A stretch of DNA of 64,000 nt from assembly GCA_021604865.1 (NCBI GenBank), contig BQJU01000001.1:124001-188000 (forward strand). Reading direction: 5' to 3'. The notes beneath the pieces were generated by a model that was not told the origin of the DNA, did no database searches, and worked only from the letters and a program-made list of their open reading frames with translations. The DNA is from Saprospiraceae bacterium. Lineage in GTDB: Bacteria > Bacteroidota > Bacteroidia > Chitinophagales > Saprospiraceae. Shown piece by piece: positions 1 to 64,000 of this stretch (the first letter of the stretch is position 1; every line of letters begins with the position of its first letter). The position numbers and the translations under genes were made by a program.

Positions 1-3000
1 GCATCTCTTCAAATTGTACAATTTCTTCCTCGCGTTCCAGGTCGTCAAGCTGGGTATAGATTTTAAGGCGCTCCTCAATACTGGTCACATAATCATCGGG
101 GACCAACATTTCTACATCGGCATCAATTTGCACGTCGCGTACAAAGGCCCTTTCCTTTTCCAGATCTTCCTTAAAGAGTTCTTTAAATTCATTCTCTTTA
201 AGTTCCTGGACAGCCTCTTCGAGGATACGCTGATAGGTTTGAAAGCCGATATCAGCAATAAAACCACTTTGCTCGGCGCCCAATATATTTCCGGCACCCC
301 GAATATCGAGGTCGCGCATGGCAATGTTGAAACCACTTCCCAATTCGGAGAACTCCTCCAAGGTACGCAGCCGTTTACGAGCATCCGAAGTTAATACCGA
401 CATAGGTGGGCTAAATAAGTAACAATATGCCTTTTTATTTGAGCGTCCTACCCGGCCCCTCAATTGGTGTAGATCACTCATGCCAAACTGATTGGCATTG
501 TTGATCATCATGGTATTGGCATTCGGAATATCGAGACCGGTCTCAATTATGTTAGTACAAACCAGTACATCATACTGCTTGTCAATAAATTCCAGTAGTG
601 TTTTTTCCAGGGTTTTAGCCTCCATCTGACCGTGTGCTTTGGCCACCTCGACATCCGGACAGAGGCGTTGGATCATCGCCGTCATATCGGCCAGGGTTTT
701 CACCCGGTTGTGTACAAAAAAGACTTGTCCACCCCGATTCACTTCATAATAAATGGCTTCCTTGATCAGCTCCTCGCTAAATATGCGGACTTCAGTATGA
801 ATAGGCTGCCGGTTAGGGGGAGGCGTGCGAATAATCGACAAATCCCGGGCCGACATCAACGAAAATTGTAGCGTACGTGGAATAGGCGTTGCCGTCAGCG
901 TGAGGGTATCCACGTTTACTTTTAGGTTGCGCAGTTTCTCCTTGGCAGCCACCCCAAATTTTTGTTCTTCATCAATAACCAGCAGACCCAGGTCTTTAAA
1001 ACCAACCTCCTTGTTTAATAGGCCATGGGTTCCGATAACGATATCGATTTTGCCTTCTTTTAATTTATTAAATATCTCTTTTTTCTCTCGGGCTGTTCGA
1101 AAGCGATTAATATAATCAATAGTCACTCCAAATTCTTCCAGCCGTTCCTTAAAAGTACGATTGTGTTGGAGGGCCAGAATAGTAGTCGGCACTAAAATAG
1201 CCACCTGCTTTCCATCAACGACCGCCTTGAATGCCGCCCGCACCGCTACCTCTGTTTTGCCAAAACCCACATCCCCACAGATCAGCCGATCCATTGGGTA
1301 ATCCTTGGTCATATCGTCCTTTACGGCAATGGTAGCCTTCAGCTGATCAGGTGTATCTTCGTAGATAAAGGAGGCTTCCAGCTCATTTTGCAGGTAACCA
1401 TCCGGGGGAAAAGCATGTCCTTTGGAAGCTCGTCTTTTGGCGTAGAGCTTGATCAACTCACCTGCAATATCCTTAACTTTCTTTTTGGTGCGGCTCTTTA
1501 GGTTTTTCCAGGCTTCGGACCCCAGTTTACTCAGTTTTGGTTCTGTACCTTCTTTGCCTACATATTTGGAAATCTTGTGTAGCGAGTTGATACTGACGTA
1601 TAGGATGTCATTATTTTTATAAATCAGGCGCACTGATTCCTGGATATGTCCATTGATGTCAATCTTTTGTAAACCTGAATATCGACCTACTCCGTGATCG
1701 ATGTGTGTAACAAAATCCCCCGGTTGCAACTCTCGCAACATCCGTAGGTTGATCGCCTGATCTTTGGTAAACCCCATGCGGAGCTTGTAGCGGTGAAAAC
1801 GCTCAAAAATCTGATGATCAGTATAACAGGCTACTTTCAACTCATTGTCTATAAACCCCTGATGGATGGCATTAATCACCGGATGAAACTGAATAAAGGC
1901 TTCCAGGTCTTCGAAAATGGCGTAGAAACGCTCAATTTGTTTGGCATTATCGGTGAAGATGTAGTTTTCCAACCCTTGGGCGGTATTTTTTTTCAGGTCT
2001 TCAATCAGCAAATCAAAATTGCGATTAAAACTGGGCTGGGGTTTGGTCTCAAAACTGATATGTTGATCAAAAGTAATGGGCTGCACACTATTGGTTAAAG
2101 AGATGATGGACTGATGATCAATGTCATGCATCACTTCATTAGGGCGGATAAATGCACGGTCGCGAAACACTTCGGCTAGCTCACTTTCGTCCAGCAGGGA
2201 GACCGTTTCGGCGAAAGCCTCTGCTTTTTCAAAACACTGTTGCAATTTGTCCAGCAAGACCTGAAAATCTTTTACCCACACCACCGTATTGTCTTTCAAC
2301 ACCTGAAAGACAGGTACTTTTTGAGCACGGCTGAACTTGGTATTGATATTGGGTACAATAGATACCCTTCCGATATTCTGTTTTGACAACTGCGTCATCG
2401 GATCAAAGGTGCGGATACTTTCCACCTCCTCATCAAACAATTCAATCCGATAAGGATATTCATTGCCATAGGAAAAAATGTCAACGATACCACCACGGAT
2501 GGAAAACTGGCCGGGCTCATATACAAAATCTTCCCGCTGAAAGCCATATTCTACCAGTATTTCAACCAGGGTATCCACATCCACTATTTCCTTGACGGTA
2601 ATATTGATGCGCGTTTCATCCAGCACTGACGGAGCCACTACCTGCTCAAACAAGGCCTCCGGATAGGTCACTACGACTTCCCCTTGCGCTCCCGAAGAGA
2701 TTATTTTATTGATGGTTTCGGTGCGTTGGAGGACATTGGTATTCTCCAGTGCTTCAAAATACATCGGTCTTTTGAAAGAATCAGGGAGGAATAACACGGG
2801 CTTTTTTTCGAAGAGTCCTGCCAATGTATTTTGTATATACGCAGCTTCTTCCTTGTCGATAGCAATGAATAAATGATCACGTGGTTGATCCTGATAACTT
2901 CCGGTCAGGACAAAACATTCCTGTGCCCCCACCATACCGGATATTTGCAGGCGGGCAGGCGTTTCTTGTTTTAACAAGTCGTTGAGCTGCTTCACCCGCT

Positions 3001-3043
3001 TATCATTACGATAACGGGCCAGCAGAGTATCCAGATTATTCAC
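1..3043 (-). CDS. mfd: Transcription-repair coupling factor Mfd (C-terminus cut by window edge)
   Basis: Superfamily 2 DNA translocase that pushes stalled RNA polymerase off damaged DNA and recruits UvrA. Translating the reverse strand gives about 1014 residues with a UvrB-like N-terminal module, Walker A GDVGFGKTEVA at about residues 590-600, the DEEQKFGV Walker B box, the TATPIPRTL motif III and the RGRVGR motif VI region, i.e. the RecG/Mfd helicase signature set. No in-frame ATG precedes the family-conserved N-terminus; the best start is GTG at 3043 (then NNLDTLLARYR), with a stop not far upstream. The reading frame is still open at base 1, so roughly the last 70-110 residues lie outside. 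It follows ettA on the same strand but is separated by a 272-nt spacer with its own hairpin element and a possible promoter. Confidence 0.95.
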   Translation of the reverse strand, partial: MNNLDTLLARYRNDKRVKQLNDLLKQETPARLQISGMVGAQECFVLTGSYQDQPRDHLFIAIDKEEAAYIQNTLAGLFEKKPVLFLPDSFKRPMYFEALENTNVLQRTETINKIISSGAQGEVVVTYPEALFEQVVAPSVLDETRINITVKEIVDVDTLVEILVEYGFQREDFVYEPGQFSIRGGIVDIFSYGNEYPYRIELFDEEVESIRTFDPMTQLSKQNIGRVSIVPNINTKFSRAQKVPVFQVLKDNTVVWVKDFQVLLDKLQQCFEKAEAFAETVSLLDESELAEVFRDRAFIRPNEVMHDIDHQSIISLTNSVQPITFDQHISFETKPQPSFNRNFDLLIEDLKKNTAQGLENYIFTDNAKQIERFYAIFEDLEAFIQFHPVINAIHQGFIDNELKVACYTDHQIFERFHRYKLRMGFTKDQAINLRMLRELQPGDFVTHIDHGVGRYSGLQKIDINGHIQESVRLIYKNNDILYVSINSLHKISKYVGKEGTEPKLSKLGSEAWKNLKSRTKKKVKDIAGELIKLYAKRRASKGHAFPPDGYLQNELEASFIYEDTPDQLKATIAVKDDMTKDYPMDRLICGDVGFGKTEVAVRAAFKAVVDGKQVAILVPTTILALQHNRTFKERLEEFGVTIDYINRFRTAREKKEIFNKLKEGKIDIVIGTHGLLNKEVGFKDLGLLVIDEEQKFGVAAKEKLRNLKVNVDTLTLTATPIPRTLQFSLMSARDLSIIRTPPPNRQPIHTEVRIFSEELIKEAIYYEVNRGGQVFFVHNRVKTLADMTAMIQRLCPDVEVAKAHGQMEAKTLEKTLLEFIDKQYDVLVCTNIIETGLDIPNANTMMINNANQFGMSDLHQLRGRVGRSNKKAYCYLFSPPMSVLTSDARKRLRTLEEFSELGSGFNIAMRDLDIRGAGNILGAEQSGFIADIGFQTYQRILEEAVQELKENEFKELFKEDLEKERAFVRDVQIDADVEMLVPDDYVTSIEERLKIYTQLDDLEREEEIVQFEEM

Positions 3044-3126
3044 GCTGTAAAAATAGAGATTTACTTTTAGTAATTGGTAGGTTCTGTTGGAAACTTAACC
3101 GACCAATCATTTGGAAATAGGGTGTT

Positions 3127-3157
3127 CAAAGTATGTCACTTTGACTACAACTACAAA
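3127..3157 (-). promoter_or_regulatory. Possible promoter of mfd
   Basis: On the minus strand TTTG (3154-3157) is followed after 20 nt by TACTTTG (3127-3133). This resembles the Bacteroidota -33 TTTG / -7 TAnnTTTG arrangement, but the -7 box is one base short. It lies about 85 nt upstream of the GTG start. Confidence 0.35.
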
Positions 3158-3170
3158 CTCAGACACAAGC

Positions 3171-3313
3171 CCGCGTGAGGGATAGGAGCGGAATGCACGG
3201 AGCCCCCAAAGGCGAGTACATTATAGCGGATAGCCCGACCCCAGGTAAAGACACCATAACGAATGATCTCATTTTCCGACAAAGGTTTTGTGTCTTTACC
3301 TGGGGGCACGCCC
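3171..3313. other. Nested inverted-repeat intergenic element (possible structured RNA or repeat family)
   Basis: A 143-nt element fills the mfd-ettA spacer. Outer arms GCGTG (3173-3177) and CACGC (3307-3311) can pair. Inside, a perfect 16-nt inverted repeat CCCCAGGTAAAGACAC (3239-3254) pairs with 3290-3305, leaving a 35-nt loop. The left half carries two related boxes, GATAGGAGCGGAAT and TTATAGCGGATAGCCC, both containing AGCGGA or TAGCGGA. I recall similar text (AGCGGA...AGCCCGACC...CACGCCC) in intergenic regions of other Bacteroidota genomes, but cannot confirm this here. The right end nearly touches the ettA stop codon. Strand and function are unknown. Confidence 0.5.
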
Positions 3314-3315
3314 TT

Positions 3316-4995
3316 TTACCGATTTATCACATTCTTAAACCGAGGTCTCTTAGGTGCTACATCTCCCAATTTCGCCTTCTTCACTTCTTCATATTGGGAG
3401 TAGTTGCCTTCAAAGAAAACCACCTCTGCTTCATCCTCAAAAGAGAGGATATGGGTAGCCAGGCGGTCAATAAACCAGCGGTCGTGAGAGATGACCAGCA
3501 CGCAGCCGGCAAAATTGTCGAGTGCATCTTCCAGGGCGCGTAAGGTATTGATATCAATATCGTTGGTTGGTTCATCAAGCAGCAGTACATTACCTCCTTC
3601 ACGCAGGGTCATAGCCAGGTGTAGCCGGTTGCGCTCCCCACCGGAGAGCACGCCAACCTTCTTCTGCTGATCTGCACCGGCAAAATTAAAACGACTCAGA
3701 TATGCCCGAGCATTGACGGTAGCATTGCCGATCTGGATAAAGTCATTACCTTCCGAGACCACGTCGTATACCGTTTTTTCGCTATGCTGCAGCTGCTCGT
3801 GGCTTTGGTCTACATAGGAAAGCTCTACGGTGTTGCCAATAGTTACTTCGCCTTTATCTGGTTTTTCAAGGCCCATAACCATACGAAAGAGGGTACTTTT
3901 TCCCACGCCGTTTGGCCCTATGATGCCGACGATGGCATTTTTGGGGATGCTGAACGTGAGGTTTTCAAACAATAGGCGGTCGCCAAATCCCTTGGTCAGG
4001 TTTTCGACATCAATCACCACATCGCCTAAACGTGAGCCGGGAGGGATGTAGAGTTCTAGCTTGGCCTCCTGTGCTTTGGCCTCTTCACCGGCTAGTTTAT
4101 CATAAGCATTCAGACGAGCCTTCCCTTTGGATTGGCGGGCTTTCGGAGCCATACGTATCCATTCCAACTCCCGTTCCAGTGTTTTGCGCCGTTTAGTAGT
4201 CGTTTTTTCTTCCATTTCCAGGCGTTTGGCTTTTTGTTCCAGCCAGGAAGAGTAGTTGCCCTCCCAGGGGATGCCCTCGCCACGGTCTAACTCGAGTATC
4301 CAGCCTGCCACATTATCGAGGAAGTACCGATCGTGGGTCACGGCAATCACCGTGCCGGGGAAATTTTTCAGGTATTGCTCCAGCCAGTCTACCGATTCGG
4401 CATCCAGGTGGTTAGTAGGTTCATCCAGTAGCAAAATATCAGGATTGCTCAGCAACAGCCGTGCCAGGGCTACCCGGCGACGCTCCCCACCCGACAGCAC
4501 TTTAACCGATGCATCATCCGGCGGACAACGCAAGGCTTCCATAGCTGTATTCAGGCGATTATCGAGTTCCCAGGCATTATGGTGGTCCAATTGTTCCATC
4601 ATTTCTCCCTGCTTTTCGATCAACTTATTCATCTCATCATCGCTCATCGGCTCCGAAAACTTGAGGTTGATCTCCTCGTAGGCGGCCATCAAGTCTACAA
4701 TTTCCTGCACGCCCTCTTCTACTACCTGGCGTACCGTTTTGCTTTCGTCCAGTTTTGGTTCCTGCTCCAGTAGTCCGATCTTGTAGCTACCGTCAAAACT
4801 GATGCGCCCCTCATAGTTGGGGTCTTGTCCAGCAATGATTTTCAGTAAAGTCGATTTTCCTGAGCCATTGAGGCCGAGCACACCGATTTTGGCTCCATAA
4901 AAGAAGCTGAGCCAAATATTATTGAGCACCTTCTTGCTCGGAGGAAAGGTCTTTGATACCCCCTCCATCGAAAAGATTACTTTATGGTCCGACAT
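3316..4995 (-). CDS. ettA: Energy-dependent translational throttle protein EttA (ABC-F ATPase)
   Basis: Soluble ABC-F ATPase that binds the ribosomal E site and gates entry into elongation according to energy state. The 559 residues match EttA length (about 555). Two ABC domains are visible: Walker A GLNGSGKST at residues 41-49 with signature LSGGERRRVALA, and a second Walker A GPNGVGKST with signature LSGGERNRLHLA. The inter-domain linker is basic (KTTTKRRKTLERELEW), as expected for the P-site tRNA interaction motif. No transmembrane segment is present. The start ATG follows a consensus -7 box (5015-5022) by about 20 nt. It is upstream of mfd in the same direction. Confidence 0.95.
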   Translation of the reverse strand: MSDHKVIFSMEGVSKTFPPSKKVLNNIWLSFFYGAKIGVLGLNGSGKSTLLKIIAGQDPNYEGRISFDGSYKIGLLEQEPKLDESKTVRQVVEEGVQEIVDLMAAYEEINLKFSEPMSDDEMNKLIEKQGEMMEQLDHHNAWELDNRLNTAMEALRCPPDDASVKVLSGGERRRVALARLLLSNPDILLLDEPTNHLDAESVDWLEQYLKNFPGTVIAVTHDRYFLDNVAGWILELDRGEGIPWEGNYSSWLEQKAKRLEMEEKTTTKRRKTLERELEWIRMAPKARQSKGKARLNAYDKLAGEEAKAQEAKLELYIPPGSRLGDVVIDVENLTKGFGDRLLFENLTFSIPKNAIVGIIGPNGVGKSTLFRMVMGLEKPDKGEVTIGNTVELSYVDQSHEQLQHSEKTVYDVVSEGNDFIQIGNATVNARAYLSRFNFAGADQQKKVGVLSGGERNRLHLAMTLREGGNVLLLDEPTNDIDINTLRALEDALDNFAGCVLVISHDRWFIDRLATHILSFEDEAEVVFFEGNYSQYEEVKKAKLGDVAPKRPRFKNVINR

Positions 4996-5014
4996 AAATC
5001 TTCGTTTTAGGCCC

Positions 5015-5022
5015 CAAATATA
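5015..5022 (-). promoter_or_regulatory. Bacteroidota -7 promoter box for ettA
   Basis: TATATTTG on the minus strand matches TAnnTTTG exactly and lies 19 nt upstream of the ettA start, implying a very short leader. Confidence 0.55.
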
Positions 5023-5107
5023 CCCGACATTATTCGAATTGGAAAATTAAAACCACAATCAAATAATCTCGAAATATCCTGGTCTAAAACTGCAACAGTC
5101 GCATAGC

Positions 5108-5872
5108 TTAATTTTTTGCCAATTCTTTCAACATTTTCCGCGCATTATCGTTTTGCGGGTTGAGTTTATATGACTGGCGGTAGTGTTGTACTGCTTTTTC
5201 CTTTTGGTTGGTTTTTAGATAAGCTTCCGCCAAACTGTCGTGAGCATTGGCCGAGCGGGGATTTTGGCGGGTATTGTATTCAAAAGCTTCAATCGCCAAT
5301 TCTGGTTTTTGTTTGCTCATGAAGAAATAGCCTACTTCATTGACCTCCCATTCGCCCATATACACTTCGCTGCCTCGGCTGTTGCTGTGGCTTTGAAATT
5401 CCTGGAAAGCACCATCAATGCCTCCATTTTGGTAGGCTTCTTTCACTACCCTGGCAATATCTGGCAATGGAGGTAATATTTTCACCAGTTCCAGTTCCCA
5501 AGTCAGGTATTCCCCTGGAAGTTTGAGTTTCGACCCACTTTTAGCAGCTGCTTTGAAATCTTCAATAGGAATTTTGAACTTGTACCTGCCATCCTCCCGC
5601 ATCACGCTGAAGGCATTCTGAAAAGGTTGTGATAATTCACTGACAATCTGGTAATCCGGCACACCAATAGCATAGGTGGACACCAATTCCCTGCCATTTT
5701 CATCTACGAGACGATTGTGAGTCAGGGCGGCCTGATCGCTGTTCAATTGGGAACCATGTCCCTCTTTCAGCGTTTCATAAATCCAGCCATTACTGGTTTT
5801 ATTTTGGGCAATGCCAAATCCATAGGCGCTCATCCAGATGAGCAGCACTAGAAAAAGGGGGGATTTTTTCAT
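5108..5872 (-). CDS. Secreted protein with degenerate FKBP-like domain and TPR repeats
   Basis: 254 residues. An N-terminal signal peptide (hydrophobic stretch to about residue 22, cleavage after GIAQ) sends it to the periplasm or outside. Residues about 30-135 resemble an FKBP-type peptidyl-prolyl isomerase fold (YETLKEGHG..., a flap-like FQNAFSVMREDGRYKFKIP, then WELELVKILP), but several active-site aromatics cannot be identified, so catalysis is doubtful. Residues about 175-250 hold two TPR motifs (PELAIEAFEYNTRQNPRSANAH, EKAVQHYRQSYKLNPQNDNA). Role is probably protein-protein contact or chaperoning in the envelope; this is inference. It is followed on the same strand by ettA after a 112-nt gap with its own promoter, so it is likely monocistronic. 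Confidence 0.8.
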   Translation of the reverse strand: MKKSPLFLVLLIWMSAYGFGIAQNKTSNGWIYETLKEGHGSQLNSDQAALTHNRLVDENGRELVSTYAIGVPDYQIVSELSQPFQNAFSVMREDGRYKFKIPIEDFKAAAKSGSKLKLPGEYLTWELELVKILPPLPDIARVVKEAYQNGGIDGAFQEFQSHSNSRGSEVYMGEWEVNEVGYFFMSKQKPELAIEAFEYNTRQNPRSANAHDSLAEAYLKTNQKEKAVQHYRQSYKLNPQNDNARKMLKELAKN

Positions 5873-6237
5873 TTTGTCTGATTTGAAGCGTAAGTAAATA
5901 GCCTTAATAGAAAAAAATACTCTATCGAAATTTAAAATATCATATAAATGTATATAATAATTTGAGAAGGTAAAATATTGCGCTATAGTTTAACTTTTTA
6001 TAAAATTACGGAATGGTGATTTATTGGCGGTCGGAAGGTAATAAACCCGCAATTAATGGGCCATTAGCATGGACAAAGAAGGGGATTTTATTTATTTCTT
6101 CCAAAACTTATTACAGCAAAATTTGCTTGTTTACATTCATTGATCCAATACTCCTACGTTCACCTTCTCACCGCCTCCCTCTTTCGTCGCATGCAATTAA
6201 ACTGTATATTTGCTGCGGACTAATAGCATACCATCAA
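5873..6237. other. AT-rich divergent intergenic region
   Basis: Separates a minus-strand gene from the plus-strand TPR gene. It is strongly AT-rich between about 5900 and 6010. An in-frame extension of the downstream gene runs back to 6013 but lies upstream of the promoter box at 6205, so it is judged non-coding. Apart from that box I see nothing definite. Confidence 0.5.
6205..6212 (+). promoter_or_regulatory. Bacteroidota -7 promoter box
   Basis: TATATTTG matches TAnnTTTG and sits 25 nt before the ATG at 6238. It decides the start of the TPR gene, because earlier in-frame start codons lie upstream of this box. Confidence 0.6.
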
Positions 6238-7092
6238 ATGGCAACACCCCCTTTCGACATCGTGGAATTGTACGAGAAGGCTGTGATTTACCGCAGGCAG
6301 GGGGATATCTATAATGCTGTGAAGTTGTTCAAAAATGTAATCAAAAAAGCCCCCGAATGGGTACAGCCCTATTGGCAGCTCAGCCAAATTTACAAAAGCC
6401 GCCGGGAGTGGAAACCCACCCTCTATTACACAAAAAAAGCATTAGCGCTGGATATTGGAAAACCAGAAGGTTGGTGGGCATTGGGCATGGCCGCAATGGC
6501 TTTAAAAAAATGGCGTATTGCCCGCAATGTATGGAACAAATTCGGTATTGATTTAAAAAAACATACCCCAAAACCCATCTGCTTACGCATTCAGTACAAT
6601 GGTCAATTTGAGATCATCTGGGCACGGACCCAAGGACCGGCGCAGGCTGAAATTCGCAGCATTCCTCATCCTGGCTCTGGCTTTGCCTTTCGGGATATCG
6701 TGCTTTATGACAAAGAAATTTCCGGGTACAATATCGTTGCAAAAAGACGGGTACCCATTTATGACGAATATGGGCTTTTTAAAAAAAACTATTTCCATTC
6801 CTACTCATGTATAATCTCCACAGCTGATAAAGAAGATATCAATTTGTTGGAACAATTGTGTCAGGATGCAGGCCTGGGTTTTGAAGTGTGGTCGAATGCA
6901 AGCCGAATTTTCAACACTCAAAAAGCTGGAGATATCCCCGAGTATTATGACCCTTCTATTCTCCCTTCAACAGAAACCTCCAGTTTGCACATTGCTATCG
7001 CAGCCCGCAATATCTATGAGGCTCGCGAAGTACTCACCAATTGGCAAGTCATTTGTCTTGGCAGCTATTCCGATTTGGAACAGCATTTGTAA
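6238..7092 (+). CDS. TPR-containing cytosolic protein of unknown function
   Basis: 284 residues from ATG 6238 (MATPPFDIVELYEKA). There is no signal peptide. Residues about 5-110 form three TPR-like helical pairs (YEKAVIYRRQGDIYNAVKLF, YWQLSQIYKSRREWKPTLYY, WWALGMAAMALKKWRIARNV). The rest (about 115-284) is a mixed region with many aromatic residues that I do not recognise; fragments such as IVAKRRVPIYDEYG suggest a beta-rich fold. The start was preferred over an upstream in-frame codon at 6013 because a consensus -7 box lies between them. It precedes a secreted FG-GAP protein by 108 nt but nothing links their functions. Confidence 0.8.
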   Translation: MATPPFDIVELYEKAVIYRRQGDIYNAVKLFKNVIKKAPEWVQPYWQLSQIYKSRREWKPTLYYTKKALALDIGKPEGWWALGMAAMALKKWRIARNVWNKFGIDLKKHTPKPICLRIQYNGQFEIIWARTQGPAQAEIRSIPHPGSGFAFRDIVLYDKEISGYNIVAKRRVPIYDEYGLFKKNYFHSYSCIISTADKEDINLLEQLCQDAGLGFEVWSNASRIFNTQKAGDIPEYYDPSILPSTETSSLHIAIAARNIYEAREVLTNWQVICLGSYSDLEQHL

Positions 7093-7200
7093 TACCTGCA
7101 AAACAACTCTAGTAAACCATCAGACAAATCCAAAAAGCAAGGAACCGCCTTTTCACAGGCATTTTACCTATTTTTATCTCCTAACTAAAACCCGCCTGGA

Positions 7201-8928
7201 ATGAATCGTTTTTACCTGTTTTTATTTCTACTGTTATGTGGCAATTTTGTTTATAGTCAAAACCTGGAAGTGGTCGACATTACGCCGGATGCAAATACAA
7301 TTGCTACCGATTTTGATATGGATATTTCTATCAATTTCAATGTTACTCCAGACCAGGAAAGCATCAATAGCAACTCCATCAAAGTATTTGGTCGTTGGTC
7401 GGGCCCTATGGCTGGTGAACTCCTGGTATTACCCAATGCTAATCAGGTTCGCTTTCATCCTACACAACCTTTTTCTGCCGGGGAGCAGGTCACTGTTACT
7501 CTAGCAAAAACCATTCGGGGGCTGGACGGAGAAACCATGGAGTTTGGCTATAGCCATCAATTCTGGGCTAAAACAAATCCAGGTAGCTTAGTGCAGCAGT
7601 ATGAGAGCACCATTGAATTGCGGAGGCCAGATGAAGGCTTGATTCAAACCTATGGTGCCTATGCGGGTGATATTAACAATGATAATTTTTCCGATCTGGT
7701 GGTGGTCAATGAAACTTCCGATGATTTACGTATCCTGCTCAATGATGGCACCGGTCACTATGGCGATTTTGTTGTCTATCCGATGGGGAATCTATCCCCT
7801 AGTCCAAACGAAGGGGGTGATTTCAACAATGATGGTGAAATCGATTTTGCGGTGAGTACGGCTCACCAGGATGAAGTGCGGGTTATGTTTGGCGATGGCC
7901 AGGGCAATTTTTCACCTATGGAAACGTATCACACCGATATGGGTGTCAGAGGGCTGGTTGTGCTGGACTGTAATGGCGATGCACACGACGATATCTTTGT
8001 CACCAACCGCATTGCCGGCAATTTGAGTCTTCTCACCAATGACGGCACTGGTAATTTCACGGTATCGGGTTTCAATTCCGATGGTGAAGGAGAATCAGCC
8101 GTATCTGTAGCGGATGCCAATCACGATGGCATTCCCGATCTGTTTATCGGCATGTATACTAGCCAGGAAATCGTAATTTTCCTCGGTGATGGTGAAGGAT
8201 TTTTCAATATCAGCGATCGTACCGCCGTACCCGGTAATCCCTGGATGTTGGGTACTGGAGATTTTAATAATGACGGTCATCCTGATGTGGTTTCTGCCAA
8301 TTCTTTGGGCAATGCGACTGTTGTCTGTTTTGGTGACGGTATGGGTGGCTTGAGTGCTCCTGATGTTTATACTGTTCCTGGTGTACAATTCCCTCTCGCC
8401 ATTGATGTTGGTGACATCGACGGTGATGGCGATCTGGACTTTGTCAGCAGTAATTATAATTCCACAAACTATGTGGTCTTTGAAAATGACGGCGCAGGCA
8501 ACTTCTCTGCTGCCGATATCCTTACCGCACCCAATCACGCCTCTTGTGCTATCCTGCATGACCGCGACAATGATGGCGACCTCGATATCAGCGGTACTGA
8601 CGAAGGGGACGATATCATTATTCTGTTTGAAAACCCAGGCCCGGTAGCTATTCAGGACCCGGCCTTGCGGCAAATAAAAATGCAGTTAAGTCCAAATCCT
8701 GCTGCGAAAAAGTTTAATCTCGCTTTTGAACTTGAAGCAAGTGAATTGGTGGAAATCAGTCTTTATGATAGGGAAGGACGCTTGGTTCAACAGTTATTTT
8801 CCGGGAAATTACCCGCTGGCTCGCAACAAATGTATTGGGAATTGAAAACCTTACCGCAAGGGGTTTATCATTGCCGTTTGCAGGGAGAAAGCTTTTTTGG
8901 GGTAGAGAAATTGGTAGTGGGGAAATAA
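7201..8928 (+). CDS. FG-GAP/VCBS beta-propeller protein with T9SS sorting domain
   Basis: 575 residues. Signal peptide at residues 1-20 (cleaved after VYSQ). Residues about 22-115 look like a bacterial Ig-like (Big_5) domain (VVDITPDANTI..., ending in a beta strand before FWAKT). Then follow about seven FG-GAP/VCBS repeats with Asp/Asn-rich calcium loops of the DxNxDG type (DINNDNFSD, DFNNDGEID, DANHDGIPD, DFNNDGHPD, DIDGDGDLD, DRDNDGDLD). The last about 80 residues are a type A Por-secretion tail (LSPNPAAKKF...GVYHCRLQG...KLVVGK). It is therefore expected to be exported through the T9SS and anchored or released at the surface. Its 3' end faces the GH30 gene 22 nt away. Confidence 0.9.
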   Translation: MNRFYLFLFLLLCGNFVYSQNLEVVDITPDANTIATDFDMDISINFNVTPDQESINSNSIKVFGRWSGPMAGELLVLPNANQVRFHPTQPFSAGEQVTVTLAKTIRGLDGETMEFGYSHQFWAKTNPGSLVQQYESTIELRRPDEGLIQTYGAYAGDINNDNFSDLVVVNETSDDLRILLNDGTGHYGDFVVYPMGNLSPSPNEGGDFNNDGEIDFAVSTAHQDEVRVMFGDGQGNFSPMETYHTDMGVRGLVVLDCNGDAHDDIFVTNRIAGNLSLLTNDGTGNFTVSGFNSDGEGESAVSVADANHDGIPDLFIGMYTSQEIVIFLGDGEGFFNISDRTAVPGNPWMLGTGDFNNDGHPDVVSANSLGNATVVCFGDGMGGLSAPDVYTVPGVQFPLAIDVGDIDGDGDLDFVSSNYNSTNYVVFENDGAGNFSAADILTAPNHASCAILHDRDNDGDLDISGTDEGDDIIILFENPGPVAIQDPALRQIKMQLSPNPAAKKFNLAFELEASELVEISLYDREGRLVQQLFSGKLPAGSQQMYWELKTLPQGVYHCRLQGESFFGVEKLVVGK

Positions 8929-8950
8929 AAACACCTTGTAATTGAAAACC

Positions 8951-11032
8951 CTATTTCTTCAGCACCACCATTTTCTTTGTTTGAATAAAAGCCCCCACTT
9001 TAAGCTGATAAAAATAAACCCCTGGATTTAGGGTAACACCATCAATCGGAATTTCGTAGCTACCCGGTGTTTTCACCTCATCCACCAGCTGATTCAATGT
9101 TCGGCCTCTGGCATCGAAAAGGCTAAGTTCGGCCCATTCTTTCTGGCTCAAATTAAAACGAATCGAAGTTGAAGCAGAAAATGGGTTGGGTTGGTTTTGA
9201 AACAATTGCGCTAGCGGAACAACAACTGGATCTTCAACAGCAGTAGCAATTGCGTCTTGTCCATAAAGTGTAACTACGCCATATCCAGGTACGGAAATTT
9301 CGCCACTTCCATCATCCAATGTAATTGCCGATTCTTGCCAATAATTACCGGAACTGGAGGTAAACACCTCAAAATTAACAGGCCCAACCAGCATCTCTGG
9401 AATTTCCAGGGAAGCAGTTTGTGCATTTGCTGAAGTATTGATTAAAACAATGGTGAGCGAGCCATTTATATCGTGCGCATAGGCACTTGCCAACAGTGTC
9501 TCTGCCCCTGAAATTGTTGTATTTACCCGATAGGCATTGGGTCGAATGTAGCGAAAATAATGTTTAGCTGCCACGTATTTGGGCGAATTGGCGCCTAGTA
9601 TTTGATTTGTTAATGCCTGAGTAGAAGGATTGCCATTATCGTCTTCCGCGAAAGTCCAGTAAACCCAGGCACTTTGCCGGCCGGTGGTGAGTGCCTGATG
9701 AATACGCAGCGCTACACTCCAACCGCCATTATTGGGATAACCGTTGGCAGGAAAAAGCCAGCTGGGATTTTCACCCGAAGTTTCTGTCATCCAAGATTTT
9801 TTGTTGAAGGAAGCATAACCAGCTACATTGCCTGGAATGCCCGGTGCCGGACTAGCCTCCCAGCCATTGACCCACCAATCCCACAGCGTAGAAGTAGCCC
9901 CGGAAGCGCTAACACCATCACTGCCGTACCCGTGGATACAGAAAAAATCTATGGCCGCCATCGCCTCAGGATCGGCATCCAGGTTTTGTAGGTATTGCAA
10001 GTTTTTGTGAATGATATCCCCGCCGCTCCCGTACTGCCACATGCCATAAGCATTTCCGCCCAATAGATCCTCGGGGCCCATGATGCGGATATCTTTCAGG
10101 TCATCATACCGATCAAATTCGCTCCGAACTGCTTTTAGAGCCGCAATATATTGTGCCGATAAGGGATAGGTGGCACTATTATAAAATTCTTCAAAATTGA
10201 GTTCATTCTGAATGCTGATGGCATAAAACGGCACATTATGGTATTGCTGATAGCCGCGTACATAGGCCGCTGCACTACGTGCAAACTGAGTTATTGAACT
10301 GGTAGGTCCATCCCCTCCTAAAGCAGAATCATCAAAAACAGCAAGCGGCGTACCGGACACATCAAGTCGTCCACCAGCATAATTGCCTCCCCAAATAAAT
10401 GGCCATTCCGCGCCTTGCACTGGGCCCGGCCACCAGTTCTGATTCCAGGCATTCCCAGAAGAAACCTTCACCCACGGCACCGGCGACCAGAACGACCCAA
10501 TCAACTTAAAATCGCCAAGGTTTTCCATTTGTGCCAGCCCTACATCAATCGCTCCATCCTCGCTATAGGTAAAATAGTCGACATTAAAATCAATATCCGG
10601 CCCCATGACGGCAATGGGCGCATTTTCTCCTCCAAAAAGTCGGGAATAATCTTCCGGTCCGGTATAAGTCCGCACCCGATTTCCCTCCGGCCCATCCGGA
10701 TTATCCAGGTCCTCCAGATTAAATACATGATCCGTTCCCGACCCCATAAACCAGGGAGAATATACACTTAGATCGGAATAGGGTGAAACCAGCTGCGGCG
10801 TAAGATCCACCCGGTAAATGGACGCCCGCATATCGCTATAAAACAACTGTTGCCACCAATTTTGATTGACACTATTGTCGCCCTGATGCGCCCCAAAGCC
10901 ATCAATGATCTGCTCCTGCTCCGATAGGGATACATGAACCATTTGCGCCCAGCCAGAGGGAAGACTAATCAGAAAAATTGCGATGAAATATAAATAGAAA
11001 AGACTGTTGTGGGAGTTAGGGAGGACTTTCAT
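8951..11032 (-). CDS. Secreted GH30-family glycoside hydrolase with T9SS sorting domain
   Basis: 693 residues with a signal peptide (about 1-29, SGWAQ). The central part (about 35-500) fits glycoside hydrolase family 30: IDGFGAHQGD opening, catalytic acid/base in SIQNELNF (Glu277) and probable nucleophile in WMTETSGE (Glu417), with a (beta/alpha)8 barrel followed by the family's beta-sandwich (LLASAYAHDINGSLTIVLIN to YGVVTLYG, about 505-600). Residues about 615-693 are a Por-secretion tail (NQPNPFSASTSIRF...GVYFYQLKVG...KMVVLKK). GH30 enzymes cleave beta-glucosidic, beta-xylosidic or glucuronoxylan linkages; the substrate here cannot be told. There is no SusC/SusD pair nearby. Confidence 0.88.
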   Translation of the reverse strand: MKVLPNSHNSLFYLYFIAIFLISLPSGWAQMVHVSLSEQEQIIDGFGAHQGDNSVNQNWWQQLFYSDMRASIYRVDLTPQLVSPYSDLSVYSPWFMGSGTDHVFNLEDLDNPDGPEGNRVRTYTGPEDYSRLFGGENAPIAVMGPDIDFNVDYFTYSEDGAIDVGLAQMENLGDFKLIGSFWSPVPWVKVSSGNAWNQNWWPGPVQGAEWPFIWGGNYAGGRLDVSGTPLAVFDDSALGGDGPTSSITQFARSAAAYVRGYQQYHNVPFYAISIQNELNFEEFYNSATYPLSAQYIAALKAVRSEFDRYDDLKDIRIMGPEDLLGGNAYGMWQYGSGGDIIHKNLQYLQNLDADPEAMAAIDFFCIHGYGSDGVSASGATSTLWDWWVNGWEASPAPGIPGNVAGYASFNKKSWMTETSGENPSWLFPANGYPNNGGWSVALRIHQALTTGRQSAWVYWTFAEDDNGNPSTQALTNQILGANSPKYVAAKHYFRYIRPNAYRVNTTISGAETLLASAYAHDINGSLTIVLINTSANAQTASLEIPEMLVGPVNFEVFTSSSGNYWQESAITLDDGSGEISVPGYGVVTLYGQDAIATAVEDPVVVPLAQLFQNQPNPFSASTSIRFNLSQKEWAELSLFDARGRTLNQLVDEVKTPGSYEIPIDGVTLNPGVYFYQLKVGAFIQTKKMVVLKK

Positions 11033-11376
11033 GTTGCTTTTTCAACAAAGTTATGGATTTATATTATCAGTCAAAAAACAGACAGGGTTTACAAAATTCA
11101 CAGGATGCAAATCCAAGAAAAATCCTGTAAATCCCGTTAATCCTGTCAAAAAAAAGTCCCTGCATTAATTCCTTTCAAGGTATAACAAAAAAGACAACCT
11201 CAAAAGGCTGCCTCAAAACTAACAATCAAAATATTATACCTATTCTGTTAAATCCGAAACTAAAAGATGAATGGACGCAAAGTTATTTAAGCGGCAGAAA
11301 ATCTAAATCTCTGCTATCTCTACCTCTCTGATACCTCTGCGTCCAAAACCCATCAAAATGAGAGCAAAGCGAGCTC
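11033..11376. other. Gene-free stretch with dispersed-repeat text
   Basis: Lies between the GH30 start and the small heat-shock gene stop. It holds the 26-nt imperfect inverted repeat described at 11081-11147 and a run reading CTCTGATACCTCTGCGTCC near 11325-11343, reminiscent of the GCG-rich repeat text at 12470 and 30520. No open frame of note. Confidence 0.5.
11081..11147. repeat. 26-nt imperfect inverted repeat (CAGGATTAACGGGATTTACAGG type)
   Basis: Left arm 11081-11106 (GACAGGGTTTACAAAATTCA...) and right arm 11122-11147 are reverse complements with about six mismatches over 26 positions; the ends GACAGG and ACAGGAT pair perfectly. An A-run follows on the plus strand. The sequence type is, as far as I recall, a common dispersed repeat in Bacteroidota; function unknown. 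Confidence 0.6.
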
Positions 11377-11802
11377 TTAATCCACTACAATATCGCTACT
11401 CATAGACTCAAAACCCGCCAGCTTGGGCAACGTCACCTTCAAAATGCCATCTTCATACTTCGCACTGATGGCATCCTTATCGATTTTCTCATTCAGCTCA
11501 AACCGTCTTTCAAAAACCACTGGCGTGAATTCCTGACGGCTCCAGCCAGCATCTTCAACAATTTCAGGACCCTTAGCGGTAATGACCAGGACATTGTCTT
11601 TCATTTTGATCTCGAAGTCGGTCTTATTATAACCGGCCGCATAGACATACAATTCATAATTGTCGTCATTTTCCCTGACATTGACAGGTACTTGTTGCCA
11701 CTTATGTTGAAATTGACCACCCCATTTCTCCCGGGCAAAGTGGCGAAAGGCATGTTTGGAGTGTCCACCCCATTTTTGATGATATGCTTTGTTGTAACAC
11801 AT
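11377..11802 (-). CDS. Small heat-shock protein, Hsp20/alpha-crystallin family
   Basis: ATP-independent holdase chaperone. 141 residues, normal for the family. The alpha-crystallin domain spans about residues 38-125 (VPVNVRENDDNYELYVYAAG... at the start; the conserved DGILKVTLPK strand near the end, equivalent to the A-x-x-x-n-G-v-L motif, at about 116-126). The N-terminal arm is short and unusually rich in His, Lys, Trp and Gly. The C-terminal IxI-like anchor is not obvious (SDIVVD ends the protein). It follows a small membrane protein gene (79-nt gap) on the same strand, suggesting co-transcription. Confidence 0.92.
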   Translation of the reverse strand: MCYNKAYHQKWGGHSKHAFRHFAREKWGGQFQHKWQQVPVNVRENDDNYELYVYAAGYNKTDFEIKMKDNVLVITAKGPEIVEDAGWSRQEFTPVVFERRFELNEKIDKDAISAKYEDGILKVTLPKLAGFESMSSDIVVD

Positions 11803-11881
11803 AATTTTAATGTTTTAAATGTAAATATTAGAGTTGTTCCGCAGGGGCAGTATGTTCCGCCACCTGAATACTGATACCTGT

Positions 11882-12184
11882 TTACTGAATCTTAATGACC
11901 CGATAATGACTCACCAATTCCACTGGACGCTCCAGCGTATCGGTCAAAGGGTCATTTTCATATAGCCAGGACTTCAGTGCCCGGCGCGAGTGATGATCAA
12001 ACCGATCATTTTGGGGATATTCCTCCCAATCCAGCCTGTGGAAAAAGTTGCGCAGCTTCCTACCCAGGAAAAAGACAAAACTTAAGATCGCTGCAACAAA
12101 CAATGCCCCGATCACAAAACGGGCTAGAAAAAAGAAGACAAATACGCCCAGAGAAAGCATAAAAAAGAATTTGAATGGTCGCAT
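11882..12184 (-). CDS. Small two-helix membrane protein of unknown function
   Basis: 100 residues. Residues about 5-42 are almost entirely hydrophobic with many Phe (FKFFFMLSLGVFVFFFLARF, then VIGALFVAAILSFVFFLG), best read as two closely spaced membrane segments. A charged tail (about 43-100) follows: RKLRNFFHRLDWEEYPQNDRF and a basic-acidic C-terminus. No known domain recognised. The ATG is preceded by AAAGGAG, a good ribosome-binding site for this organism type. Being directly upstream of hsp20 suggests a stress-linked role, but that is inference only. Confidence 0.7.
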   Translation of the reverse strand: MRPFKFFFMLSLGVFVFFFLARFVIGALFVAAILSFVFFLGRKLRNFFHRLDWEEYPQNDRFDHHSRRALKSWLYENDPLTDTLERPVELVSHYRVIKIQ

Positions 12185-12604
12185 GATTTTTGATTTTGTA
12201 CTCCTTTGATAAAGCTTGACTTTCCATCATTAATTTCATCAAAGCAGTAGGTTTTATGAATGTCTAAGTGATTATACTATTGAAGACGACCGGGTGGGAG
12301 GATTACTTTAAATTTTCATGAGAAATTTTAAATTTTTGGAATATTTCCTTTAAAACAACCAGCTTTTCATCAAAATAGAAAAGGAAAATACAAGTCGGGA
12401 GACTTGATGATATTGCACATCGCGTTAAAAACGTTCGCGAGCGAGAATTTTATAATTGTGTTTTTTTTTCACCGCTGAGGCGCGGAGGACGCTGAGGTTT
12501 CGCGGAGTAATTTATTGAAATCCAATTCTTTATACACTTGCTGGGAATTGATGATTCTGAGGTAGACACACTTTGCTGGGCACTCCCTTGAGGTGGAGCT
12601 TTAC
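12185..12604. other. Gene-free stretch containing a dispersed repeat copy
   Basis: 420 nt between gluQ and the small membrane protein gene, both on the minus strand. It contains the putative leader of the minus-strand pair, a partial palindrome CGTTCGCGAGCG near 12433, a 10-nt T-run (about 12460-12469), and a copy of the repeat also found at 30516-30640. Confidence 0.5.
12470..12600 (+). repeat. Dispersed repeat, copy 1 (GCGCGGAGG / AATTTATTGAAATCC type)
   Basis: The core 12507-12587 begins GTAATTTATTGAAATCCAAT and matches 30541-30623 at roughly 90 percent with one indel. It is preceded in both copies by a GAGGCGCGG tract after a T-run, and followed by an inverted repeat (CTCC/GGAG here). 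Both copies lie directly upstream of a gene end or start, outside coding sequence. Confidence 0.7.
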
Positions 12605-13492
12605 TCAGTTCTCCATTTTCAACCGCAAGCCCTCCACCAAATCATTCAACTCACTGCAACCCCCCAATCCAAACCACTCCCCCGCCAACCGATACAACCC
12701 CTCAGGCCCTTCACCAGCCTCTCGGCGTACTTTCAAGGCCATCGCCGACTTTGATTTCGACAGTTTTTCACCATCAGCGCCGGTGAGTAGGCTATGGTGC
12801 CAAAAGGTCGCCTGAGCAAAGGCCGGTTCCTCCAGCAATTGTGCCAGATAAAGCTGGGCGGCGGTGGAGGGCAGCAGGTCTTGACCGCGGACGATAAAAT
12901 TGATTTGGTAATACAGGTCATCTAGCAAGGACGTCAGTTGATAGGCCGGGAATTCATTCTTTTGGCGCAACACAAAGTCGCCCATGCCCTGACCGATCAT
13001 GCTGTTTTTTTGGCCTTGTTGCCATTCCATGTATGACACCTTTGTCGTATCTGGTACCCGAACACGCCAGGCAGTTTCAGGTGCCCACCAATCGAGGTTG
13101 AGGTTATGACAAGTCCCGGGATAACGGCCATCTTGCGAATTTCGGCGAATCTGTCGGCGCGAACAGGTGCAGGCAAAGAGGTGGCTGGTATTTCTTAGCA
13201 TTCCCAACACGTCATGGTAGTGCTCCAGGCGCAGTTGTTGGGAATAATTGGTATAGAAGTCATCCGGACCCGACGGCCCTTCGTCATAGTCGAGACCGAG
13301 CCAGTCTAAGGTCTTAAAAATATCGGCAACATATTCAGGTCGGCTCCTGTCGGCATCCAGGTCGTCGATACGCAGCAAAATTTGCCCATTATTGGCCCGA
13401 GCCAAAACCCAGGTCACTATAAATGACACCGCATTGCCGGCATGTAATAAGCCGCTAGGCGTGGGGGCGATTCTGGTGCGAAAGGTTGGCAA
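12605..13492 (-). CDS. gluQ: Glutamyl-Q tRNA(Asp) synthetase-like protein
   Basis: Class I synthetase paralogue that attaches glutamate to queuosine-34 of tRNA-Asp rather than to a tRNA acceptor end. From TTG 13492 it has 295 residues, the usual length for GluQ/YadB, and lacks the anticodon-binding domain of GltX. HIGH-type motif PSGLLHAGNA lies near the N-terminus; a zinc-site candidate is CTCSRRQ...YPGTCH; the KMSKS-type motif is KLSKSK. Start choice: no ATG exists; an in-frame TTG at 13546 would add 18 residues encoded inside a low-complexity GTGAG repeat, so TTG 13492 (MPTFRTRIAPTPSG) is preferred. Distinction from a truncated GltX rests on length and domain content. Confidence 0.82.
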   Translation of the reverse strand: MPTFRTRIAPTPSGLLHAGNAVSFIVTWVLARANNGQILLRIDDLDADRSRPEYVADIFKTLDWLGLDYDEGPSGPDDFYTNYSQQLRLEHYHDVLGMLRNTSHLFACTCSRRQIRRNSQDGRYPGTCHNLNLDWWAPETAWRVRVPDTTKVSYMEWQQGQKNSMIGQGMGDFVLRQKNEFPAYQLTSLLDDLYYQINFIVRGQDLLPSTAAQLYLAQLLEEPAFAQATFWHHSLLTGADGEKLSKSKSAMALKVRREAGEGPEGLYRLAGEWFGLGGCSELNDLVEGLRLKMEN

Positions 13493-13504
13493 GGGATGTA
13501 CGAT

Positions 13505-13640
13505 ATAGTGAGAAAGTGAAAATCGATGTGGTGAGCAAGTGAGCAAATGAGTGATGTGGTGAGAAAGTGAGTGGGTGGTGAGTTCAATGACACTATATCA
13601 CTCACACACCATATCATTTTCTCACCATATCACCCTCATC
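13505..13640. repeat. GTGAG-rich low-complexity tract with long imperfect hairpin
   Basis: The tract is built of GTGAGAAA, GTGAGCAA, GTGATGTG and, on the other side, CACTCAC and CACCATATCA units. Arms 13551-13582 and 13591-13633 form an imperfect inverted repeat of over 30 nt (GTGATGTGGTGAGAAA against TTTTCTCACCATATCAC). It fills the spacer between the M48 protease stop and the gluQ start. Confidence 0.65.
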
Positions 13641-13662
13641 ACCATATTCCTCTTCTCTTATG

Positions 13663-14466
13663 TTACCTCAACAACTGCTTAATCCGTGCATATTCCGATT
13701 CATAGGATTTGCCAACGCCACAGCTCATACCATTGGCTTCCTTTTCGATATTTTGCACCCGGTTGCCAGGGTTGGGGTGGGTACTTAAAAATTCTGGCGT
13801 TCCACCACCTTTGCTTTCGATTTTTCTAAAAAAACCGGCAGCGCCATCGGCATTATAGTCCGTGCTACAAAGGTAGAGGACGGAATGGGAATCCGCTTCC
13901 GTTTCGTGGCTGCGGCTAAATTTGAGGGATACCAGACTCAAAGCAATTTGCTCAATTAGGCCGGGATCAGATTTGCCGGTCACAATAGAGGTCAATGCCG
14001 AAATACCGTAGATTTGCGTCATCTGCCGAGTAGAATGTCGCAGGGCTGCATGGGCAATCTCGTGACCCATTACACCTGCCAGCTCGTCTTCGGAATCCAA
14101 AAATTTGATCAGGCCCGTGTATACATAGATGTAGCCACCAGGGGTACAGAATGCATTTAAGGTTTCCGGATCGTCGATAATTTTCACTTGCCAGGCAAAT
14201 TCATCCCGGTAACTTACTTTGCCAGAGTTCAGAATCTTTGTCGTGATGCCCCGAATATACCGGTACACTTCAGCATTGCTAGCCTCTGGTAAAATGGGGT
14301 AGGTTTTGGGGTCACTAGCGATTTGCTGTTCGACTTCCTTTCCCAATTCGATATCCTGTTCAGGAGAGAAAAGGTTAAACCCGCCACCGCCACCAGTCGT
14401 TCCACATCCGGCAAAAGAAAGCGTGAAGGACAAGGCGACTAAAACAAGGAACTGATATACGCGCAT
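13663..14466 (-). CDS. M48-family zinc metalloprotease lipoprotein
   Basis: Probable periplasmic, lipid-anchored quality-control protease of the BepA/LoiP type. 267 residues. Signal peptide with lipobox SFAGC, modified Cys21, followed by a glycine-rich linker. Zinc site HEIAH at residues 135-139 and the downstream glutamate in ETEAD (Glu188) are intact. SHETEADSHSVLYL and THPNPGNRV are typical M48 landmarks. No C-terminal TPR domain, so shorter than BepA. It lies 38 nt downstream of hutH on the same strand and may be co-transcribed, though the functions are unrelated. Confidence 0.92.
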   Translation of the reverse strand: MRVYQFLVLVALSFTLSFAGCGTTGGGGGFNLFSPEQDIELGKEVEQQIASDPKTYPILPEASNAEVYRYIRGITTKILNSGKVSYRDEFAWQVKIIDDPETLNAFCTPGGYIYVYTGLIKFLDSEDELAGVMGHEIAHAALRHSTRQMTQIYGISALTSIVTGKSDPGLIEQIALSLVSLKFSRSHETEADSHSVLYLCSTDYNADGAAGFFRKIESKGGGTPEFLSTHPNPGNRVQNIEKEANGMSCGVGKSYESEYARIKQLLR

Positions 14467-14504
14467 GTTGTGATATTTTTTAATGTTCTAATTAGAAAGT
14501 TATT

Positions 14505-16007
14505 TTATAACGAACGTTTTTGCTCTAACGATTGAATAAAGCGGATTGTTTTGTGGATATCCTCACTCAAGATACGATCTTCTTCCAAAACGGGAACCAG
14601 GTTCCGGTATTTCTCTATCAGCTTTTCCAGTTGAGGAGAAGTGTGTAGCGGCCGCCTGAAAGCCAGCGCCTGAGCAGCGGTCATCCATTCTATGGCCAGC
14701 AACCGCTCGAGGTTTTCTACTACCCGATAAGCTTTTGTCGCCGCATTGGCCGCCATACTCACATGGTCTTCTTGGCCATTGCTGGAAACAATAGAATCTA
14801 TTGAGGCTGGTGTGCACAATTGTTTGTTTTGGCTCACTATCGAGGCGGCGGTATACTGAGGGATCATCAATCCGGAATTGATCCCGGGCCTTCTAACCAG
14901 AAAAGCTGGCAGCCCCCGATTTCCAGAAATCAACTGATAGACTCTCCTTTCGGAAATACTGCCCAATTCTGCCAGGGCAATGGCCAGATGGTCGAGTACC
15001 AGCGCGATAGGTTGAGCATGGAAATTACCACCGGATAAAATCAAATCATCATCCGGAAAAATATTGGGATTGTCGGTCACCGAATTGGCCTCCGTCATCA
15101 CTACCCCCTTAATGTATTGCAAGGCATCCCAGCTAGCCCCATGCACCTGCGGAATACACCGAAAGGCATAGGGGTCCTGAACGTGTTCTTTCTCCGATTG
15201 GTAAAGAGGGCTATCCCGCAATAATTCACAAATATCAGCGGCTACCTTCTGCTGGCCACTATGCGGGCGGATCTGGTGCAAACGGGCTTCAAAAGGCGAC
15301 CAATGGCAATTAAAAGCATCAACTGAAAGCGCCGCAGCATGTGTAGCCATTTCAAACAAGCTATCGGCCTGTAGCATACACCAAACGGCATAGGCAGTAG
15401 AAAATTGAGTGCCATTCAGCATGGCCAATCCTTCTTTAGCTTGTAGCCGCAACGGGCTGATGGCCAATGATTCCAATACCTTGGCACTCGGCTGTTTTTG
15501 ATCCTGGTAATAAACCTCTCCCAATCCAATCAACGGCAAACTCAGATGCGCCAGCGGAGCCAAATCACCGGAAGCACCCAACGAACCCTGCTGGTAGATA
15601 ACCGGAAGAATATCCTGATTATAAAAATAAATCAGCCGTTCAACCAATGCCGTCCGTATGCCAGAATATCCATAAGACAAGCTCTGAATCTTTAACAATA
15701 GCATTAATCTGACCACATCCTGGGGTACTTCATCACCCGTACCACAAGCATGGGACATCACCAGATTGTGTTGCAGCTGTTCTGTTTCCGATTTGGAAAT
15801 GCGTACATTATATAAGGAGCCAAAACCTGTATTGATCCCATAAAAGGCTGCTTCACTCTCTTCCAGCTTCTTTTCCAGGTAGCTCCGGCAATGCGTTATT
15901 CTTTCTTTGCTTTCCTCAGATAAGGCCAGGGAGTAATTTTTTTTAGTTATTTCCCGGATTTTATGCAATTCGAGATAATCCGGATGAATAAAGTGCGTTT
16001 TTTTCAT
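14505..16007 (-). CDS. hutH: Histidine ammonia-lyase
   Basis: Converts L-histidine to trans-urocanate and ammonia, first step of histidine breakdown. 500 residues, normal. The Ala145-Ser146-Gly147 triad in GSLGASGDLAPLAH forms the MIO electrophile; GINTGFG (about 57-63) is the family entry motif. The substrate-selectivity site reads SH (MSHACGTGDE, residues 85-86), as in histidine rather than tyrosine lyases (HL/FL). hutU, hutI and hutG are not in the window, so the pathway is not clustered here. A weak -7-like box (TAAATTCG) precedes the start by roughly 60 nt. Confidence 0.93.
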   Translation of the reverse strand: MKKTHFIHPDYLELHKIREITKKNYSLALSEESKERITHCRSYLEKKLEESEAAFYGINTGFGSLYNVRISKSETEQLQHNLVMSHACGTGDEVPQDVVRLMLLLKIQSLSYGYSGIRTALVERLIYFYNQDILPVIYQQGSLGASGDLAPLAHLSLPLIGLGEVYYQDQKQPSAKVLESLAISPLRLQAKEGLAMLNGTQFSTAYAVWCMLQADSLFEMATHAAALSVDAFNCHWSPFEARLHQIRPHSGQQKVAADICELLRDSPLYQSEKEHVQDPYAFRCIPQVHGASWDALQYIKGVVMTEANSVTDNPNIFPDDDLILSGGNFHAQPIALVLDHLAIALAELGSISERRVYQLISGNRGLPAFLVRRPGINSGLMIPQYTAASIVSQNKQLCTPASIDSIVSSNGQEDHVSMAANAATKAYRVVENLERLLAIEWMTAAQALAFRRPLHTSPQLEKLIEKYRNLVPVLEEDRILSEDIHKTIRFIQSLEQKRSL

Positions 16008-16414
16008 TAGATGATAGTTGGTTAGGACCTGAATTGAGGGCGAATTTATACTAGTCGCAGATAAATACCTTTTTTTTAGCTAAAATTCTGTGTTTAGAAA
16101 ATATATTCCCGAACATTTAGTCACACCCCTGACAGTCAAGGCATCGCCAAGACGGTCTGACAACGCAGCGATCTAAAACCCACTTTCGTTAAAAATACTT
16201 TAAAAGCGGTTAAACATTAGTTAAACCACCCACTAGTAAAAAAGCATTTTGACCACACAACTCGTTATAATACAGAATTTTAAGTATCTTTTTTGCCTGA
16301 GCATCTGATTTTGAGGCATGTTACATCCAAAGGAGGATGTAGTCTAAAAGGCGAAATGGGTGAAAGAATTTGTAATTTTGAACCTGTACCAAATACTACA
16401 AAATCAATCTTATT
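16008..16414. other. Divergent intergenic region hutH / ompH
   Basis: 407 nt between divergent genes. It holds the -7 box for the ompH gene, a small hairpin ACATCC/GGATGT (16323-16340) about 33 nt before that box, and otherwise nothing recognisable. Confidence 0.5.
16373..16380 (+). promoter_or_regulatory. Bacteroidota -7 promoter box
   Basis: TAATTTTG matches TAnnTTTG, 34 nt before the first ompH ATG. Confidence 0.55.
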
Positions 16415-16948
16415 ATGAATTATCAAAACATGGCTACTCTATCCAGGAAAGCGCTGGCAATCTGCTCTTTCTCGCTGTTCTTGGCATTTACTGCCAGTGC
16501 TCAACGTATTGCCTCTGTTGATGTAAACCGCATTTTGGAAACCATCCAGGAATATCAGGATGCACAAACTGAAATCGATCGGTTGTCTAAACAGTGGAGA
16601 CAAGAGATTGCACAAGAATACGATGTAATCAAAGGTATGTACAACCGATATCAGGCTGAACAAGTCCTTTTAAGTGACGAGGCCCGCAAAGATCGTGAAG
16701 AAGAAATTATGAGCAAAGAGAAAGAAGTACGGGATTTGCAAAAAGACAAATTTGGTCCTGAAGGAGAGTTGTTCAAACGTCGCCAGGATATGGTGCGCCC
16801 TATTCAGGATAAAGTCTATGCCGCTATCGAAGATTATGCTCAGGAAAGAAGTTATGACTTTATTTTTGACAAATCTAGTGCCTCAGGAATCATTTTTTCC
16901 AACCCGGAATATGATAAAACTGACGACATTTTGAAAAGGATGAAATAG
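16415..16948 (+). CDS. OmpH/Skp-family periplasmic chaperone (first copy)
   Basis: Skp-like trimeric holdase that keeps unfolded outer-membrane proteins soluble on the way to BAM. 177 residues. Signal peptide to about residue 29 (TASAQ). The mature part starts RIASVDVNRILETIQEYQDAQ, then a long charged coiled coil (about 50-130), and returns to the body domain with YDFIFDKSSASGIIFSNPEYD. ATG 16415 is used; a second ATG at 16430 would also leave a usable signal peptide. It is the first of two tandem ompH genes ahead of murI, an arrangement common in Bacteroidota, although bamA, usually just upstream, is not present here. Confidence 0.92.
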   Translation: MNYQNMATLSRKALAICSFSLFLAFTASAQRIASVDVNRILETIQEYQDAQTEIDRLSKQWRQEIAQEYDVIKGMYNRYQAEQVLLSDEARKDREEEIMSKEKEVRDLQKDKFGPEGELFKRRQDMVRPIQDKVYAAIEDYAQERSYDFIFDKSSASGIIFSNPEYDKTDDILKRMK

Positions 16949-16977
16949 ATAGGAATAGTAGAATCAAAGAAAAGCTG

Positions 16978-16985
16978 TACTTTTG
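16978..16985 (+). promoter_or_regulatory. Bacteroidota -7 promoter box
   Basis: TACTTTTG matches TAnnTTTG and lies 42 nt before the second ompH gene, giving it and murI their own promoter. Confidence 0.55.
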
Positions 16986-17026
16986 CAGCCGCTTTTACTT
17001 CTCAAATAAATTAAACGTATTGAAAG

Positions 17027-17533
17027 ATGAAGAAAATTTTGAAATTAGGTAGCTTTTTCATAGCTATGTTCTGCCTGGTAAGTGCAGTGCAAGCGCAGAA
17101 GTTTGGATATGTCAACTCTGGGGCTTTGCTTGATCAAATGGCAGAAGTAAAGCAGGCCGATGCTAATCTTGAAGCGTTGCAAAAGCAACTTCAGAAAAAA
17201 GGCCAGGGTATGCTTGAGCAATTGCAAAAAGACTACATTGAAATTCAGAAAAAAGTAGAGAATGGTGACTTATCTCCAAAACAACAGGAGGAAGAAGCCG
17301 CCAAACTTGAAAAAAGACAGCAGGACCTTGCTAAGTTTGAACAGGATATGGTCAAACAACTGCAGGACAAACGCACCGAATTACTCCAGCCAATTTACGA
17401 CAAAATCAATACCGCCATTTCTGACGTGGCCAAAGAAAATGGATTTCAGTTCATTTTTGATCAGGGAATCCTGCTCTACGCCGATCAGGCACAGGACGTA
17501 AGCACAATGGTAAAGTCTAAACTAGGCATTTAA
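17027..17533 (+). CDS. OmpH/Skp-family periplasmic chaperone (second copy)
   Basis: 168 residues. Signal peptide to about residue 23 (VQAQ), then KFGYVNSGALLDQM, a Lys/Gln/Glu-rich coiled coil (about 40-125: LQKQLQKKGQGMLEQLQKDY and repeats) and the closing strand/helix NGFQFIFDQGILLYAD. It is a diverged paralogue of the preceding gene; both keep the YxFIFD/FQFIFD motif that packs in the Skp body. It has its own -7 box at 16978 and is followed by murI after 3 nt, so it is probably co-transcribed with murI. Confidence 0.92.
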   Translation: MKKILKLGSFFIAMFCLVSAVQAQKFGYVNSGALLDQMAEVKQADANLEALQKQLQKKGQGMLEQLQKDYIEIQKKVENGDLSPKQQEEEAAKLEKRQQDLAKFEQDMVKQLQDKRTELLQPIYDKINTAISDVAKENGFQFIFDQGILLYADQAQDVSTMVKSKLGI

Positions 17534-17536
17534 ACC

Positions 17537-18343
17537 GTGTCTGGTAGCAATACTAAAAAAGCCATAGGAGTATTTGACTCCGGCATTGGCGGCCTATCGG
17601 TCGCCAATGTTGTTTTGGCTCAATTGCCCAAAGAAAACATCGTCTACTTCGGTGATAATGGCCGTGCGCCTTATGGTCCTAAAAGTCCCGAAACCATCAC
17701 GCAATACAGCCTCGAAATTGTACGCTTCCTTCTGGAACAGGACTGTAAAGCCATCGTTGTGGCTTGCAATACCGCTTCCGCTGCAGCGCTGAATACCCTA
17801 CGCGAAACCTGGCCCGAACTACCGATTATCGGTATGGAACCGGCACTAAAACCCGCTGCGGCACAAACCCAAACCGGAAAAATAGGCATCCTGGCTACCC
17901 TCGGCACCTTTCAAAGTAGCCGCTATGCCAGCCTGGCCGAACGTTTTGCCAATGGCGTAGAAGTGCTGGAAGATCCATGTCTGGGGCTGGTTCAACTTAT
18001 TGAATCCGGTAAAACGGACCACCCTGAAACGGAACAACTCCTGCATCAAATCATTGGCCCCATGCGTGCCGAAGGTGTGGATACGCTGGTGCTCGGTTGT
18101 ACCCACTATCCACTGATTCGCCCCCTGATTGAAAAAGTCACCAATCATCAGGTCAATATCATCGACCCAGCTCCAGCTATCGCCCGCCACCTTGAACACA
18201 TCCTCGAAGAAAAACAATTATTGAATACCACCGGCCCGGCCTGGCATAAGTTTTATACCTCAGGCAATCCGGCTGTGATGCAGCGAATTCTGCGGGATTG
18301 GTTGAAGTTGGAGGAAAAAGTACAGGTACATTATTGGGCGTAG
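17537..18343 (+). CDS. murI: Glutamate racemase
   Basis: Interconverts L- and D-glutamate, supplying D-Glu for peptidoglycan. 268 residues, normal. FDSGIGGLSV contains the conserved Asp14; the two catalytic cysteines are Cys77 (VVACNTASA) and Cys188 (LGCTHYPL). The start is GTG at 17537, only 3 nt after the ompH stop; MSGSNTKKAIGVFDSG fits the family N-terminus and no in-frame ATG is better placed. It sits in an operon with ompH, coupling cell-wall and envelope supply. Confidence 0.95.
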   Translation: MSGSNTKKAIGVFDSGIGGLSVANVVLAQLPKENIVYFGDNGRAPYGPKSPETITQYSLEIVRFLLEQDCKAIVVACNTASAAALNTLRETWPELPIIGMEPALKPAAAQTQTGKIGILATLGTFQSSRYASLAERFANGVEVLEDPCLGLVQLIESGKTDHPETEQLLHQIIGPMRAEGVDTLVLGCTHYPLIRPLIEKVTNHQVNIIDPAPAIARHLEHILEEKQLLNTTGPAWHKFYTSGNPAVMQRILRDWLKLEEKVQVHYWA

Positions 18344-18356
18344 AGAGTAGGTTTTT

Positions 18357-18566
18357 AGAGCATGTTTGGAGGCCAACCCCGATGCAAGATCGGGGCAAGC
18401 TATTTGGGCTGCAAAGGATCACTTTTATGATGATACTTCGTTACTTTTTTCGTCCGTACCTCAGGGTATGAACTTCAAGTCCTTTTTGATGCTTTGGCAT
18501 AAAGCCAACCCAGTCATCAGAAAATTGACGCTTTTCGCTTCCAAAGCCGACCTCCAAACATGCTCT
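18357..18566. repeat. 210-nt element with perfect 16-nt terminal inverted repeats
   Basis: Ends AGAGCATGTTTGGAGG (18357-18372) and its exact complement at 18551-18566. The interior contains CCCCGATGCAAGATCGGGG and GGGCTGCAAAGGATCACTTTT, the latter partly repeated in inverted order in the related element at 41024. No open frame with coding character. The right end overlaps the first base of the trmB stop codon. It is MITE-like in shape; related shorter copies occur at 24528, 41024, 41191 and 45034. Confidence 0.65.
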
Positions 18567-19255
18567 TACAAACTAAACCGCACATACTTGATCGTCTTAC
18601 CTTCCGCCAAATGCATATCTTCATAATAGGTTTTATGCTCCAATTCCGGTATGGGAAGCGGTTTCGCATAGATGTCATCATCGTGATAAAGCAACGGGAT
18701 ATCTGGATGTTCGGCTAAGGTTTCCAGCGTAAATTCGTAGAGATTAGGCTCATCTGTTTTGAGATGTACCAATCCGCCAGGTTTTAGGATCTTACGGTAT
18801 TCCGGTAAAAAACGAGCAGAAGTAAGGCGCCGCATAGCCTTGCCTTTACGCAGGAAAGGGTCAGGAAAAGTAATCCAGATTTCACTCACTTCACCAGGCG
18901 CAAAAAAGAGCGCAATCTGTTCGATGCGGGTACGGAGAAAAGCAGCGTTGTCGAGTTCCTCCTGCAAGGCAATACGGGCTCCCTTCCATATACGAGCCCC
19001 TTTGATGTCGACGCCAATAAAATTTCGCTCAGGATTCTGCCGGGCCAACGCCAGTGTATATTCTCCCCGGCCACAGGCCAACTCCAACGTGATGGGATGG
19101 TCGTTTTTGAAATGTTTCTCCGCCCATTTTCCTCGCAAATCTATGGATATGCCATCTTTGCCAATCAACTCCGGTTGTTTGGGATCAAAGTTCTCGTAGA
19201 CGTTGGGAAACGAAAGAACCTCAGAAAATTTCTGTAATTTATTTCTCTTACTCAT
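18566..19255 (-). CDS. trmB: tRNA (guanine-N7-)-methyltransferase
   Basis: SAM-dependent enzyme making m7G46 in tRNA variable loops. 229 residues. SAM motif I LELACGRGEYTLALA (normally E-G/C-G-G/C-G), then NFIGVDIKGARIWKGA (motif II, acidic end of strand beta2), and the family hallmark ITFPDPF, where most homologues read TFPDPWPKK; here it is FPDPFLRKGKAMRRL. HLKTDEPNLYEF is the other diagnostic stretch. A consensus -7 box precedes the start. Its stop codon TAA runs directly into the dispersed repeat AGAGCATGTTTGGAGG. Confidence 0.93.
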   Translation of the reverse strand: MSKRNKLQKFSEVLSFPNVYENFDPKQPELIGKDGISIDLRGKWAEKHFKNDHPITLELACGRGEYTLALARQNPERNFIGVDIKGARIWKGARIALQEELDNAAFLRTRIEQIALFFAPGEVSEIWITFPDPFLRKGKAMRRLTSARFLPEYRKILKPGGLVHLKTDEPNLYEFTLETLAEHPDIPLLYHDDDIYAKPLPIPELEHKTYYEDMHLAEGKTIKYVRFSL

Positions 19256-19285
19256 TGATTAACAAGCTCTGACTAGTTTGGGCAG

Positions 19286-19293
19286 CAAAATTA
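19286..19293 (-). promoter_or_regulatory. Bacteroidota -7 promoter box for trmB
   Basis: TAATTTTG on the minus strand matches TAnnTTTG, 30 nt before the trmB start. Confidence 0.5.
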
Positions 19294-19403
19294 TAAAAAT
19301 CCAATAGGATATCTGCCAGATAGAGGCCAATTATAAAAGATTGGGCCAAATCTTATGATTATTATCCTTATTTTTATCCTTCTTTGACTAATACTGCGGA
19401 GCT

Positions 19404-20819
19404 ATGAAAAAACGAGGTATACTATTTTTATTTATTCTTCCATCGGTACTTTTCGCCCAACAGATTGTGGTTTCCGAGGATATTCCCTTACGGAATGATG
19501 CCGCTTATGAATTAATTGGTGAACTGAAAGGCAATATGCTTTTATTCCGGGATCAGAACTTCACTTACGAAGTTCAGGGTTTTAATGACCAGATGCGCAT
19601 GACCTGGACCAAAGATATCGAGTTGGATAAACGCAGCCCCAAAGTGTTGGGCATTGCCACGTCTAAGGAAGATTTTACCGTATTTTATCGCTTTAGGGAT
19701 AAGGGCAATACTATCTTAAAAGCTCATAAATACGACCCGGCAGCCAATCTAATCGATTCGGTTACGATATACGATTTCGGATTTCTGTTCTTCACACCCG
19801 GTTTTGAAATAATCCGCTCGGAAGACCGTAGTAAAGCACTCATTTATTATATCGAAAAACAGGAAACACTTCGGGCTTTTTCCTATGATGTGGATAGCAT
19901 GCACCTCTTGTGGGACAAAAGCATTCCTTTGGAAGACTTTTCCTACAACCAGGATTTTCAACAAATGATGGTTGACAATGCCGGGAATATGCACATGATA
20001 TTAAGTCGTGATAATTTCCGTTCGAGACGCAAACCACACCATTATGAAGTGATAGAATACAATGGTGGTTCCGCTCAGTTTAACAACTACAGAGTCTCTA
20101 TGGAAAACCGGCTGACCTATGATGTTTATTTTAATTATGATAACCTGAACAAAAAACTGGTTGCTGGTGGTCTCTATTCTGAAAAAAATCCGGAGCGGGC
20201 CTTGGGACTGTTTTACCTCAATGTAGATCCCAAAAACCCGAAAGACCGTACCCTGAAATTCTTGGAATTTGATACCGAATTCATCTCTAATGTCAAAGGT
20301 AAAGAAGTTGATAAAAACAAGGGATTGACCGAGCTGAGTGTTCAGGAAATTGTCCTTCGCCGGGATGGAGGTATCCTTTTGATTGCAGAACAAAACCGAC
20401 ATTTGGAACGCCTTGGTGGCAATTCGGGACGTTTCTATGATTCGGGGCGGTTCAATACGGATTATTATTATGATGAACTTTTTGTTGTCTCTATCCATCC
20501 TGACGGACAGGAGCACTGGAAGACCATCCTGCATAAAAAGCAATATTCCCAGGATGATGAAGGCATGTATTCCTCCTATTTTTTATTCAAAACGCCCAGC
20601 AATCTCCGCTTTCTTTTTAATGATGAAATTCGCCCCGAAAATACTGTCAGCGAATATGTTGTGAATGGCCGGGGAGATTTTGACCGCAATAGCTTGCTGA
20701 GTACCGAAAACCTGGAACTGCGCCTCCGTTTTCGTGATGCGATTCAAGTGGATGCCAACCGGATAGTCATTCCCAGTGAACGGCGAAACCGATTAAAACT
20801 CGTTCGACTTGAGTACTAA
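19404..20819 (+). CDS. Secreted protein of unknown function
   Basis: 471 residues, signal peptide to about residue 18 (SVLFAQ). The mature part is rich in alternating hydrophobic beta strands with conserved-looking aromatic positions (FTVFYRFRDKGNTILKAHKYD, GLFYLNVDPKNPKDRTLKFL, EIVLRRDGGILLIAEQ), suggesting a beta-propeller, but no named family is recognised. There is no T9SS tail and no lipobox, so it is likely periplasmic or outer-membrane associated. dapD follows after 30 nt on the same strand, so the two may share a transcript; that does not define its role. Confidence 0.75.
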   Translation: MKKRGILFLFILPSVLFAQQIVVSEDIPLRNDAAYELIGELKGNMLLFRDQNFTYEVQGFNDQMRMTWTKDIELDKRSPKVLGIATSKEDFTVFYRFRDKGNTILKAHKYDPAANLIDSVTIYDFGFLFFTPGFEIIRSEDRSKALIYYIEKQETLRAFSYDVDSMHLLWDKSIPLEDFSYNQDFQQMMVDNAGNMHMILSRDNFRSRRKPHHYEVIEYNGGSAQFNNYRVSMENRLTYDVYFNYDNLNKKLVAGGLYSEKNPERALGLFYLNVDPKNPKDRTLKFLEFDTEFISNVKGKEVDKNKGLTELSVQEIVLRRDGGILLIAEQNRHLERLGGNSGRFYDSGRFNTDYYYDELFVVSIHPDGQEHWKTILHKKQYSQDDEGMYSSYFLFKTPSNLRFLFNDEIRPENTVSEYVVNGRGDFDRNSLLSTENLELRLRFRDAIQVDANRIVIPSERRNRLKLVRLEY

Positions 20820-20849
20820 TCCTTATATTCGCCGGAAAAATAGCCAATC

Positions 20850-21668
20850 ATGAATCAAGTTCGGAAGATTATAGAAGCAGCCTGGGAAGACCGTTCCAAG
20901 CTGGAGGAAAAAAGTACTATAGAAGCTATCCATCACGTCATTGAAATGCTGGATCAGGGCAAAATTCGCGTTGCCGAACCTACTGCCGATGGAGACTGGC
21001 AAGTCAACCAATGGGTGAAAAAAGCGGTAGTCCTCTATTTTCCCATTCAGCAAATGACCACTATTGAAGTAGGCCCATTTGAATTTCATGATAAAATGTT
21101 GTTGAAGCGCAATTATGCTGCACAAGGTGTTCGGGTAGTGCCCCACGCTATAGCCCGCTACGGTTCGTTTCTGGAAAAAGGCGTGATCATGATGCCGAGT
21201 TATGTCAATATTGGTGCCTGGGTAGGCAGTGGCACCATGGTGGATACCTGGGCAACTGTTGGTTCCTGTGGCCAGATCGGCAGGAATGTACACCTAAGTG
21301 GTGGCGTTGGCATTGGTGGTGTATTGGAGCCGTTACAAGCCTCTCCAACCATCATTGAAGACGATTGTTTTATCGGCTCACGGTGCATTGTGGTCGAAGG
21401 CGTCAGAGTAGGCAAAGAAGCCGTTTTGGGGGCCAATGTAGTGCTCACCCAGTCTACCCATATTATCGATGTGACTGGTTCAGAACCCGTCACCCATCGA
21501 GGCATGGTTCCTCCCCGGTCGGTAGTCATTCCGGGTACCTATACCAAATCTTTCCCCGCCGGTGACTATCAAGTAGCCTGCGCGCTAATCATTGGACAAC
21601 GCAAAGAAACCACTGATAAAAAAGTTTCCCTGAATAGTGCACTGCGGGATTTTAAGGTAGCTGTTTAA
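20850..21668 (+). CDS. dapD: 2,3,4,5-tetrahydropyridine-2,6-dicarboxylate N-succinyltransferase
   Basis: Succinylates tetrahydrodipicolinate in the lysine/meso-diaminopimelate pathway. 272 residues, normal. An N-terminal helical domain (about 1-100) is followed by left-handed beta-helix hexapeptide repeats (about 105-235): GVIMMPSYVNIGAWVGSGTM, VGIGGVLEP, DCFIGSRCIVVEGVRVGKEA. RNYAAQGVRVVPHAIARYGS and the tail GTYTKSFPAGDYQVACALI are DapD landmarks. It feeds peptidoglycan cross-link synthesis together with the nearby murI. Probably co-transcribed with the preceding unknown secreted protein. Confidence 0.95.
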   Translation: MNQVRKIIEAAWEDRSKLEEKSTIEAIHHVIEMLDQGKIRVAEPTADGDWQVNQWVKKAVVLYFPIQQMTTIEVGPFEFHDKMLLKRNYAAQGVRVVPHAIARYGSFLEKGVIMMPSYVNIGAWVGSGTMVDTWATVGSCGQIGRNVHLSGGVGIGGVLEPLQASPTIIEDDCFIGSRCIVVEGVRVGKEAVLGANVVLTQSTHIIDVTGSEPVTHRGMVPPRSVVIPGTYTKSFPAGDYQVACALIIGQRKETTDKKVSLNSALRDFKVAV

Positions 21669-21838
21669 AAGAGGCGATAAAGGGTTGGAAAAAATGGTCG
21701 ACTACTCAGCATTCGCAGAGCTTCGTCGCCCAAAGGAATTGGAAAAGGTCCACCTACTCCTTCCACCCACTTCCGAGTTACAAAAAACGGTGGTGTGCCA
21801 AAAGCGTTGGCAATAGGTTGTTACTTCTAGTTACACCC

Positions 21839-21846
21839 TAATTTTG
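21839..21846 (+). promoter_or_regulatory. Bacteroidota -7 promoter box for dtd
   Basis: TAATTTTG matches TAnnTTTG, 49 nt before the dtd start. Confidence 0.5.
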
Positions 21847-21895
21847 ATGATCACCTATCAACACGTTTAAAACACCACCCAAAAAACAATACTAT

Positions 21896-22348
21896 ATGAG
21901 AGCCGTACTCCAACGTGTCAGTGAAGCATCTGTCACCATTAATGGCGAAGTAAATTCCTGGATTAACTATGGTCTTTTGATTCTATTGGGTATAGAAGAT
22001 GCCGATACCGCCGATGATATTGAATGGTTGTGTAATAAAATATCCCGGATGCGCATTTTTGATGATGAAGCAGGCGTGATGAACCGATCAGTGGTGGACA
22101 TCAGCGGCGACCTTCTGGTCGTAAGTCAGTTTACCCTGTATGCCAGTACCAAAAAGGGCAACCGTCCATCCTACATCAAAGCGTCCAAACCCGATTTTGC
22201 CATTCCCATGTACAAAGCTTTTGTCAAACAACTTGAACGTACAACGGGCCATAACGTAAAAACAGGAGAATTCGGTGCAGATATGAAAGTTCAGCTGCTC
22301 AATGACGGCCCGGTAACCATTCTTCTCGATTCAAAAAACAAGGAATAA
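21896..22348 (+). CDS. dtd: D-aminoacyl-tRNA deacylase
   Basis: Hydrolyses D-aminoacyl-tRNAs (and Gly-tRNA-Ala), a chirality proofreading step. 150 residues, normal. MRAVLQRVSEASV is the classic N-terminus; SQFTLYAST carries the catalytic-pocket SQxTLY motif, and NDGPVTILLDS contains the cross-subunit Gly-cisPro motif. It overlaps the MazG-like gene by one base (TAATG), so the two are translationally coupled. Confidence 0.95.
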   Translation: MRAVLQRVSEASVTINGEVNSWINYGLLILLGIEDADTADDIEWLCNKISRMRIFDDEAGVMNRSVVDISGDLLVVSQFTLYASTKKGNRPSYIKASKPDFAIPMYKAFVKQLERTTGHNVKTGEFGADMKVQLLNDGPVTILLDSKNKE

Positions 22349-22689
22349 TGACATTAGCAGAAGCACAACAAACGGTCGACACCTGGATCAAGACCATTGG
22401 TATCCGCTATTACGATGAGCTGACCAATACGGCTATACTGATGGAAGAAGTCGGCGAAGTGGCCCGTTATATGTCCCGACTTTATGGCGAACAATCTTTT
22501 AAAAACCCGGAGCAGGCAACCACCGCTCATGCTGATATGGCCGATGAAATGGCTGATGTGCTCTTTGTGCTGATCTGCCTTGCCAATCAAACCGGAGTCG
22601 ACCTGACCGATGCCCTGCAAAAAAATCTGGATAAAAAAACCAAACGGGATGCTGCCCGGCATGCTGGCAATGAAAAGTTAAAGGAATAA
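22348..22689 (+). CDS. MazG-like nucleotide pyrophosphohydrolase
   Basis: 113 residues of the all-alpha NTP pyrophosphatase fold. The metal-binding motif reads LMEEVGEVARYMSR (EExxE, about residues 32-36) followed by DEMADVLFVL (ExxxD, about 65-72). These enzymes convert NTPs or dNTPs to monophosphate plus pyrophosphate, often to remove non-canonical nucleotides. The start overlaps the dtd stop, so both genes are one operon, pairing two house-cleaning activities. Single-domain size excludes full MazG (two domains). Confidence 0.88.
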   Translation: MTLAEAQQTVDTWIKTIGIRYYDELTNTAILMEEVGEVARYMSRLYGEQSFKNPEQATTAHADMADEMADVLFVLICLANQTGVDLTDALQKNLDKKTKRDAARHAGNEKLKE

Positions 22690-22694
22690 TGATT

Positions 22695-22835
22695 TGGGGC
22701 TTCCCTTGCCCGCCTTCGCTCTCCTAAGGTCGAGCTACGGCTGGCAAGGTCGGTCCCTTCCGGGCTTCACTTCGTTCCGGTACTGCGTACCCGCGCCTTG
22801 GGGCGCGTCCCTCTAGGCACCTAAGCCAGCAGTCT
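22695..22835. repeat. GC-rich hairpin-dense intergenic block
   Basis: Base composition here is visibly richer in G and C than the flanking genes. Perfect small stems include GGTAC-TGC-GTACC (22779-22791) and CGCGCC-TTGG-GGCGCG (22792-22807). It separates the convergent MazG-like and glycosyltransferase genes. No coding frame is credible. It may be a REP-like or terminator-like repeat. Confidence 0.5.
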
Positions 22836-22879
22836 GCAGTCCACAATGATATCGTATAAAGAAGAAGAGATCGTTTCTA

Positions 22880-24010
22880 TCAGGCCTTCTTACCGATCCG
22901 CTCCAAACCTGCCCAAACGGTTGCTGCTGCCCGATCCCAGCTAAATCGTTCCCGTTGTATCCGTCCTGCCCGAACCATTTCTTGACGCAATGCTGGCTTT
23001 TGCCATAGATCTTGCATGGCAATGGCAATTTGATCAACAATTAAGGGGTCCACCAAATACCCGGCTGGTCCTACCACCTCAGGCATGGAAGAAATATTAG
23101 AGGTAATCACAGGCGTATCACAGTACATCGCCTCCAGTAAAGGAACCCCAAAACCTTCAAATAAGGAAGCGTAAACCAAGGCCAGTGCGGCTCCTGTCAG
23201 TCGAGGCAAATCTTCGTCGGGTACATATCCTAAAAACACGATATCCTCTCGGTGTTCGGCAGCTTCGTAAGCGCTCTTTACCGCTCCGGTTTGCCAGCCA
23301 AAGCGACCACCTATAAGCAATTTCGCGGGGGCTTTAGTCCGTTGTTTAAAACGATCAAAAGCCGCTATCAACCGGTGTACATTTTTGCGCGGATGAACAG
23401 CACCCAGATAGAAAAAGAATGCCTCTCCATGAGCATACCGTTCCCGAACGTTTCCTTTTTCCGATTCAGTTAAAGGATGAAAGTCTTCTCGGCAGCCATT
23501 ACATGCTACCATGATTTTCTCCCCCTCAACGGGGTAATGGTCCAGAATGTCTTTTTTTGTAAATGCAGAAACAGTAATGACCTCCTCCGCCCGTTGCAGG
23601 TAGCGCGGCACAAAATACCGGTAAAATACCCGCCCATGTAATGGTACTTCCTTTGGAAAATGAATATGAGCAATGTCGTGTGTCACCATCACCGTTGGCG
23701 TCTTAGTACGCAAGGAACAAAACCCGTCAGGAGAAAGCAATACATCTGCTTCATATCTCTTGAGGGCAGCGGGCAGGCTGTATTCAAACCACCAATACCA
23801 CAACAGAGCATGCCGGGCAGGTGGGAAACAAACTACTGGCGTTACATTTTTGCCATAGATGAAAGCTTCGTCAAATGGTCGGTCAAAAAGGAAAATAAAC
23901 TCGTGCTCCGGATGCCATTCCACCAGCCGCCGCAATACCTGATCCGTAAACCAACCGATGCCCTCCAAATGGCCTTTCAACAAAAAACGAGTATTAACAG
24001 CAATGCGCAT
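22880..24010 (-). CDS. Glycosyltransferase, GT4 family (GT-B fold)
   Basis: 376 residues from ATG 24010 (MRIAVNTRFLLKGHLEGIGWF). A TTG-initiated extension of 12 residues is possible but unlikely. The N-terminal Rossmann half binds acceptor (VMVTHDIAHIHFPKEVP); the C-terminal half (FYLGAVHPRKNVHRLIAAF..., then the EX7E motif in SLFEGFGVPLLEAM) binds the nucleotide sugar. Sugar and acceptor cannot be read from sequence; relatives act in polysaccharide or glycoconjugate assembly. There is no surrounding polysaccharide cluster. Confidence 0.9.
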   Translation of the reverse strand: MRIAVNTRFLLKGHLEGIGWFTDQVLRRLVEWHPEHEFIFLFDRPFDEAFIYGKNVTPVVCFPPARHALLWYWWFEYSLPAALKRYEADVLLSPDGFCSLRTKTPTVMVTHDIAHIHFPKEVPLHGRVFYRYFVPRYLQRAEEVITVSAFTKKDILDHYPVEGEKIMVACNGCREDFHPLTESEKGNVRERYAHGEAFFFYLGAVHPRKNVHRLIAAFDRFKQRTKAPAKLLIGGRFGWQTGAVKSAYEAAEHREDIVFLGYVPDEDLPRLTGAALALVYASLFEGFGVPLLEAMYCDTPVITSNISSMPEVVGPAGYLVDPLIVDQIAIAMQDLWQKPALRQEMVRAGRIQRERFSWDRAAATVWAGLERIGKKA

Positions 24011-24291
24011 GAATTTTCCGGTTGATGTGACAATTATGAAGAACAAAGTATCAGAATATCTGATAGATTTCCCAATATTATCCTTTAAATTTTAGGTTTT
24101 AGAATGTGCACGCAAAAGCATCCCTTGTGGATCAAAGCCGTCTGATCTATGCCAGTGAAATGGTCTGTCAACAAAGTGAACTGGCAGCAGAGGCAAAGCC
24201 GAGACGTTCTGATAGTGAAACAATCTATATAATATATAACTCAGTGCTATAAATTGAGAATCCAGTGCTAGTATCCTGAATATTTACCTAA

Positions 24292-24299
24292 TATATTTG
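24292..24299 (+). promoter_or_regulatory. Bacteroidota -7 promoter box
   Basis: TATATTTG matches TAnnTTTG but lies 284 nt before the next start codon, with a terminator-like hairpin in between. Confidence 0.5.
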
Positions 24300-24305
24300 T
24301 ATACA

Positions 24306-24491
24306 GGCTATTAAGCGCCTATTGAGAACGCTATCTATCCATTGAATACACCCTTTCCTTCTGACTCCATAAACCCAAATAGGCTTATCTCTGTGATTAG
24401 GCTATCGGCATCGTCATGTGCGATAAACACTTAAACTTAGGTAGAGCCACCCTGAATCCTCTTTGATCCCTTCGGACCAAAGGGGATTTTT
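24306..24491 (+). ncRNA. Candidate orphan small RNA or attenuated leader
   Basis: The interval starts just after a perfect -7 box and ends at a hairpin plus T-run (24466-24491). Inside, GCCTATT (24317-24323) can pair with AATAGGC (24378-24384). No start codon heads a credible frame. It could be a free-standing sRNA or the attenuated leader of the downstream regulator gene; evidence is only positional. Confidence 0.3.
24466..24491 (+). terminator. Hairpin with T-run upstream of the regulator gene
   Basis: ATCCC-TT (24466-24472) pairs with AAGGGGAT (24480-24487) with one bulged base, followed by five Ts. Confidence 0.45.
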
Positions 24492-24527
24492 AGGTTTTCA
24501 CCAAAAATAGTTACCTTCGGAACATAC

Positions 24528-24568
24528 GAGCATGTTTGTAGCCTAAAGGCTGGCTTCAAAACATGCTC
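24528..24568. repeat. GAGCATGTTTG repeat hairpin
   Basis: GAGCATGTTTGTAGCC (24528-24543) pairs with 24552-24568 with one mismatch and one bulge. It ends 14 nt before the regulator gene start and is related to the elements at 18357, 41024, 41191 and 45034. Confidence 0.6.
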
Positions 24569-24582
24569 TTAGAGTAGCCCAA

Positions 24583-27500
24583 ATGATGTATTCTGTATTT
24601 AGCCGCCTAACTGCAAATTTTAATTTTCTGTGGTTGCACCTGTTGTTAACCCCTTTATTGTGTTGCTCCTCATTAAATGCTCAAAATTTACAATTCGAAC
24701 AAATCCCAAGTGAGTTGGGCTTATCTCAAGGATTAATCTCCTGTTTGTTTCAGGATAGTCATGGTTTCCTATGGGTAGGCACCAAGGATGGACTCAATCG
24801 ATTTGATGGGTACAACTTTAAGGTTTATCGGACCAATTCTTTTGATTCTACTTCAATTTCTGATAATTACATTAAATCCATTTTTGAAGACCGGGAGGGC
24901 CGGTTGTGGGTGGGGACAATAAATGGCCTCAACCTTTTCGATCGGGAAAAAGAACGGTTTACCCGGATTCTGCCCAGGGCTGATGATCCTAACAGCCTTA
25001 GCCATCCGGAGATTAACGATATTATCCAGGCATCAGATGGAACGCTTTGGATTTCAACCAATGGTGGGGGATTGAATAAATTGCTCATTACACCTCAAGG
25101 ATTTAAATTTTCTCATATCAGAAAGGAGAATGGATTGGGAAAAGACATTGTGGGGTTTGTAGTTGAAGATGGATCGGGTGATTTATGGGTTAAGATGGAA
25201 AAGCTGATCCAAAAAATCATTTTTACAAAGAATACGGATCAATACCGGCTAGCATCCTTTGATTTTTCGAATTTCAGTGAAGAATGGCAACAAAAAGCGA
25301 GTATCAATCAATACCTGCAACAAGGTAAACGCCACGAACGGGATGAACGCATTTATACTTTTTTTAAAGCTCAGGATGGCGGTATCTGGTTTGCCACTGC
25401 CCCAGGTTTTGTAAAATGGAATCCTGGGAATAAAGCCTTTAAATATTTCCCAGGACTCCATTCCAAGAACAATGGAATTTTGGTAATAGAGGGCACTGAC
25501 TATGGTCGTGGATTAGAGGACTCAAAGGGAAGGCTCTGGGTAAATGGCCTCCGTTCCATGGTCGTTTTTGATCCACAGTCTCTGAAATTTGAAGGAGCAT
25601 ACCATACCAGGATGACTAATTTACCTGGAAATTTTTATCCATCAGTACCATCGTTGATTGAAGGACAGTCCGACGTATTTTGGATTGGAACCAACGGATA
25701 TGGCCTGTTTAAATGCACCCCGGATAAAACCCAGTTTCCACACATTGACTTCAAAGGATTGCCCTCGGATAAAAACAGTGTGCGAGCCATTTTTCCTTAC
25801 GGAGATCAAGAATTACTGATTAGTCTTTCTTCTTTTGAATTGCTTCACTTCGATAGAAAAACGCAAAAAATCACGCCAATATACGGTGATGAAAAGTATG
25901 GCGATAGAAAGCTAATGGTATATACCATATTCAAGGACAATACCGATACGATTTGGATTGGTGGCCGAGATGGCCTTTTTCAGTTACAAGAAAAAAAGGG
26001 TCAGTTATTCTATACAGAAATTGCTTCTCTAAAAAAGGTCTCCGATACCGATAGCCTCAAGTCGGCTTATGTTTTTGGCATTCGTGAAGATGTTAAGGGT
26101 AAGCTTTGGTTACTTACAAGTACTCGTTTTGGTTATTTTGACAGGAAAAGTCGGAAATTTATAGCAAAACCTTACCTCGATCCCAAATTTGGCAATACCA
26201 ATCTCAGTAATTTTCCCTCGTTCCTAGCTGCGGAAGACGGCACTTTCTGGTTGGGCACAGTTGATGGGTTGAAACATTACGATCCGGTATCTCAAACTTT
26301 CACCACTTTCCGCAACAACCCCAGTATCCCTACCAGCCTGAGTCATAATGTGATCCGAAGCATTGTTCCTGACCCGACTGAAGCGGGCATTCTTTGGATC
26401 GGAACTGCTGGTGGCGGCCTCAATCGCTTTGATATTGGCAAAAGCCAATTCCAGCATTTTAAAATTGAAAACGGACTGCCTGACGATGTGGTATATGGCA
26501 TCCTTAGCGATGATGCTGGCCAATTGTGGTTGAGTACCAACCAGGGCCTTTGTAAGTTTGATCCCCAGACCAAAATTCCACGTAATTATAACATCAGCGA
26601 CGGCTTGCAGGATAATGAATTCAATTCATTGGCTTTTGCCAAAAGTGCGAATGGCGAACTGTTTTTTGGAGGCATCAATGGCCTGAATGTTTTTTATCCG
26701 GATCAGGTAAAAGACCAAACTTTTGTCCCTCCGGTTGTCTTTACCGACTTTCAGTTATTCAATAAATCTATTGACTTCAAGATCCCTGATGGCCCGTTGC
26801 AAAAATCAATAACCGAGACCGATGAAATTGTTCTAAACTATGAAGATAAAGTATTTTCCTTCCAGTTTGCAGCCCTTGATTTTACCAGTCCCGAAAAAAT
26901 ACAATATGCCTATCGGCTGAAAAATTTTGACAAGGATTGGCAATATATTGGCAAACAACGAACGGCTACTTTTACAAACCTCGATCCGGGCACGTACACT
27001 TTCCAGGTAAAGAGCACCAATAGCGATGGCATTTGGAATGAAATCTACACCTCCATGAAGATCATCATTCGGCCACCCTGGTATTTAACGTTCTGGGCAA
27101 TAACCATTTTTGTACTATTTGTGTTGGGAGCCCTGCTGCTTTTTTACCGTTTTAATTTGAGCCGTCATTTGGTCAAAGAGGAAGCTCGGCGACTTAAGGA
27201 GTTGGATGTATTAAAAACCAGATTGTATACCAATATCACGCATGAGATTCGGACGCCATTGACCGTTATTTCGGGTATAATAGAATCCTTTAGGGATAGT
27301 CCCTTGCCCAAACACCAAAAAGCAGTTGAGCTAATAGAACGAAATAGCCAAAACCTGATTCGCCTGGTGAATCAAATGCTAGATTTATCGAAGCTGGAAG
27401 CTGGAAAATTGGAACTAAGACAGGTAACTGGAGACATTATTAGCTATTTACAGTACCTCACGGAATCTTTTCACTCCTCAGCCGAATCCAAGGAGATTAA

Positions 27501-28779
27501 CCTTACTTTTTATTCAGAAGTGCATGAATTGATCATGGAATTTGATGAAGAAAAAATCCAACATATCATTAATAATCTCCTCTCTAATGCTTTAAAATTT
27601 ACACCAAAAAGAGGGGAAGTTGTCCTTCATCTTCGGACAACTCAGTGGCATGGAAAAAGCTATCTGAATATTCTTGTAAAAGATACTGGGATTGGTATTG
27701 CAAAGGCCGATATCAATCATATCTTCGACCGTTTTTATCAGGCTGATTATCCTTCACCACATAGCGGAGAAGGAACCGGCATCGGTTTGGCACTGACCAG
27801 AGAACTGATTCTCCTCATGGAGGGATTTATTGAAGTGAAAAGTAAAGAAAATCAGGGTAGTGAATTCTATGTCAATTTGCCCCTAACTACAAAAGGATCA
27901 ACACCAGCCCCATTGCCACTAATCAAACATTGGCAAAGCTGGAAAAAAAACAACCATTCAGAAAGTGCTCCAACTATGGCACCTATAGAGAAAGCCAAAC
28001 CTGAAAAAGCACTTCACAATGAGTTGCCATTCTTACTGATCATTGAAGACAATCCTGATGTAGCCACCTACATTCAAAGCTGCCTAGAACCCGAATTTTT
28101 CATTGAAGTGGTCAGCAATGGGCAGGATGGCATTGAAGTGGCACAGGAAAAATTGCCAGACATTATTGTATGTGATGTCATGATGCCCCAAAAAAATGGC
28201 TTCGAAGTTACCGGCATGCTGAAATCAGATGAACGTACCAGCCATATCCCGATTATTCTGCTCACGGCCAAAGCGACCAGAGCAGACAAATTGGAAGGCT
28301 TAAAAATGGGTGCCGATGCTTACCTGACCAAACCTTTCCATAGAGATGAACTAATCATCAGGTTGGAAAAATTGGTAGAGCTCCGCCAAAATCTACAAGC
28401 ACATTATAGCAAATATATACCCGATTCAGCCGAGGAACCAATAACACTTTCCCCCGACGAACGCTTTCTGCAAAGAATCTACAAAATTGTAAAGGAGAAT
28501 ATTGACGATCCCAACTTGGGTGCCCAACAACTTTATGAGGGATTACACTTGAGTCAGGCGCAATTGTACAGAAAAATAAAAGCCCTTACGGGAAAATCGC
28601 CAGCACTTTATATCCGGACTATTCGGCTGCGACAAGCCAAGGAAATGTTATACAACACTGACCTCAATATTTCTGAGATTGCCTATGCACTTGGTTTTAA
28701 TGACCCTAATTATTTTACCCGTGCCTTCTCCAAGGAAATGGGGACCGCGCCTAGTGCCATGCGGAAAGGCCTTGATTGA
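24583..28779 (+). CDS. Hybrid two-component system sensor/regulator (propeller-kinase-receiver-AraC)
   Basis: One polypeptide carries a whole signalling path. 1398 residues. Signal peptide (about 1-33), then a double propeller of about 14 Reg_prop repeats (FQDSHGFLWVGTKDGLNRFD, FEDREGRLWVGTINGLNLFD and similar) to about 720, a Y_Y_Y domain (about 755-830), one membrane helix (about 834-856), HisKA with phospho-His887 in THEIRTPLT, HATPase (GTGIGLALT near 1065), a receiver with phospho-Asp1198 in IVCDVMMP, and an AraC/HTH_18 DNA-binding domain over the last 100 residues. Such HTCS proteins sense periplasmic oligosaccharides and control polysaccharide-utilisation loci, but no SusC/SusD or CAZyme gene lies next to it, so its targets are remote. 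Confidence 0.95.
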   Translation: MMYSVFSRLTANFNFLWLHLLLTPLLCCSSLNAQNLQFEQIPSELGLSQGLISCLFQDSHGFLWVGTKDGLNRFDGYNFKVYRTNSFDSTSISDNYIKSIFEDREGRLWVGTINGLNLFDREKERFTRILPRADDPNSLSHPEINDIIQASDGTLWISTNGGGLNKLLITPQGFKFSHIRKENGLGKDIVGFVVEDGSGDLWVKMEKLIQKIIFTKNTDQYRLASFDFSNFSEEWQQKASINQYLQQGKRHERDERIYTFFKAQDGGIWFATAPGFVKWNPGNKAFKYFPGLHSKNNGILVIEGTDYGRGLEDSKGRLWVNGLRSMVVFDPQSLKFEGAYHTRMTNLPGNFYPSVPSLIEGQSDVFWIGTNGYGLFKCTPDKTQFPHIDFKGLPSDKNSVRAIFPYGDQELLISLSSFELLHFDRKTQKITPIYGDEKYGDRKLMVYTIFKDNTDTIWIGGRDGLFQLQEKKGQLFYTEIASLKKVSDTDSLKSAYVFGIREDVKGKLWLLTSTRFGYFDRKSRKFIAKPYLDPKFGNTNLSNFPSFLAAEDGTFWLGTVDGLKHYDPVSQTFTTFRNNPSIPTSLSHNVIRSIVPDPTEAGILWIGTAGGGLNRFDIGKSQFQHFKIENGLPDDVVYGILSDDAGQLWLSTNQGLCKFDPQTKIPRNYNISDGLQDNEFNSLAFAKSANGELFFGGINGLNVFYPDQVKDQTFVPPVVFTDFQLFNKSIDFKIPDGPLQKSITETDEIVLNYEDKVFSFQFAALDFTSPEKIQYAYRLKNFDKDWQYIGKQRTATFTNLDPGTYTFQVKSTNSDGIWNEIYTSMKIIIRPPWYLTFWAITIFVLFVLGALLLFYRFNLSRHLVKEEARRLKELDVLKTRLYTNITHEIRTPLTVISGIIESFRDSPLPKHQKAVELIERNSQNLIRLVNQMLDLSKLEAGKLELRQVTGDIISYLQYLTESFHSSAESKEINLTFYSEVHELIMEFDEEKIQHIINNLLSNALKFTPKRGEVVLHLRTTQWHGKSYLNILVKDTGIGIAKADINHIFDRFYQADYPSPHSGEGTGIGLALTRELILLMEGFIEVKSKENQGSEFYVNLPLTTKGSTPAPLPLIKHWQSWKKNNHSESAPTMAPIEKAKPEKALHNELPFLLIIEDNPDVATYIQSCLEPEFFIEVVSNGQDGIEVAQEKLPDIIVCDVMMPQKNGFEVTGMLKSDERTSHIPIILLTAKATRADKLEGLKMGADAYLTKPFHRDELIIRLEKLVELRQNLQAHYSKYIPDSAEEPITLSPDERFLQRIYKIVKENIDDPNLGAQQLYEGLHLSQAQLYRKIKALTGKSPALYIRTIRLRQAKEMLYNTDLNISEIAYALGFNDPNYFTRAFSKEMGTAPSAMRKGLD

Positions 28780-28854
28780 GGGTATTTCTTTATTTTTACT
28801 ATCCTTCCATTTTACAAATAGGTAGTCGAATGCCTATCTTTACAAAAAAAGTAA

Positions 28855-29940
28855 ATGAGTGACATCAAAGTGCTTCGTCCACATGCCGAAGATGACTATG
28901 CCGCCGAATTAAAGGCATTGGCCAAAGCAGATGAACATCCGCGGCCCCAAAGTTGGAATCTGTCACCCTGGGCCGTAGTTACCTACCTCATGGGAGGCAA
29001 ACTGGATGATGGAACCGAGATAGAGCCTAAATATTTTGGCAACCGCCGCCTTATTGAAATTGCGGTAGCCACACTGGTCACCGATCGGGCATTACTGCTG
29101 ACGGGTATCCCTGGAACAGCAAAAACCTGGGTGTCAGAACATCTGGCAGCTGCCATCTCTGGTAGTTCAACACTTCTGGTGCAAGGCACTGCCGGCCTCA
29201 ATGAAGAATCACTCCGTTATGGCTGGAATTACGCCCGCCTTTTATCAGAAGGCCCGTCGGAGAAGGCTTTGGTGCCAAGCCCAATCATGGTGGCTATGCA
29301 AAATGGAAAAATCAGCCGTATAGAAGAATTGACTCGAATCCCCTCAGATGTACAGGACGCCCTGATCACCTTATTGTCAGAAAAAAGTCTACCCATCCCC
29401 GAATTGAATACCGAAGTGCAAGCCCGGCCAGGATTCAACCTGATCGCTACCGCTAATAATCGCGACAAAGGAGTTAATGAATTGTCGAGCGCCCTTCGCC
29501 GACGCTTTAATACGGTTGTCTTGCCTTTACCTTCCAGTTTGGAACAGGAGGTGGAAATTGTAAAAACCCGGGTGGAAAAGATAGGCCAAAGCCTGGAATT
29601 GCCTCCCGAAATCACACCGGTCCGGGAAATCCAGCGACTGGTAACGATATTCCGGGAATTGAGGAGCGGCAAAACTGAAGATGGCCGCACCCGCGTAAAA
29701 TCACCAAGTAGCACCCTAAGTACTGCTGAAGCCATATCCGTAATCAATAGTGGTCAAGCCCTGGCGGTACACTTCGGAGACGGGGCGCTGAAAGCCAATG
29801 ACCTAGCCGCTAGCCTCACCGGTGCAATCGTTAAAGACCCCTCTCAGGATCAGTCCATTTGGCAGGAATATTTGGAGACGGTTGTTCGCGATCGCGATGA
29901 CTGGAAAGATTTGTACCGGGCCTGTAAAGAACTATTTTAA
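28855..29940 (+). CDS. MoxR-type AAA+ ATPase
   Basis: 361 residues. Walker A GIPGTAKT at residues 84-91; the Walker B position reads ISRIEELTRIP, where most MoxR proteins have a DEI/DEL motif, so the Asp is replaced; sensor 1 is IATANNRDKG and the arginine-rich SALRRRFN follows. MoxR ATPases remodel partner proteins, usually with a VWA-domain protein encoded next door. No VWA or DUF58 gene is adjacent here; moaD follows after 12 nt, perhaps in one transcript. Chaperoning of a molybdoenzyme is a tempting but unproven link. Confidence 0.88.
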   Translation: MSDIKVLRPHAEDDYAAELKALAKADEHPRPQSWNLSPWAVVTYLMGGKLDDGTEIEPKYFGNRRLIEIAVATLVTDRALLLTGIPGTAKTWVSEHLAAAISGSSTLLVQGTAGLNEESLRYGWNYARLLSEGPSEKALVPSPIMVAMQNGKISRIEELTRIPSDVQDALITLLSEKSLPIPELNTEVQARPGFNLIATANNRDKGVNELSSALRRRFNTVVLPLPSSLEQEVEIVKTRVEKIGQSLELPPEITPVREIQRLVTIFRELRSGKTEDGRTRVKSPSSTLSTAEAISVINSGQALAVHFGDGALKANDLAASLTGAIVKDPSQDQSIWQEYLETVVRDRDDWKDLYRACKELF

Positions 29941-29952
29941 AATGAACTATTA

Positions 29953-30246
29953 ATGATGAAACAAGGAAAAGGTAGAGCAGCGCTATCATCCCAGCCGGAA
30001 ACCAAAAAGTTCCGCCTTTTGGCATTCGGAATTGCCCGGGATATTGTGGGCGGAAATGAAGTGGATATAGAACTAACCGATGCTTACTCCGTGGGTGCAT
30101 TAAAAACAGCACTCCAGGAAAATTATCCGGATTTTAAGCGACTAAAATCCTTGGCCATTGCTGTAAATGAAACCTATAGGACGGATGAGCATATCCTGAA
30201 CACCAATGATGAAATTGTGATTATTCCACCAGTGAGTGGAGGCTGA
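29953..30246 (+). CDS. moaD: Molybdopterin synthase sulfur-carrier subunit MoaD
   Basis: Ubiquitin-like carrier whose C-terminal thiocarboxylate donates sulfur to precursor Z. 97 residues. The beta-grasp domain starts at FRLLAFGIARDIVGG (about 21) and ends with the required Gly-Gly (PPVSGG). NDEIVIIPPVSGG is the family tail. The N-terminal 18 residues are an unusual polar extension; two adjacent ATGs occur at 29953 and 29956. It follows the MoxR gene closely and is split from its partner moaE by 434 nt of repeats. Confidence 0.92.
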   Translation: MMKQGKGRAALSSQPETKKFRLLAFGIARDIVGGNEVDIELTDAYSVGALKTALQENYPDFKRLKSLAIAVNETYRTDEHILNTNDEIVIIPPVSGG

Positions 30247-30308
30247 GGAAGACACGGAGTGTGGAGATGGCTTTAGGATTTAGGGGCGGGTGGAAAAGAG
30301 GCTATGTA

Positions 30309-30436
30309 AGGTTGAGTAGGTTTAGGGAGGTTTAGAAAGGTTTAGGGTTAAGGAGGTTTAGAAAGGTTTAGGGAGGTTTAGGGAGGTTTAGAAAGGTTTA
30401 GGGAGGTTTAAGGAGGTTTAGAAAGGTTTAGGGAGT
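30309..30436 (+). repeat. 10-nt minisatellite (GGTTTAGGGA / GGTTTAGAAA)
   Basis: About twelve units of the decamer GGTTTAGGGA alternate with GGTTTAGAAA; one unit is interrupted by GTTAA near 30346. Units keep exact 10-nt spacing from 30356 to 30435. There are no intervening unique spacers, so it is not a CRISPR array. Confidence 0.85.
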
Positions 30437-30515
30437 GTGCATAACAGAAACAGTTATGATGATGAATTTTTTTATGTAAACTTTTTAGGAGTGAGCAAGA
30501 AAGTGTATTTTTTTT

Positions 30516-30640
30516 ATCGTAGAGGCGCGGGGGACACGCAGTAATTTATTGAAATCCAATTTTTTATACCCTTAGTTGGGGATTGAAGATGCTGAGGTAG
30601 AGACACTTTGCTGGACGCTCCCCTTTTGGGGCGAGTCGGT
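30516..30640 (+). repeat. Dispersed repeat, copy 2
   Basis: The core from 30541 (GTAATTTATTGAAATCCAAT) matches 12507 onwards. It is preceded by AGAGGCGCGG after a T-run and followed by the hairpin CTCCCC-TTTT-GGGGCGAG (30618-30635). It ends about 40 nt before moaE. Confidence 0.7.
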
Positions 30641-30680
30641 CTCCTTGTTGTTGCCTTTAAATTCCATAAATTGACCCGGA

Positions 30681-31097
30681 ATGATTGATATTCAACTATT
30701 AACGACCTCTCTTGATACGCAGGAATGTATCCGGTTGGTGGAACACCCTTCTTCGGGCGGGACGGCTGTATTTATCGGCACCGTGCGGGATACCACCAAA
30801 GGTAAACCTGTTATTCGGCTGGAATTTGAAGCTTACAAACCTATGGCGATTGCTGAGATGCAGAAAATTGCCGAAACGATAGTAGACCGCTGGTCGGCAC
30901 TAAAGGTGGTCATTCATCATCGTACCGGCAGCCTCAATATTGGAGAAATAGCCGTCATCATTGCAGTGGCTACGCCCCACCGTAAGGCTGCATTTGCTGC
31001 CTGTGAATATGCAATTGACACGCTGAAAGAAACCGTTCCAATCTGGAAAAAAGAAATATTCGAAGACGGCGATGTTTGGGTTGCTGCACACCCATAG
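30681..31097 (+). CDS. moaE: Molybdopterin synthase catalytic subunit MoaE
   Basis: Forms the heterotetramer with MoaD that inserts two sulfurs into cyclic pyranopterin monophosphate. 138 residues, normal. Landmarks: FIGTVRDTTKG (about 31-41), the HRTGSLNIGE loop, ATPHRKAAF with the conserved PHR, and KKEIFEDGDVW carrying the active-site lysine pair. ATG at 30681 directly follows the repeat spacer, so the gene's promoter is either in that spacer or shared through moaD. Confidence 0.93.
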   Translation: MIDIQLLTTSLDTQECIRLVEHPSSGGTAVFIGTVRDTTKGKPVIRLEFEAYKPMAIAEMQKIAETIVDRWSALKVVIHHRTGSLNIGEIAVIIAVATPHRKAAFAACEYAIDTLKETVPIWKKEIFEDGDVWVAAHP

Positions 31098-31099
31098 GG

Positions 31100-31136
31100 C
31101 GTTTGTTTGAGGTCTTTAAAAGTTAAAAAACAAACG
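31100..31136 (+). terminator. Terminator-like hairpin after moaE
   Basis: CGTTTGTTT (31100-31108) pairs perfectly with AAACAAACG (31128-31136) around a 19-nt loop. It starts 3 nt after the moaE stop; only a short T-run follows. Confidence 0.45.
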
Positions 31137-31152
31137 ATTTAAAAATATTGCT

Positions 31153-31160
31153 TATTTTTG
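31153..31160 (+). promoter_or_regulatory. Bacteroidota -7 promoter box
   Basis: TATTTTTG matches TAnnTTTG. It overlaps an upstream in-frame ATG at 31158, which argues that translation begins later, at 31227. Confidence 0.55.
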
Positions 31161-31226
31161 AATGAATACTATTTAAACGCGCAAAACAAGCCCTCTTATT
31201 TGAATTCTAAAATAAAACCACACATC

Positions 31227-33143
31227 ATGGTCATGAAAATTAAACCCCAATTCGTGCTCCTGCTCTTATTTGCATCTTTAGACCTTCTAGCACAAAGTAA
31301 TCTGGCCTATTCTTCTTTTTTAATCCCTGAAGCCCTTAAAGAGAATGCCCACGAAGTGATCCGTAGCGAAGTCATGGAATTCTCCCTGAACAATGAAAAA
31401 GAAGGGGACCTGACTTTTCATACGGTAATTACGATTTTGGATAATAAAAGTTCAGCCAACCTTTTAGTTGTTGGTTATGATAAAGAAACTAAAATTGATT
31501 ACCTGGAAGCCAAAATTTACGATAGTGTAGGAAAATTGGTGCGGAAAGTCAAAAAATCGGAAATTCGCGATGTGGCAGCAGTAGATGGATTTTCTATTTA
31601 CCGGGATGATCGGATGAAATATATTGAACTGACCCACCATTCGCTGCCATTTACGGTAGAGTATGAATACCGAAAAAAATTAAAAGGAACCTATTTTTTT
31701 GATTACCCTGATTGGCAGGCACAGCGCTACAATAATGCAGTGGAACAATCCAAATTTGTAGTGAGTATGCCTACCGGAACTCGTTTTTTTTATGAAGCGC
31801 TTAATACGAATAGCGAACCCTTAAAGCAGGATGATGGGAAAAGAGAAACCTACACCTGGGAGGTCAAAAATTTGCCGGCTATTGAAGAGGAAGATTTTAG
31901 CCCGGTCTCTTCGGAAATTTTCCCGATGGTCAATATTTCTCCTGACGTATTTCAATTTGACAAATACCAGGGCAGCATGGCTAGTTGGAAAGAATTTGGT
32001 GCGTTTTTATACCAACTCTATCTGGGTAAAAACAACTTACCCGATGAAATGATCGAAATTGTTCACCAATTGACCGATCACGTTCAGAATAACAAAGAAA
32101 AAATCAACATTCTCTACCGATACTTGCAGGAGAATATGCGCTATGTTAGTGTACAGTTGGGCATTGGTGGATTTCAACCTTTTGATGCGGAATATGTGTA
32201 TCGCAATAAATATGGCGATTGCAAAGCGTTGAGTAATTTCATGAAATCCATGCTGGAAGAAGCCGACATTGAGGCGTATCCTGTGATCATTAAGAATGGC
32301 CCGCTAAATTACGATGTGAAAGAAAGCTTCGCGACCTCAAGCTTCAACCACGTCATCGTATATGTTCCTTCTGAAGATTACTGGCTGGAATGTACCAGTA
32401 GCAATACTCCGCCTAATTTTATTGGTTATAGCAATTCGGATCGCAATGTGTTGCTGGTCACCCCAGAAGGAGGCAAACTGGTGAGAACGCCACGATTAAA
32501 TACGGCCGACAACCTGAAACAAAATACTGCAATGTTTACCCTTGAGCCTGACGGAAGTGCAGTAATAGAAGGAAACAGCAACTATACTGGAGCCTTTCAA
32601 GAACACCTTCGCAACCTTGAGACTTATGCCTCAGGCAGCGACCGCGAAGAGTGGTTTATCAAAAACAGCTCCATCCCAACGTTCCAGATTCAATCATTGC
32701 AAATCCAGTCCGAAAAAATGGAACCGAAAAGTAAAATGGACTATCAGCTTGATGTACGCAAATATTGTTCTAAAGCAGGCAAACGCTTTTTTGTTCCACT
32801 CAATACCATCAATCCTTTCAATCACATGCCTGCTAAAACCGATCAGCGGAAATTCCCAATTGTACTTAACCGGGGTTATGTTGAGCAGGATGTTTATACT
32901 TTTAAAATTCCGGAAGGGTATGAAATAGAAAGCCTTCCCGAGACAATGACCGAGTTAAAAAATGACTTTGCTTCTTATACGGTAAAATTGGAAAAGCAGG
33001 ATGGCCAATTGATCTATTCCCGTTCTTTAGAAGTTAACCCAATCCGCTTACCAGCAGCATCTTATGATGAATTCAGAGCGTTTTTTATCCAAGTTTCTAA
33101 ACTTGATAATATGAAAATGGTATTGGGAGAAAAGCGGACCTAG
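31227..33143 (+). CDS. DUF3857 and transglutaminase-like domain secreted protein
   Basis: 638 residues from ATG 31227 (a further ATG at 31233 is equally possible). Signal peptide ends near LLAQS. The N-terminal half is a DUF3857 beta-rich domain (about 40-230); a transglutaminase-like core follows with Cys332 in KYGDCKALS, His375 in FNHVIV and, at the usual Asp position, Glu388 (YWLECTSS). The C-terminal part (about 440-638) is a DUF3858-like beta domain (FKIPEGYEIESLPE...). Family members are envelope proteins of unknown reaction, common in Bacteroidota. An in-frame frame extends 23 codons upstream but overlaps the promoter box. Confidence 0.85.
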   Translation: MVMKIKPQFVLLLLFASLDLLAQSNLAYSSFLIPEALKENAHEVIRSEVMEFSLNNEKEGDLTFHTVITILDNKSSANLLVVGYDKETKIDYLEAKIYDSVGKLVRKVKKSEIRDVAAVDGFSIYRDDRMKYIELTHHSLPFTVEYEYRKKLKGTYFFDYPDWQAQRYNNAVEQSKFVVSMPTGTRFFYEALNTNSEPLKQDDGKRETYTWEVKNLPAIEEEDFSPVSSEIFPMVNISPDVFQFDKYQGSMASWKEFGAFLYQLYLGKNNLPDEMIEIVHQLTDHVQNNKEKINILYRYLQENMRYVSVQLGIGGFQPFDAEYVYRNKYGDCKALSNFMKSMLEEADIEAYPVIIKNGPLNYDVKESFATSSFNHVIVYVPSEDYWLECTSSNTPPNFIGYSNSDRNVLLVTPEGGKLVRTPRLNTADNLKQNTAMFTLEPDGSAVIEGNSNYTGAFQEHLRNLETYASGSDREEWFIKNSSIPTFQIQSLQIQSEKMEPKSKMDYQLDVRKYCSKAGKRFFVPLNTINPFNHMPAKTDQRKFPIVLNRGYVEQDVYTFKIPEGYEIESLPETMTELKNDFASYTVKLEKQDGQLIYSRSLEVNPIRLPAASYDEFRAFFIQVSKLDNMKMVLGEKRT

Positions 33144-33260
33144 ATTTAAAAAAAGATCCGTTTTAACCTCGTCATGAGCCCTGCGTACCAACTCTCTTAT
33201 TGGCAACCCTTCTTTTTTGTATTTTTTTTCTTAAATTGTATCACTAAAGGAAAGGTGATT

Positions 33261-33773
33261 ATGAAGAAAAAGAAGCAAGAACGAATCCTTCAAGAAATCA
33301 ATATACTGGAGAAAGCATTAGAAAAAAGTAAAGCTAAAACCAGGAAGGCTCGACGTCGTTACCACCAGGCGAAACGGAGGAAGGAAGCTATAAAATTTGC
33401 CATTGTCAAAAAGAAGAACGCACTTATTCCCAAACCCAAACCCGAAAATGCTCCCCAGGAATTGAACAATGAAATCTATGGTAAACCAATGAGTGGAAGA
33501 CCTTCTACGTCTGAATCGTTATGCCTTATAAGGGGCATTGGTCCAAAGATTGAAAAATTACTCCTTCGCGCCGGAATAAATTCATTTGAAACGCTGGCTT
33601 CCTTCAATCCTGAACAATTAAAACAAATTTTAGCGGAAGCAGGTCCACAATTTCGACATTACGACCCAACCGATTGGTTGATTCAGGCACGTGATCTGAC
33701 GAAACAGGTTGATAAAAAAATGACCGATTCTTCTGAATCTCCGCCTAAATCATCGGGGAAAGTAAAAAAATAA
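33261..33773 (+). CDS. Coiled-coil protein with helix-hairpin-helix domain
   Basis: 170 residues from ATG 33261, which has AAAGGTGATT just upstream; an in-frame 29-codon extension to 33174 is hydrophobic and is judged less likely. Residues 1-52 are a highly basic coiled coil (KKKKQERILQEINILEKALE, RRRYHQAKRRKEA). Residues about 85-147 form a helix-hairpin-helix module (LIRGIGPKIEKLLLRAGI, GIGPK at 92-96, then NSFETLASFNPEQLKQIL), as in the DNA-binding tail of many Bacteroidota proteins annotated 5'-3' nuclease-like. Nucleic-acid binding is likely; catalytic activity is not visible. Confidence 0.75.
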   Translation: MKKKKQERILQEINILEKALEKSKAKTRKARRRYHQAKRRKEAIKFAIVKKKNALIPKPKPENAPQELNNEIYGKPMSGRPSTSESLCLIRGIGPKIEKLLLRAGINSFETLASFNPEQLKQILAEAGPQFRHYDPTDWLIQARDLTKQVDKKMTDSSESPPKSSGKVKK

Positions 33774-34029
33774 ACCTCCAGGAGTTTATACTCAATGCCA
33801 ATATTTTCCCCTCTTCTCCGTTAACATTACGTTAAATCATCCATACAAATTTATTTTTTTTCTATTATTGCGGCACATTTTCACCTTCTCAAGCGTTTAG
33901 GTGACGAAAAACAAACATTCACGTCTAAAAAAAGTAATCAACGACCCGGTTAGAAATAGCGTTGGATTAATAAAATTCAACTACCGGACTTTGATAATTT
34001 AAATTTTCCTAATAAAAACCACTACTTGT

Positions 34030-34947
34030 ATGCAAAAGTTATTCCTTCAATTCGCAGGATTAGCAGTTTTTTTTACACTCATTCTTGCCTCTGGCTGTAC
34101 TGATGATCCTGTAACACCGGATAATCCGCTGAACCCGATCATTAGCTTTGCCAATGAAGCAGGATTTTTGTCTGCCGACGCTGAATTACAGGCAGGAGAA
34201 ACTTTCTTTGTTAAAGTGAATGTTTCTAAGGGGGACAACCCATTACAATCCATGACCATCAATGAAAATGGAGCAAAACTGGCTGCTGCCCGTTTTACGA
34301 TTGATAATGGTGCGATTACTTCCAACAACCCTTTCCTGATTACAGGGACTTCAAAAGATGGCGCTATTTTCGAATTTTCGATTACACCTAGTACGGTGGT
34401 AGGTGATATCTCTACCTATTCTTTCCTGGTTACCGATGAGGCAGGTGAAACAGACGAAATATCTCTCGATATTACGATTGCGGCACCGCTTACTACTCCA
34501 TTGGATGTAACGTATACTGCTGTAATTGTCAATAACGCTAGCGGTCCTGCTGGTAGTAATGGTGGATTGGACCTGGATACTGGTGTCAATGTACCTTCCG
34601 CTTCTGCTGAAGCAGAATTGCGCGATATGGGTATCGATATTAATCTACCCGTATCTCAAAACTGGCTGCAGCAGATTCAGCCCAGAAATGGAGCTACCTT
34701 ACGTTTACCTGATGTGGACGCAATCGAGAATTTCTCATTTGAAAACGTGGATTCGCGTGAAGCCATTTTGGGTGCTTACGAAACAGCTGATGATGTTACC
34801 CAAACAGAAAAATTGGCTGAAGGTGATGTATTTATCATCGAGCGTGATGATGATTTCTTCTTGATTCAAGTTTTCAAAATCACAGTGACTACAGGTGACA
34901 ACCTGGATAAGTACGAATTAAATGTAAAAGGCAGTTTAAAGCCATAA
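34030..34947 (+). CDS. Putative surface lipoprotein of unknown function
   Basis: 305 residues. Lipoprotein signal with lipobox LASGC (Cys23) followed by TDDPVTPDNP, an acidic linker typical of Bacteroidota surface-exposed lipoproteins. The remainder is beta-strand rich: an Ig-like domain (about 35-150, ending DEISLDITIA), then a region with IVNNASGPAGSNGGLDLDTG and a C-terminal strand pair. No known family recognised. A strong terminator follows at 35025. Confidence 0.75.
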   Translation: MQKLFLQFAGLAVFFTLILASGCTDDPVTPDNPLNPIISFANEAGFLSADAELQAGETFFVKVNVSKGDNPLQSMTINENGAKLAAARFTIDNGAITSNNPFLITGTSKDGAIFEFSITPSTVVGDISTYSFLVTDEAGETDEISLDITIAAPLTTPLDVTYTAVIVNNASGPAGSNGGLDLDTGVNVPSASAEAELRDMGIDINLPVSQNWLQQIQPRNGATLRLPDVDAIENFSFENVDSREAILGAYETADDVTQTEKLAEGDVFIIERDDDFFLIQVFKITVTTGDNLDKYELNVKGSLKP

Positions 34948-35024
34948 GTTATTTGAAAGGTTGGGATTGAAAATACCACAGGAATTGTCAAATAAAGCCC
35001 AATCTTAAAAATTACTAAATACCC

Positions 35025-35102
35025 AGATGCTTGATTTTTAGTTGCTAATCGGTTTATCTTCCAGATATTCACGGGCAACTAGAAGTCAAGCATCTTTTTT
35101 TT
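35025..35102 (+). terminator. Strong intrinsic terminator
   Basis: A 21-nt stem (35025-35045 with 35075-35095, arms starting AGATGCTTGA) has only two mismatches, a 29-nt loop and a run of eight Ts. It ends the lipoprotein transcript. Confidence 0.8.
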
Positions 35103-35125
35103 GCCATCTACAAAGGCATTTCTAC

Positions 35126-35133
35126 TATTTTTG
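35126..35133 (+). promoter_or_regulatory. Bacteroidota -7 promoter box
   Basis: TATTTTTG matches TAnnTTTG, 50 nt before the next gene and just after the terminator. Confidence 0.55.
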
Positions 35134-35183
35134 TGGTAAGAAAAAATTTTGTAGCGCAAATATTGACTAAATAAGTACTAAAA

Positions 35184-35780
35184 ATGATCCAAACAATGAA
35201 ACCTCTACTACTATTCGGACTATTCACCTGTGTGTTTTTATTGTCCGGTCCAGCAGTACAGGCCCAATGTGAAGTAGCTATTGATGAGGTAGATCCTTTT
35301 GACAGTACTCGTGTTGTGGGCTCCCATCCCGTCAATTTCGGTTATATGATACCAAGTAAGTATGAATTGACAGACGGCCCAAAAATGATCGAAGAAGGGA
35401 AAATGCTTTTTGCCTATTCAGAAAATGACAGCATTAATGGTTTCTTCATGACCTTTGCCATTCAGGAATACAGTTATGAGCCCATTGAAACTGGCCATAA
35501 TGTGCAGATGAAATTATCTGACGGAGAAGTCCTGGCCGTTTACAATATTCCTGATAACGGTACATTTGACAAGACTACCAATATGCGGCTTTATCAACAT
35601 ACCTGTGTCATTCCACTCGATTTGTTTTATAGATTGACCTTTAGCACAATTGAAATGATCCGTATTGAATATCAAAAACAAAACCGGATTATTGTTATAT
35701 CTGAAAAACAACAAAAGGCTATACGAGCCGCCGTTCAATGCGTAGGGCGAAAATCGGGCTTGTATCCGGTGAAACCTTGA
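35184..35780 (+). CDS. Secreted protein of unknown function
   Basis: 198 residues, signal peptide to about residue 28 (AVQAQ). The mature protein has two cysteines (CEVAIDEVD near the new N-terminus and AVQCVGRK near the C-terminus) that might form a disulfide. The body alternates strands (MLFAYSENDSINGFFMTFAI, VQMKLSDGEVLAVYNIPDNG), suggesting a single beta domain. No family recognised. It has its own promoter box and sits between a terminator and the HMA gene. Confidence 0.7.
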   Translation: MIQTMKPLLLFGLFTCVFLLSGPAVQAQCEVAIDEVDPFDSTRVVGSHPVNFGYMIPSKYELTDGPKMIEEGKMLFAYSENDSINGFFMTFAIQEYSYEPIETGHNVQMKLSDGEVLAVYNIPDNGTFDKTTNMRLYQHTCVIPLDLFYRLTFSTIEMIRIEYQKQNRIIVISEKQQKAIRAAVQCVGRKSGLYPVKP

Positions 35781-35910
35781 TTGCAAATTGAAATAAAAAT
35801 AAATAGATAGCTTTGCGATTTAATAGAAAATATTTACTAATTATTTGCCATAAGTGTTGAGTAATTAAATTATTTTATTCATTTTTGATTAAATTCAGGT
35901 GTTTTAAACA

Positions 35911-36126
35911 ATGATACAAACTTTTAAAACTAATATAAATTGTAAAAACTGTAAAAAAACAGTTTCGGGATTTCTCAACGAATTATCGGATTTAACAGCC
36001 TGGGATGTAGATTTTAACTCTACTGAAAAGGTGCTGACGGTCAAGGGAGACCAAATTGATCACAAAAAAGTGATTGATGCGGTGACAGAAGCTGGATTCG
36101 ATATTGAATTATTGAAAACGAACTAG
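35911..36126 (+). CDS. Heavy-metal-associated (HMA) domain protein
   Basis: 71 residues, exactly one ferredoxin-like HMA domain. The metal loop INCKNCKKTV supplies the CxxC pair Cys11/Cys14; the usual Met before the first Cys is replaced (INC). AWDVDFNSTEKVLTVKG and the helix KKVIDAVTEAGFDIELL complete the beta-alpha-beta-beta-alpha-beta pattern. Such proteins carry Cu(I) or similar soft metals to ATPases; no transporter is nearby, so partner and metal are unknown. Confidence 0.85.
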   Translation: MIQTFKTNINCKNCKKTVSGFLNELSDLTAWDVDFNSTEKVLTVKGDQIDHKKVIDAVTEAGFDIELLKTN

Positions 36127-36395
36127 AAATGCCGAGCTAGTAATTAATTACCCTAGCTTCTTGTTCATTTTACTCCACGGGGTTAACAACATTTTCTCTA
36201 TACCCAAACAGGAATTAATTCCTGTCCAAACAAATCCACAAAATTAGGGCCATAAATATATTTATGCCCCTTTCCTGCTTTAAGTCAGCTGCTAACCATT
36301 AGCGCTTCTTGTTTCTAATGAACTAGCCTATCATATAATTCACTAATGCCATTGTAGTGACAGTAATGCTATTTCATTAACTTAAATTCTTGATT

Positions 36396-37184
36396 ATGGT
36401 CCCCCCTAGGAAGTATTATGTATTTCGCGCGGCTACCTCCGTAAGCGAGCTAAAATCCCTTTTGCAACTCCGTTACCGTGGTTATCTTGAGAGTAAATGT
36501 GCCAGTTTGATGCATGAGAATTTGCATGGTCTCGACCTAGATGGTTATGACATGCAGGCTCGGCATTTTGGCTTATTTGAATGTAATGGCCGAACTGAAA
36601 GGCCCATTGGTTACATTCGTTTTGCCCAGGATACTGTGAGCCCACAATTGAAGGAAATCTGGCAACTGTCGATGGGATATCCCGATCTGGTTAACCAGCT
36701 GGAATATAACCCAAATGCACCTTATCCTGTTCTAGGGCATTTGGAAGACTCCGGCCCGGTAAATGATTTTTATAAAAACATTTGCTCGGAAGGCAAATCT
36801 ATGGTAGAAGGCAGCCGTATGGTACTGGATTCAGCTTATCGTTCACTGGGCTTTTCTCGATTTATCATTGAAGCCGCCGTTTCGGTATGTCTATACAGTT
36901 TTGCCTATGATTTCTCTGTATTGGCCTGTGTGCCTAATCACCGTAGGTTTTATGAACGCTTTGGTTTTACGAACTTGCACACCTCGGTCTACGATGATGT
37001 CAAATGTCATATTATGCTCATCACTCAGAACCAGTTGTCGAATCAATTGCGCAACAACTTTGAACAGATGGCAGAAGCCTTCAGTCGTTTTAACGCACTT
37101 TATTATTACCCGAAAGTGGCAGGACAGTACACTCCAATGCCCATTCCGCAACCAATTTTGGACAGGACACCTGTTGTGGCCTGA
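36396..37184 (+). CDS. GNAT-fold acyltransferase resembling N-acyl amino acid synthase FeeM
   Basis: 262 residues from ATG 36396 (MVPPRKYYVFRAATS); a TTG two codons earlier is ignored. Layout matches the autoinducer-synthase-like GNAT branch: LLQLRYRGYLESKC start, HFGLFECNGRTERPIGYIRF central strands, the EGSRMVLDSAYRSLGFSRFI segment equivalent to the acyl-donor site (E-x-S-R-x-V), and VLACVPNHRRFYERFGF, a typical GNAT acetyl/acyl-binding end. FeeM enzymes join a fatty acyl group from acyl-ACP to an amino acid. Substrates here are unknown. A carboxyl methyltransferase follows after 31 nt on the same strand. Confidence 0.6.
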   Translation: MVPPRKYYVFRAATSVSELKSLLQLRYRGYLESKCASLMHENLHGLDLDGYDMQARHFGLFECNGRTERPIGYIRFAQDTVSPQLKEIWQLSMGYPDLVNQLEYNPNAPYPVLGHLEDSGPVNDFYKNICSEGKSMVEGSRMVLDSAYRSLGFSRFIIEAAVSVCLYSFAYDFSVLACVPNHRRFYERFGFTNLHTSVYDDVKCHIMLITQNQLSNQLRNNFEQMAEAFSRFNALYYYPKVAGQYTPMPIPQPILDRTPVVA

Positions 37185-37215
37185 TTTTACTAACAAATAA
37201 AAAGAATTTCAATTT

Positions 37216-37851
37216 ATGAAGAAACAGATTACAGCCCTAGTGTTCCTGGCAATAGCCTTTTGCACTCCCTTAGGATGGAGCCCCGAACTAATAATAAGTA
37301 ATAAAATTCTCTTTCTGATTTTTTACTTCTGGCTAATTTTGACGACTCAGCCGGCGATTGATTTAGCAGAAGCAAGAATAAAAAAAGACACAGACCAATT
37401 TTCCGTATTCATCGTACTAGGGTTTTCGGTTTTTTCGGTAAGTTTCGCAGTATACGAATGGGCATACCTTCTGGAAAAAGAACCTCCCTTAGCTTGGGAG
37501 GTCATTGGTGGCCTGCTGCTGGCAGCAGGATTAGGATTGCGCATCTGGTCAATCCGGATATTGGGTAAATATTTTACGACAACGGTCAAGCAGGTTGATA
37601 ATCATCAATTGGTTACTTCAGGGCCCTATGCTAGCATTAGACACCCCAGTTATTTGGGGGCGTATCTGGCATTTTTAGGTAACGCTGTTTTTCTTGGAGC
37701 CTGGATGGCTGCCGGATTTACCTTTATTTTGATGCTGGTAGCTTATAACATTCGTATAAATGTAGAAGAAAAAACGCTGGTTCAGATTTTTGGAGATCAA
37801 TACCAGCAATATCAAAAGAGAACGAAAAGGCTTCTACCTTATATTTGGTAA
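37216..37851 (+). CDS. Isoprenylcysteine carboxyl methyltransferase-type membrane methyltransferase
   Basis: 211 residues, about five membrane helices (LVFLAIAFCTPLG, ILFLIFYFWLIL, FSVFIVLGFSVFSVSFAVYE, EVIGGLLLAAGLGLRI, LAFLGNAVFLGAWMAAGFTF). The C-terminal SAM-binding core is clear: GPYASIRHPSYLGAY (Arg142, His143, Pro144) and RINVEEKTLVQIFGDQYQQY (Glu184/Glu185), as in ICMT/PEMT relatives that methylate carboxyl or amine groups of lipidic molecules. Prokaryotes do not prenylate proteins in this way, so the acceptor is probably a small lipid. It is paired with the FeeM-like acyltransferase upstream. Confidence 0.85.
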   Translation: MKKQITALVFLAIAFCTPLGWSPELIISNKILFLIFYFWLILTTQPAIDLAEARIKKDTDQFSVFIVLGFSVFSVSFAVYEWAYLLEKEPPLAWEVIGGLLLAAGLGLRIWSIRILGKYFTTTVKQVDNHQLVTSGPYASIRHPSYLGAYLAFLGNAVFLGAWMAAGFTFILMLVAYNIRINVEEKTLVQIFGDQYQQYQKRTKRLLPYIW

Positions 37852-37865
37852 GCGCTTGTTTGAAG

Positions 37866-37930
37866 GGAGCAATGTTGGCGGATTATTTGTTTGGTTTGAC
37901 AAGTAATCCTTCAACATTGCCTCTTTTTTT
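37866..37930. terminator. Bidirectional terminator between methyltransferase and glyA
   Basis: Arms 37866-37885 and 37904-37923 (GGAGCAATGTTGGCGGATTA against TAATCCTTCAACATTGCCTC) pair over about 20 nt with a few mismatches, followed on the plus strand by seven Ts. Confidence 0.7.
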
Positions 37931-37953
37931 ACGGCAAAATCTTTCAGATCGTG

Positions 37954-39237
37954 TTATATTTTGGCAGGACTCTGCTCATATAATGGAAACTCCGCCATAA
38001 ACTGATTGATATCCTTGCGGATATCATCAATCAAAGATTCATTGTTTATATCCTGAATGATGTGATCAATCCACTCGACTACTTTCAGGCAATCTTCGAC
38101 TTGCAGCCCACGGGAAGTAATGGCCGCTGTGCCTATACGTATGCCTGAAGTCACAAAGGGTGTTTCGGTATCAAAGGGTACCATATTCTTATTGACGGTA
38201 ATATCGGCCTTTACCAGCGTGTTTTCAACCACTTTGCCTGTCACTCCTTTGGACCGCAGATCTATGAGCATCATGTGGTTGTCGGTGCCTCCGGAAATAA
38301 CTTTATATCCTCTTTCTACAAAAGCTCCAGCCATGGCTTTGGCATTTTTTATCACCTGAGCAGCATAGGATTTAAAGGCAGGCTGTAGTGCCTCCCCGAA
38401 AGCCACTGCTTTGGCTGCAATAATGTGTTCCAATGGTCCACCTTGCATACCCGGAAATACAGCACTATTCAGTACTGTGGACATCTTAATTGGCGTACCT
38501 TTTTTGGTGGTCTTTCCCCAGGGATTAGGATAATCTTTACCGATCATAATGATCCCACCTCTTGGCCCACGCAGTGTTTTATGAGTTGTAGAAGTAACGA
38601 TATGGCAATGTGGCATTGGATTATTCAACAATCCAGAGGCTATTAATCCGGCCGGATGAGCAATGTCTGCTAACAATAGTGCACCCACCTTATCTGCAAT
38701 GGCGCGAAAGCGTTCATAATCCCAATCGCGTGAATAAGCTGAAGCCCCACAGATAATCAGTTTGGGGCTTACCTCCTCGGCTTTCGCTTCTACTTTATCC
38801 ATATCCACCAGTCCGGTGTCTTTTTCAACACCATAAAAGTGAGGATCATAAACCTTACCCGAAAAATTTACCGGTGAACCATGAGACAGGTGTCCGCCAT
38901 GAGAAAGGTCAAAACCCAACGTGCGATCACCCGGATTTAAAACAGCCAGAAAAACAGCAGCATTGGCCTGTGCACCAGAATGGGGTTGCACATTTGCATA
39001 TTCAGCCCCAAATAATGTCTTTAACCGTTCGATGGCCAACGTTTCTATTTCATCCACAACTTCGCAACCCCCATAATAACGTTTACCTGGATAGCCCTCA
39101 GCATATTTGTTCGTCAGGCAGCTTCCTGCGGCATCAAGTACGGCCTGGCTGGTGAAATTTTCTGATGCAATCAGCTCAATCCCATGACGCTGACGGTCCA
39201 ATTCTTTTTTTATTAAAGTAAATACTTGATTATCCAT
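37954..39237 (-). CDS. glyA: Serine hydroxymethyltransferase
   Basis: PLP enzyme interconverting serine and glycine with tetrahydrofolate; main source of one-carbon units. 427 residues, normal for bacteria. PLP lysine is Lys220 in [40 protein letters not shown] and DIAHPAGLI are diagnostic. Its start is preceded at 26 nt by a TAnnTTTG box. No purine riboswitch-like or glycine-riboswitch-like structure was noticed in the short leader. Confidence 0.97.
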
Positions 39238-39263
39238 GACAAATCTCTTTCTAAATTTTCGGT

Positions 39264-39271
39264 CAAAGGTA
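39264..39271 (-). promoter_or_regulatory. Bacteroidota -7 promoter box for glyA
   Basis: TACCTTTG on the minus strand matches TAnnTTTG, 26 nt before the glyA ATG. Confidence 0.6.
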
Positions 39272-39400
39272 CAATAAATCTACCAAGAAATCCCTTTTTA
39301 TAGCCGGAGTCAGTATTAGCCACTCGTCTTTAAAACATTAATTTCTCTCTAAGTGTATATTGTGTAATCTGGCTTTATGCCAAAATTTGATCAATCTTAC

Positions 39401-39408
39401 TATTTTTG
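39401..39408 (+). promoter_or_regulatory. Bacteroidota -7 promoter box
   Basis: TATTTTTG matches TAnnTTTG. It lies inside an upstream in-frame extension, so it places the true start of the phosphatase-like gene at ATG 39438. Confidence 0.55.
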
Positions 39409-39437
39409 AGTCTAATTCCGTCAAGAAACCATTATTG

Positions 39438-41015
39438 ATGCGGGAAAAAATAATAGCGGCCTTTTGTTTAAGTATTCTTTTTGGTAGCGTGCTCTCTGCC
39501 AAAAGCATTCGATTTCGTTGTATGTGGCGAGATGATCCTTCAACGACTATGGTGGTTGGCTGGGATCAGGTTTCGGGTAATAGGCCCGTTCTTTATTATG
39601 GCCCTTCGGATCAGGGAACCAATTGCAATGCTTATCCCAAATCCAAGCAGCCGGATCAGGTGATTTCAGCTAAAGGCATGAACAATCATTTTGTTCGGCT
39701 TTCAGGATTGATTCCCAACACGGTCTACTATTTTGTCATCAAAGATAGTGAAGGGCTAAGTCAGCGTTATTCCTTCAAAACGGTACCTAATGATCCGGAG
39801 AAACGTTTATCCATTATTGCGGGAGGAGATTCCCGCAATCACAGGGAGGCCCGCTGCAACGCTAATATGCTGGTCAGCAAGTTAAGGCCACACTGCGTTA
39901 TGTTTGATGGTGATATGACCGCCGATGATACTGCTCCTGCCTGGCGAAACTGGTTTGACGACTGGCAATATACTATAGGAAGTGATGGGCGTTTGTTTCC
40001 CATTATTGCTGCTCGTGGTAATCATGAAGCTTCTAACCAATCAATTGCTGATCTTTTTGATGTAAAACACGAAGAGTTATATTACGCCTTGAATCTCGGT
40101 GGCGACCTGGTGCGAATTTATACCCTCAACTCTCTACTTCCGGCAAGTGGCAATCAGAAAGCCTGGTTGGAAAAAGATTTAAAAAACAATAGCCAAATAA
40201 CCTGGAAACTGGCGCAATATCATAATACGATACGCCCTCATACCAGCAGTAAACCCGAAAGAGATGATTTGTTACTCAACTGGGCAACCTTGTTTTATAA
40301 ATACCAGGTCAATCTTGCTATCGAATCAGATGCCCACGTAGTCAAATGGACCTACCCGATCCGCCCATCCCGTGAACCGGGTAGTGAAGAAGGTTTTATT
40401 CGTGATGATATTCGGGGAACAGTCTATATCGGAGAAGGCGGATGGGGTGCCCCATTGCGGGCTAGTAATGATAATAAATCATGGACCCGAGATAGTGGTA
40501 GTTTCAATCAATTTAAATGGATTTTTATCGACCAATATGGTATCGAAATACGGACCATTCGTACGGATGGCGCGAATAGAGTTGCCGAAGTCAATCATAA
40601 TAATATCTTTAACCCACCAATCGGTCTGGTCATTTGGAGCCCTAGCAATGGCGATGTAGTAAAAATCCTAAACTCAAATCCACCGCCACCAGCCGTCCAG
40701 CAAGAATTATTGGTTTCGAAAAAACCCAATCCTAATATTCCTCCCGCAAAAGACGATTGGGCCGGTATTCAACCACTTGATATTGATTTTTCTACAGGAG
40801 GTGTATCCGTTGACTATAAACTAAAAACTACCTGTGACGTCACCATCATCCTCATTAATAAGGAAATGAAAGAAGTGACTCGGGCCTTGCTCAAAGGGCA
40901 AGCTCCTGGGCCCTATATTAAAAAGTTGGATATGAATAAGATATCTGCTGGAGAATACCTTCTGATTATCAAGGCCAATAACCAAGTGATCCGCCGATGT
41001 AAAATTAAAAAATAA
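39438..41015 (+). CDS. Purple acid phosphatase-like metallophosphoesterase, secreted
   Basis: 525 residues from ATG 39438. Signal peptide ends near SVLSA. An N-terminal fibronectin III-like purple acid phosphatase domain (about 22-115, NNHFVRLSGLIPNTVYYFVI) precedes a calcineurin-like phosphoesterase core: GGDSRN, FDGDMTADD, AARGNHEA (GNHE about 194-197), AQYHNT. The last metal motif, normally GHxH, reads ESDAHVVKW, so the first His of that pair is Asp. A C-terminal beta domain (about 440-525: GGVSVDYKLKTTCDVTIILI to KKLDMNKISAGEYLLIIKAN) resembles a sorting-type tail without the NPxP start, so T9SS export is possible but not certain. Confidence 0.82.
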   Translation: MREKIIAAFCLSILFGSVLSAKSIRFRCMWRDDPSTTMVVGWDQVSGNRPVLYYGPSDQGTNCNAYPKSKQPDQVISAKGMNNHFVRLSGLIPNTVYYFVIKDSEGLSQRYSFKTVPNDPEKRLSIIAGGDSRNHREARCNANMLVSKLRPHCVMFDGDMTADDTAPAWRNWFDDWQYTIGSDGRLFPIIAARGNHEASNQSIADLFDVKHEELYYALNLGGDLVRIYTLNSLLPASGNQKAWLEKDLKNNSQITWKLAQYHNTIRPHTSSKPERDDLLLNWATLFYKYQVNLAIESDAHVVKWTYPIRPSREPGSEEGFIRDDIRGTVYIGEGGWGAPLRASNDNKSWTRDSGSFNQFKWIFIDQYGIEIRTIRTDGANRVAEVNHNNIFNPPIGLVIWSPSNGDVVKILNSNPPPPAVQQELLVSKKPNPNIPPAKDDWAGIQPLDIDFSTGGVSVDYKLKTTCDVTIILINKEMKEVTRALLKGQAPGPYIKKLDMNKISAGEYLLIIKANNQVIRRCKIKK

Positions 41016-41023
41016 CCTTGTTG

Positions 41024-41140
41024 GGTGCTTGTTTGGAGGTCGGCTTTTGTAGCGAAAAGTGATCCTTTGCAGTCCATGCTCCTACGCAGACGCCCGGAGA
41101 AAGCTTCAGCGCAAGCGTAAGGTTGGCCCAAACAAACGCT
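41024..41140. repeat. GTTTGGAGGTCGGC repeat element
   Basis: Left end GGTGCTTGTTTGGAGGTCGG and right end GGTTGGCCCAAACAAACGC share an 8-nt perfect inverted core (TTGTTTGG 41029-41036 with 41128-41135). The interior has GAAAAGTGATCCTTTGCAG, the complement of text inside the 18357 element. Starts 9 nt after the phosphatase stop. Confidence 0.6.
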
Positions 41141-41190
41141 GAGCAGAAAGAGCCTGCACGCCTATCTCATAAATCACTTCCGAATACGGA

Positions 41191-41225
41191 CATGTTCGCA
41201 GCCTAAAGGTAGGCCTGCAAACATG
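41191..41225. repeat. CATGTTCGCAGCC repeat hairpin
   Basis: CATGTTCGCAGCCT (41191-41204) pairs with AGGCCTGCAAACATG (41211-41225) with one bulge and one G-T type mismatch; loop AAAGGT. Nearly the same design and loop as the 24528 hairpin. Confidence 0.6.
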
Positions 41226-41458
41226 CTCTGAAACAATTTCAACAACCTAAACCCAGCCTTTGTCTTCTTTCTCTTCAATGTTTGGTCACCTAGCTTACGT
41301 CTGATTTTGGTTTAAGATAATTTTAACCAAGATATAATACTTTTTAACGCACTTCTTTCCTTTTCTATTTGTTATAAGTTACTGAATAACAGTGGGTGAA
41401 CTACTTGGTTCGCCTATTAGGTCTATGAACAATCCTTTGTAATATCCAAACTTAAACT

Positions 41459-44400
41459 ATGAGAGCTGTAAAATTATTAGTAAGCTTTTTATTAATCCTG
41501 GGAGTGATTCCTTCGCTCTCCGCACAGTACTTCGGTCGAAACAAACCAAACTATCAAAGTTTTGATTTTGAAGTGCATCAGAGCCCGAATTTTGAGATTT
41601 ATCATTACCTGAACAATCCGGAATTGCTGGAACAACTAGCCAGTCAAAGTGAACAGTGGTATAATCTGCATCAGCATATTCTGCGCGACACATTCGGAAG
41701 TAAAAACCCCTTATTACTGTACAATGATCACCCCGATTTTCAGCAAACCAATGCCATAGGTGGAAGCATCGGCAGTGGTACAGGTGGCGTCACTGAAGCC
41801 TTTAAAAACCGGGTTATTATTCCCATTGCTACTACAAATGAGCAGACCCGTCACGTATTGGGTCACGAATTAGTACACGCTTTTCAATACGACATGATTA
41901 TCCGCGGAGACTCAACCTCACTCCGAAATCTGGCGAATCTTCCCCTCTGGATGGTTGAAGGTCTGGCAGAATATATGTCGATCGGTAGTGTTGATGCACA
42001 TACTGCCATGTGGATGCGAGATGCTGTCTTGAATGATGATTTTCCAAGTCTTAAGAAGTTGGATAATCCTAAGTATTTCCCTTATCGTTATGGGCAGGCT
42101 TTCTGGGCTTTTCTTACTGGCTTACAAGGAGATGATGTCATTGCACCCTTCTTTGTTGCGACAGCTAAATATGGCCTGGATGTGGCCTGTAAACAGGTGT
42201 TGGGCATGAGCAAAGAAAATCTATCAGAATTGTGGGTCAGCGGTATGAAAAAACACTATGGCCAATATATTGGCGATGGGAAGGAACGTTTTATTGGCCA
42301 GGCGCTAATCAATAAAGAAAAGGGGGGCAGTATCAATATTTCTCCAGAAATAAGCCCTAATGGACGTTATTTGATCTTCCTTTCCGAGCGCGATCTATTT
42401 TCTATCGACCTCTTTTTGGCCGATGCCCGCACAGGAGAGATTATCCGTAAGGTAGCTAGTACGACCAAGGATGGCCACATAGATGATTTTAACTTCATTG
42501 AATCTTCAGGGGCCTGGTCGCCAGATAGTAAGCAGTTTGCCTTTGTTGGGGTAAGCAAAGGAGATAATATCCTGATCATTAAAGAAGCCCTTACGGGAAA
42601 AACGGTTAAAGAGACAACCATCAAGGAAATCCCTGCCTTTAGTAATCCCGCCTGGTCACCTGATGGAAAGACGATTGTGGTAACCGGACAAGTAAACGGA
42701 CAAACCGATTTGTTTGCCTACGAGATACGCAGTGGCAAAGTTACTCAGCTTACCAATACCTCAGCCGCAGAACTTCATCCGGAATGGTCGGAAGATGGGC
42801 AACGGCTATATTTTTCTACTGACCAGCTGAGTATAGAAAGTGGCGCGAGTTACCTGGCCTTCAATCTGGCAGAAATGGAACTTAGCAGTGGTGTTGTCAC
42901 AAATTTTCCCATATTTCCCGGAGCAGATAACCTGAATCCTATCGAAGATTCAGCAGGTAACTTGATCTTCCTTTCCAATCGGGATGGGTTTCGAAATATT
43001 TACAAATACGATCGTAGTAATGGCAAAATCTATCAGTTGACGGATTTGATTACCGGGGTTAGCGGCATTACGCCCTATGCTCCGGCTATTAGCCTAGCTG
43101 GTAAACGCGATCGCCTGGTTTATTCCTACTTCTCCCAGAATGGTTATAATATTTACAGAGCCAAGCCGGAGGATTTTCTACAAAAGGAAGTAGACCCGAC
43201 TCAAGTAGATTTTGGCCCAGCAACGATGCCAAAAATTAACCCTACCGTCAAACGCGAAGTAGATAGCCAGCTGATGTCATTCAGCCAGCTAACCGAGTTA
43301 CCGGATAGCCAGTTGGTAGCTGTTCCATTCAAACCAAAATTCAAACTGGACTACATCAATGGTAGTGCTGGGGTTGGTGTAGGGCAAAGTCCTACTTATG
43401 GAACGGTCTCGGGAGTAGCTGGAGGCATCGATATGTTGTTTGGTGATATTTTGGGTAACAATCAGATTTTTGCCAGCCTTGCACTCAATGGAGAAATTTC
43501 CGACTTCGGAGGTACGATAGCTTATATTAATCGCAAACACCGGATCAGTTGGGGAACGTATCTTTCGCATATTCCCTACCGCAGCCTGCGAGTCAACTCC
43601 AATGGCCTGGATACGCTGCGATTGGATGATGGAACAGGCATTCTGGCGCAGCGATTGAATTACAACCTCAATCGTTTGTTTGAAGATAAAATTGGTGCTT
43701 TCGCACAATTTCCATTTACTACGACCACCAGAATTGAAGTGGGAGGATCTTTCTCCTTTTTCAACAATAAGGTGGTCCAATACGACAATTATTACAATAG
43801 TTTTGGCCAACTGATTTACCAGGAACGGGAGAAACAAAAAGCTCCTCCAGGTTTCCAACTGGCTACTGTTGAGGCAGCCCTCGTAGGTGATAATTCCTAC
43901 TTTGGTCTAGCAGCTCCACTTCAAGGTTACCGCTACCGCCTTGGTGTAGAACGTTATTTCGGAGAATTTGAATTTACCGGCATTACTGCCGATTACCGTA
44001 AATATTTGCGTCTCAAACCGGTGACGCTGGCATTCCGCATGATGCACTATGGCCGTTATGGCGGCAATAGCGAACAGCTTTATCCTCTTTATGTGGGCAG
44101 TCCCTGGTACGTGCGTGGTTACAATCTATCAGCTACCGAAGATATCTTATTCCAGAATGGCCGTAGTTTTGAAGAGATGATTGGTAGTAAAATACTGGTA
44201 GGGAATATCGAATTGCGCATCCCCTTCTCTGGTCCGGAGCAGCTGGCCCTGTTTAAATCCAAGTTTTTGTTTACGGACCTCAACTTTTTCCTGGATAGTG
44301 GTATGGCCTGGACTAAAAATGATCAGCTCAAGGGAGATATTTATCAATTGGATGGAGAGGGTAATCCCCGCATTGATCCCCGTACCGGTGAACCCATTGT

Positions 44401-44551
44401 ATTGTATAATGGCGTGAAGCCGATTTTTAGTGCCGGCGCTTCTGTGCGAATAAACCTTTTCGGTGCAATGATTTTGGAGCCCTATTATGCCTTCCCACTC
44501 CTGAAGGAGACCAAAGGCGTATTTGGGTTGAATATCATTCCGGGTTGGTAG
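41459..44551 (+). CDS. Zincin protease-like / TolB propeller / outer-membrane barrel protein
   Basis: 1030 residues, signal peptide to about 22 (SLSAQ). Residues about 35-260 are a gluzincin-like domain with intact HELVH (136-140) and downstream WMVEGLAEY (Glu167 likely third ligand). Residues about 280-560 carry TolB/PD40 propeller repeats (PEISPNGRYLIFLSERD, AWSPDSKQFAFVG, PAWSPDGKTIVVTG, PEWSEDGQRLYFST). The C-terminal about 380 residues alternate in the manner of a BamA/D15-type barrel (FGEFEFTGITADYRKYLRLK, GYNLSATEDILF, GAMILEPYYAFPL ending aromatic Trp). An outer-membrane protein with a periplasmic or surface peptidase is likely. A diverged paralogue lies at 55196. Confidence 0.8.
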   Translation: MRAVKLLVSFLLILGVIPSLSAQYFGRNKPNYQSFDFEVHQSPNFEIYHYLNNPELLEQLASQSEQWYNLHQHILRDTFGSKNPLLLYNDHPDFQQTNAIGGSIGSGTGGVTEAFKNRVIIPIATTNEQTRHVLGHELVHAFQYDMIIRGDSTSLRNLANLPLWMVEGLAEYMSIGSVDAHTAMWMRDAVLNDDFPSLKKLDNPKYFPYRYGQAFWAFLTGLQGDDVIAPFFVATAKYGLDVACKQVLGMSKENLSELWVSGMKKHYGQYIGDGKERFIGQALINKEKGGSINISPEISPNGRYLIFLSERDLFSIDLFLADARTGEIIRKVASTTKDGHIDDFNFIESSGAWSPDSKQFAFVGVSKGDNILIIKEALTGKTVKETTIKEIPAFSNPAWSPDGKTIVVTGQVNGQTDLFAYEIRSGKVTQLTNTSAAELHPEWSEDGQRLYFSTDQLSIESGASYLAFNLAEMELSSGVVTNFPIFPGADNLNPIEDSAGNLIFLSNRDGFRNIYKYDRSNGKIYQLTDLITGVSGITPYAPAISLAGKRDRLVYSYFSQNGYNIYRAKPEDFLQKEVDPTQVDFGPATMPKINPTVKREVDSQLMSFSQLTELPDSQLVAVPFKPKFKLDYINGSAGVGVGQSPTYGTVSGVAGGIDMLFGDILGNNQIFASLALNGEISDFGGTIAYINRKHRISWGTYLSHIPYRSLRVNSNGLDTLRLDDGTGILAQRLNYNLNRLFEDKIGAFAQFPFTTTTRIEVGGSFSFFNNKVVQYDNYYNSFGQLIYQEREKQKAPPGFQLATVEAALVGDNSYFGLAAPLQGYRYRLGVERYFGEFEFTGITADYRKYLRLKPVTLAFRMMHYGRYGGNSEQLYPLYVGSPWYVRGYNLSATEDILFQNGRSFEEMIGSKILVGNIELRIPFSGPEQLALFKSKFLFTDLNFFLDSGMAWTKNDQLKGDIYQLDGEGNPRIDPRTGEPIVLYNGVKPIFSAGASVRINLFGAMILEPYYAFPLLKETKGVFGLNIIPGW

Positions 44552-44574
44552 ATTGAAAAGAGACGAGAAGACTG

Positions 44575-44630
44575 GGAGACAAGGCAAAGGGGAGAAACGC
44601 AAGCATACACCCTCTTTCTTTGTCTTCCTT
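44575..44630. terminator. Possible bidirectional terminator between convergent genes
   Basis: GGAGACAAGGCAAAGGGGAG (44575-44594) faces CCTCTTTCTTTGTCTTCC (44611-44628), a purine/pyrimidine-rich imperfect inverted repeat. Stem quality is moderate. Confidence 0.35.
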
Positions 44631-44646
44631 TCTCTCCATCCGGATA

Positions 44647-45000
44647 TTAGACAAACATATATGCCCAATAAATCAATAATGCCTGAAATGGAAGCCGTAC
44701 CAGTGTAGGCCACACTACTTTTCCTTTCTTTTTGGCCTTTTGAAAATGATAGACATTAGCCGGGAAAATGGCAATGAGCAGTGCAATAATGCCCCAGGCA
44801 GCATAAGAGGTAAGGCTTGGAATAAGCAAACCTACACCAAGCAAAATTTCAATAATGCCGACCAATTGATTTATTTTCTCCGGAGCGGGGACCCAGGGAG
44901 GTGTGATTTTTAAATAAAATTTCGGCATGCGAAAATGATTCAATCCGGCTAGGATATATAACACCGCCATAAGTATTAAACTGATATATTGTAGTGTCAA
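44647..45000 (-). CDS. DoxX-like membrane protein
   Basis: 117 residues from TTG 45000 (MTLQYISLILMAVLYILAGLNHF). Four membrane helices: LQYISLILMAVLYILAG, IVGIIEILLGVGLLIP, YAAWGIIALLIAIFPANVYHF and LPFQALLIYWAYMFV. AGLNHFRMPKFYLKITPPWVP is the DoxX signature. The family takes part in oxidative-stress and thiol homeostasis in other bacteria; the role here is unknown. An in-frame ATG at 45054 also exists, but that codon lies inside a dispersed repeat hairpin, so the shorter form is preferred. Confidence 0.75.
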   Translation of the reverse strand: MTLQYISLILMAVLYILAGLNHFRMPKFYLKITPPWVPAPEKINQLVGIIEILLGVGLLIPSLTSYAAWGIIALLIAIFPANVYHFQKAKKKGKVVWPTLVRLPFQALLIYWAYMFV

Positions 45001-45033
45001 AATGTTGATTTTATGAAAGGGAATTGGATTAAA

Positions 45034-45075
45034 GCTTGTTTGGAGGCCAACCATTGGGCTGCAAACATACTCTTA
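45034..45075. repeat. GTTTGGAGGCCAACC repeat hairpin
   Basis: GCTTGTTTGGAGGCCAA pairs with TTGGGCTGCAAACATACTC. On the minus strand the methyltransferase stop TAA is directly followed by GAGTATGTTTGCAGCC, the same junction as trmB at 18566. Confidence 0.6.
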
Positions 45076-45891
45076 CTTCAGAGCAAAGATAGCTTTATAG
45101 CTGTAGGTGATCTCTTCGTAGATTAAGGGATTCATGTTTTTCAGTTTTGCCAGGAAATCCGTCAACCCAATCTCCTCCGCTAAAAAACCACGTTTTAATA
45201 GTGCCTCCAAACCACCCTGGCTCAAAGCTATACCCGCAAGCACTTCTTTATTGACTTTTTCTTTTTTGTGAAAACAAGCTTCCCTAACATAGCGAAATAC
45301 CTTACTCTTCTGCACATTCCTCAAATGTTGGTCTTTGCGCCATTTATGGGCAATTTTCTTATCCAGGCTTCGAGTAATTTGGTCAACCTTTTCAAATAAC
45401 GCCTGGTAAGCCATTTCAAATTCCCGATTTACCAACGGAGGCCATTCTACATCGTAAATACACAAAACGCCATTGTTTACCAGCAATCGATCAATTTCTG
45501 CAAGAGTGCTTTCTGGTTCCATCCAATGAAAAGATTGGGAGCAGGTCACCAAATCTATCGATGCATCTGGCAATGGTACCTTATTGGCGAAAGCCTCAAT
45601 AAAAGCTACCTCCGAATTCTTATTTACCTTTTTTCGGGCTATGGCCAACATTTCACCACTAGGTTCCACCCCGGTAATTTGCTCAGCATAAGGTTGCCAA
45701 ACCAACGTTGAAATTCCGGTGCCACACCCCAGATCCAATACCGTTGAGGCACGCTTTTTATTCAGATAGTTTAAAGTTTGATGCAATATGGCATCCGGCG
45801 GAGCAGGTCGGGATTGGTCATACAGATGTGTATAATCCTCACCAGAGAATCGCCTGGCGTTGAGTTCCAGCTTGTTTTTGGAAATACTCAT
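45073..45891 (-). CDS. SAM-dependent methyltransferase (type 11)
   Basis: 272 residues from ATG 45891 (MSISKNKLELNARRF). The Rossmann core shows motif I VLDLGCGTGISTLVW (about residue 52), ITGVEPSGEMLAIARKK (motif II), LVTCSQSFHWMEPESTLAEI (motif IV/V) and NNGVLCIYDV. The FHW signature groups it with small-molecule methyltransferases of the UbiE/BioC type often annotated trans-aconitate methyltransferase-like. Substrate unknown. The frame extends 25 codons upstream but that segment is not conserved-looking. Confidence 0.85.
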   Translation of the reverse strand: MSISKNKLELNARRFSGEDYTHLYDQSRPAPPDAILHQTLNYLNKKRASTVLDLGCGTGISTLVWQPYAEQITGVEPSGEMLAIARKKVNKNSEVAFIEAFANKVPLPDASIDLVTCSQSFHWMEPESTLAEIDRLLVNNGVLCIYDVEWPPLVNREFEMAYQALFEKVDQITRSLDKKIAHKWRKDQHLRNVQKSKVFRYVREACFHKKEKVNKEVLAGIALSQGGLEALLKRGFLAEEIGLTDFLAKLKNMNPLIYEEITYSYKAIFALK

Positions 45892-46067
45892 AATGTGCTG
45901 AACTAGATATAGTTGTTTAATACTGTTAATTACCCTAAATATAATAACTTTGAGAAGAGGCAACAAAAGGGCTATTTTTGAAGAGTCTTTTCATCTACAT
46001 ACCTTGATCCTATCTTTTTCGTTAAATTTATAGCGATAACTGTACGCTGATTATCATACCCTGGAAA

Positions 46068-47183
46068 ATGAAATTAAGTGCTGCTGTAATTGTCGGTTTA
46101 TGCTTATCACTGAGTGTTTTTGCCCAGGCACCACAGGGTTTTGAATATCAGCCCAATCTCATTCCCAATCCTGGTTTTGAAGTTTATTCTGCGCCTCCCA
46201 TAGGTTGGTTTTACAATGGGCAGCATTTCACGAAAGTGATGAAATACTGGTCTTCTGCCACTGCTGCCTCGCCCGATGTTTTTGGCCCAAGAGTAAGGGT
46301 CCCTGCACACTGGGAAGAAAAGGATTTTGGCAAACAAAAACCACACAATGGTTCCTCAATGGTGGGTATTACCCTTTATGGTTGTGAGGAAGGCAAATCT
46401 CATTGCCGGGAGTATATACAGATTGAATTGATGGAACCCCTGGTGGTCGGCCAGGACTACTACACCGAGTTTTGGGTCAGTCATTTACCCCGTTCCCTAC
46501 AAATTAACAATCTGGGATTATATTGTTCTACTGAAATGGTTAGTCTGAAAACCGATGATCTGTTAACATTTACGCCACAGGTTAACACCAAAGACATTGT
46601 TGATTGTAAAAATAATAGCTGGGTGAAAATAGCCGGACATTTCCAGGCAACCACAACCGCCAATTACCTGTTGATTGGCAATTTTTATCCCGATAGCCTG
46701 ACCAGCAAACGTATTACTGCTGAGAATTGTCTGCCCTATGCTTATTATTATATCGATGATGTATCTCTTAGAAAAAAAGAACCCATCCTCCCAGTTCCTG
46801 TTAGTGAAGACGATCTGACGCTCATAAAAGTAGAAGAAGGTAAACTGATCCGACTCAAAGATATCTTTTTCGAAACGGATCAGGCGGAGCTGCTACCGCG
46901 ATCCTACATTGAGCTTAGAAAGCTGTTGCACATCATGAAGGAGCATCCTAATATGATCATCCAAATCAACGGTCATACCGATATTCGGGGTGATGATCAG
47001 TATAATCAAGACCTGTCAGAGCGGCGGGCGAAAACCGTAGTGCAATTTCTGAATGAAAATGGAATCGACCCCCAACGCACCCTATATCGAGGTTATGGGA
47101 GCACCCTTCCTATTGCTGCTAATACCTCCGAAAAAGGACGACAACTCAATCGGCGGGTAGAGTTTTTAATCCTGAAAAAATAG
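46068..47183 (+). CDS. OmpA-family outer-membrane/peptidoglycan-binding protein
   Basis: 371 residues, signal peptide to about 20 (VFAQ). Residues about 25-235 form a jelly-roll-like domain opening LIPNPGFEVYSAPPIGWF with four or more cysteines (GCEEGKSHC, CSTE, DCKNNSW), as in carbohydrate-binding-type modules. The OmpA C-terminal peptidoglycan domain covers about 258-371: IFFETDQAELLPRSY, INGHTDIRGDDQYNQDLSERRA and RQLNRRVEFLI. It likely tethers the outer membrane to peptidoglycan while displaying a ligand-binding head. The 3' end is 5 nt from the kynU stop (convergent). Confidence 0.9.
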   Translation: MKLSAAVIVGLCLSLSVFAQAPQGFEYQPNLIPNPGFEVYSAPPIGWFYNGQHFTKVMKYWSSATAASPDVFGPRVRVPAHWEEKDFGKQKPHNGSSMVGITLYGCEEGKSHCREYIQIELMEPLVVGQDYYTEFWVSHLPRSLQINNLGLYCSTEMVSLKTDDLLTFTPQVNTKDIVDCKNNSWVKIAGHFQATTTANYLLIGNFYPDSLTSKRITAENCLPYAYYYIDDVSLRKKEPILPVPVSEDDLTLIKVEEGKLIRLKDIFFETDQAELLPRSYIELRKLLHIMKEHPNMIIQINGHTDIRGDDQYNQDLSERRAKTVVQFLNENGIDPQRTLYRGYGSTLPIAANTSEKGRQLNRRVEFLILKK

Positions 47184-47188
47184 CGCGG

Positions 47189-48487
47189 TTAACGTTCTGT
47201 GTTGACTGCTTGTTTTAATAATTCAACAAATGTATAGACATCACTAAAACTATTGTACAGAGGTACGGGAGCTACGCGAATGATTCCTCCGCCATTTCCC
47301 AATAGATTATCTTCTCGCCAATCGACAATAGCCCCCTTTTTACTCAGGAAATCAAATAGCTGTTTCCCGTCTTTCCAGGCATAAATCGACAATTGACAGC
47401 CCCGTTGTTTTGGATCAGAAGGTGTCAAAATCTGGAATAACTTATTATCCGGATCGAGCTGGTTAAGTAAAAACTCCATATAGCCTGTAAGCCGTTCACT
47501 TTTTTGCCGCAGGGTTGTCAGGCCTACTTCAGCAAACAAATCCAAACTCACTTTGTGAGCAGCAAAGCTGAAAATCTGTGCATTGCTCAATTGCCACCCA
47601 GCAGCTCCCTGCATTGGTTTAAAACCCTTACGCATCAGAAAACGACTTTTTTCATCGTGTCCCCACCAGCCAGCAAATCTGGGCAAATCCGGACGGTTCG
47701 CATATTGTTCATGAACAAATATACCTCCTGGCCCGCCCGGACCGGAATTGAGGTATTTATAACTACACCAAACTGCAAAATCAACCTGCCAGTCATGCAA
47801 ACGCAACTCAACATTTCCCGCCGCATGTGCCAGGTCAAAACCTACATAGACACCAGCCTCATGTCCCGCAACGGTAATGGCTTCAAGATCATAATACTGG
47901 CCGGTAAAATAATTGACTCCACCGAATAATACCAATGCAGTGCTATCGCCATGTTGTGTTATTGTTTCCAGTATATCTTCAGTGCGTAATAACGTCTCTC
48001 CTGTTCTGGGGGTTACCTCAATAATGGCCGCTTCCGGATCTAAACCATGGTAGCGCACCTGGCTTTCAACAGCATACTGATCAGAGGGGAAAGCACCCGC
48101 TTCCATAATGATTTTGTAGCGCGTTTTTGTAGGCCGGTAAAAGCTGACCATGAGTAAATGTAAATTGGTGGTCAGTGTATTCATCACTACCACTTCCTCC
48201 GTTTTACCTCCTACTATTGATGCCGATTGGGCTTGCAAAAAGCGGTGATAATACATCCATGGTAATTCCCCTTCAAAGTGGCCTTCTACGCCGTATTTTC
48301 TCCAATGTTCCAATTCATGCAGCAAAGCCTTTTCTACGCCCTTGGGTTGCAATCCCAGGGAATTGCCACATAGATAAATGACATCACTGCCTTCCTGCTG
48401 AGGAAAATAAAATTGTTGTCTACTATCGCGAAGCGTATCCTGGGCATCGAGCTGCTGAGCGAAATCTGAGGTTGCGCTAAAATTCAT
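47189..48487 (-). CDS. kynU: Kynureninase
   Basis: PLP enzyme splitting kynurenine or 3-hydroxykynurenine into (3-hydroxy)anthranilate and alanine. 432 residues, normal. PLP lysine is Lys244 in CSYKYLNSGPGG; Asp218 in GFDLAHAAGN is the ring-nitrogen ligand; YLCGNSLGLQPKG is the family opening. Combined with kmo at 51379 it suggests that 3-hydroxyanthranilate, the de novo NAD precursor, is the product. It is 18 nt downstream of ogt on the same strand. Confidence 0.95.
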   Translation of the reverse strand: MNFSATSDFAQQLDAQDTLRDSRQQFYFPQQEGSDVIYLCGNSLGLQPKGVEKALLHELEHWRKYGVEGHFEGELPWMYYHRFLQAQSASIVGGKTEEVVVMNTLTTNLHLLMVSFYRPTKTRYKIIMEAGAFPSDQYAVESQVRYHGLDPEAAIIEVTPRTGETLLRTEDILETITQHGDSTALVLFGGVNYFTGQYYDLEAITVAGHEAGVYVGFDLAHAAGNVELRLHDWQVDFAVWCSYKYLNSGPGGPGGIFVHEQYANRPDLPRFAGWWGHDEKSRFLMRKGFKPMQGAAGWQLSNAQIFSFAAHKVSLDLFAEVGLTTLRQKSERLTGYMEFLLNQLDPDNKLFQILTPSDPKQRGCQLSIYAWKDGKQLFDFLSKKGAIVDWREDNLLGNGGGIIRVAPVPLYNSFSDVYTFVELLKQAVNTER

Positions 48488-48505
48488 TAAAAAGGTTTAA
48501 TATTT

Positions 48506-48994
48506 TTAAAATAGGCTCCCTTGCCGGGCAAAACTCATCGGGTTTTCAAGTTCCAACAAGCGCCGTTTCATGTCCAGGCCATAAAAATAGCCATGCAAAT
48601 CTCCATTTTTGGCAATCACCCGGTGGCAAGGTACGATAATTGGTAAGCGGTTGTGGTGGTTGGCCATGCCTACAGCACGCACAGCAGTAGGGTGGCCTAT
48701 TTGATCAGCGATTTTGGAATAACTGGTCGTTCGGCCATACGGGATAGTGAGCAAGGCTTCCCAGACCGCCCGGTTAAAGTCAGTGGCATCCCCCCAATCA
48801 AGTTTTAGTTTAAATTGCTGTCTTTTGCCTTTAAAATATTCGTCTAGCTGATGGACGCAATTTTTTAAGACTTTTGGAATCGGTCCGGCGGGACAAGGTT
48901 TTTTGTTGACTAACCTAATGGATTGAATGCCCAAGCTACTGCCTTTGATTTCAAAACAGCCGAAGGAAGAAAAATAATGCGTGGATTCCAGCAT
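48506..48994 (-). CDS. ogt: Methylated-DNA--[protein]-cysteine S-methyltransferase
   Basis: Suicide repair enzyme taking the methyl group from O6-methylguanine. 162 residues from ATG 48994 (MLESTHYFSSFGCFEI), the usual length. The acceptor Cys123 is in IIVPCHRVI; TIPYGRTTSYSKIADQIG and AVRAVGMANHHNRLP (arginine finger helix) precede it. A TTG-started 32-residue extension is possible but not conserved-looking. The upstream neighbour on this strand stops 93 nt away; kynU follows after 18 nt. Confidence 0.93.
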   Translation of the reverse strand: MLESTHYFSSFGCFEIKGSSLGIQSIRLVNKKPCPAGPIPKVLKNCVHQLDEYFKGKRQQFKLKLDWGDATDFNRAVWEALLTIPYGRTTSYSKIADQIGHPTAVRAVGMANHHNRLPIIVPCHRVIAKNGDLHGYFYGLDMKRRLLELENPMSFARQGSLF

Positions 48995-49086
48995 AGTTCC
49001 TTGATTTGGAATGATTCTATGTTCCAGGCAACCCAAAATTTGGAAAAAACCTCTTAACGCATATTGGGAACCTTGACCAAAGATAA

Positions 49087-49977
49087 TCAATTCATCTCCA
49101 TCTCCCGAACCTTTTTCCGCAGTTCCCGGATTAGATTTTCCTCTCTTGGTTCAATAATTAGTTCAATCCGTCGGTTGAGTTTCCGGCCTTCACTGGTTTC
49201 ATTAGAGGCACGTGGTGAAAATTCTCCTTTCCCGGCAGCTATCAGTTGATTGCGGGACATATCAAACTCATCTGTGAGCATTCGCACGACAGCAGCTGCT
49301 TGCAATGCGCTAAAATTCCAATTGTCCTTATAACTGGAGGAGGGTTGTTTGTTGTCGGTATGGCCAACAACGGTAACAAATACACCAGGGTAACCGGATA
49401 AAACCTGTGTAATGATTGCCAGCATTTCCTGGCCTGTTTTTTGAATACGACTGGTACTGCCAGAATAAAACAACTCATCTGTATTAAGAGAAATGGTCCC
49501 TTTACCCTTATCAAAATTTAGGCTATAGAGTTCGGATTTGAAATGACCCAAGGCATTTTGCAGGGTAGTGATCAGGGCTTCTACTTGCTGATCACGCACA
49601 TCAATAATGGTTTCAACGTCTCTCAGTAGTTGTTTAAGGCGTTCTATTTCAGCATCTTTCTGGCGAATGGTAGCGCCTAAATTTTGCTGTTGAGAAGCTG
49701 CCTGGGTGTTCATGCCTTCTAGCTCATCGATTCTAGCCTGCAATTTATTTTGCATGCCCACCAGGGCGATGTTTTCGCCCTGGCGCACAGCTAATTGAAT
49801 TTTCAGAGTGTCTATCACCTCATTGGCTCTATTAATCTGGTTGACTAGCCTGGATGATTGTTGCAAATGCGCAGATTGTAACCCATTAATTTCCTCCAGG
49901 TGCTTTTTTTTGCTGACGCACGAAGACAACAAAAATATCAATCCCAAAAATGAGAGCCAAGTATATAGCGGGTTCAT
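49087..49977 (-). CDS. OmpA/MotB-like lipoprotein with coiled coil
   Basis: 296 residues. Lipoprotein signal with LLSSC (Cys20) and SKKKH behind it. Coiled coil from about 27 to 140 (LQSAHLQQSSRLVNQINRAN..., IRQKDAEIERLKQLLRDVET). The OmpA-like domain covers about 150-275 with VVGHTDNKQPSSSYKDNWNF, the LSALQAAAVVRMLTD helix equivalent and RKLNRRIELII. It is an outer-membrane anchored, peptidoglycan-binding spacer. It follows the 303-residue coiled-coil membrane protein by 22 nt, so the two form an operon and may interact through their coiled coils. Confidence 0.88.
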   Translation of the reverse strand: MNPLYTWLSFLGLIFLLSSCVSKKKHLEEINGLQSAHLQQSSRLVNQINRANEVIDTLKIQLAVRQGENIALVGMQNKLQARIDELEGMNTQAASQQQNLGATIRQKDAEIERLKQLLRDVETIIDVRDQQVEALITTLQNALGHFKSELYSLNFDKGKGTISLNTDELFYSGSTSRIQKTGQEMLAIITQVLSGYPGVFVTVVGHTDNKQPSSSYKDNWNFSALQAAAVVRMLTDEFDMSRNQLIAAGKGEFSPRASNETSEGRKLNRRIELIIEPREENLIRELRKKVREMEMN

Positions 49978-49999
49978 AGTGTTTGTTTTGTTTTGTTGT

Positions 50000-50911
50000 T
50001 TATTGCAACCGGAAGCTGGTTGCCCCCAGCAATCCGATATCTGTATACACGGCAGCGCGGTAATAACCGGCTTTTAGTTTTTCTGCTAAATCGTGGGTAA
50101 ATGAAAGCCGCTGGTTCGTTTCAATATTAACCTCTTTGGCTTCCGCAGCAATCAAATCTACAGGTTGTCCATTTACCATAACCCGAGCCTCAATTGGTTT
50201 TTCTAATTGAATGGGGGTTGCCTTTTCGTCGGAAATGACAAGATAGAGTGGTCTGACGCCATGATATTTTTCCGGTACATTAGTCAGATCGAAAGTCGTT
50301 TTGATTCTCCGGGCACGGCGGGATTTTGCGGTAGCTTTTGAGCTTTTCTTTTCCAGTTCAACCTGAAAAGCGCTGGCTTTAAAATTGGCCAGGGTCAATC
50401 GCTTGACCTCATCCTGAATCATGGTATTGAGGTTAACCAATTCGCGGTTTTCTAATTTGGCTTGGCCAAGGTCTCTTTCCAAGACTCCAGTTACGGCCCG
50501 CAAGGAATCATTTTCAGTCTGTAAGGCATTAATATTTGATTCCAAAGCAGTTTTTGTATCAATCAATGCTTCGATTTCCGCTCTCAAGTTATTGATTTCT
50601 GAAGCAGATGATTTTTTAGTTGCTTTAAGGGCCTGGATTTTATTAGCAATTTCTGTACGTGCTTCGGCCAGTGACCCTTCTAATGATTCATTTTCTGTAG
50701 CCAGCCCATCAAAGGCTATCTGTAAGCTATCAATGTCTTGTTCCAATTTGGTTTTCAATTCGTTCAAATCTCCTAACTCCATAGAGAGTTGATCCTTCTC
50801 TGATTGCAGTTCTTTCTTATCGCTGTTAAGCCTAAAACCCCAAATTCCTGAGCCGATTAATAATATGCCAAGTATTACGGCAAGGATGATAAGACCCTGT
50901 TTGCTGTTCAT
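50000..50911 (-). CDS. Inner-membrane anchored coiled-coil protein of unknown function
   Basis: 303 residues. One N-terminal membrane helix (about 6-26, GLIILAVILGILLIGSGIWG) with a short cytoplasmic start, then a long coiled coil (about 30-175) of Leu/Glu/Lys/Asn heptads. Residues about 190-303 form a globular end: FDLTNVPEKYHGVRPLYLVI, VMVNGQPVDLIAAE, AVYTDIGLLGATSFRL. No family name recognised. Anchored opposite to its operon partner (an outer-membrane lipoprotein with coiled coil), it could span the periplasm; this is inference from layout. Confidence 0.8.
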   Translation of the reverse strand: MNSKQGLIILAVILGILLIGSGIWGFRLNSDKKELQSEKDQLSMELGDLNELKTKLEQDIDSLQIAFDGLATENESLEGSLAEARTEIANKIQALKATKKSSASEINNLRAEIEALIDTKTALESNINALQTENDSLRAVTGVLERDLGQAKLENRELVNLNTMIQDEVKRLTLANFKASAFQVELEKKSSKATAKSRRARRIKTTFDLTNVPEKYHGVRPLYLVISDEKATPIQLEKPIEARVMVNGQPVDLIAAEAKEVNIETNQRLSFTHDLAEKLKAGYYRAAVYTDIGLLGATSFRLQ

Positions 50912-51378
50912 AAGTTTAATTATTTTGGTTCTTCAAAAATGTTAATCTATTTAATGAAGTTGCTTAGCGTTTCCTGCTTTCCACGTAGGTAAGCGAGGAG
51001 GCTTTGAACAACTTCATTAACTAAAGGCAAAATGAATAGACTTTAAATAGTAATATAGTCACATCCCCAAACCGGTTTTTTTTGCAAAATAAAAAAAAAT
51101 GCTAAGCAAATATAACTGATTCTACTACTTGAGGGGTGAAAATATAACGATTACCTTCATGTTTGTTTTTTCATCAGCTTTCTGAGGGCACAGGAGGGGG
51201 TAAATAAAGGGAGGGCACTTAGGGGGCAAATAACTTACCATTTGATGCGGCTCTTATGCCACCAGTCGTTGTTATTCAAATCCTTGCTTAGTGGTGGCCA
51301 AGCGCTGTTTTCGTGATTAGGCTGGCGGCAAAATAGCTCACCTGAAACAGACAACTTATGCTTCGCTGGCCCCTTAGC
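50912..51378. other. Gene-free stretch with two inverted repeats
   Basis: 467 nt between kmo and the coiled-coil gene, both on the minus strand. Holds a perfect 12-nt inverted repeat (50951-51020) and a 7-nt one, GCCACCA (51258-51264) with TGGTGGC (51292-51298). It also has a purine-rich run near 51187-51226. No credible coding frame. Confidence 0.5.
50951..51020. repeat. 12-nt perfect inverted repeat upstream of coiled-coil gene
   Basis: TTAATGAAGTTG (50951-50962) and CAACTTCATTAA (51009-51020) are exact complements around a 46-nt loop. It starts 39 nt before the coiled-coil gene's ATG, so it would lie in its leader or promoter. Confidence 0.6.
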
Positions 51379-52734
51379 CTATTGTTCTTTAAGCCATTGC
51401 AAGAAAATACGTTCGACTTCGGGATTGTTTTTCCAATTATTTTCGATGCCGTCCAATGCCAGAATATGTTCAAAAAGTTGATCTTGGGCCTGGCTGGCAG
51501 ACAGTGCTTTATTATAGGGTAAATGACTAAATGTAACCATTGAATAGACAGGTAAAAATTTTCCGGGATGAAGATCCTGAAGATGGCTGGCAATTTTCTT
51601 ACGCAATAAAAATTTAGGATCAGCTACCAGATCGCGCATTTCCACAAAATTGCGTAAAGCCAGATCGGCAATCGCATTGGCATCTTTCACTCGTTGTTGA
51701 CTAAAATCGGGGACAATTTTCGACCAGTCCTCCTGGTAGTCATCCATCATTTCATCTAATATGGTACAGTCTTCAAATCCAGAATTCATTCCTTGTCCAT
51801 AAAAAGGCACAATGGCATGAGACGCGTCGCCAATCAACAATACCTGATCTTCAAAATGCCAGGGGTTGCATCGAATCGTAACCAGATTTCCTGTAGGGTT
51901 TTGGTGAAAATTTTCTAGCAAGGTCGGCATTAATGCCAGTGCATCGGGAAAGTGTTTGACAAAAAAGGCTTCAATATCCTGATCGGTTTGCAATTTTTCA
52001 AAAGCTTCATGCCCCTCGTAAGGCAAAAATAGGGTACAGGTAAAGCTACCATCCGGATTGGGTAAGGCAATCAGCATAAACCGCCCTCTTGGCCAGATAT
52101 GCAATGCCTTTTTTTCAATGAGGTGCTGTCCCTCTGGCCCGGGAGGGATATGTAATTCTTTATAGCCGTAATCCAGGTAATTTTGTGCATAATTGAACCG
52201 AGGTAAACGTTGCAAACTGGACCGTACTGCGGAAAAAGCACCATCTGCTCCGAAAATTAGATCGGCAGAAGCCTCTACTTTTTTCTGCGCTATTTTATCC
52301 TCAAATTTTATGGTTTTCTGCCGAAAATCAACGCTTTTACACGGATGATTAAAATAATAACGTAGGTTATCAAACTGACTTCCTATGCGCAACAACTCCA
52401 AATTGAGTCCTCCTCTGGAAACGGAATATATAGCCTGCCCTTCTTTGCCATAAGGCTGAAAAGTTAGTTGACCCTGCTCACTATGCATCATGCGTCCGTA
52501 CATTGGAATGGCCACGGCTTTGATCTTTTCAGAAACTCCAGCCTTTTCTAATGCTTTCCATCCCCGGTCACTCATGGCCAAATTGATAGAACGGCCTCCG
52601 ATAAATCCTGCACTCCGCATATCACCCCGGCGTTCATAAACGGAAACCTGATATCCGCGCCGCGCCATTAAAATTGCCCAAAGGGAACCAACGAGTCCGG
52701 CACCTACAATGATGACTTTTTGATCTTTTGCCAT
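51379..52734 (-). CDS. kmo: Kynurenine 3-monooxygenase
   Basis: FAD- and NADPH-dependent hydroxylase making 3-hydroxykynurenine. 451 residues, normal. FAD-binding GAGLVG at residues 11-16 inside VIIVGAGLVGSLWA; the aromatic hydroxylase motif GDASHAIVPFYGQGMNSGFED starts at Gly302; LDYGYKELHIP (about 187-197) is characteristic of KMO. GRSINLAMSDRG, with Arg48, is the substrate-side loop. It is last in an ade - PAP2-like - kmo operon (9-nt gap upstream) and on the same strand as kynU 3 kb away. Confidence 0.95.
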   Translation of the reverse strand: MAKDQKVIIVGAGLVGSLWAILMARRGYQVSVYERRGDMRSAGFIGGRSINLAMSDRGWKALEKAGVSEKIKAVAIPMYGRMMHSEQGQLTFQPYGKEGQAIYSVSRGGLNLELLRIGSQFDNLRYYFNHPCKSVDFRQKTIKFEDKIAQKKVEASADLIFGADGAFSAVRSSLQRLPRFNYAQNYLDYGYKELHIPPGPEGQHLIEKKALHIWPRGRFMLIALPNPDGSFTCTLFLPYEGHEAFEKLQTDQDIEAFFVKHFPDALALMPTLLENFHQNPTGNLVTIRCNPWHFEDQVLLIGDASHAIVPFYGQGMNSGFEDCTILDEMMDDYQEDWSKIVPDFSQQRVKDANAIADLALRNFVEMRDLVADPKFLLRKKIASHLQDLHPGKFLPVYSMVTFSHLPYNKALSASQAQDQLFEHILALDGIENNWKNNPEVERIFLQWLKEQ

Positions 52735-52743
52735 ATTTTGTGC

Positions 52744-53424
52744 TTAAAACAAAAAACGAAGTGCGATTAATTGACTGAATAAACCAACCAGATATCCTCC
52801 ATATAGATCCGCAGGTTCATGAGCATCCAATATCAGGCGGCTGGTTCCTACCAGACCGGCAAGCAACAGCACCACCATCAAAAGCATGGTCATATTCATT
52901 TGCAATACCCCTAAAATGCCAAAATCCATTGCGAAAGAATCGGTAACGTAACTAAACATGAACATGGTAATGATCACCATGCCCACCAAACCACCCATAC
53001 CCACAGCGTGAGCACTGATTTTGGTGAAAATATTGATAAAAAACGCCAAAAATAAAGCAATGACCGTACCCAGAACAAATGTAGCGTAGGCTGTAGGTAT
53101 TTGCTGACTATTAAAAGAATTCCAGAATATCCAGACGTAAAAAAGGCCAGTGATAATATACGGACCGATGCGTTCCTGCTTATCCTTCATTTCCATTGAC
53201 TCAATCAGCCCTAGAAACCTCAGCATAGAAATGGAAAAGAATGGGATGAAAAAAGTGCTTAGAAAAATACGTAAAATCAACAATTTGCTGCTTGGCTCAT
53301 GGATGTTGCTCACCCCAAAAAGATAGGGGTTGATAAGTAGGAGCAATACCAACATATACGTCAGCATCAGTAAAGGATGGAAAACCACAGAAAAAAAATA
53401 GGCGATTGGTCGCAGCATAAGCAT
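52744..53424 (-). CDS. PAP2-related integral membrane protein
   Basis: 226 residues from ATG 53424 (MLMLRPIAYFF; ATG 53418 also possible). About six membrane helices. The last helices carry SRLILDAHEPADLYGG, fitting the third PAP2 phosphatase motif (SRxxxxxHxxxD). The first motif would be KDKQERIGP (KxxxxxRP with Gly before Pro instead of Arg-Pro), and the second, normally PSGH, is reduced to KISAH. It may be an active variant or a degenerate phosphatase on lipid phosphates. It lies between ade and kmo with tight spacing on both sides, so all three are probably co-transcribed. Confidence 0.72.
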   Translation of the reverse strand: MLMLRPIAYFFSVVFHPLLMLTYMLVLLLLINPYLFGVSNIHEPSSKLLILRIFLSTFFIPFFSISMLRFLGLIESMEMKDKQERIGPYIITGLFYVWIFWNSFNSQQIPTAYATFVLGTVIALFLAFFINIFTKISAHAVGMGGLVGMVIITMFMFSYVTDSFAMDFGILGVLQMNMTMLLMVVLLLAGLVGTSRLILDAHEPADLYGGYLVGLFSQLIALRFLF

Positions 53425-53440
53425 CTTAAAACTTTCCTTG

Positions 53441-55066
53441 TTATTCAAATACATCAACAAAAGTAAAAGATTTTCCATCAAACAACCCTTTGTCGCTTAG
53501 TTTCAGTTCTGGAATGACCAATAATGCCATAAAGGAAAGCGTCATATAGGGTGCCGTCAGGCCTGATCCCATCTGCTTTTTAACATCCTGATCTATTCGA
53601 GCGTAAAGATTGGCAACTTCATAGCCATCAGCAGGACTCATAATTCCGGCTACCGGTAGCGGAAGCACTTGTTCCTGGTCGTCATATACCGCAGAGATAC
53701 CGCCCTGATGACGAATAATGGCATTGACCGCAGAGCAGATAGCTTCCGGACTAACACCAACGGCAATAATATTGTGTGAATCATGCCCTACACAGGAAGC
53801 AATGGCCCCTTTTTTGAGCTTAAATCCGTGGATAAAAGCCAGCGCCGGGGGGGCTTCTTTGTAGCGATTGACAACGGCCATCAACAAAATGTCTTGATCC
53901 AGGTCGGAGGTCGCCACGCCATTTAATACAGGAATGGTGGCGGAAAAACTTTCCGTTACTATTTCTCCATTGATTGCCTTGATTACCTTGACCCGATTCG
54001 ATTTGGCTGTCAGGTGAAAGTCAGCCGGTTTTTTTTCTTTAACGTTAAATTGATTGATTATGTCGACATCAACCCTTGGAATAAGACTCTGGCCGTCCTT
54101 TGCAACTAACTGGCCATTGATATAAGTCGCCTTAATTTTAAAATGTTCCAACTCATCGGTGATGATAAAATCAGCCGGATCACCAGGGCGTAGCTGCCCC
54201 ACTTCCAAGCCGTAATGTGCTACTGGATTGATGCAGGTTGCCCGCAAAATATCAAACAAATCACACCCATGGGCCAGCGCCCGGGCCGCCAGTTGGTTGA
54301 TGTGCCCTTCTATCAGGTCATCTGGATGTTTATCATCGGAACAAAACATAATCCGATCTGGAAATTGTGGTAGCAAATCAATCAACGCATTGAAATTTTT
54401 TGCAGCACTGCCTTCGCGAATCAGCACCTTCATGCCCAATTTTAGCTTGTCCAGGCCCTCTTCATAAGTAAAACATTCATGGTCGGTGGTGATGCCTGCC
54501 GAAATGTATTTTTTAGCCTGATCTCCACGCAATCCGGGTGCATGCCCATCAATAGGTTTTCCACAGGCTTTTGCAGCAGCTAGTTTACGAAATACCTCCT
54601 CATCGTCATACAATACCCCCGGGTAATTCATCATTTCGGCGAGGTAGCGAATTTCTGGTAGCTCAAGTAGTTGAGCGACACCAGCAGCATCAATAGTAGC
54701 TCCGGCGCTTTCAAAACCTGTAGCCGGTACGCAGGAAGGAGCACCAAAGTTAAATTTAAAAGGCGTTTTTGCACCGTTATTGATCATGTAATGCACCCCT
54801 TCAATACCCAGGACATTTGCAATTTCATGAGGGTCGGAAACAGTAGCGACCGTGCCATGAACTACCGCCAAACGGGCAAACTCTGAAGGAACCAGCATGG
54901 AGCTTTCGATGTGTACATGCGCATCCACAAACCCTGGCAGGATAAACTGATCAGTTACCTGGTCAGTAGGGTTCAATTCAACGATCCGGCCATCTTTGAC
55001 CGTCAGCTCGCCATTAAAAATTCTTCTATTAGGGATATCAACGATCCGTCCTGTGATTTTCCACAT
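53441..55066 (-). CDS. ade: Adenine deaminase
   Basis: Amidohydrolase converting adenine to hypoxanthine and ammonia (purine salvage). 541 residues, normal for the Ade family. Metal-binding HVH at residues 50-52 (DAHVHIESS), [20 protein letters not shown] and [11 protein letters not shown] are diagnostic; the C-terminal domain has [13 protein letters not shown]-like [17 protein letters not shown]. The first gene of an operon with the PAP2-like gene and kmo. Confidence 0.95.
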
Positions 55067-55147
55067 TGGGTTTAGGTTTTAGAGCTTGTCTGACACTCGA
55101 ATTTGTAAGTAGATGAAAAATGAAGAGATGATTGAAAGCTAGTTAAG

Positions 55148-55187
55148 TTGTAGAGACGCAAGAATACTTTTCCTTGCGTCTCCACAA
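55148..55187. repeat. GAGACGCAAG hairpin repeat
   Basis: TTGTAGAGACGCAAG (55148-55162) pairs with CTTGCGTCTCCACAA (55173-55187), one mismatch in 15, 10-nt loop. It lies between the ade start and the stop of the next minus-strand gene. It looks like a known type of dispersed bacterial hairpin repeat; no T-run on the relevant strand. Confidence 0.65.
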
Positions 55188-55195
55188 TTGATTAT

Positions 55196-58100
55196 TTAAA
55201 AATCAACGCCAAGCGATAGGTGTAGTCTTGGATCCAAAGTGGTGCGGGTTTCGACACCCCAGGCATAATCCAAGCGGATAAAATAACCAAAAAGGACTGA
55301 GCGAACACCTACGCCATAACCGGCAACAATAGGGTCACGGAAGTATTTAACTCTAACAGAAACTGGTGGGTTGGGCGGACCCGTTTCGGGGAAATTGCTG
55401 ATATTAAGCGGATTTTCATCACTCAATGGATTCAGTCCTGACCAGGCAGTACCTACGTCAAAGAAACCAACAAGTTGGAAGTTGCGGAAAAAGCCAGACC
55501 GGATATGTCGGGAGAAATATTTAAAAATGGGTACACGCAATTCCGTATTGACCAAAGCAAAAGAATTGCCATTGCGAATATTTCCCTGAAAGCCACGCAA
55601 ATTGGTAGCTGGCACCTGATAAGCGAAGTCAATATCACTGGGCACGGGAATTTCCCTGCTGAAATTATTGAACAAACCATTGTCTACCCCACCTAGGTAA
55701 AACAGAATACGCTCAGAGCCAAAAGAGGTAGCAGCAGCGAATCGTACAGCCAGGATAGAATTGCGGTCCAGGCGTTGGTAATGGCGGGCATCAATTCCAA
55801 TTACATTCATGATGCCATCGTTAAAGCTTAACTTCACACCATCTTCTGCATTGACATTAAAACGCTTGGCAACTTCTGCATAAATTTTATACCGGGTTCC
55901 ATGTTTGATATTGAGTGCCACATCGAGCGTATTGTCAAAAACATATTCGAGTCGGAGAATACCACGTGGCTCGCGGCGTACAGCCTCATTAAAAACGGCT
56001 CCTTCCGTACCAAGCAACAAATAACGGTCCCGACGGATAGTAGCTGTAGCCCGAATACTCCTGAAAATATCCAGTGGATAACTCACCCGGAATTGTCCCA
56101 ACACAATATTATATTCCTCACGGGCCTGCACAAAACTACCGGCATCATCATTGGGTTCACGCACATTTTTGCGGTAGAAGGCAAATTGTTTATCCAACCG
56201 CCTCTTTTTATCTTTAAAAATCAGGAAATACTCAGTGCCATTAAAATTAGTAGGCACCCGTACACCTCCTTCAAATTCATAATCTTCAAAAAGGTCTTTA
56301 AAGTTTGTTTTCAACAAAATTCCCAATGGAGGATAATTGAATCCATTAGGATTGGCAGAGAAACTTTCCAATCCCTCAAAAAGCAGGCTGTTGTCTAATT
56401 GTGTGGTTACATAGTCCGTCCTGAATTTAAGGCGGTATGGCGTAACCAGTCCTGGGCGATAGCGATAAACACCATCTACTGTATAACCGGGAGGATTCGG
56501 ATTAGCAGGCTGTCTATTTTCCACAGGCTGATCACTGACAACCAGGTTATCTTGCTGCCCTTCTTGCTGAAGTATTTCTGCTTTTGGTTTTTCTTCTTTT
56601 ACCGTAATTATCGGCTCTTCATCATCGTCAAATTCGCTTTGGAAGAGGTAATTGTCGATGTCTATTTTACTGGTATCCCGGTTTTGGACCGGGGTTTCCG
56701 GTTTTGGCTCCGAGGGTACAGTAATTTTTGTAACATCATCTAAAACCGTCACCTTGGGAAATAGGTTATCAACATCAGTGTGAGGCGTAGCCTTCGTTTT
56801 GTTCCGATAGTGTTGATATGCTGTCATAAAAGGCTGAATCACCGTATCGATCATGATATCATTGCGATAAAGCGTATATGCTCCATTTTTCAAAAGGACT
56901 TCTAGCTTTTTACCCGATCGGGGAGCCGTATGCTGCTGTATAATATTGCTGTAATAATTGGATACCGGATGGGTGATCGCCCTTTGTTTGAGAATTGGGA
57001 CAATAATGATTGTATCAACGGGCAAACTATCCAGGTTCGCCAATGTGGAATCGGCGTTAATAACAATCTCGGAGCCGTCTTCCAGAGTGATAAATTGATC
57101 GTAGTGGTGGATGTACTCCTCCAGATAACCCGCCTCGCGGTTGTAAATGCCACTTTGATCCGTGAGGAAAGAAAAATGGCTGGTATCTACTAGGGCCGGC
57201 TGGCGCTCATCTGCATAAGGGGTATTGGTGACCCTTACCAATTCTTTAGACTTGGTATCCAGGTCGTAGAAGAATATATCAAAGGTATTGGTGGGTAAAA
57301 TCGTATCCAGGCGCATTTGACTTATCATCGAGTCCGGACGATTGGAGGCAAATAACAGGCCTTGTTGGCGACCCATTTTGACGTAAGCCACATCTAGGTC
57401 GTCGTAAAAGTCATTGGTAATTCTTTCCGTTTGTCTGGTTTTGGGGTAATACAGAAAAATGTCGGAATAGCCATTTACGGTGGCTGATATAGCGAGGGTA
57501 AATGGATTGACAAAATCCAAGCTATTGATCCGGTGGTATTGATCAGAAATGCTTTCTGTTTCGCTCTTTCCTGTGCGGACATTGTAAGTGTAGAGTTTGA
57601 TAATATCTCGCTTCTCATAGATAATGGCCAGTTCCTGCGAATTTGGATTCCAGGCAATTAGTGGATAGTTATAGTCCGTTGCCTGAAAAGCATTGCGGAA
57701 GCCTTCTTTAAAAATTACCTTGCGATCCCCCTTATTTATGTCTTGTAGGTATACCTTATACCGGCCAATCTCATTGGTGACATAAACAACCTGTTGTCCG
57801 TCAGGGCTGATTTTTGCCTGAGTGACCGGCAATTTTCTTTTGTTCTTAAATTTAATTTCCAGGCCATCTGGTTGCTCAGTTTGAGCTACTTCGGCTTTGT
57901 AACGTTCCATGAAAAAGTTGGCCCAACTATTGGTTACGATTTCATAAGGACTGCCCAGAACATACAAAAATCCGCTTTCCACACTCCGATTGATACGGGT
58001 GAGGTATAACAGATTGGAGACGGTGGATGTCCCAAAGCTTTCGCTAATGTAATACCAGAGGGAATGGCCCGCCAGTTTGGGATGCTCCTCAGCAAATCGT

Positions 58101-58714
58101 TCAAATCCTTTAAAATCTTCATTGAGCAAAATATCCCTGAGTTGGTTATCCAGATCGGTGTTCCACTCTTCGCCTACATAAGCCACCAGGCCCTGTTTAA
58201 ACCACTCGGGCAGGTTCATCATAACCGCATTCTGAACAATTTCCTGGAGGTTGGTTCCAAACAACATGGCATCCAGGTAAACAGAAGCAATACCTTCGCG
58301 AATATCCCGGCGGAGGTGATTGTGATTGCCATCAAAATAAACAAAGATTTTATTGCCTACAATCTTGGTCAGCCCTCCGGTATTGGTGAAGGCTTCTTCA
58401 CTTCCAATATTACTTTGTTTGAGGTCGGTAATATCCGTATACACGATCAGTTGCAATTTGTCGTTGATGCGGTGTTCGAGGATATTCTGGATGTGCTGAA
58501 AATCGTATTCTGCTAACTGTACAACGGATTGCCCAATATTTCGGGCTTCGCCATACCAGAAAGTGATAAAATTATCACTTTCATATTGAAGCCATTCGTC
58601 AAAGTCAGTGTGGTACTGCACTCGGTTTTTGCCGAAGGTCGTTTGGGTACTTTGAGCCGGGAGTAGCGTTACTAAACCCATAAACAGTATTAGCGCGTAG
58701 ATATATTGCTTCAT
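55196..58714 (-). CDS. Propeller/outer-membrane barrel protein with inactive zincin-like domain
   Basis: 1172 residues, signal peptide to about 21 (LLPAQ). It parallels the protein at 41459: N-terminal peptidase-like domain (about 30-260), TolB-like propeller (KISPDGQQVVYVTNEIGRYK, LIAWNPNSQELAIIYEKRD, about 300-520), a low-complexity Pro/Asp/Glu-rich linker (about 640-760) and a C-terminal barrel (about 790-1172, ending LHLSLGVDF). Aligning by eye, HELVH of the paralogue becomes EGIAS (residues 140-144) and EGLAEY becomes QGLVAY, so zinc binding is lost. A scaffolding or binding role in the outer membrane is likely. Confidence 0.8.
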   Translation of the reverse strand: MKQYIYALILFMGLVTLLPAQSTQTTFGKNRVQYHTDFDEWLQYESDNFITFWYGEARNIGQSVVQLAEYDFQHIQNILEHRINDKLQLIVYTDITDLKQSNIGSEEAFTNTGGLTKIVGNKIFVYFDGNHNHLRRDIREGIASVYLDAMLFGTNLQEIVQNAVMMNLPEWFKQGLVAYVGEEWNTDLDNQLRDILLNEDFKGFERFAEEHPKLAGHSLWYYISESFGTSTVSNLLYLTRINRSVESGFLYVLGSPYEIVTNSWANFFMERYKAEVAQTEQPDGLEIKFKNKRKLPVTQAKISPDGQQVVYVTNEIGRYKVYLQDINKGDRKVIFKEGFRNAFQATDYNYPLIAWNPNSQELAIIYEKRDIIKLYTYNVRTGKSETESISDQYHRINSLDFVNPFTLAISATVNGYSDIFLYYPKTRQTERITNDFYDDLDVAYVKMGRQQGLLFASNRPDSMISQMRLDTILPTNTFDIFFYDLDTKSKELVRVTNTPYADERQPALVDTSHFSFLTDQSGIYNREAGYLEEYIHHYDQFITLEDGSEIVINADSTLANLDSLPVDTIIIVPILKQRAITHPVSNYYSNIIQQHTAPRSGKKLEVLLKNGAYTLYRNDIMIDTVIQPFMTAYQHYRNKTKATPHTDVDNLFPKVTVLDDVTKITVPSEPKPETPVQNRDTSKIDIDNYLFQSEFDDDEEPIITVKEEKPKAEILQQEGQQDNLVVSDQPVENRQPANPNPPGYTVDGVYRYRPGLVTPYRLKFRTDYVTTQLDNSLLFEGLESFSANPNGFNYPPLGILLKTNFKDLFEDYEFEGGVRVPTNFNGTEYFLIFKDKKRRLDKQFAFYRKNVREPNDDAGSFVQAREEYNIVLGQFRVSYPLDIFRSIRATATIRRDRYLLLGTEGAVFNEAVRREPRGILRLEYVFDNTLDVALNIKHGTRYKIYAEVAKRFNVNAEDGVKLSFNDGIMNVIGIDARHYQRLDRNSILAVRFAAATSFGSERILFYLGGVDNGLFNNFSREIPVPSDIDFAYQVPATNLRGFQGNIRNGNSFALVNTELRVPIFKYFSRHIRSGFFRNFQLVGFFDVGTAWSGLNPLSDENPLNISNFPETGPPNPPVSVRVKYFRDPIVAGYGVGVRSVLFGYFIRLDYAWGVETRTTLDPRLHLSLGVDF

Positions 58715-58782
58715 AATTGATTGGTTGTCTGGTGAATACTGACCGTTAATTGGATCAGAAGCCGGGTAACTGTGTATACGTA

Positions 58783-58802
58783 CGTCTTACTATAATAAGA
58801 CG
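58783..58802. promoter_or_regulatory. Palindromic operator candidate in divergent promoter region
   Basis: CGTCTTA-CTATAA-TAAGACG is a 20-nt dyad with 7-nt perfect arms between two divergent genes (starts at 58714 minus and 58905 plus). Next to it lie GTATAC and TACGTA palindromes (58775-58783). Confidence 0.4.
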
Positions 58803-58904
58803 AATTTTGCCCCCATAAGGTTTCGACAAAATAATATTTTTACATTTGATCCAATCAAGATAGATTTTTTCTAGTATAATTGCTACTATCAAAACGGAAA
58901 AAAT

Positions 58905-59546
58905 ATGTCAGATGTTGTCGGCCTTACATTCAATGATTTTCAGGAAAACACTTATCTGGTCTACGATGAGACCGGAGAATGCGTGGTTTTTGACCCGGGT
59001 TGCAATAGCACTCAGGAAGAAAAAGCCCTGGTCGCAAAAATTGAGATGCTGAAGTTAAAGCCTGTACGATTGATCAATACCCATTGCCATATTGATCATG
59101 TTTTTGGCAATGCCTTTATTTCAGACACTTATAATCTACCCCTGGAGATCCACCGGGGCGAATTACAAGTCTTGGAAGCTGTCCCTCAGATTGCCATGAT
59201 GTATGGCATTGCCATGCGCAGTAAAAGCCCGGAGCCAAAACGTTTTATTGAAGAAGGGGACATCATCAGTTTCGGAAATACCCACTTAGAGGCTATCTTT
59301 ACACCAGGGCACTCTCCGGCCAGCCTCTCTTTTTTCTGTAAAGAAAGTGGTTTCATAATTGCCGGTGATGTCCTGTTTCAAGGCAGTATTGGCCGTACTG
59401 ATCTTCCTGGCGGCAACTACGATACACTGATCAGTAACATCGTGAAAAAACTATTGCCACTGGGTGACGATGTAAAAGTTTATCCCGGACATGGTCCCGC
59501 AACCACCATCGGTGTGGAACGGAAAACCAATCCTTTTTTGCAGTAG
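58905..59546 (+). CDS. MBL-fold metallo-hydrolase (glyoxalase II-like)
   Basis: 213 residues, single metallo-beta-lactamase domain. The binuclear metal motif THCHIDH gives His60, His62, Asp64 and His65; further ligands are FTPGHSPASLSF (His), IAGDVLFQGSIGRTDL (Asp) and VYPGHGPATTIG (His). Such small YcbL/GloB-like proteins hydrolyse thioesters such as S-lactoylglutathione analogues or other esters; without the C-terminal HAGH domain it is not a classic glyoxalase II. Substrate unknown. Divergent from the 1172-residue protein. Confidence 0.9.
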   Translation: MSDVVGLTFNDFQENTYLVYDETGECVVFDPGCNSTQEEKALVAKIEMLKLKPVRLINTHCHIDHVFGNAFISDTYNLPLEIHRGELQVLEAVPQIAMMYGIAMRSKSPEPKRFIEEGDIISFGNTHLEAIFTPGHSPASLSFFCKESGFIIAGDVLFQGSIGRTDLPGGNYDTLISNIVKKLLPLGDDVKVYPGHGPATTIGVERKTNPFLQ

Positions 59547-59705
59547 ATTCTTTATTTTGATAAAAAAAGATTGTATATTACAAGCCTACGGATAAACTCA
59601 ATCCAGGTCGACCTGGTCTTTTAAATTTTTCCCTTCCCACTATGCAGTTTTTATCTGTATCCGACCTCTCGGATACCTGCTAATTCTATTTAATTTTTAA
59701 ACTAA

Positions 59706-60212
59706 ATGTCTATGAAATCCAACAAGCTATTGGGCTTGCTGATATTGGTATGTCTCGGACTAATGACCAATCTGCCAGCCCAAAATCTAAGCCAATCCGT
59801 AGTAGGCAACTCTGGGGCTTTCGCCCAAAACAACGGCTTCGGCAATCTGCATTGGACGGTCGGCGAAGTAGCCGTCGAACAATACACCAACACCTTTGTG
59901 CTTGACCAAGGTTTTCACCAGCTGTATACGGATTTGCTGGTAACGGCTGTATGGGAAAAGCACGGCGAAACCTTTACAATCAACCTCTTTCCCAACCCAA
60001 CTAGCGGATGGCTGAACCTGGAGTGTAATGCCCCAGGTGACAAACAAATCCTGATCCACAATTTGTTAGGACAAAAAATTCAGGCTGCTTCCTTCACCGA
60101 TTCTTGGTGGCACCTGGATTTATCGCCGTACCCGACTGGGATTTACCTGGTGACCTTCCGCTTTAACGGTGAAGCTGTACGCACTTTTAAAATTCAAAAA
60201 ACCAGCATTTAA
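59706..60212 (+). CDS. Small secreted T9SS-sorting-domain protein
   Basis: 168 residues. Signal peptide ends near LPAQN (about 26). The front part has QSVVGNSGAFAQNNGFGNLHW-type text (about 28-75) ending in LDQGFHQLY, a module often seen at the start of small Bacteroidota T9SS proteins. The tail from INLFPNPTSGWLNLEC to AVRTFKIQK (about 97-165) is a type A Por-secretion sorting domain. It lies 10 nt before the large S74 protein in the same direction, so both are probably exported together. Confidence 0.85.
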   Translation: MSMKSNKLLGLLILVCLGLMTNLPAQNLSQSVVGNSGAFAQNNGFGNLHWTVGEVAVEQYTNTFVLDQGFHQLYTDLLVTAVWEKHGETFTINLFPNPTSGWLNLECNAPGDKQILIHNLLGQKIQAASFTDSWWHLDLSPYPTGIYLVTFRFNGEAVRTFKIQKTSI

Positions 60213-60222
60213 AATCGCAATC

Positions 60223-63200
60223 ATGAAAAAAGTCTCAATATTTCTGCTATTCTTTTTACTGATTTTGGGAGGGGCTTTCGCCCAATCGCCCCTTAGTTTT
60301 AAATACCAGGCAGTGGCTAGAGATGTCTCCAACCAGCCTTATCAAAATGCAAACCTTGGCCTACGCATCAGCCTTATCCGAGATGGGGTTTCCGGTGTGG
60401 TTGATTATTCAGAAAGACACCTGGTGACTACCACCGATTTTGGGGTTTTTGATATCCAGATTGGTCAGGGAACGGTATTGAATGGCACCTTTGTTAATCT
60501 CGACTGGGGCAGCCATGCTTATTATCTGAAAGTAGACCTGGACCCGGATGGAGGCACCAACTACATCAACATGGGCACCAGCCAATTATTATCCGTTCCT
60601 TATGCCCTTTATGCTCGCAAATCCGGCAATAGTGGTGGCACCGATGATGATGCCGATCCAGAGAATGAATTGCAAAACCTGACCTATGATCCGGAAACAC
60701 AGCAAATCACTATTTCGGAAGGCAACAGCATCACCCTCAATATTCCTGCTGGCAGCACGGATGATCAAATATTGAGCCTTAGCGGTACCACCCTGACCAT
60801 CGAGGGAGGGAATGCGGTAGACTTGGCGGTCATACAGGATGGCGTAGTAGATGACGATGCCGATCCTAGTAATGAAATTCAAAGCCTGAGTTTTAACCCG
60901 GCAACCAACGAACTGACCCTTTCCGGCAGCAACGCCGTCACGATTCCTTCCGGTGGCACCGATGCCGATGCTGATCCCACCAATGAGCTACAAGATATCA
61001 GTCTCACAGGCACCAATCTCAGCATTACCGATGGCAGCACTATCGACCTCTCCGTGGTTCAGGATGGGGTGATAGATGACGATGCCGATCCCGGCAATGA
61101 AATTCAATCCCTCGGTTTCAATCCAGTGACCAATGAACTAACCATATCAGGTAGTAACTCAGTCACCATACCCACCGGTGGCACCGATGCCGATGCTGAC
61201 CCCACCAATGAGCTACAAGACATCAGCCTCACAGGCACCAACCTCAGCATTACCGATGGCAGTACTATCGACCTCTCCGTGGTGCAGGATGGGGTGATAG
61301 ATGCCGATGCCGATCCCGCTAACGAATTGCAAACCATCAATAAAGCGGGTAATACAGTAACCCTTTCCGATGGAGGAGGCTCCTTTACCGATGAGGTTGA
61401 TGATGCCGATGCCAATCCCATTAATGAAATTCAATCGCTGAATTTTAATCCAGTGACCAATGAGCTGGCCATATCTGGTAGCAACTCAGTCACCATCCCC
61501 ACTGGGGGCACTGACGCCGATGCTGACCCCACGAATGAGCTACAAGATATCAGCCTCACGGGTACGAATCTCAGCATTACCGATGGTAGTACTATCGATC
61601 TCTCCGTAGTGCAGGATGGGGTGATAGATGACGATGCGGATCCCGGCAATGAAATTCAATCCCTCGGTTTCAATCCAGTGACCAACGAACTTACCATTTC
61701 GGGTAGCAACTCCGTTACCATCCCCACTGGGGGCACTGATGCCGATGCTGACCCCACCAATGAGCTACAAGACATCAGCCTCACAGGTACCAATCTCAGC
61801 ATATCTGATGGCAGCACTATCGACCTCTCCGTGGTTCAGGATGGCGTGATAGATGACGATGCCGATCCGGGTAATGAATTGCAAACCATCAGCAAGTCAG
61901 GCAATACAGTAACCCTTTCCGATGGAGGAGGCTCCTTTACCGATGAGGTTGATGATGCCGATGCCAATCCCATTAATGAAATTCAATCGCTGAATTTTAA
62001 TCCAGTAACCAATGAACTGGCCATATCAGGTAGCAACTCAGTCACCATCCCTACCGGGGGGGCTGACGCCGATGCGGATCCAACCAATGAAATTCAAAGT
62101 TTGACATTTAACGATAATACCCTTTCACTTTCCAATGGTGGGGGCATGGTTACGTTTCCCGGTTTTGGTTTAAGCTTACCTTATGTTGACCTGATCAGTA
62201 TTTCCAATATAAATGCCTTTGATATTGCCAATGCAGCAGCTACGGGAACCGCTATTGCAGCCCGGCAGGGAGCTGGCTCTTCAGTTGGGTTTGTCAACTC
62301 AGCCGCCATTATTGGTACTGCGCAAGATGGTCATGGAGTAGTCGGTTTTACAAGTGGTGCCGGTGTCCGGGCAGGCGTTTACGGACGATCAGATAATGAT
62401 ATAGGTTTTGGTGTTTATGGCCGTGCAGATGGCACCAATGGCATCGGAGGTCATTTTGAATCCGTTTTTGGGCCGGCACTGGTGACCGGACCGGGCAATG
62501 TAGGCATTGGTGATTTTAACCCGGATGTTAAAATGGTTGTTGACGGCGATATGCGGGTGAATAGTGATGAAGGTTCATTCGCTATAGGTTATCCCAATAA
62601 TGGCAATCAATGGTTATTTAGCACGCTTGCTTCCGGGGCAGACTTGTTGATGCAATCAGAACCTAATGCCAGTAATACCCGGACGACCCGTTTGTGGTTT
62701 AAACAAAATGGCCATGTAGGTATCGGTAGTGTAGACCCACAGGCACGCTTGCATATCAGCGGAAATGGGGAGGCCGTTCGCATTGATGGCAATTCTCCCT
62801 ATTTATCCCTGTATAGTAATAGTGTTTACAAAGGCTATTTCTGGGCACCGCCAAATGCTGATATAGATGCAGAACTGGGCACCGCGGCCAGCTCTTCCGG
62901 TGATTTGGTCTTGTCAGCACAGGGCGTTCCTCGTGTCCGACTCAAAACCAATGGTGATTTTTTAATCGGCGGCAACACCTTAGGCGGCAAAGCTGTTATT
63001 AGCCACAATTCCACGAATGCTAAGCCTCATCTGCTACTTTATGAAAACGGAGATGGTGACTACGCACGTCTTTCCTTTGAAACAGGCCCTGTACCCAATA
63101 AAGAATGGACGCTGGAAGGGTTTACACAACCTTCTGATGCTTCATCCCTCTTTAACGTCATGTACCAAAATGGCAATAACTCCACTAAGATGTTGACGGT

Positions 63201-64000
63201 AACCGGTGCCGGTCGGGTCGGTATCGGCAATGTCAACCCTGATGAAGATTTAGTCCTGGGGAGCAACTTGAACAATGGTTGGGCACTTCCCGCTATGACG
63301 ATTGGAAGCAACACGGGAGGGGCCATTCAGGTAGGTAGCACAGCTGGTTACGACATCAGTATGGAATCTTCAAGCATTTTCAACCGGGCGCGGATTATTT
63401 CCAGTAGTCCAGCCGGTTTGGGGTTAGGTGAAATTGAGATGAGGACAAACGGACTCAGTATCGGAGATAATAACCCCGGCAGTCCTGGTGACTACATGGT
63501 AAAAGTAGTCCACAATAACTTTGGTTTTAACTTGCAAAGAGCAGGCACCACCAATCATTGGGAGTTGTATACCAATAACATCCAGGGCGGCTTGGAGCTA
63601 TACTTTAACCAAAATTTCCGCGGATCATTTTCCCACCTGGATGGACTATATGTGGCCTCTGATCGCAGTTTCAAATCGCATATCCGGAATATGGAACAGG
63701 TCCTTCCCAAGGTGATGGACCTTAGGCCTTCACGCTACCAGTATATCAAGGGAAATCCCACAGCTCGGGAATCATTGGGTTTTATCGCACAAGAGGTCAT
63801 GATCCTATTTCCTGAACTGGTAGAAGTAAGCCAGGATGAGCGGTCGATGGGTATCCATTCCCTCAATTATGCTGGTTTTGGTGTTTTGGCCATTAAAGCA
63901 ATCCAAGAACAGCAGCAACAAATGGAAAGGCAGCAGGAACAAATCGACCATCAGGCTGCAGAGATTGAAGGTTTGCGAATTCGTCTGGCTCGTTTGGAGT
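60223..64000 (+). CDS. Large DADP-repeat secreted protein with S74 chaperone domain (cut by window edge)
   Basis: The frame from ATG 60223 stays open to base 64000, giving 1259 residues so far. Signal peptide to about 21 (GGAFAQ), then a domain LSFKYQAVARDVSNQPYQ... to VPYALYA (to about 130) shared by many Bacteroidota proteins. Residues about 139-630 are DADP(T/G)NE(L/I)Q tandem repeats rich in Asp. A middle region (about 640-1130) has collar/stalk-like beta repeats (NVGIGDFNPD, GHVGIGSVDPQARLHI). The end shows a peptidase S74 / endosialidase chaperone domain: SDRSFKSHI (Ser1146, Lys1151), SLGFIAQEV, then a coiled coil (QEQQQQMERQQEQIDHQ). The C-terminus is missing; only a short piece is probably lost. 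Confidence 0.88.
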   Translation, partial: MKKVSIFLLFFLLILGGAFAQSPLSFKYQAVARDVSNQPYQNANLGLRISLIRDGVSGVVDYSERHLVTTTDFGVFDIQIGQGTVLNGTFVNLDWGSHAYYLKVDLDPDGGTNYINMGTSQLLSVPYALYARKSGNSGGTDDDADPENELQNLTYDPETQQITISEGNSITLNIPAGSTDDQILSLSGTTLTIEGGNAVDLAVIQDGVVDDDADPSNEIQSLSFNPATNELTLSGSNAVTIPSGGTDADADPTNELQDISLTGTNLSITDGSTIDLSVVQDGVIDDDADPGNEIQSLGFNPVTNELTISGSNSVTIPTGGTDADADPTNELQDISLTGTNLSITDGSTIDLSVVQDGVIDADADPANELQTINKAGNTVTLSDGGGSFTDEVDDADANPINEIQSLNFNPVTNELAISGSNSVTIPTGGTDADADPTNELQDISLTGTNLSITDGSTIDLSVVQDGVIDDDADPGNEIQSLGFNPVTNELTISGSNSVTIPTGGTDADADPTNELQDISLTGTNLSISDGSTIDLSVVQDGVIDDDADPGNELQTISKSGNTVTLSDGGGSFTDEVDDADANPINEIQSLNFNPVTNELAISGSNSVTIPTGGADADADPTNEIQSLTFNDNTLSLSNGGGMVTFPGFGLSLPYVDLISISNINAFDIANAAATGTAIAARQGAGSSVGFVNSAAIIGTAQDGHGVVGFTSGAGVRAGVYGRSDNDIGFGVYGRADGTNGIGGHFESVFGPALVTGPGNVGIGDFNPDVKMVVDGDMRVNSDEGSFAIGYPNNGNQWLFSTLASGADLLMQSEPNASNTRTTRLWFKQNGHVGIGSVDPQARLHISGNGEAVRIDGNSPYLSLYSNSVYKGYFWAPPNADIDAELGTAASSSGDLVLSAQGVPRVRLKTNGDFLIGGNTLGGKAVISHNSTNAKPHLLLYENGDGDYARLSFETGPVPNKEWTLEGFTQPSDASSLFNVMYQNGNNSTKMLTVTGAGRVGIGNVNPDEDLVLGSNLNNGWALPAMTIGSNTGGAIQVGSTAGYDISMESSSIFNRARIISSSPAGLGLGEIEMRTNGLSIGDNNPGSPGDYMVKVVHNNFGFNLQRAGTTNHWELYTNNIQGGLELYFNQNFRGSFSHLDGLYVASDRSFKSHIRNMEQVLPKVMDLRPSRYQYIKGNPTARESLGFIAQEVMILFPELVEVSQDERSMGIHSLNYAGFGVLAIKAIQEQQQQMERQQEQIDHQAAEIEGLRIRLARLE
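61081..62094 (+). repeat. 552-nt higher-order tandem duplication inside the S74 protein gene
   Basis: Text starting GATGCCGATCCCGGCAATGA at 61081 recurs at 61633, and GATGAGGTTGATGATGCCGA at 61390 recurs at 61942, both 552 nt (184 codons) apart and nearly identical at the DNA level. Frame is kept. Confidence 0.85.

Follow-up and report, generated by a model that had tools for sequence, protein, structure and literature searches.

Two adjacent genes in a Saprospiraceae bacterium probably form a two-step pathway that makes an N-acyl amino acid and then converts its carboxyl group to a methyl ester. The genes lie in the 64,000-nt stretch of DNA analysed here (the window) and encode a FeeM-type GNAT and a methyltransferase (MTase) of the ICMT family. 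In the first step, the GNAT, acting through the region around its Glu138, would acylate the amino group of an amino acid with a fatty acyl chain donated by acyl-ACP or acyl-CoA. In the second, the membrane-embedded MTase would transfer a methyl group from S-adenosylmethionine to the carboxylate that this amphiphile still has free. The resulting ester would be neutral and membrane-permeable and would resemble an acyl-homoserine lactone or an N-acyl amino acid methyl ester (NAME). What the pair acts on, which reaction it carries out and what it does for the cell are inferred; it could supply a released signal or a bioactive lipid. The pair is small, conserved and present in cultivable species.

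Re-derived coordinates place both ORFs on the forward strand, 31 nt apart, as the sequence-only reading had stated. The GNAT gene (36396..37184; 262 aa) encodes a predicted N-acyl amino acid synthase, judged from Pfam, AlphaFold2 and structural comparison with Foldseek and VIA. It starts with the ATG at 36396, an in-frame TTG at 36390 being a possible alternative, and its stop codon ends at 37184. The intergenic gap (37185..37215) is followed by the gene for the membrane MTase (37216..37851; 211 aa), a predicted N-acyl amino acid carboxyl O-methyltransferase by its matches to PF04140 and to the solved ICMT 4a2n. A shared terminator had been claimed downstream, and folding of segment 37852-37935 agrees with this: it yields a strong hairpin with a U-tract (37862..37930, forward strand; -38.1 kcal/mol, z -7.8, equalled by 0 of 200 shuffles), the predicted terminator common to both genes. 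A simple terminator scan missed this hairpin because its loop limit was 8 nt. Behind the hairpin lies glyA in convergent orientation. As read from the sequence, the neighbours of the pair are an HMA-like ORF and glyA, and there is neither an O-acyltransferase gene (OlsA/GlsA type) nor a ThiF cyclase among the neighbouring ORFs. The GNAT is present as a single copy in its own 7.97-Mb genome.

We examined conservation with a GNAT profile built from four paired GNATs (threshold 1e-8). It matched 24 of the 398 genomes of the own family, in 15 of 112 genera, and this rarity counts against the pathway. When a profile of four paired MTases was run on the 24 GNAT-bearing genomes, its best match lay directly downstream of a GNAT in 22, always in the same orientation; no MTase is adjacent in G018 and G031, whose GNATs are the weakest of the 24. 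Given this adjacency, the pairing of GNAT and MTase exceeds chance. Across the order, a 22-row GNAT profile matched 7 of 248 genomes drawn, six in the own family and one in another family (G459), where GNAT and MTase overlap by 4 nt. Across the phylum, the GNAT profile matched 5 of 395 genomes drawn, including the own genome. One of these, elsewhere in the phylum (G744, locus L038), has two tandem GNATs followed by one MTase; G617, G677 and G843 gave weak partial GNAT matches followed by an acyltransferase-like gene rather than an MTase. The weak phylum GNATs (L039, L040 and L041) were set aside as another kind, the next ORF being acyltransferase-like and of PlsC type as read from the sequence. 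The pair is therefore kept in Bacteroidota and occurs sporadically outside, which excludes that it exists only here. Species with the FeeM-type pair include Phaeodactylibacter luteus, P. xiamenensis, Lewinella cohaerens and Runella limosa. Within the FeeM-type pairs, GNAT distances and MTase distances are correlated (r 0.83, with the species tree not controlled), as expected of genes inherited together, and 0 of 2000 permutations gave as high a value. A plasmid search gave no GNAT match; its MTase matches were generic, and the best of them (Shinella) had no synthase among the annotated neighbours.

Several loci showed additional features. G413 (L087/L031) has a row of truncated GNAT, MTase and second GNAT. 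A MAG labelled Burkholderiales (L083) carries the GNAT-MTase pair around 4270-6232, for which transfer and a binning error are both possible, and the ORF after the pair starts like the N-terminal extension of the GNAT ORF. At seven loci (L044, L045, L046, L052, L053, L054 and L061), a conserved ORF of ~300 aa lies about 1.2-2.6 kb upstream on the opposite strand; the one copy scanned (L053) had no Pfam match.

The MTase also allowed its partners to be surveyed from the other side. When 84,980 species, each represented by a single genome, were searched with a profile of 24 paired MTases, 247 stretches were found to encode MTase relatives, and the best 80 of the 247 were analysed. Their scores fall into 48 loci at E ≤ 2.9e-66 and, after a gap, 32 loci from 2.9e-46 down. 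In 47 of the 48 top loci among these best 80 of 247, the MTase is immediately preceded by a synthase-like gene in the same orientation, the exception, with no synthase alongside, being L074. The 47 upstream genes comprise 23 of FeeM type and 24 encoding a second type of protein of about 250 aa, which is only partly visible at the contig ends of L055 and L080. The FeeM-type loci occur in Saprospiraceae and relatives, in Runella limosa, and in single MAGs labelled Burkholderiales and Calditrichaeota; these 23 are partly circular, as FeeM-paired MTases went into the profile, and the other two partner classes were unselected. Among the 32 lower-scoring loci, the MTase follows a GH3 synthetase in four, and the remaining 28 lack a partner of any of the three types. 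The GH3-linked MTases are found in MAGs of Kiritimatiellae, Verrucomicrobia and two Lentisphaerae (L090, L095, L099 and L118), with upstream PF03321 matches of 8e-57, 5e-58 and 2e-57 and, at L090, a fragment only (GH3_M, 6e-17). Mapped onto a tree of 81 MTases, the partner labels (three kinds) need 4 changes, compared with a mean of 37.7 after shuffling. The 28 generic MTases branch off together on this tree (support 100/99), and the placement of the four GH3-linked MTases is unsure, their branch being long (length 3.34). ICMT-like MTases thus accompany three different kinds of gene resembling those for amide-forming enzymes.

In L095, L099 and L118, an ORF of the enolase superfamily precedes the GH3-MTase genes (Pfam scan for L099 only). 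The own genome contains four GH3-type ORFs (seven match pieces, on contigs C4, C14, C46 and C91), and the organism may therefore have other routes to N-acyl amino acids or aminolipids.

None of the 20 members of the second-type synthase that were scanned with Pfam gave a match (E ≤ 0.1), NCBIfam yielded a single chance match, and a PDB search with the profile of this synthase returned nothing useful. For its structural model (pLDDT 89), Foldseek placed FeeM nearest and AHL synthases next, and these fill the first 15 places; VIA gave a tie of FeeM (15.7), BjaI (15.6), LasI (15.2) and the generic GNATs 1xeb (15.2) and ElaA (15.0). The link between the two synthase types rests on fold, because a profile-profile comparison gave no usable sequence link (probability 3%, E 0.014). 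By its fold and its neighbours, the second-type synthase is a putative relative of OxzA.

All 24 second-type loci have, behind the MTase, an ORF of >600 aa that fits one common kinase profile. The seven kinases scanned (six from the cassette and one from a relative with no MTase) all carry 7TMR-DISM 7TM and extracellular domains. A response regulator of the 150-aa class is divergent upstream in the 22 second-type loci with enough sequence. In the flanking sequence covered for the 23 FeeM-type and 33 other MTase loci, no 7TM kinase was detected (1e-10) except for a weak generic kinase match 3-6 kb off at L054. A profile of the second-type synthase matched 20 of 248 genomes drawn from the order, and we examined up to 6 kb on each side. 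The kinase follows the synthase in 17 of the 20; of those without it, two lie on contigs that end within 433 nt, and the third, which is the weakest match, has no kinase. The MTase lies between synthase and kinase in 4 of the 20, and ThiF, often as ThiF-nitroreductase, is beside the synthase in 14, a count in which three of the ThiF proteins also built the ThiF profile. The tailoring position in the remaining two genomes holds an FAD-binding oxidase in one and nothing recognised in the other. MTase, ThiF and oxidase vary while synthase and kinase stay; the tailoring enzyme is therefore what changes, and the cassette looks like a signal circuit with a swappable tailoring enzyme. Species with the 7TM-kinase cassette include Sediminibacterium soli, S. 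roseum and Segetibacter aerophilus. In full, the Chitinophagales cassette (the 24 second-type loci, including L043, L056, L060 and L063, and L138-L155) reads as a divergent response regulator, the synthase, ICMT or ThiF(-nitroreductase), a 7TMR-DISM histidine kinase and then a response-regulator/kinase.

In Chitinophagaceae, where a signalling role is plausible, the presence of a 7TM histidine kinase behind the MTase in all 24 loci suggests a signalling circuit not described so far. The proposed circuit consists of an OxzA-like synthase, a methyltransferase, a 7TM receptor kinase and response regulators, and is a concrete candidate for cell-cell signalling in Bacteroidota; the open-licence literature searched showed no such system. 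NAMEs are known from Roseovarius, and a paper of 2024 states that candidate genes for their synthase had not been found (PMC11580390). A bolder proposal, that this MTase subfamily is a missing enzyme of NAME-type biosynthesis and is built into a complete undescribed signalling circuit of the Chitinophagaceae, is one that we put forward tentatively and consider rather unlikely. If it were true, a swap of the tailoring enzyme (ICMT versus ThiF/oxidase) would turn the signal from a methyl ester to an oxazolone with synthase and receptor kept, and the window pair would perform the same chemistry with another synthase.

For the lineage of the window, the evidence for a signal role is thin. The sequence-only reading had proposed a small lipid signal; for the window itself this part was not borne out, as no sensor of the Chitinophagaceae type lies in the flanks covered for any of the 23 FeeM-type loci, and it draws support only from the Chitinophagaceae sister cassette. 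A search of the own genome for a sensor of the Chitinophagaceae type gave kinase-domain matches only, and a receptor may be encoded away from the pair. Only at L079 is the GNAT immediately preceded by a LytTR response regulator, itself behind a large ORF that reads like a sensor kinase. We give somewhat less than an even chance to a product that serves not as a signal but as an antibiotic or as an amino lipid of membrane or surfactant type, a role that would be compatible with the methyl ester pathway. Among related N-acyl amino acids there are both membrane lipids and surfactants (PMC11631085 and PMC4897644), and this role would agree with the lack of a linked Chitinophagaceae-type sensor in FeeM-type loci. 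It is harder to reconcile with the absence of a second acyltransferase of the OlsA/GlsA type beside the window pair; L039, L040 and L041 do have an acyltransferase, but their GNAT is of a different kind. The 7TM kinase of the methylated second-type cassette, present in 24 of 24 loci, also speaks for signalling. As for an antibiotic, N-acyl tyrosine methyl esters were mostly inactive where the acids were active (PMC12479983), and this loss of activity would fit a role other than killing.

The methyl ester pathway depends on where the MTase places its methyl group. FeeM enzymes make N-acyl amino acids (PMC11631085), and OlsH, a GH3 enzyme of bacteria, couples a fatty acid to ornithine to give such a compound (PMC12493201). 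OxzAB, which works on N-acyl Tyr/Phe (PMC10404671), combines ThiF and a flavin oxidase with an acyltransferase of BjaI-like fold, an arrangement to which that of the second-type synthase and ThiF(-nitroreductase) corresponds. In OxzAB, TyzABC and TrzAS generally, the enzymes first make an N-acyl aromatic amino acid and then close a ring through its carboxylate (PMC10404671 and PMC12856293). The product common to the three partner classes would be an N-acyl amino acid whose carboxylate is free. Because the classes share this expected product and the MTase belongs to the ICMT family, we favour carboxyl methylation. The original argument, that the free carboxyl group of an N-acyl amino acid could be methylated by the partner enzyme, is strengthened by the three partner classes.

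The partner had been assigned to a carboxyl-methyltransferase family, and both its PF04140 match and its solved relatives bear this out. The window MTase matches ICMT PF04140 at 7.1e-19 (68.5 bits, cut-off 24) and PEMT PF04191 at 1.7e-16 (61 bits, cut-off 25). The solved ICMT 4a2n is found at 3.3e-14 with the MTase alone and at 2e-24 with the MTase family profile, whose best solved relatives are isoprenylcysteine carboxyl MTases (2e-24 and 1e-23). The protein has about five hydrophobic segments (Kyte-Doolittle), and an R-H-P motif (37639..37647, forward strand) and an E-E motif (37765..37770, forward strand) are invariant in the alignment of 24 of 24 paired MTases. With the NCBIfam equivalog for isoprenylcysteine O-methyltransferase (NF040696), it scores 99 bits, below the cut-off of 160. 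Family membership does not decide between O- and N-methylation, because PEMT also matches and the NF040696 cut-off is not reached; by sequence, ICMT scores above PEMT.

The strongest rival to carboxyl methylation is accordingly an MTase that N-methylates either a phospholipid-like product or a head-group amine, such as that of N-acyl lysine or N-acyl ornithine, to give an N-methylated amino lipid. The PEMT score lies above its own cut-off, and PMC12493201 describes an N-methyltransferase, OlsG, that shares an operon with a GH3-type synthase in Singulisphaera. We nevertheless judge N-methylation improbable: ICMT outscores PEMT, the best solved relatives of the family profile act on carboxyl groups, and the carboxyl-acting ThiF replaces ICMT in the second-type cassette, which points to the carboxylate. 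A shade less probable still is that the MTase acts on a free fatty acid, another lipid or an acyl-chain hydroxyl and that the pair is merely co-regulated. ICMT/PEMT-family proteins with none of the partner types are indeed common (28 of the best 80 of 247), but those 28 are the distant relatives, 47 of the 48 close relatives have a synthase-like partner, and at least three partner classes are seen once the distant GH3 loci are included.

Carboxyl methylation presupposes a first enzyme that makes the N-acyl amino acid. The window GNAT had been described as being of the autoinducer-synthase/FeeM type, and this is supported by its Pfam FeeM match (PF21926, 2.4e-8, 34.4 bits, cut-off 27; GNAT residues 120-203) and by its nearest fold. 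It also matches PF13444 (Acetyltransf_5; 24.1 bits, cut-off 22.4). Autoind_synth PF00765 gave no match at E ≤ 1, and an identity as AHL synthase was set aside on this ground. Among the 23 paired GNATs, Pfam FeeM matches 22, PF13444 also 22 (E ≤ 0.01) and PF00765 one (2.2e-4). A PDB sequence search with the single window GNAT returned nothing useful. Its AlphaFold2 model (pLDDT 92.4) has FeeM 2g0b as the nearest solved fold (Foldseek 1.5e-8; VIA Z 16.7), superposing at 2.8 A over 174 residues with about 17% identity. The VIA runners-up are BjaI (15.3), LasI (15.2) and the generic GNAT SACOL1063 (15.1 over 141 residues).

That the GNAT is an ordinary short-chain acetyltransferase is very improbable: generic GNAT profiles do match it weakly and generic GNAT folds such as SACOL1063 are near, but FeeM tops both fold lists and its profile recognises nearly all of the GNAT relatives, so that neither profile nor fold groups the enzyme with ordinary acetyltransferases. 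An alignment of the 23 paired GNATs shows no variation at Arg26 (codon 36471..36473), Tyr27, Asp52 (36549..36551), Arg75 (36618..36620), Glu138, Arg141 or Gly190; all codons are on the forward strand, and Glu138 and Arg141 are the E and R of an E-x-S-R motif (36807..36818). The region of Glu138, which falls within the FeeM profile match, is the proposed catalytic Glu region because Nas354 and FeeM use a Glu (PMC4897644); the sequence match to 2g0b is confined to its residues 128-165 and gives no residue-level alignment to FeeM Glu95.

Of the known systems, FeeM/NAS (Nas343/Nas354, stieleriacine NAS) is like the window GNAT in its Pfam FeeM match above cut-off, its fold and, as proposed, its conserved Glu region; the window GNAT differs in being paired with an ICMT-family MTase and in its low identity in the structural alignment. 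AHL synthases (LuxI, BjaI, LasI, MesI) belong to the same fold group and share the conserved RY, D, R and E-x-x-R positions, whereas PF00765 is unmatched in the window GNAT and no LuxR-type partner was noted alongside. NAMEs are of the same predicted product class, yet were found in Alphaproteobacteria. For OlsBA/GlsBA and the GH3-type OlsH, PMC11631085 and PMC12493201 describe an amide-forming first enzyme and a lipid amino acid product, as predicted here; OlsBA/GlsBA differs in having O-acylation as its second step, and this aminolipid pathway was set aside for the window pair, which has no O-acyltransferase alongside. Isoprenylcysteine carboxyl methyltransferases (4a2n, 5v7p) share with the window MTase the fold family, the RHP and EE motifs and the membrane-embedded character, in contrast to which the predicted substrate is a small amphiphile rather than a prenylated protein and the NF040696 cut-off is missed. 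In the open-licence literature, we found no description of the GNAT-MTase combination and no paper in which "isoprenylcysteine carboxyl methyltransferase" and "N-acyl amino acid" occur together. OxzAB/TyzABC/TrzAS resemble the window pair in that an N-acyltransferase of AHL-synthase-like fold is followed by a carboxylate-acting enzyme; as described (PMC10404671, PMC12856293), they have a ThiF cyclase and a flavin oxidase where the window has a methyltransferase. The new part is thus a methyltransferase as the second step of a two-step N-acyl amino acid pathway.
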